A DNA stretch of 37,209 nt from an uncultured Rhodospirillales bacterium. Its GTDB lineage: Bacteria > Pseudomonadota > Alphaproteobacteria > ATCC43930 > CGMCC-115725. The position numbers and the translations under genes are program-made. Location of the stretch: positions 1 through 37,209 of the forward strand of contig CAIXXC010000299.1 in NCBI GenBank assembly GCA_903923205.1, read 5' to 3'. Numbering within the stretch: position 1 is the stretch's first letter; each line of letters opens with the position of its first letter. Positions 1-37,209 of this stretch are shown in pieces. The notes under the pieces were generated by a model, which saw nothing but the letters and a program-made list of their open reading frames with translations, was not told where the DNA came from and made no database searches.

Positions 1-766
1 CTTCTTCCTCGGCCAGTTGGGCTACTTCGGACTCGATTGCCGCCGAAATGACGACGGATTGGGCGCCCAGCGATTTCGCGAAAGCGGCAACTTCGGCGGA
101 GCGAGCATTGCCGGTCGCGGCTGCGGCCTCTTCGACGTTGCAGACGTAGAGGACGGGCTTCGAAGTGATGAGATTGAGGCCTTTGAGTATTTTGCGCTCA
201 TCAGCGCTATCGAATTTCACGGTACGGGCGGACTTACCCTCGCGCAGGGCGGCTAGAACCGGCACCATGACCTCGAGCTGTGCCTTGGCATCCTTGTCGC
301 TACCGGTCTTCGCCTTTTTCTCCAGTGCCGGGACACGCTTTTCCAGGGAGTCGAGGTCAGCGAGCATGAGTTCAGTCTCGACCGTCTCCGCATCGCGGAC
401 CGGATCGATCGAGCCTTCGACGTGCGTGACATTGCCATCATCGAAGCAGCGCAACACATGAGCGATTGCATCGACCTCGCGAATATGGGCGAGAAACTGG
501 TTGCCAAGACCTTCCCCGCGCGAGGCGCCGCGGACGAGGCCGGCAATATCGACGAACTCAAGCTGTGTCGGAATGAGTTTCTGCGACTTCGCGATCTTGG
601 AGCAAATCTCCAAGCGAGGATCGGGCACCGCAACACGGCCGACATTCGGCTCTATCGTGCAGAACGGATAATTTGCCGCCTCCGCCGCTGCCGTCGCGGT
701 CAGTGCATTGAAGAGCGTGGACTTGCCGACATTGGGCAGGCCGACAATGCCGCAATTGAAACCCAT
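1..766 (-). CDS. ychF: Ribosome-binding ATPase YchF, 3' part beyond the left edge
   Basis: YchF/OLA1 is an Obg-family P-loop protein that binds the 70S ribosome and prefers ATP to GTP. The first 255 residues are in the window, of about 365 usual for the family; the C-terminal TGS domain lies outside. The P-loop GLPNVGKS is at residues 9-16. NVEE at about residue 210 replaces the NKxD guanine-specificity motif, as is typical for YchF and explains its relaxed nucleotide choice. The ATG at 764-766 begins MGFNCGIVG, the usual N-terminus. The gene lies 41 nt downstream of pth on the same strand, a pairing seen in many bacteria, and is probably co-transcribed with it. Confidence 0.95.
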
Positions 767-807
767 CGTCTGAGACTACCTTGTTCGAGAAAAGCGGGCC
801 GACGCGG

Positions 808-1401
808 TCATGGCGTCGCGGCCTTGGGCTTCGGAGGGTCGAGGAGGAGGCCAATTTTGCTCATGAAAGCGGAATCCTGGCCGGTGATCATCAGGGGAAA
901 GGCCTCGGCGATCGCGCCAAGCAGTGGATCAAGCCAGAGGTTCTCCTCGGCAGAAAAATTATTGAGGACGTAGCCCAACACCTGGTCGCGGTCGCCGGGA
1001 TGACCAATCCCCATGCGGACGCGCCAGTAATCCTGGCCGAAATGGGCGTCGATTGAGCGCAAGCCGTTATGGCCAGCGGCACCGCCGCCGCGCTTCACCC
1101 GGATCTTACCGGGAGCGAGGTCGAGTTCGTCGTGGAACACGATCACGTCCGAAGGGGGAATTTTATGCATGCGTGCGGCTGCCGCGACGCTGACGCCGGA
1201 ATTATTCATGAAGGTCATCGGCTTCAGGTAAAGGATTTTATCCCGCCCGATCTCGCCTTCGATCAATTCGCCCTGGAATTTTTCGCGAGGGGAGCCCGTG
1301 CGATGACGGCGGACGAGCGCGTCTATCGCCAGAAACCCGATATTGTGGCGGGTCTGTTCGTATTTCGGTCCGGGATTGCCCAGTCCAACGACGATTTTCA
1401 T
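808..1401 (-). CDS. pth: Peptidyl-tRNA hydrolase
   Basis: Pth cleaves the ester bond of peptidyl-tRNAs that drop off ribosomes, recycling tRNA in the cytoplasm. The 197-residue protein matches the bacterial family length. It opens with MKIVVGLGNPGPKY; the catalytic His19 lies in RHNIGF, the NNSG motif is near residue 66, and HDELDL (Asp91) and GHNGLRS are present. I chose the ATG at 1399-1401 because the family signature begins there; the longer reading frame to 1455 adds 18 unrelated residues that run into the rplY terminator hairpin. The gene lies between rplY and ychF on the same strand, all translation-related. Confidence 0.96.
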   Translation of the reverse strand: MKIVVGLGNPGPKYEQTRHNIGFLAIDALVRRHRTGSPREKFQGELIEGEIGRDKILYLKPMTFMNNSGVSVAAAARMHKIPPSDVIVFHDELDLAPGKIRVKRGGGAAGHNGLRSIDAHFGQDYWRVRMGIGHPGDRDQVLGYVLNNFSAEENLWLDPLLGAIAEAFPLMITGQDSAFMSKIGLLLDPPKPKAATP

Positions 1402-1433
1402 GCCACGGCCTCGGTCGCAGGAATCCAGGGGAC

Positions 1434-1478
1434 AAAAGGCGCGGTCGATCCCCAATTCGGGAAATCGACCGCGCTTTT
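1434..1478 (-). terminator. Intrinsic terminator after rplY
   Basis: An 11-bp perfect stem (1439-1449 with 1464-1474, GCGCGGTCGAT and its complement) is flanked by A-rich bases on one side and T-rich on the other. Read on the minus strand it ends in CTTTT just after the rplY stop at 1483. Because both flanks are A/T runs it could also stop plus-strand transcription. It implies that pth-ychF needs its own promoter or relies on read-through. Confidence 0.7.
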
Positions 1479-1482
1479 CACC

Positions 1483-2073
1483 TTAGGCGGCTGCGCCTGC
1501 TTCTTCGTCGGCCGACGGTGGCGCGATCGTGACCAGGGTCACGTCATCGCCTGGGGCCGCAGTGACACCATCGGGAAGTTTCAGGCTGCTCAGGTGCACA
1601 TTATCGCCGATTTCGTACCCGGTCAGATCGACATGGAGACGGTCGGGGATGCTGTCGGCGGCGCAGATAAGCTCGACGTCATGGCTGACGATATTGACCA
1701 CGCCACCACGCTTGACGCCCGGCGCCTTGTCCTGATTGTCGATCACGACGGGCACGCGGACATGGATCCGAGTGCTGGCGTTGACGCGGACGAAGTCGAC
1801 ATGAAGAGCGACATCCGTGACCGGATGGAACTGCACGTCACGCGGCAGGGTGCGGTGGGTTGCTCCGTCGACCTTGATATCGACCAGTCGACCAAAGAAG
1901 CCGCCACGATTGAGCTCGCGGCCCAGGACCTTCGGGTCGAGGCTGATGGCGATCGGCTCTTTCTTATCGCCATAGATTACGGCAGGTACCCGGCCAGCGC
2001 GTCGCGTGGCCCGGGCGGCCCCCTTTCCGGCCCGGTCCCGAAGCTCAGCTTCGAGAATAACAATTTCGCTCAT
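1483..2073 (-). CDS. rplY: 50S ribosomal protein L25, long Ctc form
   Basis: L25 binds 5S rRNA in the large subunit. At 196 residues this is the long Ctc/TL5 form: an N-terminal L25 domain (about residues 1-95, with RDRAGKGAARATRRAGRVPA then VIYG) and a C-terminal beta domain (about 100-180), then a short acidic-alanine tail. The ATG at 2071-2073 follows GAGGAGAGG, a good ribosome binding site. The gene follows prs after a 171-bp interval with strong hairpins and precedes pth, an arrangement (prs-rplY-pth-ychF) common in proteobacteria. Confidence 0.96.
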   Translation of the reverse strand: MSEIVILEAELRDRAGKGAARATRRAGRVPAVIYGDKKEPIAISLDPKVLGRELNRGGFFGRLVDIKVDGATHRTLPRDVQFHPVTDVALHVDFVRVNASTRIHVRVPVVIDNQDKAPGVKRGGVVNIVSHDVELICAADSIPDRLHVDLTGYEIGDNVHLSSLKLPDGVTAAPGDDVTLVTIAPPSADEEAGAAA

Positions 2074-2101
2074 CGTCCTCTCCTCAAGGATACTCTACGG
2101 C

Positions 2102-2120
2102 GCAAGACCCTGTGTCTTGC
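2102..2120 (-). other. Small hairpin in the rplY leader
   Basis: GCAAGAC (2102-2108) and GTCTTGC (2114-2120) form a 7-bp perfect inverted repeat with a 5-nt loop, about 30 nt upstream of the rplY start. A second short one, CCGGC/GCCGG, lies at 2142-2161. They lie in the untranslated leader if transcription starts upstream. Their role is unknown. Confidence 0.4.
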
Positions 2121-2177
2121 CTCAATGCCGCTTTGTGACCACCGGCCTCCAGGGGTGCCGGTAGTTCCCAAACTGAA

Positions 2178-2203
2178 GACAGGACCGGAGGGCCGGTCCT
2201 GTC
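2178..2203 (-). terminator. Strong hairpin after prs, probable terminator or processing site
   Basis: GACAGGACCGG (2178-2188) and its perfect complement (2193-2203) form an 11-bp stem with a 4-nt loop, 41 nt downstream of the prs stop. On the minus strand it is followed by TTCAGTTTGGG, which lacks a good T-run, so efficient intrinsic termination is not certain; it may partly terminate or stabilise the prs transcript and set rplY apart. Confidence 0.5.
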
Positions 2204-2244
2204 TGAATTTCAACCGGGTCAGCGCCTGCCGGCGAGCCCAAACA

Positions 2245-3177
2245 TCAATCGAACAGCGATGAGACCGAAAGCTCCTCGCTGATCCGGCGCATCGCTTCGC
2301 CCATCAGCGAGGCAACGCTCAGCTGACGGATGTTATGCGAGATCCGTACGGCCTCGGTCGCCTGGATGGTGTCCGTGATCACCAGTTCCTTTAGCGGCGA
2401 CGCGCTCACCCTCGCAACAGCACCCCCCGACAACACGCCATGGGTTACATATGCACTTACCCCGGACGCCCCTGCCTCTTTCAAGGCGACGGCGGCGTTG
2501 CACAATGTCCCGGCACTATCGACGATATCATCGACAAGGATGCACCAGCGATTTTTGACATCGCCGATGATGTTCATGACTTCGGAAACACCCGCTCGTT
2601 CGCGCCGCTTATCGATGATGGCGAGGTCCGCGTCAAGCCGCCGCGCGATCTGTCGCGCCCGGACCACGCCGCCGACATCCGGCGAAACGATCATGATCTC
2701 TTCCTTGCCGTAATGCTTGGCAATGTCGTCCGAGAATACCGGCGCCGTCACCAGATTATCGGTCGGGATGTCGAAGAAACCCTGAATCTGGCCGGCATGC
2801 AGATCAAGTGTAAGCACGCGATCTGCGCCGGCTGTGGTGATCATATTGGCGACCAGCTTGGCTGAAATCGGCGTGCGCGGACCGGATTTCCGATCCTGGC
2901 GGGCATAGCCGTAATAAGGAATGACAGCGGTAATCCGGCGGGCGGAGCCCCGCTTCAGCGCATCGAGACTGACAAGCAACTCCATCAAATTGTCGTTAGC
3001 CGGGTAAGACGTCGATTGAATCACGAAGACGTCCTGACCTCGGACATTTTCCTGGATCTCGACGAAAATCTCGAGATCAGCGAAACGTCGAACGCTCGCT
3101 TTCGTCAGCGGCAGCCCAAGGTAAGCGGCAATAGCCTCGGCGATAGGCCGATTGCTGTTACAGGTGAGTACTTTCAT
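2245..3177 (-). CDS. prs: Ribose-phosphate pyrophosphokinase (PRPP synthetase)
   Basis: Prs makes 5-phosphoribosyl-1-pyrophosphate from ribose 5-phosphate and ATP, feeding purine, pyrimidine, histidine, tryptophan and NAD synthesis; trpD in this window uses PRPP. The 310-residue length matches class I enzymes. Visible motifs are [11 protein letters not shown], the [18 protein letters not shown] metal/phosphate region, [11 protein letters not shown] and the PRPP-binding [12 protein letters not shown] chose the ATG at 3175-3177 (MKVLTCNSN) because it aligns with the family; the open frame to 3291 adds 38 unrelated residues. No clear Shine-Dalgarno sequence precedes this start. Confidence 0.96.
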
Positions 3178-3317
3178 GGAGCGGTCGTTCCAATGGGCTA
3201 CGACATACGTCTTGCACGCGCAACGATTGCGATGCAATGCAAGTGAGCCGTCTTGTAACAAAGCTGTGATGACGCGGCAACCCGTTCGCATGCATGGGCG
3301 GCATGAGAGAGCGGACT

Positions 3318-4208
3318 CTATTGGGTGCTGTGGCCCTGCTGCATCGCTTGCGCGACCAGACCGCGAACAGAGTCGGCCGCAGCCTCGGCAACCGCAGCGG
3401 CGGCATCACTCCAGGGCCCATCAAGACTGCCCCGTGGCACCGCGTTTTCCTGAGCCACAGTGCCGATTTGTCTGTTATCGGCAGCGAATACTGTCCAGAG
3501 GATCCGGACATTCTGCTGGCCGCCGGCGAGCGGGCTCAATGTCACGGTGCCGGCGACCCGCGGGACGTCGCGATCAGGTTGGTCGAGGACCTCCACCCCG
3601 GTATCCCGAAGGGCGAAAGTCAACGCGCGGGGGAGCGAGGTGTCGCCATCGCCAGGGGCGCCGACGACTGGTTCAAGCACGAGACGAAGCGGCGGGGGGG
3701 GTGATTTCGGCGGCGGCGGCGGCGGTGCGCCCGGCAAGTGCAGAATTTCTGCAATTTCACGGGCGGCGATCTGCATTTGACCGGTCACATCGGGATTGCC
3801 CACCTGCCAACTGGCCGAATCGACGACGATGGTGTCGATCTTGCGCCCAATTTCCTCCCCCGCCGCGTTGGTTACAATCCAGGTCAGCGAAATGCGGCTG
3901 GTTGTTCCCCGTACTCCCAAACCTGCAGCCTTGCCGCCGACATGATAGGCGTGTTCACCGGCGGGGGCGGCACTTGCCGGAACATCGACATCCTGCAGCG
4001 CCTTGGCCAGCGTGGCCCGAATCGTGTCCGAGGTGCGGGCCGGGACACCGTTTACCGGATCGATCGCGATACCGACAACATCGGGCAGCGCCATCAAGCG
4101 GTTTTCAGGCAGATCGTGGCTGGTCTCGAATGGGTGCGGCAGCGGTTGGCAGGCGGACAAGCATAACGCCACTGGCAACGCGCGCAATCCGAAGTTGTGC
4201 CTAATCAT
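3318..4208 (-). CDS. Predicted outer-membrane or periplasmic lipoprotein with two related lobes
   Basis: No function recognised. The 296-residue product begins with a lipoprotein signal peptide ending in the lipobox LSAC (Cys20). After it come two lobes of similar pattern (about 36-157 and 175-290) joined by a proline-rich linker at 161-173. Each lobe has a predicted helix, a strand pair ending in W-x-V and an I-G turn, then a helix, suggesting internal duplication. The start overlaps the stop of the upstream amidohydrolase gene by 4 nt (ATGA), so the two are translationally coupled. It is the last gene of the run that includes lgt, the enzyme that would lipidate it. Confidence 0.75.
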
Positions 4209-4981
4209 ACGGCGGTAAGTCGGCGATCGGCCTCGGTCAGGAGGGTGGCCATTCGCAAAGCCCAGGCCTTTTGGCCCGCAATCGTCTCGATCAGATCCTG
4301 ACGAATCTCGATTTCCGCATGGGGCAAGCCGCGACGCTCGCCATGAACGGGGATGCCGTAGTCACTGGCGTCGCTGACGCTGTAGGGCTCGTTATCGCCC
4401 ACGACCAGATCGCCGGCGCTGCGCAGCAGGTCCAGCAGGATCGACGGATAGGTCGGGTCCCGGTTATAAAGTATCCCGATCTCAACAGCGCGCCGCTGGC
4501 CCAGATAGACCGGGGTAAAGCTATGCATGGCGACAAGAATTGTCCGCTGTTCGGCGGCGGCACGGGCATCGAGCAATTGCCCAATCACGGCATGATAGGG
4601 CTCGAAGATTGCGACCCGTCTCGCCGATTCCTCGGCCGGGGAGAGCTTTTGATTGCCCGGAATCTCCGTAGCCTCACTGATCAGCGGAATCGAGGTCGGC
4701 TGCCCAGGGGTGCGATTGCAATCGATGACAAGGCGGGAATATGTTTGCAGGATTGCCGGTGCGTCGAGCAATTCCGACAGGAATTCAGTAACGCCAGCGA
4801 TTCCGATATCCCAGGCGATGTGGCGATCAAGATCTGCAGCGGTCAGACCAAGCCTGCCAAGCCGTTTCGGCATTCGGCGACCGGCATGGTCCGCCGTCAG
4901 GACGAAAGGCGCCTTGCCCCGGGGTCGCAGCACGCGGAAGGGCGCTGGTTCAGCGGGCTCGAGCAACGCGGGCGCCGTCAC
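4205..4981 (-). CDS. N-formylglutamate amidohydrolase family protein
   Basis: The family hydrolyses N-formylglutamate to glutamate and formate in histidine degradation, but many members outside hut operons have unknown substrates. The 258 residues include FVLTADHAGRRMP near the N-terminus, VIDCNR in the middle and the MHSFTPVYLG motif, all typical of the fold. There are no hut genes nearby; instead it sits between pgeF and a lipoprotein in an envelope-related run, so a role on another N-acyl or peptide substrate is possible. It starts with GTG overlapping the pgeF stop by 4 nt (GTGA) and is coupled to the next gene by ATGA. Confidence 0.85.
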   Translation of the reverse strand: MTAPALLEPAEPAPFRVLRPRGKAPFVLTADHAGRRMPKRLGRLGLTAADLDRHIAWDIGIAGVTEFLSELLDAPAILQTYSRLVIDCNRTPGQPTSIPLISEATEIPGNQKLSPAEESARRVAIFEPYHAVIGQLLDARAAAEQRTILVAMHSFTPVYLGQRRAVEIGILYNRDPTYPSILLDLLRSAGDLVVGDNEPYSVSDASDYGIPVHGERRGLPHAEIEIRQDLIETIAGQKAWALRMATLLTEADRRLTAV

Positions 4982-5754
4982 GACTGTGTTCTCGTCAACG
5001 TAATCACCGAAATTTGGCGGCCGTAATCCGGCTCACCGCGAAGGGTCGTGCGGCGAAAGCTGAAAAAACGCTCTTCATCTGAGAGCGTGTCGTCAGCGGC
5101 CCGCGAAATTCTGGTGATGCCGACTTTGCGCAGCCGAGCCTCGACAAATGCTGGCAAATCGAACTGGTGGTGGCCTGTACGCGCGCCCGGGCTGACGAAG
5201 TCTTTGTAATCCAGGTCGAGCCCGACGAGACGGTCAACGAAATCCTGGCCAACTTCGTAGGATGTCGATTGGATGGCAGGGCCGATGGCGACGGCGATAT
5301 CGCCGGGTGTGGCGCCGGCTTCGACCATGGTTGAGATCGTTGCCTCAAGGATCCCGCCGGTCGCCCCCTTCCACCCCGCATGGGCCGCGCCGATCACCCC
5401 GGCAGAAGGATCGGCGAACAGCACCGGCACGCAATCTGCTGTCAGGATGCCAAGCGCGACGCCCGGCGTTGTCGTGACAAGCGCGTCGGCAGACGGGCTG
5501 CCGTTGCGAGCCCAGGGCTCGGTTACCGTAACCGCGACCGCAGAATGGACCTGATTGACGGTTACCAGAGCACCCGGGGCCAGACCAAAATGCTCCGCGA
5601 CCCTGCGCCGGTTGGTCGTCACGTGCTCGGGGTGATCGGCGGAGCCGAGACCACAATTGAGCCCGCTGTAGAGGCCGACACTGACACCGCCGGCGCGGGT
5701 AAAGAAGCCGTGGGAGATGTTCGCGAGACCGGCGAGGGCAGGAAGGGTGATCAT
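4978..5754 (-). CDS. pgeF: Laccase-domain protein PgeF (YfiH family)
   Basis: Members of this family (E. coli YfiH/PgeF, human LACC1) are zinc enzymes linked to peptidoglycan precursor editing and to purine nucleoside cleavage. Conserved metal ligands are visible at His70 (NQVHSA), Cys108 (TADCVPVLFADP) and His125 (AAHAGWKG). With the ATG at 5752-5754 the protein has 258 residues and begins MITLPALAGLANISHGFFTR, the normal N-terminus; a longer ATG start at 5793 would overlap the upstream methyltransferase by 29 nt and adds 13 unrelated residues. It is coupled to the following amidohydrolase gene. Confidence 0.9.
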   Translation of the reverse strand: MITLPALAGLANISHGFFTRAGGVSVGLYSGLNCGLGSADHPEHVTTNRRRVAEHFGLAPGALVTVNQVHSAVAVTVTEPWARNGSPSADALVTTTPGVALGILTADCVPVLFADPSAGVIGAAHAGWKGATGGILEATISTMVEAGATPGDIAVAIGPAIQSTSYEVGQDFVDRLVGLDLDYKDFVSPGARTGHHQFDLPAFVEARLRKVGITRISRAADDTLSDEERFFSFRRTTLRGEPDYGRQISVITLTRTQS

Positions 5755-5764
5755 GATCGTGCCA

Positions 5765-6838
5765 TCATGCCGTAAATCCTGGGAGTGGGCCAAGATCGTT
5801 CGATGCAGTGGCCATCACTTTGAACAATGTACCCATGGCCATCGGGTCCAATAGCCGCCGCAGACCCTGGGAAATCATCGCCGTGACCGCGTGTTCCCGA
5901 CCTTTCATCAATCGCTCCGCCCGGGTTCCTGCTCCAAGTTCGCTGAGCCAGCGCCCCTGGGTGGTTGGCCCGTGAACCGCGAGGCCCTCGGCAGTGAAGA
6001 CCTGTCCGAGATTGGCGAAATCGACATGAGCTGTCAGATCGGCGGCGCCGGGATTTTCGAGGATCGGGGCATAGCCGTGGCGACTTATGGCCTGCAGACT
6101 GTCTCCGATATCCGAATTGCAGTGGCCATAATCGATGACAAGACAAGCGCCGCCGGTGTGGCCAACACGTTGTCCAATCTCGCTCGCCACTGAGGCGGCG
6201 GCCGCCGCAGTTTCCATGATGGAACCTTCCGCAGCCCCAGGCCGCTGAGGTTCGCCAGGGCTGGTGGTCTCGACAAATTTCAGTCCGCTTCCGTCCAGAC
6301 CAATGCATCGCTCCTTCCAGGAGCCAGAGCGGTAGACCCATTGTCGAATCGGCAAGGCGTCGAAGAATTCATTGGCGATGATAATCGTCGGCAGGTCGCT
6401 TGGGATAGCGTCCAGAGCTGTATGCCAGACAACAGGCAGGTCAGGATGATGGCGACCGAGAGCCTCTTGCTGATGCCGTCTCAGGATTGGACTGATCTCA
6501 ACAAGATCGACTGCCGCGGCTGCGCGGCAGGGCGGCAGTGCCTTCAAGGCACGCAGGGCGTCCATCATCAAGGTGCCGCGTCCTGGTCCAAGTTCGATCA
6601 GCCGGAAAGCCGCCGGTGATCCCAACTGTTGCCAAACGGCGGCCGTCCAGAGACCGATCATCTCACCAAAAATCTGACTGATCTCAGGTGCGGTGACGAA
6701 ATCGCCTGCGCGGCCTAGCGGGTCTCGCGTCGTGTAATAGCCGTCGACCGGGTCGGTAAGGCAGAGCGCCATATACCTGTCGATCCCGATCGGACCCTCG
6801 GCCGCGATCGTCGCCTTGAGGGTGGCCAGTAGTGACAT
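5765..6838 (-). CDS. SAM-dependent methyltransferase, MidA/NDUFAF7 family
   Basis: The 357 residues match the MidA/NDUFAF7 family, whose mitochondrial member methylates an arginine of complex I subunit NDUFS2 during assembly; the bacterial substrate is usually unproven. The N-terminus has GPIGIDRYMALCLTDP and YYTTRDPLG followed by GDFVTAPEISQIFGEMIG, and the SAM-binding loop IELGPGRGTL is at about 81-90. A second conserved segment, GGACLVIDYGH, is in the C-terminal half. The gene is 11 nt downstream of lgt and 10 nt upstream of pgeF, an lgt-midA-pgeF order I recall as common in alphaproteobacteria. Confidence 0.9.
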   Translation of the reverse strand: MSLLATLKATIAAEGPIGIDRYMALCLTDPVDGYYTTRDPLGRAGDFVTAPEISQIFGEMIGLWTAAVWQQLGSPAAFRLIELGPGRGTLMMDALRALKALPPCRAAAAVDLVEISPILRRHQQEALGRHHPDLPVVWHTALDAIPSDLPTIIIANEFFDALPIRQWVYRSGSWKERCIGLDGSGLKFVETTSPGEPQRPGAAEGSIMETAAAAASVASEIGQRVGHTGGACLVIDYGHCNSDIGDSLQAISRHGYAPILENPGAADLTAHVDFANLGQVFTAEGLAVHGPTTQGRWLSELGAGTRAERLMKGREHAVTAMISQGLRRLLDPMAMGTLFKVMATASNDLGPLPGFTA

Positions 6839-6849
6839 AGCGCTTCGCC

Positions 6850-7653
6850 TCAGGCTGCGGGCGTGCCCAGCGGTTTGGCCGTCAGGATCAGCCAGACCCC
6901 GGCGACAAACATCGGCAGGCTCAGCAACTGGCCCATCGTGGTGCCGAACAACAGGAAGCCGATTTGGCTATCCGGCTGACGAAACAACTCGCCGATGCTG
7001 CGGGCAATCGCATAGCCGGCCAGAAACGCGCCGCTGATCACGCCGGGACGCTGTCGGAAGCCTCGTTGGTCCAGCAGGGTCACTGTGGCGAACAGGATGA
7101 GCCCCTCCATCGATGCCTGATACAATTGGCTCGGGTGGCGGGGGAGAGGGCCGCCATTGGGGAATATCATGGCCCAGGGTACGTCGGAGACGCGACCGAA
7201 CAACTCGCCATTGATGAAATTGGCGAGGCGTCCAAAGAACAACCCGATCGGTACGGCGCAGCAAATGATATCGCCGAGCCCGCGAATGGGGATGTGACGA
7301 CGCCAGGCAAACAGGATGATCGCGGAAATGACCCCGATGCAGCCGCCGTGAAACGACATCCCACCGTGCCATACTTCCAGGATTTCCAGCGGGTGCGACG
7401 CGTAGAGCGTGCTGTCATAGAACAGCACGTACCCGCAACGCCCGCCCAGCACGACGCCAGCCGTTGCCCAGATAAGGAAATCGTCGATGTCCAGCGGCTT
7501 GCAGACCTCCGGTGGCCGCGCGGCCAACCACATGCAATAGCGCCAACCGAGGAGCAATCCAGCAATATAGGCGAGCGCGTACCAGCGGATCTGCAGAGGA
7601 CCGAGTGAGAGCGCGATCGGGCTGATCTCGGGATAGTGGATAAGCGCAAGCAT
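6850..7653 (-). CDS. lgt: Prolipoprotein diacylglyceryl transferase
   Basis: Lgt transfers diacylglycerol from phosphatidylglycerol to the lipobox cysteine of prelipoproteins in the inner membrane. The 267-residue protein has about seven hydrophobic segments and the diagnostic motifs HGGMSFHGG (96-104), GRLANFINGELFGR (141-154, with the essential Arg142) and HPSQLYQASMEG. It follows hldD by 6 nt and precedes the methyltransferase gene by 11 nt, so the run is probably one transcript. The last gene of that run encodes a lipoprotein that is an obvious substrate. Confidence 0.97.
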   Translation of the reverse strand: MLALIHYPEISPIALSLGPLQIRWYALAYIAGLLLGWRYCMWLAARPPEVCKPLDIDDFLIWATAGVVLGGRCGYVLFYDSTLYASHPLEILEVWHGGMSFHGGCIGVISAIILFAWRRHIPIRGLGDIICCAVPIGLFFGRLANFINGELFGRVSDVPWAMIFPNGGPLPRHPSQLYQASMEGLILFATVTLLDQRGFRQRPGVISGAFLAGYAIARSIGELFRQPDSQIGFLLFGTTMGQLLSLPMFVAGVWLILTAKPLGTPAA

Positions 7654-7659
7654 CCTGCG

Positions 7660-8649
7660 TTAGCTGTAACGGTCTGTTGATGACGCGAGATAGTTTTGGA
7701 CGTAATCCGTGATCCCAGATTCCAGTGAGGTCGGCTCGTGCTGGAACCCAAGGGCCACCAGCCGCTCCATCCGAGCCTCGGTAAAATACTGGTAGTTCTT
7801 GCGGATCGCGAGGGGGGTATCAACGTATCGGACGTCGGGTTCCATCCCGAGCGCAGCGTATGTCGCCAAGGTCAGATCCAGGAAGCTTCGGGCCACGCCG
7901 GTCCCGCAGTTGAAGATACCATTCACCTTGGGCGTATCGTTCAGCCAAAGCATCAGCTTGACGCAATCTTGTACCGAGACGAAGTCCCGCATCTGGCCTC
8001 CATCGGGGTAATCCGGATGGTGGGATTTGAACAATTCCGCGTGTCCGCCTACGGAGATACGATGGTAGAGCTTGGCGATGACGCTCTGCATTGCCCCCTT
8101 ATGATATTCGTTGGGGCCGTAGACGTTGAAGAATTTCAGGCCAACCCATTGCGGCGGGCAGGGATAGCCCCGCTCGACCTGCCTTACGACCCATCTGTCA
8201 AACAGGTGTTTTGACCAGCCATAGGCATTCAGAGGGCGTAAGGTGGCGAGCGCCTCGCTCGAATAATCGTCATCGAATCCTTGTGCGCCATCGCCATAGG
8301 TGGCGGCAGAGGACGCATAGATAAAGCGCACCCGGTTTTCGGCGCACCATTTCCAAAGCTTCTGAGAGAAGCTGTAATTGGTATCGATGATAAGGTCGGC
8401 GTCGGTTTCCGTGGTCGCCGAAATCGCACCCATATGAAAGACGGCGTCGATCCAGGTCCGATGTTCGGTCAGCCAATCGACGAGCTGGTTGGGCGGCACT
8501 ATGCCCTGAAGTTCGCGCTTTGCCAGGTTACGCCATTTGTCGTCAGTGCCCAGGCGATCGCAGACCACCAGCGCCGAATTCTTGCGGGCCTCAAGAGCGG
8601 CGACGAGGTTGGAGCCGATGAAACCGGCACCGCCAGTGACTACGATCAT
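7660..8649 (-). CDS. hldD: ADP-L-glycero-D-manno-heptose 6-epimerase
   Basis: HldD (RfaD) converts ADP-D-glycero-D-manno-heptose to the L-glycero form for the lipopolysaccharide inner core. The 329 residues form an extended SDR enzyme: NAD(P)-binding GGAGFIGS at 6-13, the catalytic YASSAATYG region (Ser114) and Tyr143/Lys147 in YGWSK. The HldD-specific KFFNVYGPNEYHKG and GGQMRDFVSVQDCV segments are present. It is the first gene of the minus-strand envelope run and is divergent from ubiK across a 158-bp interval. It implies heptose-containing LPS, though no other core genes are in the window. Confidence 0.95.
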   Translation of the reverse strand: MIVVTGGAGFIGSNLVAALEARKNSALVVCDRLGTDDKWRNLAKRELQGIVPPNQLVDWLTEHRTWIDAVFHMGAISATTETDADLIIDTNYSFSQKLWKWCAENRVRFIYASSAATYGDGAQGFDDDYSSEALATLRPLNAYGWSKHLFDRWVVRQVERGYPCPPQWVGLKFFNVYGPNEYHKGAMQSVIAKLYHRISVGGHAELFKSHHPDYPDGGQMRDFVSVQDCVKLMLWLNDTPKVNGIFNCGTGVARSFLDLTLATYAALGMEPDVRYVDTPLAIRKNYQYFTEARMERLVALGFQHEPTSLESGITDYVQNYLASSTDRYS

Positions 8650-8807
8650 TGCCTTTATTCTCCATCCACTCCGGAGGTTTCGTGGTTATAGGCGGAACGG
8701 CTCCCCTGTTACAAGCAGGGCTGCCTCTGCCGTCGTGTCAGCGAATCGTTTTGTTCCTGACCAAACTGTGATAGCCAACGCTCAGATTGATCAAATAAAG
8801 GTGCAGG

Positions 8808-9122
8808 ATGGGCTTCGATAATCGGCTTTTCGACGATCTTGCCCGTGTCGCGACGGGCGCACTCTCCGCATTTTCTGGTGTGCGTGAAGAGGCCGAGGCG
8901 CGGTTGCGTGAGCAGTTCGAGCGGATATTGAGCCACATGGATCTGGTGACTCGGGACGAGTTCGAGGCCGTACAGGCTGTGGCTGTCCGAGCACGCGAGT
9001 CGCAAGAAGCACTGGAGGTCCGACTCCAGGCCGTCGAAGCACAATTGGCCCGTCGCAGTGGCCGAGCCGGAGCGTCCAAGGGCAGTGCCTCAAAGTCGAC
9101 TACGGAGTCGGCTCTAGAATAA
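8808..9122 (+). CDS. ubiK: Ubiquinone biosynthesis accessory factor UbiK (BMFP family)
   Basis: UbiK (YqiC, DUF526) is a small coiled-coil protein that forms a complex with UbiJ and supports the Ubi metabolon in proteobacteria. The 104-residue product begins with an amphipathic segment (DNRLFDDLARVATGALSAF) and continues as a charged coiled coil with VTRDEFEAVQAVAVRARE in the middle, the family signature; the last 25 residues are Ser/Ala/Lys rich and disordered. A ribosome binding site-like AGGTGCAGG lies directly upstream of the ATG. It is divergent from hldD; its plus-strand neighbour YbjN is 182 bp away. Confidence 0.88.
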   Translation: MGFDNRLFDDLARVATGALSAFSGVREEAEARLREQFERILSHMDLVTRDEFEAVQAVAVRARESQEALEVRLQAVEAQLARRSGRAGASKGSASKSTTESALE

Positions 9123-9304
9123 TTCGCGTTTCGGCGTATTCTCGGCGCCGATAATGGTATTCCGGCCACCCGGCGCTTGCTTTGCGCCAGTCGGTTTGGC
9201 AGGATCTCCATATTGGGTGTCATCCGGTTCGATGGCACAGGATATTGGCATCCCTTGGAGATCGAACGCATTCGGCCTCCACCGCTCCCTGAAGGAGGGC
9301 AGCC

Positions 9305-9811
9305 ATGACCGCTTTATCACACAGCGAGGCCGCAATCGCGGCGGGCAATCCCATCGATATCGTCGAAGAGATCGTTCTGGCGAACGAATGGCCCCATGAT
9401 CGGGCAAGCGACGAGGAGATGGTCGTCGAAATCTCCGGTCGCTGGTGCGATTATCGACTTCTGTTCGTCTGGCAGGAGGAAATCAGCGCGTTGCATTTCT
9501 CCTGCAGCTTCGACATGAAGGTCCCCAAGGCACGGCGCCCCGCAGTTTACGAACTGCTGGCTACGATCAACGAAAAGATGTGGCTTGGCCATTTCGACGT
9601 TTGTTCCGATGCCTGCCTGCCGATGTTCCGCCATGCGTGCTTGCTCCGAGGTGCGATCGGCGCCTCTGTTGAACAGGTGGAGGATCTGGTCGATATGGCG
9701 ATCACGGAATGCGAGCGATTTTATCCGGCGTTTCAGTTGGTCATCTGGGGCGGGAAGACCCCGGAGGAAGCTGTGACCGCAGCGATGATAGAGCCGATGG
9801 GCGAGGCGTGA
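9305..9811 (+). CDS. YbjN-domain protein
   Basis: The 168-residue product fits the alphaproteobacterial YbjN (DUF1790-type) family, whose E. coli member affects motility and stress traits; the molecular role is unknown. Supporting segments are EMVVEISGRWCDYRLLFVW, the SALHFSCSFDMKVP strand, NEKMWLGHFDV and the C-terminal CERFYPAFQLVIWGGKTPE. The fold resembles type III secretion chaperones. The start follows GAAGGAGGGC, a strong ribosome binding site. It is 16 nt upstream of proC, a pairing that recurs in alphaproteobacteria, so the two are probably co-transcribed. Confidence 0.82.
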   Translation: MTALSHSEAAIAAGNPIDIVEEIVLANEWPHDRASDEEMVVEISGRWCDYRLLFVWQEEISALHFSCSFDMKVPKARRPAVYELLATINEKMWLGHFDVCSDACLPMFRHACLLRGAIGASVEQVEDLVDMAITECERFYPAFQLVIWGGKTPEEAVTAAMIEPMGEA

Positions 9812-9827
9812 TGGGATTTCGGTACTC

Positions 9828-10649
9828 ATGACAATGGGAGAAGTCCCGGCGGAAATCCTTCTCGTCGGGTGTGGTAAGATGGGTTCCGCTCTGCTGACCG
9901 GGTGGCTTCAGACTGATCAGGTCGGCCATGTCAAAATCGTTGAGCCCTATCCCCCGGATGCGGCGCTACCGCTATCCGATAGGGTCATGCTGCACGACAC
10001 TGTTGCCACTATTGATCCACATTGGCGGCCGACCGTTGTCGTCTTTGCGGTAAAACCACAAGCGATAACTGATGTCGTTCCGGCCTATCGGGAAATTGTC
10101 GCGGCGGGCGCGATGGTGCTGTCGATCGCAGCGGGTAGGACGATGGCCGGTTTTGAAGCATTGCTCGGTGCCGCCGCGATCGTACGAGCGATGCCGAACA
10201 CGCCCGCAGCCATCGGACGCGGCATCACCGTCGCGGTTGGTAACGATCGGGCGACCCATGGCGAGAAGGCGGTTGCCCACCGCCTGCTTGAGGCAGTGGG
10301 TAGCGTGTCCTGGGTCGAGGATGAAGGATTGCTCGACGCCGTGACCGCGGTGTCGGGAAGTGGCCCGGCGTATGTTTTTCTTCTGATCGAGGCGATGACG
10401 GCTGCCGGTATTGCTGCGGGGTTGCCCCCAGAGTTGGCAGAGCGGCTCGCGCGGGAGACCGTTTCCGGCTCGGGAGAGTTGGCTCGTCAATCGCCAGAAT
10501 CCGCAGCGCAGCTGCGTCGCAATGTGACCAGCCCTCATGGCACCACGGAAGCCGCCTTGCGTGTGCTCATGGCCGCTGAAGGCATGGAGCGGCTGATGGT
10601 TCGAGCCGTTGATGCGGCGACTCGTCGCTCCCGCGAATTGGCTGGATAA
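9828..10649 (+). CDS. proC: Pyrroline-5-carboxylate reductase
   Basis: ProC reduces 1-pyrroline-5-carboxylate to proline with NAD(P)H, the last step of proline synthesis. The 273 residues begin with the Rossmann motif LLVGCGKMGSAL (11-22), continue with VFAVKPQ and RAMPNTPAAIGRG, and end with the conserved dimerisation and active-site region AVSGSGPAYVFLLIEAM and TSPHGTTEAAL. A second ATG two codons in (9834) is possible. It lies 16 nt after the YbjN gene and 83 nt before a TetR gene. Confidence 0.95.
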   Translation: MTMGEVPAEILLVGCGKMGSALLTGWLQTDQVGHVKIVEPYPPDAALPLSDRVMLHDTVATIDPHWRPTVVVFAVKPQAITDVVPAYREIVAAGAMVLSIAAGRTMAGFEALLGAAAIVRAMPNTPAAIGRGITVAVGNDRATHGEKAVAHRLLEAVGSVSWVEDEGLLDAVTAVSGSGPAYVFLLIEAMTAAGIAAGLPPELAERLARETVSGSGELARQSPESAAQLRRNVTSPHGTTEAALRVLMAAEGMERLMVRAVDAATRRSRELAG

Positions 10650-10732
10650 TCTCGCGCCTGGGCTCTGGCGGAACCGGCGGACCAACCTCATGTAGAAAGA
10701 GTCTCTGGGCGATGTTGGCAGGAGAGCAGGGC

Positions 10733-11356
10733 ATGACCGCGACCGAGGAAGTCGAGGCAAAAATTCTGGATGGGGCTGTGCGGGTGATCGCCGATCGGCC
10801 TTGGAGCAAGGTCGCTCTGGTCGATATTGCGCGTGAGGCCGGGGTCTCGATATCCGACATTTATCGGCATTACCGCTCAAGACAGGCCGTCCTGTGCGGC
10901 CTCCATCGCCGTATCGATCTCGAGATGCTGGCCGCGCCTCTCGACGCGGGAAGCCCGAAGGACAGGCTGTTCGATTTGCTGATGCGGCGCTTCGATGCCC
11001 TGGCGCCGCTGAAGCCGGCGTTCAAGAATGGTGTCGCTGAATTGCGGCGTGGCCGGCTCGCGACCCTTGAGGCGGGGCTGGTCGGTGGGCTCCGTTTGCA
11101 CCGCAGTATGATTTGGGTATTGGAGGCCGCCGGGCTTGAGGGGTCTTGCGTCGTAAATGAGTTGCGCGCCAAGGTTCTGAGCGTCGCCTATTTATCGGCG
11201 TTTCGCGCATGGCTTGAAGACGAATCGCCGGATCTGACGAAAACTATGGCGACGCTGGATAAGAACCTTGGTCGGGCTGTCGGTTTCATGAGGTTCCGTG
11301 ACGAGAGTGCTGAAGCCGATTCGGCAGGCCCCGAAATAAACGCATTCGCGAATTGA
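10733..11356 (+). CDS. TetR-family transcriptional regulator
   Basis: A helix-turn-helix near the N-terminus reads VALVDIAREAGVSISDIYRHYRSRQAVL, typical of TetR repressors; the C-terminal ligand-binding half is not assignable. I prefer the ATG at 10733 (207 residues) because AGGAGA lies 9 nt upstream; an ATG at 10712 would add seven residues. The gene is 141 bp upstream of a phasin gene on the same strand, so a role in polyester storage or fatty-acid related control is plausible but unproven. Similar TetR proteins sit beside phasin genes in other alphaproteobacteria as I recall. Confidence 0.8.
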   Translation: MTATEEVEAKILDGAVRVIADRPWSKVALVDIAREAGVSISDIYRHYRSRQAVLCGLHRRIDLEMLAAPLDAGSPKDRLFDLLMRRFDALAPLKPAFKNGVAELRRGRLATLEAGLVGGLRLHRSMIWVLEAAGLEGSCVVNELRAKVLSVAYLSAFRAWLEDESPDLTKTMATLDKNLGRAVGFMRFRDESAEADSAGPEINAFAN

Positions 11357-11497
11357 TTTGTGCGGTGCAGCAATTTTGCTTGACGATGCCGATCATTCCG
11401 GGAGATGGTCCGCGTCGAATATGATGCGGGCACATGCGGGATCGGTTTCCTGGTCATCATGGGGTTGCCCGATCTAACTATCCCGATGGAGATATAC

Positions 11498-11926
11498 ATG
11501 TCCGCAAAACCCACGAATTCCCTTTTCAACGTTGATCCTGCTGCCTTGTTGGCGCAGTTCAAGCTCCCTGGCGTCGATGTCGAATCGATCCTAGCCACTC
11601 AGCGCAAGAACATCGAAGCGCTGACCAAGGCCAATCAGGTTGCCGTTGAAGGTCTGCAAGCGATCGGCCGGCGCCAGGTCGAGATCATTCGCTCCTCGCT
11701 GACCGACAGCGCGGCGCAGATGCGCGATTTGTTCCAAACGCTGAAGCCAGAGGAGCGTGTCGCCAAGCAGACGGAACTCGCGAAGAAAGGCATCGAGAAG
11801 GCTATTGCCGATGCCCGCGAATTGGCTGAGATCGTGTCAAAGGCCCAGAACGAGGCGTTTGAGGTTCTCAACAAGCGCCTGTCTGAAAGCCTTGACGAGG
11901 TCCAGACTCTCGTCACCAAGAAATAA
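11498..11926 (+). CDS. Phasin family protein
   Basis: Phasins coat polyhydroxyalkanoate granules and control their number and size. The 142-residue product has no signal peptide or membrane segment and is a nearly continuous amphipathic helix: NVDPAALLAQFKLPGVDVE, then QRKNIEALTKANQVAVEGLQ, which is the hallmark of the PhaP/phasin_2 group, and a heptad-like C-terminus. I chose the ATG at 11498 because GGAG lies 6 nt upstream; an open frame back to 11405 adds 31 residues without a site. It suggests a PHA-accumulating organism, although no phaC or phaR is in the window. A strong terminator follows. Confidence 0.9.
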   Translation: MSAKPTNSLFNVDPAALLAQFKLPGVDVESILATQRKNIEALTKANQVAVEGLQAIGRRQVEIIRSSLTDSAAQMRDLFQTLKPEERVAKQTELAKKGIEKAIADARELAEIVSKAQNEAFEVLNKRLSESLDEVQTLVTKK

Positions 11927-11964
11927 ACCTCTAGCCTGGCAGTGCCGGGCGACACGAGCCATGG

Positions 11965-11995
11965 AAAAAGCGCCCCAGGAGTGGGCGCTTTTTTT
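11965..11995 (+). terminator. Bidirectional intrinsic terminator between phasin and hrpB
   Basis: An 11-bp perfect stem (AAAAAGCGCCC at 11965-11975 with GGGCGCTTTTT at 11983-11993), a 7-nt loop and a run of seven T make a textbook Rho-independent terminator for the phasin gene. The five A on the left arm give a T-run on the other strand, so it can also end hrpB, whose stop is at 11998. Confidence 0.92.
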
Positions 11996-11997
11996 AT

Positions 11998-14490
11998 TCA
12001 TGTTCCCCTGGGCTTCGCACGGGCAGTGGGCACTGCCGAGGTCGGATCCTCGGGCCAGGGGTGACGCGGGTAGCGACCACGGAGATCGGCCCTGACAGCG
12101 CGATAGGAGCCTGCCCAGAAGCCAGGGAGATCGCTGGTGACCTGGATCGGTCGCCGCGCCGGCGAGAGCAGATGTAATTGGAGTGCCACTTTACCCTCGG
12201 CCACTGCCGGTGTCTGGGCGAGTCCGAACATCTCCTGAAGTTTGACTGCCAGCACCGGGGGGCCATCGCCCCCGTATTGAATGGCGATACGGGAGCCGCT
12301 TGGCACGGTGATGTGGGTCGGCGCGACCTGGTCCAACCGGCGCCGCTGCCCCCAGTCGAGCCGTCCGAGCAGAAGTTCCTCCATGTCGAGTCCCTGCAGG
12401 TCGGCAAGGGTGCGGTGGTGGGTCAGCGCTGGCCCCAACCACCCGGCCAGATCGCGGCAAAGGCTTTCGTCGTCAGTTGCGGGCCATGACGCCGCATTGC
12501 CTTCGACCCGCGCGATGAAGCCGATGCGTTGTTGCAGACTTCGGGCGGCATTGGACCAGGGCAGGCACTCGATCCCGTGCCTCACGATCCCGTCCAGCAG
12601 GGCTGCGACAACGCGCTCCCGTGGCGGTGCCTCGAGGCGTTGTTCGGCTAAGACCAGAGCGCCGAGCACGCGTCGTCGTCGTGCTTGAACCGATTTGGTC
12701 GACTCATCCCAAATGACCTCCTCGATTGTCGCGATCCGTGATCCCAGGACCTCTTCCAATTCCGCCTTGGTGATTGGTGCCGCCAGCCAGATCCGGGCGT
12801 GCGGGACCTGACCATCAAGATCGGCGACCGCAAGATAGGGCTCTTCAGCAAGGGGCTCGGTCTCGGGGACGAACGCGCCGCGCCCTCCCGATAGTCTGAA
12901 ACGTCCGGAGCCACCGCGGCGTTCGGCGATCCGGTCCGGGTAGGCAAGGGCAAGGATGTGGCCCGCGCGAGCAGGTGTCGGCGTCTGCCATGTCTGCCCG
13001 ATCTGACGGACGAGTCGTTTGGCAACGTCGCAGGCTCGTCGGGCGGTCTCATGCCCTTTCGGGTTGACCAGGAGCTCAATCTGGGCACGCAGATCGCTGT
13101 CGCGACCCCCGGGAAGGCTCAGGCGTTCCCCGAGTGCGGCCGCAATTGCGGCCGCGAGAGACGGCTCACCCAGCGTTGATCCGGTGAGCAGCATGTGGGC
13201 CAGCCGCGGATGGAGTCCGAGTCGACTCATTGCCTGGCCATGCGGCGTGATTCTGCCCTGGTCGTCGAGTGCTCCGAGGGCGATCAGCAGCGACTTCGCG
13301 CTGGCGAGCGCGCCCGGATTGGGTTGGTCGAGTAATTTGAGCTGGGTTGGATCGTCCGTCCCCCACTGCGCAAGCTCGAGGACCAGCGGCGCGAGGTCGG
13401 CCTGCGCGATTTCAGCCGGGGTGAATGCTTCGAGCGCGCGGTGTCGGGCCTCCGGCCAAAGCCTCCAGCATATTCCAGGCCCGGTACGACCGGCTCGACC
13501 GGCGCGCTGGGTCGCTGCGGCTTGGGTTACACGCACGGTTTCAAGCCGGGTCATGCCGCTGCGTGGGTCATAGTGCCCTGTCCTGGCCAGTCCGGCGTCA
13601 ACGACCTGCAGCACACCGGGAATGGTAAGGCTCGTCTCGGCGATCGCGGTTGCCAGTACGATCTTGCGCTGACCATCCGCAGGCGGGCTCAGCGCCCGCT
13701 CCTGGGCTTTCTGGTCAAGATCGCCGTAGAGCGGCAGCACCTGAATGTTATCGGGCAGCTCGTGATGACTAAGAGCACGTTGCGTCTGCCGAATCTCGCG
13801 CACCCCGGGAAGAAAGACGAGGATATCGCCCTTGTCCGCCTTCAGGGCCATGGCGATCGCTTCCGTGACGCCCTGGCCAAATCTCTCCGGCGCCGGAGTT
13901 GGCAGATGGCGGAGCGTCACGGGAAAGGAACGACCAGTCGCCGTCACGATCGGGCAATTCCCCATCATCGCCGCCGCCGGGCCGGCATCGAGCGTGGCCG
14001 ACATCACAATTAACCGCAAATCCGGTCGCAGCGCGGACTGCGCTTCAAGGCAGAGCGCCAGCGCGAGATCAGTATCCAGACGACGTTCATGAAATTCGTC
14101 GAACAAGACGGCAGCGATGCCGTCCAAGCCAGGGTCATCCTGGATCATGCGGGTAAAGAGACCGTCTGTGACCACTTCTATTCTCGTCTTCGGCCCGACC
14201 CTGCTATCGAACCTCACGCGATAGCCGCAGATTTCACCGACAGTCTCGCCCCGAGTTGCGGCCATGCGGGCTGCTGCCGCGCGCGCCGCCAGACGACGTG
14301 GCTCCAGAACCAGTATGCGCCCCTCGCGACGCCAAGGCTGATCGAGCAATGCCAACGGAACTCCCGTTGTTTTGCCTGCTCCCGGCGGCGCCTGAAGCAC
14401 GAGGTTGGCAGACCGCGCCAAGCTGGCAAGGATATCGTCCATGACCGACGCGATCGGCAGGGCTTCCGGGTAAGCGACGAAAGATTTCAT
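11998..14490 (-). CDS. hrpB: ATP-dependent helicase HrpB
   Basis: HrpB is a DEAH/DExH-box helicase of uncertain RNA substrate. The 830 residues match the family: Walker A APPGAGKTT (34-42), DEFH Walker B box (131-134), SAT motif (164-166), TAIAETSLTIPG and QRAGRAGRTGPG of the second RecA domain, and a C-terminal HrpB-specific region ending in DLRGRYPRHPWPEDP. It lies 29 nt downstream of flhB on the same strand, so read-through from flhB is likely, but no functional link is evident. The first ATG (14488-14490) gives a normal N-terminus. Confidence 0.94.
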   Translation of the reverse strand: MKSFVAYPEALPIASVMDDILASLARSANLVLQAPPGAGKTTGVPLALLDQPWRREGRILVLEPRRLAARAAAARMAATRGETVGEICGYRVRFDSRVGPKTRIEVVTDGLFTRMIQDDPGLDGIAAVLFDEFHERRLDTDLALALCLEAQSALRPDLRLIVMSATLDAGPAAAMMGNCPIVTATGRSFPVTLRHLPTPAPERFGQGVTEAIAMALKADKGDILVFLPGVREIRQTQRALSHHELPDNIQVLPLYGDLDQKAQERALSPPADGQRKIVLATAIAETSLTIPGVLQVVDAGLARTGHYDPRSGMTRLETVRVTQAAATQRAGRAGRTGPGICWRLWPEARHRALEAFTPAEIAQADLAPLVLELAQWGTDDPTQLKLLDQPNPGALASAKSLLIALGALDDQGRITPHGQAMSRLGLHPRLAHMLLTGSTLGEPSLAAAIAAALGERLSLPGGRDSDLRAQIELLVNPKGHETARRACDVAKRLVRQIGQTWQTPTPARAGHILALAYPDRIAERRGGSGRFRLSGGRGAFVPETEPLAEEPYLAVADLDGQVPHARIWLAAPITKAELEEVLGSRIATIEEVIWDESTKSVQARRRRVLGALVLAEQRLEAPPRERVVAALLDGIVRHGIECLPWSNAARSLQQRIGFIARVEGNAASWPATDDESLCRDLAGWLGPALTHHRTLADLQGLDMEELLLGRLDWGQRRRLDQVAPTHITVPSGSRIAIQYGGDGPPVLAVKLQEMFGLAQTPAVAEGKVALQLHLLSPARRPIQVTSDLPGFWAGSYRAVRADLRGRYPRHPWPEDPTSAVPTARAKPRGT

Positions 14491-14519
14491 AAGGAATATT
14501 GCAATCGATGCGTGTTGTG

Positions 14520-15599
14520 TCAGCTCGCGCGCTTCAATCCGGCGCGTTGAAGCCGCATCACAAAGCCGATGACCTCCGCGACTGCCTTGTAATGCTCTGG
14601 CTTGATTTCCTCATCGAGTTCGACAGACGCGTAAAGCGTGCGGGCGAGTGGAGGATTCTCGATAATCGGAACGTCGTGCTCGGTTGCGACCTCACGTATC
14701 CGCAAGGCCATAAAATCGGCCCCCTTGGCAACAACGCGCGGCGCTCCTTCGCTGCCGACATCATATTGCAGTGCCACCGCGAAATGGGTTGGGTTGGTGA
14801 CGACCACCGATGCTTTTGGCACAGCCGCGAGCATCCGGCGGCGTGCCCGTGTCATCCGCAACTTGCGGATATGGCCCTTGATGTGGGGGTCGCCTTCGGC
14901 ATTCTTGTACTCGTCCTTCACCTCTGTCTTGGACATCTTGAGAGATTCGTTGACGGTCCATTTCTGGTAGAAATAGTCGATCAGGCCGATTGCGCCCATG
15001 ACGGCGAGAATCCAGACCATCAGGGAGAGCAGGTTATCGTGCAACACCTGCATCATGCTCAAGGGATCGACGCCGACATAAATCTCGATCCGATCGACAT
15101 CTGGCTTCAGCAACAGAAGTGCCGCGACAATCACGATCGCCGTCTTCGCGAGGCCGCGCGCGAATTCGATCAGAGAAGATATGGAGAACAACCGCTTGAG
15201 CCCGGTCAGCGGATTGAGGATGCTCCAGTTTGGCTTGATCTTCTCGGTCGCCCATAAAAGGCCTGTCTGCGCAACGGTCGAGCCGACCGCAGCCGCGACG
15301 AGAATGGCAAGCGGTGCGGCGAGCGAAAGCGCCATGGTCAAGCCCATGGAGCGAAACATATCGATAAATGCCTCTTGGCTGCCGATCTCGATCCGTTGGG
15401 GATGCTCAATCAGCCCGCGCATCAACAAATAGCTGGGCCGCATCGACCACGGCAGGACCGTCAACATGACGATTGTCGAGGTTGCCAGAAGGACGACGAG
15501 AGAAAGGTCTCGCGAAACACCAACCTGACCGCGACTTCGCGCTTCGCCCTGGCGCTTGGCTGTTGGGTCTTCTGTTTTGGAGTCTTTATCTTCTGCCAC
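14520..15599 (-). CDS. flhB: Flagellar export switch protein FlhB
   Basis: FlhB is an inner-membrane component of the flagellar type III export gate that switches substrate class from rod/hook to filament. The 359-residue protein has a Lys/Glu-rich cytoplasmic N-terminus (KTEDPTAKRQGEARSRGQV), four hydrophobic segments (about 33-52, 85-112, 150-165, 190-210) and the autocleaving NPTH at 269-272. It starts with GTG at 15597-15599 preceded by TGAGG. It is not next to fliR or flhA, its usual partners, and is followed by hrpB. The other flagellar genes of this block are on its upstream side. Confidence 0.95.
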   Translation of the reverse strand: MAEDKDSKTEDPTAKRQGEARSRGQVGVSRDLSLVVLLATSTIVMLTVLPWSMRPSYLLMRGLIEHPQRIEIGSQEAFIDMFRSMGLTMALSLAAPLAILVAAAVGSTVAQTGLLWATEKIKPNWSILNPLTGLKRLFSISSLIEFARGLAKTAIVIVAALLLLKPDVDRIEIYVGVDPLSMMQVLHDNLLSLMVWILAVMGAIGLIDYFYQKWTVNESLKMSKTEVKDEYKNAEGDPHIKGHIRKLRMTRARRRMLAAVPKASVVVTNPTHFAVALQYDVGSEGAPRVVAKGADFMALRIREVATEHDVPIIENPPLARTLYASVELDEEIKPEHYKAVAEVIGFVMRLQRAGLKRAS

Positions 15600-15789
15600 G
15601 AGACCTCAGGTGGGCGAATGAAGCTTTATCCGTCGCATTATGCGTCGTCATCGTTAAAGGAAAATGAGTGATGTCGTCCTGACCGCGCCAGCCAACGCGC
15701 CTGGCTATCTCGACAGGGTTGAGTCATCCGACGGAAAAGGGCGGGTTCAGGAATCAACCCGGAAATGTCTCGGCCCGGTTGAGCGAGGC

Positions 15790-15817
15790 TTGACAATCTT
15801 GTTGATCTATCTATACT
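15790..15817 (+). promoter_or_regulatory. Near-consensus sigma-70 promoter for the FlaG-like gene
   Basis: TTGACA (15790-15795) and TATACT (15812-15817) are separated by 16 bp, giving a perfect -35 and a 5/6 -10 element. Transcription should start near 15824, some 24 nt before the FlaG-like start codon. Such a strong housekeeping promoter is unusual for a late flagellar gene. Confidence 0.7.
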
Positions 15818-15847
15818 CATGTCACCCGAATTAGGAGTGTTGACAAA

Positions 15848-16273
15848 ATGTCAAGCATTTCGAACGTGGCGGCGGGGGCTGGAGTTTCGATTATCACGAA
15901 TGCAAGTGATAATTCAGCTGCAGGTAAGCCCGGTCAGACGGTTGAACCGGCTGGCTCAGCGTCGTCATCAGTGCCGTTGTTATATTACACCAGCCCGCGA
16001 ATCTTTGTCGATCCGCAGTACGGCCAGGTGGTGTACGATTTCCGCGATCCGAAGACTGGCGCGACGACCCAACAGGTCCCGTCTCGTCAGGCTATCGACG
16101 CGTATAACCGTTCGTCTTTGACAACCCCAACATCTACCCCGGTCGGTACGTCGAACGCTGTTCCGACGGCTTCGACGACGACCACTCAACCGCAACAGAG
16201 CTCGTCGTCAGCTGCGCCATCATCATCAGCGCCTGCGGCTCCGAGCGCGCCGGGGACATCGACTGTTGTCTGA
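15848..16273 (+). CDS. FlaG-like flagellar protein with a low-complexity tail
   Basis: The 141-residue product has a central segment, IFVDPQYGQVVYDFRDPKTG followed by QQVPSRQAIDAY (about 52-86), that follows the FlaG pattern (strand, turn, I/V-D-x-x-TG, then Q-I/V-P-x-x-x-A). FlaG affects filament length and is encoded near flagellin and cap genes. The first 45 residues are Ser/Ala/Gly rich and the tail (90-141) is Thr/Ser/Pro/Ala rich, probably disordered. AGGAG lies 10 nt upstream of the ATG and a strong promoter precedes it. It is divergent from flhB, in a flagellar block, which supports the call. The assignment is by pattern only. Confidence 0.6.
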   Translation: MSSISNVAAGAGVSIITNASDNSAAGKPGQTVEPAGSASSSVPLLYYTSPRIFVDPQYGQVVYDFRDPKTGATTQQVPSRQAIDAYNRSSLTTPTSTPVGTSNAVPTASTTTTQPQQSSSSAAPSSSAPAAPSAPGTSTVV

Positions 16274-16432
16274 TCGGACGTATTTGGCACCGCATGGCGG
16301 AGCCGCGAGGGCTCCCGAGTTCGACGGCGGCATCTCAATAGCGATTTCCCCCTCTCGCAACGGTGAGCGGGCGTTCTAAGGCTGCCTTGCTTCAGCGGTG
16401 TCGTAGACTTAAGGTGTGCCACACTCGCCCGG

Positions 16433-17116
16433 ATGCACATGGCTCGGACTATTGTCTTTCTTACCGGTGACTTCGACGCAAGCGACCTTTGCAGCTTTCT
16501 TGCGAAGCGACATGTGGGGTCCATATTCGTCTGGGTCCAGGATCTATCGACTCTGGCGGCAGCGATCGAATCGCATGATATGGCAAGCGCCCGTCTTGTC
16601 AGTTTTTGCACGGGCGTGATCGTGCCGACCACAATGCTCGAACGTTTCGGCTGCGGCAGCTACAATATCCACCCAGGTCCACCGACGTTCCCCGGTAGAC
16701 ATCCTGAGTCCTGGGGGGTCTATCTTGAAGCGTCGCGGTTCGGTGCCACCTTGCACCGGATGGTGGCACGCGTCGATGAAGGCGATATCATCGATACCAA
16801 ATGGTTTGATGTTCCGGCAGGGGCAGGTCAGCGGGTGCTTGCGGAAGCTGCATTCAAGGCGGCGCTTGATCTCTTGATTGCCTGGTATGGACGCCTTGCG
16901 GACGAGGATGCGGCTTTGGCACCGAACAGCGAGGTGTGGGAGGGCCGCAAATGGCGCCGTGCCGATCTTGAGGCGATTACTCGATTTGACGCTGATATCA
17001 GCAATGTCGAATTTGAACGCCGTCGTCGGGCGTTCGCGGAGCTTCCTGGTTGCACCCTCACTCTCGTCGCACATGGTCGAGAGTTCATTTACACGGTGCC
17101 GTCAGACCCGAGCTAA
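16433..17116 (+). CDS. Formyltransferase-fold protein (Fmt/ArnA-like catalytic domain)
   Basis: The 227 residues match the N10-formyltetrahydrofolate-dependent formyltransferase fold. The catalytic triad is recognisable as Asn78 and His80 in YNIHPGPP and Asp115 in RVDEGDII. It is too short for Met-tRNA formyltransferase (about 310) and lacks its C-terminal tRNA-binding domain, and the loop PGPPTFPGRHPESWG differs from Fmt. Sugar N-formyltransferases of this size act on amino-sugar nucleotides. Its position beside pseB and pseC suggests a 4-amino sugar substrate, but other acceptors cannot be excluded. An ATG two codons later (16439) is an alternative start. It converges with flaF. Confidence 0.75.
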   Translation: MHMARTIVFLTGDFDASDLCSFLAKRHVGSIFVWVQDLSTLAAAIESHDMASARLVSFCTGVIVPTTMLERFGCGSYNIHPGPPTFPGRHPESWGVYLEASRFGATLHRMVARVDEGDIIDTKWFDVPAGAGQRVLAEAAFKAALDLLIAWYGRLADEDAALAPNSEVWEGRKWRRADLEAITRFDADISNVEFERRRRAFAELPGCTLTLVAHGREFIYTVPSDPS

Positions 17117-17153
17117 CGGGAGGCCGTGTCATTCATGCCCCAGCCAGTGGATT

Positions 17154-17600
17154 TCAACCGCTCATTGCCTCTCCGGCACTCGTCGGCCTTGATGCCGCGA
17201 TGATCTTCTCTCGCTCGGCACGTTGCTCGGGTGTCAGATCCAGGCCAAGAAGACCCGCCGCGATATTGCGATTGATCGATATCAGCGTATCGATTTTTTC
17301 CTGGTCCGGATTGGCCAGAATTTCCAACGATCTCTTGTCGACAAAGTTGGAAAGATTCAGAAGTCCCTCCCGAATTTCCCGCGGCGATGGGCAATCCGGA
17401 TCGGATTGTTCGGCCTGAATGATAGTCCACAGCCGCCAATTCAGGCGTACCGCTTCTAGGACCACGTCTCTGGCGCTGCTCTCGACCCGCACCTGGGCCA
17501 ATTTGCGTGCCGTGGTCGTCAGCCCCCAGGCCAGGGTTTCCTGCGGGCTTGCGGTTTCGAGCGCGAGGGTATGCTGTTTTGCGTATCCAACGGTGCTCAT
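17154..17600 (-). CDS. flaF: Flagellin chaperone/regulator FlaF
   Basis: FlaF is an alphaproteobacterial protein required for flagellin synthesis and secretion; with FlbT it couples flagellin translation to assembly. The 148-residue product shows the family segments SPQETLAWGLTTTARKLAQ, AVRLNWRLWTIIQAE and REGLLNLSNFVDKRS, followed by INRNIAAGL. Its ATG overlaps the pseC stop by 4 nt (ATGA), with GGTAGGA just upstream inside pseC, so translation is coupled to a glycan-synthesis enzyme. The partner flbT is about 7 kb away on the other strand. No flagellin gene is in the window. Confidence 0.92.
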   Translation of the reverse strand: MSTVGYAKQHTLALETASPQETLAWGLTTTARKLAQVRVESSARDVVLEAVRLNWRLWTIIQAEQSDPDCPSPREIREGLLNLSNFVDKRSLEILANPDQEKIDTLISINRNIAAGLLGLDLTPEQRAEREKIIAASRPTSAGEAMSG

Positions 17601-18921
17601 TTCATTCCTACCTTCATGACTTTACTTGGCGCTGAGTAGAGTTTCTGGTCCACGACGGGTGAACGGCTCGAGCTTCGTAGAGGCGTCACTGTCACGGGCG
17701 ATCTTGTTTCGCCGTTCATGACAGCGCCCAGGGCGGCAACGACGCGGATGATGTCATCCTCTGTCATTCCAACGAAGAGAGGCAGGGACAAGGTGCGAGT
17801 GTAATAGGTTTCCGCGCCCGGGAGGACAAGCGTACCGTAGCGTTTGCGATAATACGGCTGCTGATGGACGGGGATGTAATGAACCATCGTTCCAATGCCC
17901 GCCTCGCGAAGCTGCATCATAAAGCTGCCACGGTCGAGTCCAAGACGTTGAAAATCGATCAGTACAGGGAACAAATGCCACGCAGCAGTGCAGTTCTGCT
18001 TGTGCGGGATCGATGATAGGAGTTCGCGGAGCGGGGATAGTCGCGCGCGGTATATTTCTACCAGCTTCCGGCGCGCGGTGACGAAACTGTCAAGCCGGGC
18101 CAACTGGTTGAGCGCGAGCGCAGCGTGAATATCGGATAGTCTATAATTCCAGCCGAGTTCGCCCATCTCATAATACCAGGGATTGGCCGAACCTTGTCGA
18201 TCGAACGCGCGCTCCTCATCCTCGAAACGGGCCGGGTCCCGAGTCATCCCGTGACTGCGGAGGTCACGCATGCGTTGGGCCAGCGCCGCATCATTGGTAA
18301 CAACGGCACCACCTTCGCCAGCCGCGATCACCTTGACCGGATGGAAAGAGAATACCGTCATCTGCGCGAACTGGCCTGAGCCAATCGGCCGCGTGGTCCC
18401 TCGACCGTCCTGATACGCGGAACCGAGTGCGTGACAGGCATCCTCGATGACGGTAGCGCCGCGACCGCGCGCAATTGCAGCGATCGTCTCCAGATCAGGG
18501 CACTGCCCAGCCAAATCGACAACCATAACGGCCTTGACCCGACGGCCTGCGGCCTCGACACGGCTCCACGCTTCCGTAATATGCGACGACTCCATCAGCC
18601 CCGTATCGCCACTGACATCGGCGAACACGACCTCGGCACCGGTCATGCGAACCGCGTTGGCCGTCGCAAGAAAGGTGATCGATGGCACGATCGCCGTATC
18701 GCCGGGACCGAGCCCGGCGGCGAGACAGGCCAGGTGCAGCGCCGACGTACCACTCGAGCACGCGACGGCGTGTCGGGCGTCGACGCGCTCTGCCAGTGCG
18801 CCCTCAAGGGCTTCAACCTTTGGCCCCGTGGTCAGCCAATCACCACGCAGCGCTTCGGCGACAGCGGCGATATCAGTCTCGTCAATCTGCTGACGGCCAT
18901 AGGGTAGGAAGGGCCGGGACA

Positions 18922-18922
<1 letters not shown>
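17597..18922 (-). CDS. pseC: UDP-4-amino-4,6-dideoxy-N-acetyl-L-altrosamine transaminase PseC
   Basis: PseC is a PLP-dependent aminotransferase that aminates the 4-keto sugar made by PseB, the second step of pseudaminic-acid synthesis. The 441 residues begin MSRPFLPYGRQQIDETDIAAV, contain CSSGTSALHLA (55-65), IEDACHALGS and the PLP lysine in FHPVK (Lys197) followed by AGEGGAVVTN. The ATG at 18922 overlaps the pseB stop by one base (TGATG); a longer frame to 18970 lies inside pseB. After the normal end (about residue 403) there is a basic Ser/Pro/Val tail of about 38 residues that overlaps flaF by 4 nt. The other Pse genes (G, H, I, F) are not in the window. Confidence 0.9.
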
Positions 18923-20064
<1,142 letters not shown>

Positions 20065-20108
20065 TTAAACAATCCCTGCCAATCCGCTTGTTGGGAAACA
20101 ATTGATCA

Positions 20109-21572
20109 TCACTGAATGTAATTCAATAGCGACAGATTCAGCGTCGAAGCCGTGACCTTGTAGGTCGCCTGTAATTGCGCCTGCAGCGCGCTCAACTCTT
20201 CGGCGATCGTAGCCGAGTCGATCGCCGTGATGCTCGTCGACTGTGTCGTCAATGTCGCCAGAGTCTGGGTGTGGACCGCATTCGCGTTGGTGACTTGACC
20301 TTGCGTATTTGTAACCTGTGCGAGCAACCCGCTGGAGCCGGAAAATCCTGTGACGGCACTGTTCGTGGTTGATCCATTGATGGCGTCGCTTACCAGATTG
20401 GTGGCGTTGGAGAGGTAGCTTTTTACCTGGGTTGACGTGAGGCCACTCGAGGTTGCCGCTTGCGCATTCTGGAGGGAATAGATCAGGGACTGGATGGTCG
20501 GATCGTTCGAACTGATGCCATAGCTGATGGCGGGCTCGTTTTGCGCGATCACCGCAGTCTGCTGTGCGTAAGGAGAGCCGATTGGTGTACCGAAGCCAGG
20601 CGCGGCTGCATCGTAAGCGGGTAGGGCGGAGACAGCACTGCCGCCCGAGGTGTAGGCATTTGTAAACGTCGAACCGACCAGATCGATATGGGTTGCGTCG
20701 ATCACGTTGACTGTCCAGGTGCCGTTCGCCTCTGTCGTGCCATTCACGCCGGTTACGGCGATCTGCTGTCCCGTGGTCAGGCCTGCGGTCGAGCCGACGG
20801 CAAGTCTGATAAGACCACTGCCATTATTGGCGGCACCCGAAACCGCAGTCGGTATCGGCGTGATGGGCGGGGTGGATGCGGCCACGGCGCTGCCGCCCGA
20901 CGTATAGGCATTGCTGAAAGCCGAGCCGACGAGATCGACATGGGTCGCATCGATGACGTTCACCGTCCAGGTGCCGTTCGCCTCGGTGGTGCCGTTGACA
21001 CCCGAAACCGTGATCTGTTGGCCCGACGTCAGGCCTGCCGTCGAGGCGAGGGCCAGTCTGACCAGTCCGCTCCCGTTATTGGCGGCGCCGGAAACGGTGA
21101 TGGGCGTATTCAACGGCGTGAGTGTGTTGAGGTTGGCCACGGGGGCTGTGGTATAGCGCGAGCCCGAAAAGATGTAGCGATCGCCGACCTGGGTATTGAG
21201 GGTCGCGTTGATGTCCGTTAGCAGCCCCTTGACCGTCGCCGCTAGTGTCGCGATCGAACTCGGGCTGTTGGTCTGGGTGCTGCCCAGAACTTTTTGCAAC
21301 GTGGTCGCGTCGCTCTGAAGGTGCGCAATGGTCGCGTCATAGGCCGTAAGATAGGTCTGAATGGTTGTATTATTGGCGACGTAACCCTGCTCGGTCTTTT
21401 GGCTCGCCTGCAGGTTCAACAGTGTCGAGGCGCTGCCGCCGTAGTCGGCAACGGACTGCCCGACTTGTCCCGTCGTCAATTGCTCGGACAGCTTGTTGAG
21501 CTGGCTCTGGCTGGCGGACATCAACGATTGCGTCCGCAAGAGGGTGCTGGTGGCCGTGACTGCATCGCTCAT
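20109..21572 (-). CDS. flgL: Flagellar hook-associated protein FlgL with an inserted tandem repeat
   Basis: FlgL (HAP3) joins hook to filament. N-terminal helices (1-130, SQLNKLSEQLTTGQ, HLQSDATTLQKVLG), the conserved DRYIFSGS (131-138) and C-terminal helices (about 355-487, ending in ASTLNLSLLNYIQ) are those of FlgL. At 487 residues it is longer than the usual 300-350 because of a Gly/Thr/Asn-rich insertion (about 155-320) made of two 84-residue repeats. The start (21570-21572) follows AAAGGA. It lies 15 nt after flgK, is transcribed with it, and is followed by pseB. The insertion would sit on the surface of the junction. Confidence 0.92.
   Translation of the reverse strand: MSDAVTATSTLLRTQSLMSASQSQLNKLSEQLTTGQVGQSVADYGGSASTLLNLQASQKTEQGYVANNTTIQTYLTAYDATIAHLQSDATTLQKVLGSTQTNSPSSIATLAATVKGLLTDINATLNTQVGDRYIFSGSRYTTAPVANLNTLTPLNTPITVSGAANNGSGLVRLALASTAGLTSGQQITVSGVNGTTEANGTWTVNVIDATHVDLVGSAFSNAYTSGGSAVAASTPPITPIPTAVSGAANNGSGLIRLAVGSTAGLTTGQQIAVTGVNGTTEANGTWTVNVIDATHIDLVGSTFTNAYTSGGSAVSALPAYDAAAPGFGTPIGSPYAQQTAVIAQNEPAISYGISSNDPTIQSLIYSLQNAQAATSSGLTSTQVKSYLSNATNLVSDAINGSTTNSAVTGFSGSSGLLAQVTNTQGQVTNANAVHTQTLATLTTQSTSITAIDSATIAEELSALQAQLQATYKVTASTLNLSLLNYIQ
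20631..20849 (-). repeat. Second copy of the tandem domain repeat in flgL
   Basis: Codes residues 242-314 of FlgL. By hand alignment 62 of 73 residues match the first copy (20883-21101), with a 252-bp period. Many differences between the copies are at third codon positions, so the protein rather than the DNA has been conserved since duplication. Confidence 0.92.
20883..21101 (-). repeat. First copy of the tandem domain repeat in flgL
   Basis: Codes residues 158-230 of FlgL: SGAANNGSG, STAGLTSGQQITVSGVNGTT, EANGTWTVNVIDATHVDLVG and NAYTSGGSAV in order. The pattern T-x-G-x-x-V-x-V-x-G-V-N-G...NGTWTV...D..H.DL.G....YTSGG resembles the E1 FCCH-like beta domain common in phage tail proteins. Confidence 0.92.
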
Positions 21573-21587
21573 GGTGCTAGTCCTTTA

Positions 21588-23078
21588 TCAGACAGCTGCG
21601 AACAGCGTTTGCTGCAGCTTATCGACCGCGCCGATGATCTTGGCCGCAGCGTTGTAAGAGTTCTGCAAAACCACCAGGAGCGATAGCTGCTGGTCGAGGT
21701 TGACGCCCGATTGCGCCTGATAGCTGGTCTGAGCGGTCGAAAGATTAGTGCCTGCCGTGGTTGCCGCAGTGTGTGCCGCTGACGACCGAGACGATTGGTC
21801 TGCCGCGATGATCGTCGCGATTTGGCTCAGTGTGCCGGTCGTCGCGTTGAGGTTGGTGGTGCCACCACCGAACGTGAGGCTTTGTCCCAGCACTGCTGTC
21901 ACGGCCGGAGCGGCTGATTGCTTTATCGTCTGAATCGCGGCGTTCGGCGATACGATCGAGGTCAATGCGGGATTGACCACAAAATTGTTGGCGTCGTTCG
22001 GTGACGTCGGGGTTGCCGTATTGATGACGAACAGATTGCTCGCAAGCTCGTTGGTATTAGTCGGGCTTGCATTGTTATAGGCTGCCTGGAACGTGGTTGG
22101 CGCTCCCGGTGGTGCAACGTAGAAGAGATCGACAAAGGCATTAAGCTGCTGCTGCAACTTCGCCAATGGCGCCATTGATGGATCGGTCGACTGGATCGCG
22201 CTTGTGTCCGCGCGAAGGATGTTTAGTTGTGCGCCGATTTCGCCGCCGCTGAAGCTGCCGTTGATCGCGGTATTGTTTGGATCCGTTGTCAGATAGAGAA
22301 CGCCAGAGGTCGGTTCGCCGGCAATTGAGGTTTGGCCAGGCGCGCTGGTCGACGGATCGAAGCCGAATTGGCTGGCGGTCTGGTCCAGCAGGGTTACCCC
22401 ATCAGGCGTATAAAGATATGTGGTGCCGTCATTATTCTGCTGCTGGCGGATCGGTGCCAGCTTGGCGACCTGAGCGATTAACTGATCGCGCTGGTTTTCT
22501 TCATCGACCGAAGAGCCTCCAGCCGCTCGGGTTGATACGATCTGGTTGTTGAGTGTCTGAAGCTGGGTAAGCGCACTATTAAGCGTCTTGACGTCGCCTG
22601 TTACCCCAGACTGCGTCTGGGATCGCAGGCTCGTGATGCCGCTGGTGAGGGTCTGAACCTGTTGCACCAAATTCTGTGCCGCGCTCAAGACCTGACTCTG
22701 TGCTGTCTGGTTCTCCGGCTGGCTCTGGAATGCCTGGAACGCGTTGGCCAATTGGGTGACCGCCGTCGAGAGCACCGGGCTTGTCGTGTTCGAACCACTG
22801 AGCGCGTCGAGCTGTGCGTAGAATTGATTGACGTAGGCGGCGTTTCCCGAGGCGGTGGTCTGGCTGAGAACTTCGTTGTGCAAGGTCTGGTTGACCGCGC
22901 GCGTGACGGTGACCTTCGTGAATCCCTGCGCCTGGGGGTCCGGATTTGAGGTCGTGGCATTGAGTTGCGTGAAATTCGAGTTCTGCGAATTTCCAACATT
23001 TTCCGCGACCACGCCAAGCAGTTGCTGGGTGGTGAAAAGCGCCGATTCGGCGGCGGAAAATGGGTTGATCGTCGTCAT
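21588..23078 (-). CDS. flgK: Flagellar hook-associated protein FlgK
   Basis: FlgK (HAP1) caps the hook before filament growth. The 496 residues have the expected N-terminal helices (ALFTTQQLLGVVAENVGNSQNSNF), the FTKVTVTRAVNQTLHNEVL region, an internal coiled stretch ending in ENQRDQLIAQVAKLAPI, and the C-terminal SGVNLDQQLSLLVVLQNSYNAAAKII motif. The N-terminal helix is shifted from the canonical AxxGLxxxQxAL pattern, a variation seen in alphaproteobacteria. It is 33 nt downstream of flgE and 15 nt upstream of flgL on the same strand. Confidence 0.9.
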   Translation of the reverse strand: MTTINPFSAAESALFTTQQLLGVVAENVGNSQNSNFTQLNATTSNPDPQAQGFTKVTVTRAVNQTLHNEVLSQTTASGNAAYVNQFYAQLDALSGSNTTSPVLSTAVTQLANAFQAFQSQPENQTAQSQVLSAAQNLVQQVQTLTSGITSLRSQTQSGVTGDVKTLNSALTQLQTLNNQIVSTRAAGGSSVDEENQRDQLIAQVAKLAPIRQQQNNDGTTYLYTPDGVTLLDQTASQFGFDPSTSAPGQTSIAGEPTSGVLYLTTDPNNTAINGSFSGGEIGAQLNILRADTSAIQSTDPSMAPLAKLQQQLNAFVDLFYVAPPGAPTTFQAAYNNASPTNTNELASNLFVINTATPTSPNDANNFVVNPALTSIVSPNAAIQTIKQSAAPAVTAVLGQSLTFGGGTTNLNATTGTLSQIATIIAADQSSRSSAAHTAATTAGTNLSTAQTSYQAQSGVNLDQQLSLLVVLQNSYNAAAKIIGAVDKLQQTLFAAV

Positions 23079-23111
23079 TTGCTAGCCTTTGCGTCAATCC
23101 GCCGGCGGCTC

Positions 23112-24494
23112 TTAGGCAACGATTTGCAAGAGGGAGGTCAGAAGCTGATTAGTCGTCGAGACGACCTTGGTATTGGCGGTGTAAGCCTCCTGCGCGACGA
23201 TCAGGTTGGTGAATTGGCTTGCGATATCGACGTTCGACTGCTCGATTGCGGATGGCGAGATGGTGCCCGCGCCATTCTGCCCGGGGACACCAACCTGAGC
23301 CTGTCCGCTGGTGGAGGTCTGTTGATAGGTTTCGCCCGAAAGCGCCTGGAGGTTCTGCGCGGCATTGAACTGCGCCAGGGGGACCTGGAAATATTTCAGC
23401 GACTGGCCATTGCTGTAGTTGACCGACACGAAGCCGTTATTGTCGATGCTGACGTTTGAGAACGTACCCTGTGCCGCGCCATCCTGGGTCAAGGATTGCA
23501 CGGAGACGCTGGTGCCGGAATACTGGGTCAAGCCGGCGCTGCCGCCGTAGGTGCCAAGGTTCAGCGCGATATTTTGGGTAACGCCGGTAGCGCTCTTGAA
23601 GGGGATGGTCGCCGTGGCAGCCCCGCCGCTTGCTGCAGTTGGGATGGTCATCGCCCCCGTGACAGATTCCGGTGGTATGGCAATGTTGCTCGTATCCGTC
23701 ACACTGTAGAGCGTGCCCGCCGGGACGGTCTGGCCGGAAATTGTGTTGGTGCCGTCGCTGAATTTCAGCAAAAGCTGATAGGAGCCGGTCTGGCCCTGAA
23801 CGCCGGCTGCCGAAACATTTGCCGTCCACTGATTTGGAATCACGACCGGCGGTGAGGCGCCGTTGTTGGCGGGCGCGAAGGTCACGCTTAACGTATGGGC
23901 AACGCCCAGTGCGTCGTAGACATTGATGGTCGTCGGCGAGAACGTGCTGTTAACCGCCGCGCCTGCGGGGAGGTTTGCCGCGAGTTTCACGTTTGCCGTG
24001 GCGACCGGTGAATTGATCAACTGTGAGACCTGGATCGGCACAAGCGACGAAGTATTGGCGACGTTGGTCTGCGGGTTCACGGCATAGCCCTGCAGGTAAT
24101 ACCCCGCGCCGTTCACTAGGTAGTCATTTTGATCGAGCTGGAAGTCACCCCGCCGGGTGTAATAGGTCGACGTCGTATTGGGGCCGGTGGTTATGCCGCT
24201 GGAGGTCGGCGCCGCCACGGCAAAGAAGCCCGCATTTGAAATCGCGAGATTGGTCGCCGTCTGGCTCGACGCCAGCGTTCCGGCAATGTTGTTCTGATAG
24301 ACCGGAGTGGCAATGACGCCACCCGGCGCATTGAAATTCTGACTCGAGTTGGTGACGATTTCCTGGAACGAAGTCCCGATGCCCTTGTAACCGATCGTCT
24401 GCGAGTTCGCGACATTTTGCGAAATATTGCTGATCGCCGCCTGTTGCGCGGTAAGACCGGCGTCGGCGGTGGTAAGGGCTCCGAATAGACTCAT
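23112..24494 (-). CDS. flgE: Flagellar hook protein FlgE
   Basis: FlgE polymerises to form the hook. The 460-residue protein carries the rod/hook N-terminal signature (MSLFGALTTADAGLTAQQAA then SQNVANSQTIGYKG), the SNAGFFAVAAP and YYTRRGDFQLDQNDYLVNGAG segments, a Thr/Ala/Gly-rich variable middle, and the C-terminal SNVDIASQFTNLIVAQEAY motif. I chose the ATG at 24492-24494 because CAGGAGG lies 5 nt upstream; a start at 24521 adds nine unrelated residues. It heads the flgE-flgK-flgL-pseB-pseC-flaF run and is divergent from flbT. Confidence 0.94.
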   Translation of the reverse strand: MSLFGALTTADAGLTAQQAAISNISQNVANSQTIGYKGIGTSFQEIVTNSSQNFNAPGGVIATPVYQNNIAGTLASSQTATNLAISNAGFFAVAAPTSSGITTGPNTTSTYYTRRGDFQLDQNDYLVNGAGYYLQGYAVNPQTNVANTSSLVPIQVSQLINSPVATANVKLAANLPAGAAVNSTFSPTTINVYDALGVAHTLSVTFAPANNGASPPVVIPNQWTANVSAAGVQGQTGSYQLLLKFSDGTNTISGQTVPAGTLYSVTDTSNIAIPPESVTGAMTIPTAASGGAATATIPFKSATGVTQNIALNLGTYGGSAGLTQYSGTSVSVQSLTQDGAAQGTFSNVSIDNNGFVSVNYSNGQSLKYFQVPLAQFNAAQNLQALSGETYQQTSTSGQAQVGVPGQNGAGTISPSAIEQSNVDIASQFTNLIVAQEAYTANTKVVSTTNQLLTSLLQIVA

Positions 24495-24550
24495 CTCAAC
24501 CTCCTGAGGGCTCTGTGCCAAAGCGTTCGTCGCAAAGCGCGTTCCAGGAA

Positions 24551-24565
24551 ATTATCTTTTATAAT
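24551..24565. promoter_or_regulatory. A/T-rich near-palindrome between flgE and flbT
   Basis: ATTAT and ATAAT flank a 5-nt centre in an otherwise G/C-rich divergent interval (24495-24771), about 57 nt before the flgE start. On the minus strand it contains TATAAA, which could serve as a -10 element, but no good -35 was found. It may instead be an operator. No sigma-54 or clear sigma-28 site was seen. Confidence 0.3.
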
Positions 24566-24771
24566 CAGAGCTTGATTGCGCGAACCGGCAGACGTTCCTG
24601 TCGGGTTCGGCAAAAAATGCCGGGTCGTCCTTGCCCATCACGATAGGCTCTGGCGAACCGCTGTTGTAGTGTCGCCTGCCAAGCTGGTGCCAATCCCTGC
24701 GCGGTTGATGATACTTCCACCGGACGGCGCCTGGGGTATAGTGGGGTCGAGTGTGTCGTCGAGGAGTCCTG

Positions 24772-25287
24772 ATGCCCCTGTCCATTCCGCTTCCGGCTGG
24801 AGCCAAAATCATCATCAATGGCGCCGTTATCGAGAACAGCGGTTCGGCGAATATCACGCTGACGGTTCACAACAAGGCGAACATTCTGCGGGACAAGGAT
24901 GTCGTAACGCCGTCAGAGGCTGATACCCCGGCCAAAGAGATCTATCACGCAGTCCAGAACGCCTATCTTTTCGAATCCAATCGCGATGAATGGCTCGGCC
25001 TCTCGGCGACCTTGATGATACAGTTCGAGCTGGCCCAGCCTGATTCCGGTCCGGTTATCGAGCATATTCGAGAACTGATTCGCGACGACAAGCTGTACAA
25101 CGCCTTGCGTGCCTGCCGGCGCCTGATTTCCTTCGAGTCGGGACGACTGGCAGAGGCTCAGTCTTCGGCGCCCAAGATCGAACCTATCCAGCGACCGGGT
25201 GAGGCCGATAAAAAGCAAGAACTCGCGGCGATCAAGGACAAGATCGCCGAGTTGGAAAAGCGGATCGCCGCGATTGATGAGACCTGA
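24772..25287 (+). CDS. flbT: Flagellin translational regulator FlbT
   Basis: FlbT is an alphaproteobacterial regulator that binds flagellin mRNA and, with FlaF, adjusts flagellin translation to hook assembly. The 171 residues begin with MPLSIPLPAGAKIIINGAVI, as in the family, then ANILRDKDVVTP, TPAKEIYHAVQNAYL and the helical IEHIRELIRDDKLYNALRAC. The last 30 residues form a Lys/Glu coiled coil (KQELAAIKDKIAELEKRIA) that looks like an extension. GAGGAG lies 5 nt before the ATG. It is divergent from flgE and 28 nt upstream of a GNAT gene. Confidence 0.92.
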   Translation: MPLSIPLPAGAKIIINGAVIENSGSANITLTVHNKANILRDKDVVTPSEADTPAKEIYHAVQNAYLFESNRDEWLGLSATLMIQFELAQPDSGPVIEHIRELIRDDKLYNALRACRRLISFESGRLAEAQSSAPKIEPIQRPGEADKKQELAAIKDKIAELEKRIAAIDET

Positions 25288-25315
25288 ACTTTTTTTCACC
25301 TCAGCGATGTGAAGG

Positions 25316-25759
25316 ATGGGCGTACCGTTGTCCCGTGATGCCGTGTCGATTCGTGTCGAACAGGAACCAAGTGCCGCTGAGGTCGCCTATATTGAGCGCG
25401 GGCTTTATGTATTTGAGGAAGGCCGCCTCGGTTCGCCGGAACATAGCCATTTCGCGGTATTTCTGCGTGATCAGGCCGGCCACGTCCAGGGTGGCGTCGA
25501 CGGCCATATCATGTGGCGGCGCCTTTTTATCAAAACGCTTTGGCTGCCGGAATCCCTGCGGGGCCGTGGCCTGGGCACACGTCTGATGGCTGCCACGGAA
25601 GCCGAGGCCCGGTCGCGCGGGTGCCTTGGGATGTGGTTGACCGCGTTGGGTGACCATCCCCGACATTTCTATCTTCGTCTCGGATTTGTGACGATCGGCG
25701 AGCTCCACGACTACGTGGGTGGTCAATCGCTTTACACGCTCGAAAAAACGCTCAACTGA
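25316..25759 (+). CDS. GNAT-family N-acetyltransferase
   Basis: The 147-residue product has the acetyl-CoA binding core of GNAT enzymes: the strand FIKTLWLPESLRGRGLGTRL with the R-G-x-G-L-G loop, an adjacent helix (MAATEAEARSRGC), and the C-terminal FYLRLGFVTIGEL. The substrate is unknown. It follows flbT by 28 nt on the same strand. In the pseudaminic pathway PseH is a GNAT that acts on the PseC product, so this gene could be considered, but I see no PseH-specific feature and the sequence looks like a general GNAT of the type that follows many operons. Confidence 0.85.
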   Translation: MGVPLSRDAVSIRVEQEPSAAEVAYIERGLYVFEEGRLGSPEHSHFAVFLRDQAGHVQGGVDGHIMWRRLFIKTLWLPESLRGRGLGTRLMAATEAEARSRGCLGMWLTALGDHPRHFYLRLGFVTIGELHDYVGGQSLYTLEKTLN

Positions 25760-25771
25760 GGTCGCTCAGCG
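25743..25771 (-). terminator. Weak possible terminator after the gltA unit
   Basis: On the minus strand an imperfect hairpin (CGCT-GAG, loop CGAC, CTC, bulge, AGCG) is followed directly by six T, just after the stop of the small ORF at 25766. The stem is short and bulged, so activity is uncertain. Confidence 0.35.
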
Positions 25772-25972
25772 CCAATTGGCCCATAGGATCCAGCCGATTG
25801 TCGTCACTGCAGTGCCATACCAAACAACCCGGAAAATGCGCCGGGTCAGCGGAAGTTTGTTGTCATTGGCGGGTTTGACCCGCCGCACACGCGCAGTCGA
25901 CGGAAATGCGACGACCGTTTGGTCGTCTTCAGTTCCGTCGTTCCGCGCGTACCCGTTCACCGAAGCCTTCAA
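25766..25972 (-). CDS. Small single-pass membrane protein behind gltA
   Basis: Not recognised. The open frame gives up to 68 residues: a polar N-terminus, a basic stretch (RVRRVKPANDNKLPLTRRIF) and one C-terminal hydrophobic segment (about 48-66, VVWYGTAVTTIGWILWANW). The basic residues before the hydrophobic segment favour an N-in topology. It begins immediately after the gltA stop with TTG, or with a GTG four codons later, and lacks an ATG, so coding status is uncertain. It would be co-transcribed with gltA. Confidence 0.45.
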   Translation of the reverse strand: MKASVNGYARNDGTEDDQTVVAFPSTARVRRVKPANDNKLPLTRRIFRVVWYGTAVTTIGWILWANWR

Positions 25973-27283
25973 TCAGCGTGCCGCAACCGGTACGTAGGAG
26001 CGCGACGGGCTGCCGGTATAGAGCTGGCGAGGGCGGCCGATCTTTTGCTCCGGATCGCCGATCATTTCGTTCCACTGCGAAATCCAGCCCACGGTGCGCG
26101 CCACGGCGAAAAGTACCGTGAACATCGAAACCGGGAAGCCCATCGCCTTAAGAATGATGCCGGAATAGAAATCGACGTTCGGATACAGCTTCTTCTCGAT
26201 GAAGTAATCATCTTCAAGCGCGATCCGCTCAAGCTCCATGGCCAATTCCAGGAGATCATCCTGGATACCGAGCTGGTTGAGCACTTCGTAGCAGGTTTCG
26301 CGCATGATCTTCGCGCGGGGATCGAAATTCTTATAGACGCGATGGCCAAAGCCCATGAGCCGGAAGGAGTCGTTCTTGTCCTTGGCGCGCGCGACGAACT
26401 CGGGGATACGGCTCTTGTGGCCGATCTCGCCCAGCATCTTAAGCACCGCTTCGTTGGCGCCACCATGCGCTGGTCCCCAGAGGCAGGCGATACCGGCGGC
26501 GATACAGGCAAAGGGATTTGCTCCTGAAGAGCCCGCCAAACGGACCGTCGAGGTCGAGGCGTTCTGCTCATGATCGGCATGGAGGATCATGATCCGATCC
26601 ATCGCTTTGGACAGAACCGGGCTGCACTCATATGGCTCGCACGGGACGCTGAAGCACATATGGAGGAAATTTTCGGCAAAACCGAGGCGGTTCTGCGGGT
26701 ACACGAAGGGCTGGCCGATCGCATATTTGTAGGCCATCGCGGCGATGGTGGGCATCTTGGCGATCAGGCGATGCGATGCGACCATGCGCTGATGCGGATC
26801 ATGGATGTCGGTTGAGTCATGATAAAAGGCAGAAAGTGCGCCCACGACACCGCAGCAGATCGCCATCGGATGCGCGTCGCGACGGAAGCCGCGGAAGAAT
26901 GCAGCCAATTGCTCATGCAGCATGGTGTGGCGGGTGATCGCGCTCTCGAACTTTGCCTTCTCCGCCGCATTCGGCAGATTGCCGTTCAGCAGCAGGTAAG
27001 AGGTTTCGAGAAAATCGCTATGGACGGCCAATTCCTCGATCGGATAGCCGCGATAAAGCAGGACCCCGGCATCGCCATCGATATACGTGATGGCGGATTC
27101 ACAAGACCCGGTCGAAGTAAACCCAGGGTCGTAGGTGAACATATCAACAGCGCCGTAAAGCTTCCGGATATCGATCACCTTTGGCCCGACACTGCCATTC
27201 AAGACGGGGAAGACGACCTGCTTGCCTGACTGATTGTCGGTAAGGGTAACCGTCTCTGGCTTAGCGGCGGCGGTATTGCTCAT
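25973..27283 (-). CDS. gltA: Type II citrate synthase
   Basis: GltA condenses acetyl-CoA and oxaloacetate to citrate, the entry step of the TCA cycle. The 436-residue length and the N-terminal domain ([40 protein letters not shown]) are those of NADH-sensitive Gram-negative hexameric enzymes. Active-site segments are [30 protein letters not shown] and [15 protein letters not shown]. The ATG at 27281-27283 follows AAAGGA; a frame to 27355 adds 24 unrelated residues. It is downstream of gltX with a 123-bp gap and a plausible promoter of its own. Confidence 0.97.
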
Positions 27284-27326
27284 AGGTACAGTCCTTTCGG
27301 GCGGGTGATCTTGATGCACTGCTATA

Positions 27327-27355
27327 ACTTTATGCTGCTCCGCACACCAGATCAA
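27327..27355 (-). promoter_or_regulatory. Candidate sigma-70 promoter of gltA
   Basis: On the minus strand TTGATC (27350-27355) and TAAAGT (27327-27332) are 17 bp apart, each 4/6 to consensus, about 44 nt before the gltA start. The match is moderate and rests on spacing and position only. Confidence 0.4.
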
Positions 27356-27406
27356 TCATGGCTCAAAGTCAAATGGTTTAGGGTCCGATCTTCAGTCCTC
27401 ATGGCT

Positions 27407-28807
27407 TCAGATCGGCGCGGCGAGATCCGCGATTCTGGCAAGCGTCTCCTCGCGCCCGAGAACAGTCATGACATCGAAGATCCCCGGCGACATGGTGCTG
27501 CCGCTGAGTGCGATCCGAAGCGGCTGGGCCAGCGAGCCGAATTTCAAGCCTGCCTGCTCGGCGTGGCCCCGCAATGCCGATTCCAGCACATCGGCGGCCC
27601 AGATTTCCTGAGCTGCGATCACGGGCAGCAATGTCGCCAGCAGGGATCGTGCTTCGGGGGTCGCCACTGCCTGCGCCTTGGCATCGAGTGTGAGGGGTCG
27701 AGCGGCAACATAGAACCGCGCATTTTCCGCCAATTCCTTGACCGTTTTCGCCCGCGCCTTGAGCCCGTCCATACCCTGATGCAAGCAGGCGAGGCCGGTC
27801 TGGGAGATGGGGTGATCGGCTCCCAGGATTTCGGCAACCAACCCGACCAGTCGGGTGTTTTCGGCCTGACGCAGGTAGTGGCCGTTAAGATTGTCGAGCT
27901 TGGCGAAGTCGAAACGGGCCGGCGAGCGACCAATACCATCAAGATCAAACCAGGCGATCGCCTCCTCGGTCGAGATGACCTCGGCATCGCCATGGCCCCA
28001 GCCAAGGCGCAACAGGTAATTGCGCAGCGCCTCGGGAAGATAACCCATCTCACGATAGGCTTCGATCCCCAACGCGCCGTGACGCTTGGAGAGCTTGGCG
28101 CCGTCGGCGCCGTGGATCAGCGGGATATGGCTGAAATGGGGAACATCCCAGCCATTGGCACGATAGATCGCGGCCTGCCGGAAGGTGTTCGTCAGGTGGT
28201 CATCGCCGCGGATGACGTGACTGATCGCCATATCGTGGTCGTCGACGACGACAGAAAGCATGTAGGTCGGACTGCCATCGGCACGAAGAAGCACCAGGTC
28301 GTCGAGTTGATCATTGCTGACCGTGACAGGCCCTTGAACGCCGTCCTCGATCGTCGTGCTGCCGTCGCGTGGCGCCTTCAGGCGAATCACGGGGGCAACG
28401 TCGGCGGGGGCGTCCGCTGGATCACGGTCCCGCCATGTTCCGTCGTAGCGCATCGGCTTGCCCTCGGCCTTCTGGCGCGCCCGCATATCCTCTAGTTCGG
28501 TCGGGCTGCAGTAGCAGCGATAGGCAGTACCCGCCGCGAGCATTTCGGCCGCGACGGCGGCGTGACGCGCCATCTGCTCGGATTGCATGACGATCTCGCC
28601 ATCCCATTCAAGACCGAGCCATTTGATACCCTCGATGATTGCGTCGATCGCCGGCTTGGTCGACCGCTGTTTGTCGGTGTCTTCGATCCGGAGACGGAAG
28701 GTGCCGCCGTGATGGCGGGCGAACAGCCAGTTGAACAGCGCGGTTCTGGCACCGCCGATATGGAGAAAGCCGGTGGGTGAGGGAGCGAAGCGAACGGTGA
28801 CGGTCAT
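27407..28807 (-). CDS. gltX: Glutamyl-tRNA synthetase
   Basis: GltX charges tRNA-Glu and, in many alphaproteobacteria, also tRNA-Gln for later amidation. The 466-residue protein has the class I HIGH-type motif in [16 protein letters not shown] (HIG at 16-18), [22 protein letters not shown] and the KLSKR motif (238-242). The ATG at 28805-28807 ([13 protein letters not shown]) is the family start; the longer frame to 28888 runs through an inverted repeat and is unlikely. It is divergent from comEC and upstream of gltA. Alphaproteobacteria often have a second GltX; it is not in this window. Confidence 0.96.
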
Positions 28808-28808
28808 G

Positions 28809-28844
28809 GGTCCAACAATCAGGGGATCGGAGCAAGGTTGGACC
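28809..28844 (-). promoter_or_regulatory. Inverted repeat directly upstream of the gltX start
   Basis: GGTCCAAC (28809-28816) and GTTGGACC (28837-28844) are perfect 8-bp complements 20 nt apart. The near arm ends one base before the gltX ATG, so in RNA the stem would cover the place where a ribosome binding site is expected. As DNA it could be an operator in the 96-bp gltX-comEC divergent interval. Confidence 0.5.
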
Positions 28845-28903
28845 ATAGCAACCTGAAGCGCCCCTTGCCATAAAGCTTCGTTGCCCATTGCCGCAGGACG
28901 CCA

Positions 28904-31105
28904 ATGCGCGCAATGTTCGTCCCCGTGTTTGCCGCTGACTCTGCCGCTCGCCGGACCTCCTGGATTATTGAGACCGCGCTTCGTTTCGAACGGAGGCTGG
29001 CAAGCGTTGCGCGCGCCCTGTATGCGGAACGTCAGCGTTGGGTCCTGTGGCTGCCGGTGATTGAGGCTTGCGGCATCGGTGCCTATTTTTCCCGGACCGC
29101 TGAACCATCGTGGTGGCCGGGCATTGTTGCCTTGGGGGGCGGAGCCCTTGGCTGGACCCTGTTATCGCGCGACAGATCAGCGATTGGTTGGCGTCGACTG
29201 ATTGCCATGTTGAGCCTCATCTTGGCGATCGCGAGTGCTGGATGGCTGTGCGCGCAGTGGCAGACCGCTCGGGTTGCCGGGCCGTTGCTGACCCAGCCGA
29301 CACCCCCGCTTCGGATTGAGGGCAAGGTCGGGGACATCTCGATCCTGCCGCAAGGCTGCAGGATCGAACTTGTCGCTCCGGTGATCGAGGCAATATCTCC
29401 TGTTGAGACGCCAAAACGACTTCGCTTGAAGACCAAGACGTGTCCTGGCGCGATTGGGTCAATTGTGCGCGGGCGCGCCCTTATGTTTCCGGAACCCTCC
29501 CCAATGTTTCCGGGTGGCTATGATTTCCAGCGACAGACCTTCTTCCAAGGCGTTGGTGGCACAGGCTTCGTTCTTGGCTCGCTGTACGAGATAGCGCCGC
29601 CTGTCGCACAGGGCGGTGATCTCGTCCTGGATTTGCGCCACAGCATGACCGCTCGGATCATGGCGACATTGCCAGGGGCGAAGGGCGGAATAGCGGCAGC
29701 GCTGATTACCGGCGAAAAGGCCGGGATTCCCCCAGATGTTGCGCAGGAATTCCGCGACTCCGGGCTTGCCCATATGCTGGTCATCGCCGGCTTGCATATG
29801 AGCCTGGTTGCCGGATTCGTGTTCTTCATCACGCGCGCCGTGCTGGCCCTGGTCCCATGGTTGGCGTTGCGGTTTCCGATCAAGAAGGCAGCAGCCGTTG
29901 CCTCGCTTGCGGCCGCGACCGCATATCTCGTGATCTCTGGCGGTGCCGTGCCGACGGAACGCGCGTTCATGATGTGCTGCCTTGGTATTCTCGCGATCCT
30001 ATTTGATCGGGCCGTGTTCTCGATGCGCGGGCTGGCTCTTGCCGCCGTGTTCATCCTGACCGACAATCCCGTGGCCTTGATGGGCGTGAGTTTCCAGATG
30101 TCCTTCGCTGCGGTGGTCGCGTTGATTGCATTTTATGAGAGCTTTGCAATCCACCTATCGCGACTCCGCGCTGGGAGCGGGGTAGTTCGTCGTTTTGCCT
30201 TCGATTTGCTCGGGATAGCACTGACGACGTTGATCGCGACGATCGGCACGATTCCTTTCACGATCTATCATTTTGGGCGTTTTGCGCTGTACTCGGTCCT
30301 TGCAAATGTGATCGCCGTGCCTCTTGCCGGGATTTGGATTTTGCCCTGGGCGTTTTCCGCATGCCTGCTCATGCCCTTCCATCTTGAGGCACTCGCGCTG
30401 GTGCCCATGGGCTGGGGGATAGGGATTGTAGAGACCGTCGCCGGCTGGACCGCTGGCTTGCCAAAAGATGTTGTCATCCTGCCGGCGATGCCTGATTTCG
30501 CGCTGCTGGCGATTTCGCTGGGTGGGTTATGGTTCTGCCTCTGGCGAGGAGAATGGCGGTCATGGGGGGTGGTCCCGATTATTGCCGGGTTCCTGGCGAT
30601 CCCGTTGGTTCGCCCACCAGATATTTTCGTCGCCCCTGATGGTCGCCTCGTTGCCGTGCGTGGCAATGATGGTCGGCTCTATCTGTCGTCGAGCCGACGC
30701 GAGCGCATGACGGCGGAGAGTTGGGAAACCGCAGCGGGTGTCGACCAGACGCCAGAGTTGCCGGAAACCGGTATTGTGGCGTCACGCCAGGGCAATTGGA
30801 CCTGCACTCCGAACCGATGTACCTGGGGCTCGGGCTCGAACCTGGTCGTGATCGTTCGCAGTCGCCTCAACGAGAATATAATTTGCCCCAAGGGCCGGCT
30901 GGTCATCGCCCTATATGCGCTTCCCGATCGGTGCCGGATGGGGAAAAACGTCATCGATCCGACATTAGAAGCCGCTTCGGGGGCGCAAACCGTCTGGCTT
31001 GGCGACCCGTTGCGGGTCCGGGGCACGGGGATCGAGCGTGGCACCCGACCCTGGATACCCGTTAGTAACGACGCATCAAACCGACGAGACGACCCTGCAC
31101 CTTGA
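28904..31105 (+). CDS. comEC: ComEC/Rec2 family DNA uptake channel protein
   Basis: ComEC carries single-stranded DNA across the inner membrane in natural transformation. The 733 residues begin with several hydrophobic segments and a DUF4131-type domain (about 60-250), then the multi-span Competence domain starting near [20 protein letters not shown], followed by [16 protein letters not shown]. There is no C-terminal metallo-beta-lactamase domain, which is usual for alphaproteobacterial ComEC; the last 150 residues are a soluble region with Cys pairs. It is divergent from gltX and its 3' end overlaps the convergent lexA gene by 44 nt. An alternative ATG lies at 28913. Confidence 0.9.
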
Positions 31106-31781
31106 CCCGGTCCGGACCGAATATGCGTGTCTCATAGGCGATGTTGGCGGGCTCAAGGGCGATGGACGCTCCTTTCCGGCGCAGGCGCTTCAGGGTGACT
31201 TCCATTTCGTCGACCAGAGCCACGACGATTGTGCCGTTTTCAGCCGTGTCGCAGCGTTGGATGATAACCGTGTCACCATCCTGGATGCCCGCCTCGACCA
31301 TGCTGTCTCCGGCGACTTCGAGGGCGTAATGTTCGCCAGCCTTGGCAAGCAATCCGGCTGGAACGTCGACGCTCGCGCTTGAGTCGCGAAAGGCCTCAAT
31401 CGGCGTGCCGGCCGCGATGCGGCCCCAGAGTGGCAATTCCACAGCCTTGGCTTCTCCCCCCAGTGTCGCGGTCGGGAGGGCATTGCCGAAATCGCCGCGG
31501 ATCACATTGGGCGCAAACCCCGAGCCGGGCTTGGCACCAACCTTGGAGGCCGACGCAACGCTAGCCTTGCCGGGCAGATGCAAGACTTCCAGCGCCCTGG
31601 CGCGATGAGCCAGGCGCCGAATGAAACCGCGCTCTTCAAGCGCCGTGATCAGTCGGTGAATGCCTGATTTTGATTTTAGATCAAGAGCCTCCTTCATCTC
31701 GTCGAATGACGGCGAGATGCCGGTATCGGTCAGTCGCTGATCGATAAACAGGAGAAGTTCGTGTTGCTTTTTGGTTAGCAT
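31062..31781 (-). CDS. lexA: SOS repressor LexA
   Basis: LexA represses DNA-damage genes and cleaves itself when RecA filaments form. The 239 residues contain the winged-helix N-terminus ([36 protein letters not shown]), the Ala124-Gly125 cleavage site in [11 protein letters not shown], catalytic Ser160 in GDSMVEAGI and Lys198 in EVTLKRL. The ATG at 31779-31781 is the family start; a frame to 31808 adds nine residues. It has its own promoter with an SOS box, and lies 134 bp downstream of moeA. Its 3' end overlaps comEC on the opposite strand. Confidence 0.97.
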
Positions 31782-31827
31782 GAGAGGGAGCGCTCCGCGC
31801 AAGAACAAAGCAAAAACATAAAATGAT

Positions 31828-31856
31828 GTTCTAGTTTAGTTCACGCGTCCGGTCAA
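31828..31856 (-). promoter_or_regulatory. lexA promoter overlapped by an SOS box
   Basis: TTGACC (31851-31856) and TAGAAC (31828-31833) with 17-bp spacing make a good sigma-70 promoter on the minus strand. The alphaproteobacterial LexA site GTTC-N7-GTTC occupies 31828-31842, covering the -10 element, which fits autorepression. A weaker copy (GAAC-N7-AAAC) lies at 31803-31817, between this promoter and the start codon. Confidence 0.85.
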
Positions 31857-31915
31857 GGCGGTAGCACAATTTATCAATGCAAAAAATGAGGCAGATATGA
31901 AACCGAGAATGCGCG

Positions 31916-33118
31916 TCAAAATGTTTCCAGGCGCATGATCCTCACGGGACTGCCAGCGGGTAACGCGGGGTCATGCGGTGCACGAAGAATAAGGCAATCC
32001 GCGTCGGCCAAGGCACGCGAGAGCGAAGAGTCCTGTGAGGCCAAGGGAACCACCCGCGCTACGCCATCGGAATCAACGGTCCGGGTCGCGCGAATATAAT
32101 CATGGCGGACGCTGTTCGCAGGAAGGTCCCGATCGGTAAGAGCCGTCTCGGTTTCGTCCGTGACGTTCGACATGCCGCATAGGCGGGCGATCGCTGGACG
32201 AAGGAAGATCAACCCGGTCATCATGGCAGAGACGGGATTGCCGGGAAGACCAAGGATCGGCAGGTCGCCAATCGCCCCGAAGAGCAGCGGTTTGCCCGGG
32301 CGCATCGCGATCTTCCAGAAATCGAGTTGAGTGCCGGGCTGACCAACCACTATCCTGACAAGGTCATGGTCACCCGCCGACGCGCCTCCGATCGTGACGA
32401 GCAGGTCGCAGCCGCGGGCGCTCGCGAAGGCACTGCGAATGGCATCCGCATCGTCGCCCACGATCGGCAGCATCATGGGCTCGCCGCCTGCTGCTCGCAC
32501 AAGTGCGGCGAGGGCCGGACCGTTCGCGCCGATGATCTGATCGTGGCCGACGGGCTCCCCAGGAAGTACCACCTCGTCGCCGGTGCCGAGAATGGCGACA
32601 CGAGGACGACGGTGAACCGGTATCCAAGGATGATTCAGCGCTCCGGCAAGCCCTATATCGCGCGCAGAAAGTCTTCTGCCTCGCTTCAATCCAAGATCAC
32701 CAGCCGTGAAATCGATCCCGGTGGCTCGGATATTGGTTCCTGACGGTGCCGTTTCCCGGATCGTAACGTGATCGTCCTCGACCGTCGTGTTTTCCTGGAC
32801 AACGACGGTATCTGCCCCAGCCGGGATCGGCGCGCCGGTAAAAATCCGGACCGTTTCAGCGACCCCGACCGAGCCGGTAAAACCGGCTCCAGCCTGGCTT
32901 CGTCCGACACAGTGCAGTCGGATTGGCACGTCTGCGATGTCTAGGGAACGTAGCGCGTAGCCATCCATTGCCGAGACGGCGAAGGGCGGCTGGGTGCGTC
33001 GCGCCATGAGATCATTCGCCAGCACGCGTCCCCAGGCTTGGTCAAGCGCAACGGTCTCCGTCGCAACGGGTCGCAGCGCGGCGAGAATTCGCTGCCTTGC
33101 CTCGGCCACGGAAATCAT
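31916..33118 (-). CDS. moeA: Molybdopterin molybdenumtransferase
   Basis: MoeA inserts molybdenum into adenylylated molybdopterin to complete the cofactor. The 400 residues show [29 protein letters not shown], the [11 protein letters not shown] segment, [14 protein letters not shown] and [11 protein letters not shown], in family order. The ATG at 33116-33118 overlaps the moaC stop by 4 nt (ATGA). It is the last gene of the trp-moa run; lexA follows from its own promoter. No molybdoenzyme gene is in the window. Confidence 0.96.
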
Positions 33119-33594
33119 GGTGATGCGTCCCAGCGACCCGATTTGCCGCCGGATTTATGAAGGAGACGGATCGCCGTGATCGTCATGCCGCGATCGACCG
33201 CCTTGCACATGTCATAGATTGTCAGGGCCGCGATCGAAACCGCTGTCAGGGCTTCCATCTCGACACCCGTCCGACCGGTCAGTCGGGCGGTTGCTTCGAT
33301 CGTTACCGCAGGCGGATCTGCGTCGAAGCAGAATTCGAGCGCGACCGAGGAGAGGGCGAGTGGATGGCACAGCGGGATAAGCGTGGCCGTCTGCTTGGCG
33401 GCCATGATGCCGGCTAACCGAGCTGTCGCGATGACGTCACCCTTTGTGACGGCGTTGGCCTCGATCAAGGCGAGCGTCGTCGCGAGCATCTGGACCGTGC
33501 CTGTCGCAATGGCGACGCGCTCACTCTCGGCTTTCGCGCCGATATCGACCATGGCGGCGCGGCCGGCTTCGTCGGTATGGGAAAGCCGGGTCAC
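33115..33594 (-). CDS. moaC: Cyclic pyranopterin monophosphate synthase MoaC
   Basis: MoaC, with MoaA, converts GTP to cyclic pyranopterin monophosphate, the first intermediate of molybdopterin. The 159 residues match the family: [63 protein letters not shown] and the C-terminal KSGGKSG. It starts with GTG, overlapping the trpC stop by 4 nt (GTGA). Both ends are therefore coupled to neighbours. Confidence 0.97.
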
Positions 33595-34388
33595 GCGGCC
33601 CCGAACAGCAACGTCTTTGTCGCCGCTTCGATGTCGGGCTGGCGCAACAGCGACTCACCCACGAGGAAACTCCGGGCACCCGCACCTGCCATGCGCACCA
33701 GATCGTTATGGCTCTTGAGGCCACTTTCGCAAACGAGAACGCGGTCAGCGGGGACGTCCCGAGACAGGGCGATCGTCGTACCAAGATCAGTTACCAGCGT
33801 TTTCAGATTGCGGTTGTTGATGCCAAGCAGCGGGCTCTTCAGCCGAAGCCCTCTCTCAAGTTCCGCACCGTCATGGATCTCGATCAGCACGTCGAGGCCA
33901 TATTCGATTGCCGTGGCTTCGATCTCAGCGGCTTCGACGTCGTCGAGTGCCGCCATGATGATCAGAATGCAGTCCGCCCCGATGGCCCGGGCTTCGATGA
34001 CCTGATAGGGATCGACCATAAAATCCTTGCGCAAGGTGGGCAGCGAGCATGCTGCTCGCGCGGCCTGCAGATGGGCCACGGTGCCCTGAAAATAGGGCTC
34101 GTCGGTAAGCACGGAAAGGCAGGCGGCCCCTGCTCTTTGGTAGGCTTGCGCAATCGCAGGCGGGTCAAAGACAGGACGGATCATGCCGCCACTGGGTGAG
34201 GCCCGCTTGATCTCGGCAATCAGTGCGAAGGTTCCGGCCTGATGTTTCTGGCGCAGCGCCGCTGCGAAGCCTCGGGCAGGCGGCGCCGCGCGCGTGGCGG
34301 CAATGACGCTGTTAATGGGGACAGCGATCTTGGATGCGGCGACATCCATCCGCTTGCGACCACAAATTTCTGCCAGAATATCGGTCAT
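33591..34388 (-). CDS. trpC: Indole-3-glycerol phosphate synthase
   Basis: TrpC closes the indole ring in the fourth dedicated step of tryptophan synthesis. The 265-residue monofunctional TIM barrel shows [42 protein letters not shown] and the GINNRNLKT phosphate-binding turn, ending in SGLKSHNDL. It is not fused to TrpF. Its ATG overlaps the trpD stop by 4 nt and its stop is coupled to moaC. Confidence 0.97.
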
Positions 34389-35410
34389 GGGGCCTCATTG
34401 GTGATCGCGATCAGCCGATTGAGCACCTGTGTCGTCCGACCGCTGTCGATTGCTTCTGCAGCAAGGGTGATGCCTGCGGCAAGGCTCGACACTGTGCCGG
34501 CAACTTTCAGTGCGGCCCCGGAATTCAACAGGACGATATCGCGGATCGGTCCGGTTGTCCCGGCGAACAGATCTCGCATCACCAGGGCATTTTCCTGGGC
34601 GTCCCCGCCAGCGAGGTCATCCGCGGTTACCCGCGCCAAGCCAAGGTCCTGGGCGTCCAGTGTGAAACTCTCCACGCGGTCGCCATCAACCGTCGCCACC
34701 TGATTGATCCCGGTCGTGGTCAACTCGTCCATGCCGTCGCCATGGACTACCCAGGCGGACTCCGATCCCAGACGCTGAAGAACCTCGGCTATCGGGCGAA
34801 CCCATTGCGGTGCATAGACGCCCATGAGTTGGCGTTTGACGCCCGCTGGATTGGATAGGGGGCCGAGAAGGTTGAAGATTGTGCGCGTCGCCAGTTCGAC
34901 CCGGACACCAGCCACGTGGCGGGTGGCGGCGTGATGCAAGGGTGCCATCATGAAGCCGAGACCAACCTCTCGGATCGCCTGCCCGACCAACTCCGGGCCT
35001 GCATCAATGTTGACGCCAAGTGCCGTCAGCACGTCGGCCGAGCCCGATCGAGAGCTGAGCTTGCGGTTGCCGTGCTTGGCGACAGGCACGCCACATGCCG
35101 CGACAACGAAGGCCGAGGCGGTCGAAATGTTGAAGCTTCCCGAGGCGTCGCCACCGGTGCCACAGGTGTCGATCGCCCCTTGTGGAGCAATAACCTTAAG
35201 GGCATTGGCGCGCATGACCCGCGCGGCCCCGGTGATTTCGGCGACCGTCTCGCCCCGCACCCGCATGCCGATCAGGAAACCACCGATCTGGGCAGGGGTT
35301 GCGGTGCCGGACATGACCGTGCCGAAGGCGGTCTCGGCGTCCTGTTCAGACAAACTGCGACCATTGGCTATTTCGGCCAGCCAGTGGGTAAAAGGAAGCG
35401 TTTCGGTCAT
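34385..35410 (-). CDS. trpD: Anthranilate phosphoribosyltransferase
   Basis: TrpD joins anthranilate and PRPP. The 341 residues include the PRPP loop [37 protein letters not shown] and the [20 protein letters not shown] segment, as in the family. The ATG overlaps the trpG stop by 4 nt, and the gene is coupled to trpC at its 3' end. Confidence 0.97.
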
Positions 35411-35979
35411 GACCGCGCGGCAAGCGTCAGGAAATTCTTCAGCAACGGCTTGCCCGCCTCGGAGGCGATGCTTTCCGGGTGAAACTGAACACCATGGATC
35501 GGTAACGACTTGTGTCGCAAGCCCATGACAAGGCCATCTTCCGTCCAGGCATTGATTGCAAGCTCGGTCGGGAAGCTCTCCCGCTCCACGATCAGCGAAT
35601 GGTAGCGCGTCGCCGTGAAGGGATTATCGAGACCCGCGAAGACGCCGGTCGAGTCATGGTGGATCGCGCTGAGCTTGCCGTGCATTGGGGCGGGCGCGCG
35701 GATCACGTTGCCGCCGAATGACTCGCCGATGGCCTGATGCCCCAGGCAGACGCCCAGGATCGGCAGGTTGCCGGCAGCCTTCACGATTGGCACGGTGATG
35801 CCGGATTCGGTCGGCGTCCCCGGGCCGGGCGACAGGATGATCCCTTGCGGCTTCAGTGCCAGCGCTTCGACGACGGTGAGCGCGTCATTGCGTTTGACGA
35901 CGACTTCGGCGCCAAGCTCCGACAGGTAGTGCCAGAGATTATAGGTGAAGCTGTCGTAGTTATCGATGAGGAGAAACAT
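35407..35979 (-). CDS. trpG: Anthranilate synthase glutamine amidotransferase subunit
   Basis: TrpG supplies ammonia from glutamine to TrpE. The 190-residue class I amidotransferase has [21 protein letters not shown], the nucleophile Cys78 in [11 protein letters not shown] and His167/Glu169 in FHPES. In some organisms this subunit also serves PabB in folate synthesis. It is separated from trpE by 74 nt and coupled to trpD by a 4-nt overlap. Confidence 0.96.
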
Positions 35980-36053
35980 GGCCTCGGCTGTACCTGCGCA
36001 ACGGAGTGATCGATATAGCAGTCCCGGGGCGGGCGGGGGAAGATCGCGCCGAC

Positions 36054-37209
36054 CTATAGGTTTTTTGCCGCGCTCGCGAAACGCACCGCTTCTTCTGCGG
36101 CACGCACGAGGGCCTTGGCCTTGTTGATCGTCTCTTGATACTCGGATTCGGGGTCGCTGTCGGCAACGACCCCACCGCCAGCCTGGAGGATGATCATCCC
36201 GTCCTTGACCACCGCGGTCCGTAGGGCGATGCAGGTGTCCATCGAGCCGCCACCCCCGAAGTAACCGACGGCGCCGCCATAGACATTGCGCCTTTCTGGT
36301 TCGAGTTCGTCGATGATTTCCATTGCCCGCACTTTCGGGGCGCCGGAGACGGTCCCGGCGGGAAAGCCAGCCATCAAGGCGTCGAGGGCGTCATGAGCCG
36401 GGTCCAAGGTGCCCTCCACTGTCGAACAGATGTGCATGACGTGGCTGTAGCGATCGATCACCATCTTCTCGGCGACATGGACGGAGCCTATCTTTGCCAC
36501 CCGTCCGACATCGTTGCGGGCAAGATCAAGCAGCATCAGGTGCTCGGCGAGCTCTTTCGGATCACCAAGCAGATCAGCGGCAAGCTCCGCGTCCTCTTCG
36601 GCCGTGGCGCCCCGTTTGCGCGTGCCCGCAATGGGTCTGATCGTCACGGTCTCGTCGCGCAGGCGGACGAGAATTTCAGGGCTTGAACCGACGACGCTGT
36701 AGTCGCCAAAATCCAGAAAGAACAGAAACGGCGAAGGGTTGAGACGCCGGAGCGAGCGGTAGAAGGCGAAGGCGGGCAGGGCAAAAGGCACGCGGAACCG
36801 TTGTGACGGTACAACTTGGAAGATGTCGCCCGCGCGGACATACTCTTTCGCCTTCTCGACCATCGCATGGTAGTCGCTCCGAGACATGTTGGGGACAGGC
36901 TCTGGCGCTGCGTGCCCGGTTACCCGATCGGCCGGGTGGACGAGGCTGGCGTTGAAATCCGCGACGGTCGTCGCAAGACGCTGCCACGCAGCCTGCCAGG
37001 CCTCCTGCGCCGATTCTTCCGACACTGGCCAGACGGGCGTGACGATGTTGAGCCGATCCAGCACGGTATCGAAAATTGCGATGATTGTTGGCCGGATCAA
37101 CACGCCATCGGGAATTCCCAACAGATCGGGATTCGCGTCGGGCAGACGCTCGACCTGACCGATCATGCCATAGCCGAGATATCCGAAAAGTCCGCTTGCC
37201 ATTGGCGGC
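36054..37209 (-). CDS. trpE: Anthranilate synthase component I, 5' end beyond the right edge
   Basis: TrpE converts chorismate to anthranilate. The last 384 residues are visible, reading through [13 protein letters not shown] at the window edge, so about 115 N-terminal residues, including much of the tryptophan feedback site, are missing. The chorismate-binding domain is intact: [60 protein letters not shown] and [13 protein letters not shown]. It is the first visible gene of the trp-moa run; any leader or promoter lies outside the window. Confidence 0.96.

Follow-up and report, generated by a model that had tools for sequence, protein, structure and literature searches.

Within the stretch of DNA analysed here (37,209 nucleotides from an uncultured Rhodospirillales bacterium, referred to as the window), the gene for a putative hook-filament junction protein, FlgL, contains two near-identical repeats, which raises the question of what the repeated unit is, where it came from and what it may do on a flagellum. 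The assignment of the gene as flgL rests on profile similarity and on its location after flgK, with matches to NCBIfam TIGR02550 (1.8e-16) and PRK08913 (1.8e-33) that both score below the curated equivalog cut-offs. The gene adjoins flgK in a flagellar cluster that includes flgK, flgE, flhB and flaF in the window, and is distinct from flagellin, two genes for which lie elsewhere in the same genome. On the minus strand, the gene order is flgE, flgK, flgL, pseB, pseC, flaF and flhB, with the following features:

23112-24521, minus strand: flgE-type hook protein, without the repeated domain (Pfam FlgE_D2 8.6e-12, Flg_bbr_C 1.6e-12)
21588-23078, minus strand: flgK, the upstream neighbour, without the repeated domain (Pfam FlgK_D1 4.2e-27)
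20109-21572, minus strand: flgL, putative hook-filament junction protein of 487 aa (open reading frame, FlgL profiles, directly after flgK)
18922-20055, minus strand: pseB, UDP-GlcNAc 4,6-dehydratase (inverting) (TIGR03589, 524 bits, cut-off 408)
17597-18970, minus strand: pseC, pseudaminic acid synthesis transaminase (TIGR03588, 476 bits, cut-off 424)
17154-17600, minus strand: flaF, flagellar protein (Pfam FlaF 4.3e-24)

The pair pseB and pseC (17597-20055), both over their equivalog cut-offs, lies directly downstream of flgL.

The repeated unit of FlgL

Residues 160-232 and 244-316 of FlgL are identical at 63 of 73 positions, the best 73-residue pair being found at an offset of 84, and shuffled FlgL sequences reach at most 20/73 identity in the same comparison. 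The first-pass annotation had described two near-identical repeats with 84-residue spacing; its hand count of 62 identities is one short, and its coordinates, 20631-21101, match the two profile matches (20631-20849 and 20883-21101) exactly. At the DNA level, the repeat covers 218 nt with 79% identity and a spacing of 252, and is the only direct repeat of at least 40 nt reported in the whole window. An assembly duplication artefact is ruled out, as the copies differ by 21% of nucleotides. Because these differences fall mainly at third codon positions (8/2/36 across the three positions) and dN is low relative to dS (0.069 and 1.14, dN/dS ~0.06), purifying selection on the repeat copies is supported, in line with the earlier proposal that selection has kept the protein. 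Another genome from this genus, that of the sister species, carries one copy in the same gene, and a GTTEANGTW core is conserved and kept in all three copies. Antisense to the repeats lies a 177-aa open frame (20688-21221, plus strand), which is a mechanical mirror of the repeat with no evidence of being a gene.

The profile and the predicted fold support the repeat unit as an E1_FCCH domain (PF16190), the first catalytic cysteine half-domain of the ubiquitin E1 enzymes UBA1 and UBA6, as the FCCH-like label of the first-pass annotation had it. The Pfam E1_FCCH match to FlgL (1.1e-9) falls in two stretches and reaches 38.7 bits for the whole protein, over the cut-off of 29.5, with each copy alone at 22-24 bits and below the cut-off. 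An AlphaFold (AF2) model of the single unit, built on an alignment (A1) that combines 69 copies taken from viral contigs, from bacterial genomes and from the window, has a pLDDT of 95.9, and the FCCH domains of UBA6 and UBA1 head its fold matches in the PDB (Foldseek TMq ~0.8; Z 11.5 and an rmsd of 1.5 Å over 74 residues). In a viral structure library, the best fold matches are uncultured Caudovirales proteins, with TMq up to 0.94. A phmmer search of the PDB found no sequence relative. In contrast to the FCCH of UBA1 and UBA6, to which sequence identity is ~20%, the FlgL units are without the E1 enzyme context and sit in tandem in an exported flagellar protein; the domain was first known from a eukaryotic ubiquitin enzyme, and is otherwise found mostly in virus tail proteins. 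Identification as an endosialidase-type lectin barrel was rejected, the fold similarity (Z 7-8.5) being near that to unrelated barrels such as EF-Tu (Z 7).

A closer look at the protein places the two units between helical parts, as follows:

21168-21572, minus strand: N-terminal helical part (D0/D1), residues 1-135, with predicted helices at 2-34, 40-62, 69-98 and 104-135
21111-21188, minus strand: linker ahead of the modules, residues 129-154, located at the conserved GDRYIFSGSRYTT motif and beyond it (pLDDT < 50)
20877-21101, minus strand: FCCH copy 1 (profile match 20883-21101, Pfam E1_FCCH 20886-21068)
20625-20849, minus strand: FCCH copy 2 (profile match 20631-20849, Pfam 20634-20816; pLDDT 95.9 for the AF2 unit model)
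20514-20618, minus strand: linker after the modules, residues 319-353 (pLDDT < 50)
20115-20573, minus strand: C-terminal helical part, residues 334-486, with predicted helices at 334-345, 358-376, 380-399, 416-449 and 453-486

The profile matches have E-values of 2.0e-34 for copy 1 and 3.2e-35 for copy 2, obtained with a query alignment (A1) that itself includes both copies. The Flagellin_N match in the N-terminal part is weak (8.7e-5, below cut-off). The AF2 model of full-length FlgL shows helices at 2-135 and 334-486 and two confident beta modules with low-confidence linkers around and between them; it is weak overall (pLDDT 72.8, pTM 0.32) and models copy 1 with little alignment support, as every phage fragment aligned to copy 2. 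The flanking linkers (residues 129-154 and 319-353) are probably flexible in view of this model, and modules and linkers alike are rich in Ser and Thr.

The pair occupies the position of the D2 domain, and it could therefore be asked whether the repeat is just the normal D2 of FlgL rather than a foreign FCCH. This is highly improbable: in other genera of the family, the FlgL proteins that were read have about 305-390 aa and lack the repeat, the Pfam and fold matches point to FCCH, and the solved D2 of Xanthomonas campestris is an eight-strand beta sandwich resembling the D2 of FlgK (PMC6155364), whereas FlgL here has two tandem units, probably on flexible linkers. A fold search with full-length FlgL returned mostly E1 FCCH matches and one weak flagellin row (3a5x), and D2 of FlgL is absent among the fold matches listed for the unit, the best of which are FCCH domains, although this still allows for some likeness to the FlgK-like sandwich. 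The repeat is not widespread among the FlgL proteins read from the family and its predicted fold is similar to FCCH, so neither of the findings that would have told against the first-pass interpretation was obtained.

Phage relatives and the history of the copies

Relatives of the unit are encoded by 173 viral stretches in IMG/VR, the best being 77% identical over the whole domain, and beyond the genus the closest sequences belong mostly to tail, neck and fibre proteins from tailed phages. Many of the 40 viral carriers scanned fall in PHROG tail, tail fibre, tail spike, head closure and virion structural families, which bears out the phage-tail resemblance noted at first. These carriers usually have one motif copy per protein, in some cases two or three, and seven phage records also hold an FCCH relative. 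Unlike the phage virion proteins, the carrier here is the product of a flagellar gene of a bacterium, located in a chromosomal cluster of such genes, among housekeeping and flagellar genes and outside any prophage; a PHROG scan of FlgL itself returned nothing significant. A resident prophage was considered as donor and set aside, as no further FCCH was found in the organism's own genome (a draft of 541 contigs), both flagellins included.

A sensitive profile finds FCCH in 3 of 43 genomes of the order: the window genome with two copies, the sister with one in FlgL, and a genome from a different genus, whose carrier protein does not seem flagellar when judged by eye. Among the sampled genomes of the order, FCCH in FlgL is therefore confined to the window genome and its sister, which agrees with the first-pass view that the arrangement is unusual for FlgL. 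At wider scope, 8 of 385 genomes of the class and 15 of 398 of the phylum carry FCCH, and none of the other carriers read looks flagellar. In one alphaproteobacterial family, proteins (L132, L149, L155, L157 and L159) have an FCCH-like domain and, by eye, an N-terminus like that of TadE/TadG-type pilus assembly proteins. FlgL of the sister species has its single copy between the same flanks and is 78% identical overall, and FlgL of a neighbouring genus has a Pro/Thr-rich linker at the insertion site.

In the FCCH tree, where most sequences are viral, both copies from the window group with that of the sister species in one clade (support 99/96), as expected from a single acquisition and a later single duplication. 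Weighing against any specific donor, no match outside the genus exceeds 77% identity, and the tree, built on 78 columns, is poorly resolved around the FlgL clade. We infer the direction, from phage to bacterium, from diversity and carrier counts alone. The sister copy groups with copy 2 (support 97/52), and a duplication before the species split, with copy 1 lost in the sister, is weakly favoured by this grouping. The dS between copies (1.14) is similar to that between species in the flanks (1.1-1.4), so that the order of duplication and speciation is not firm, dS values near or above 1 giving uncertain timing. Gene conversion or a chimeric origin of the sister copy was rejected, as the informative sites alternate (21 runs, p 0.14) with no significant block pattern.

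FCCH domains in hook and pilus proteins

Searching GTDB contigs with the unit finds FCCH in the hook protein FlgE of two genomes, and a class-level search adds a third, all of them Desulfobacterota-type:

L118:4443-6116: FlgE with FCCH
L122:4413-6074: FlgE with FCCH
L136:598-2280, minus strand: FlgE with FCCH

In all three, the domain is a clean insertion of about 75 residues between D1 and D2. The FlgE proteins of close relatives (L166, L167 and L168) are without it and their flanks are 74-83% identical; at the boundary, '...NSSAGS-NTALS...' in L166 corresponds to '...DSSASG[FCCH]NLPNTALSS...' in L118. In the tree, the copies from FlgE are separate from those of FlgL. In the order of the FlgE carriers, FCCH occurs in 9 of 389 genomes, and in three of the nine it is in FlgE. 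FCCH also adjoins a PilY1 beta-propeller in three PilY1/PilC-type pilus proteins from Desulfobacterota-type genomes (L137, L138 and L140). Two open frames of about 1600 aa (L148 and L150) have FCCH adjoining a bacteriophage endosialidase beta-barrel domain (PF12195).

FCCH thus looks like a plug-in surface module common to phage tails and bacterial appendages. A more far-reaching reading, in which the domain is mobile between phage tails and bacterial machines and entered FlgL, FlgE and PilY1 by independent clean insertions for a common surface-binding or docking function, is possible but tentative.

A candidate surface module at the hook-filament junction

In solved structures, FlgL forms an 11-subunit layer under the filament (PMC12221982). 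Where FlgL has a D2 domain, this interrupts the helical body and lies on the outer side in the assembly model; some species do without it, as in the one-domain FlgL of Bacillus cereus compared to the two-domain FlgL of X. campestris (PMC6155364). The FlgL described here is similar to that of X. campestris, and to that of Campylobacter jejuni with its bulky D2, in having an accessory beta domain between helical halves, and in those two proteins D2 is exposed outward in the models (PMC6155364; PMC12221982). A precedent for a foreign folded domain in a surface region of a flagellar axial protein is flagellinolysin, a metallopeptidase inserted in the hypervariable region of flagellin (PMC5595980; PMC7643111); flagellinolysin is an enzyme in flagellin, whereas the FlgL insert is presumably a non-enzymatic beta module in a junction protein.

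The explanation we favour, and consider reasonably probable, is that FlgL in this genus gained FCCH from the phage pool, that the domain was duplicated in tandem and that the pair stands in for D2 as an outward collar. An E1_FCCH-type beta module would probably have been gained from a pool present in the virion proteins of tailed phages, and the acquired unit would then have been duplicated in tandem. The resulting pair would lie between the two conserved helical halves, where FlgL of other species carries D2 or a short linker. If the 11-mer holds here, a ring with two modules per subunit would form a collar of ~22 small beta domains. The modules would be held on flexible tethers and probably face outward at the hook-filament junction in place of D2, an outward projection being plausible because of the position of the insert and the homologous structures. 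Their role, we infer, is most likely that of accessory modules at the surface, either packing against their neighbours or binding some surface ligand.

The modules might instead be inert bulk, inserted neutrally where the surface tolerates additions, duplicated by chance and giving only spacing or steric shielding. Some species have a working FlgL without D2 (PMC6155364), in the neighbouring genus a variable Pro/Thr-rich linker takes up the insertion site, and copy number varies between the two sister species. However, the low dN/dS between the copies and the GTTEANGTW core shared by all three indicate that the fold is maintained, and comparable insertions arose in FlgE and PilY1; upkeep of the fold could also stem from a need for export without aggregation. 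On balance we regard inert bulk as unlikely, though it merits some weight.

A narrower form of the favoured surface-module explanation has the modules as adhesins or carbohydrate-binding units that stick the flagellum to a surface glycan or particle. Carriers of FCCH include tail fibres, spikes and PilY1-type pilus proteins, and two have the domain adjoining the endosialidase barrel. Many others are of neck, tube or head-closure type, where binding to host glycans is unlikely, and the fold match to phage endosialidase is close to that of EF-Tu. Adhesion is thus a possible but doubtful function.

A further proposal is that the modules are platforms for glycosylation with pseudaminic acid, by enzymes that include those of the adjacent pseB and pseC. 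The presence of both equivalogs directly downstream of flgL and the Ser/Thr-rich modules and linkers would fit such a use, and glycosylation of the flagellum in this organism is plausible from these neighbours, with no link to FlgL itself. The usual target of pseudaminic acid glycosylation is flagellin, which this genome encodes in separate genes that lack FCCH; the same sequence features of FCCH are also present in phage proteins. We consider this proposal quite improbable.

Insertion of domains in the outer regions of flagellar proteins is known, and phage-type FCCH in FlgL, FlgE or PilY1-type proteins was not found in the literature searched, where open-access papers gave no report of FCCH in flagellar proteins. 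The occurrence of FCCH across FlgL, FlgE, PilY1 and phage tails is a more interesting result than the FlgL case alone. A natural comparison is at hand in closely related FlgE proteins that differ in having or lacking the insert, together with FlgL proteins with zero, one or two copies; it could show what the module contributes to an appendage that rotates, and whether phages and bacterial appendages are built from a common stock of parts.
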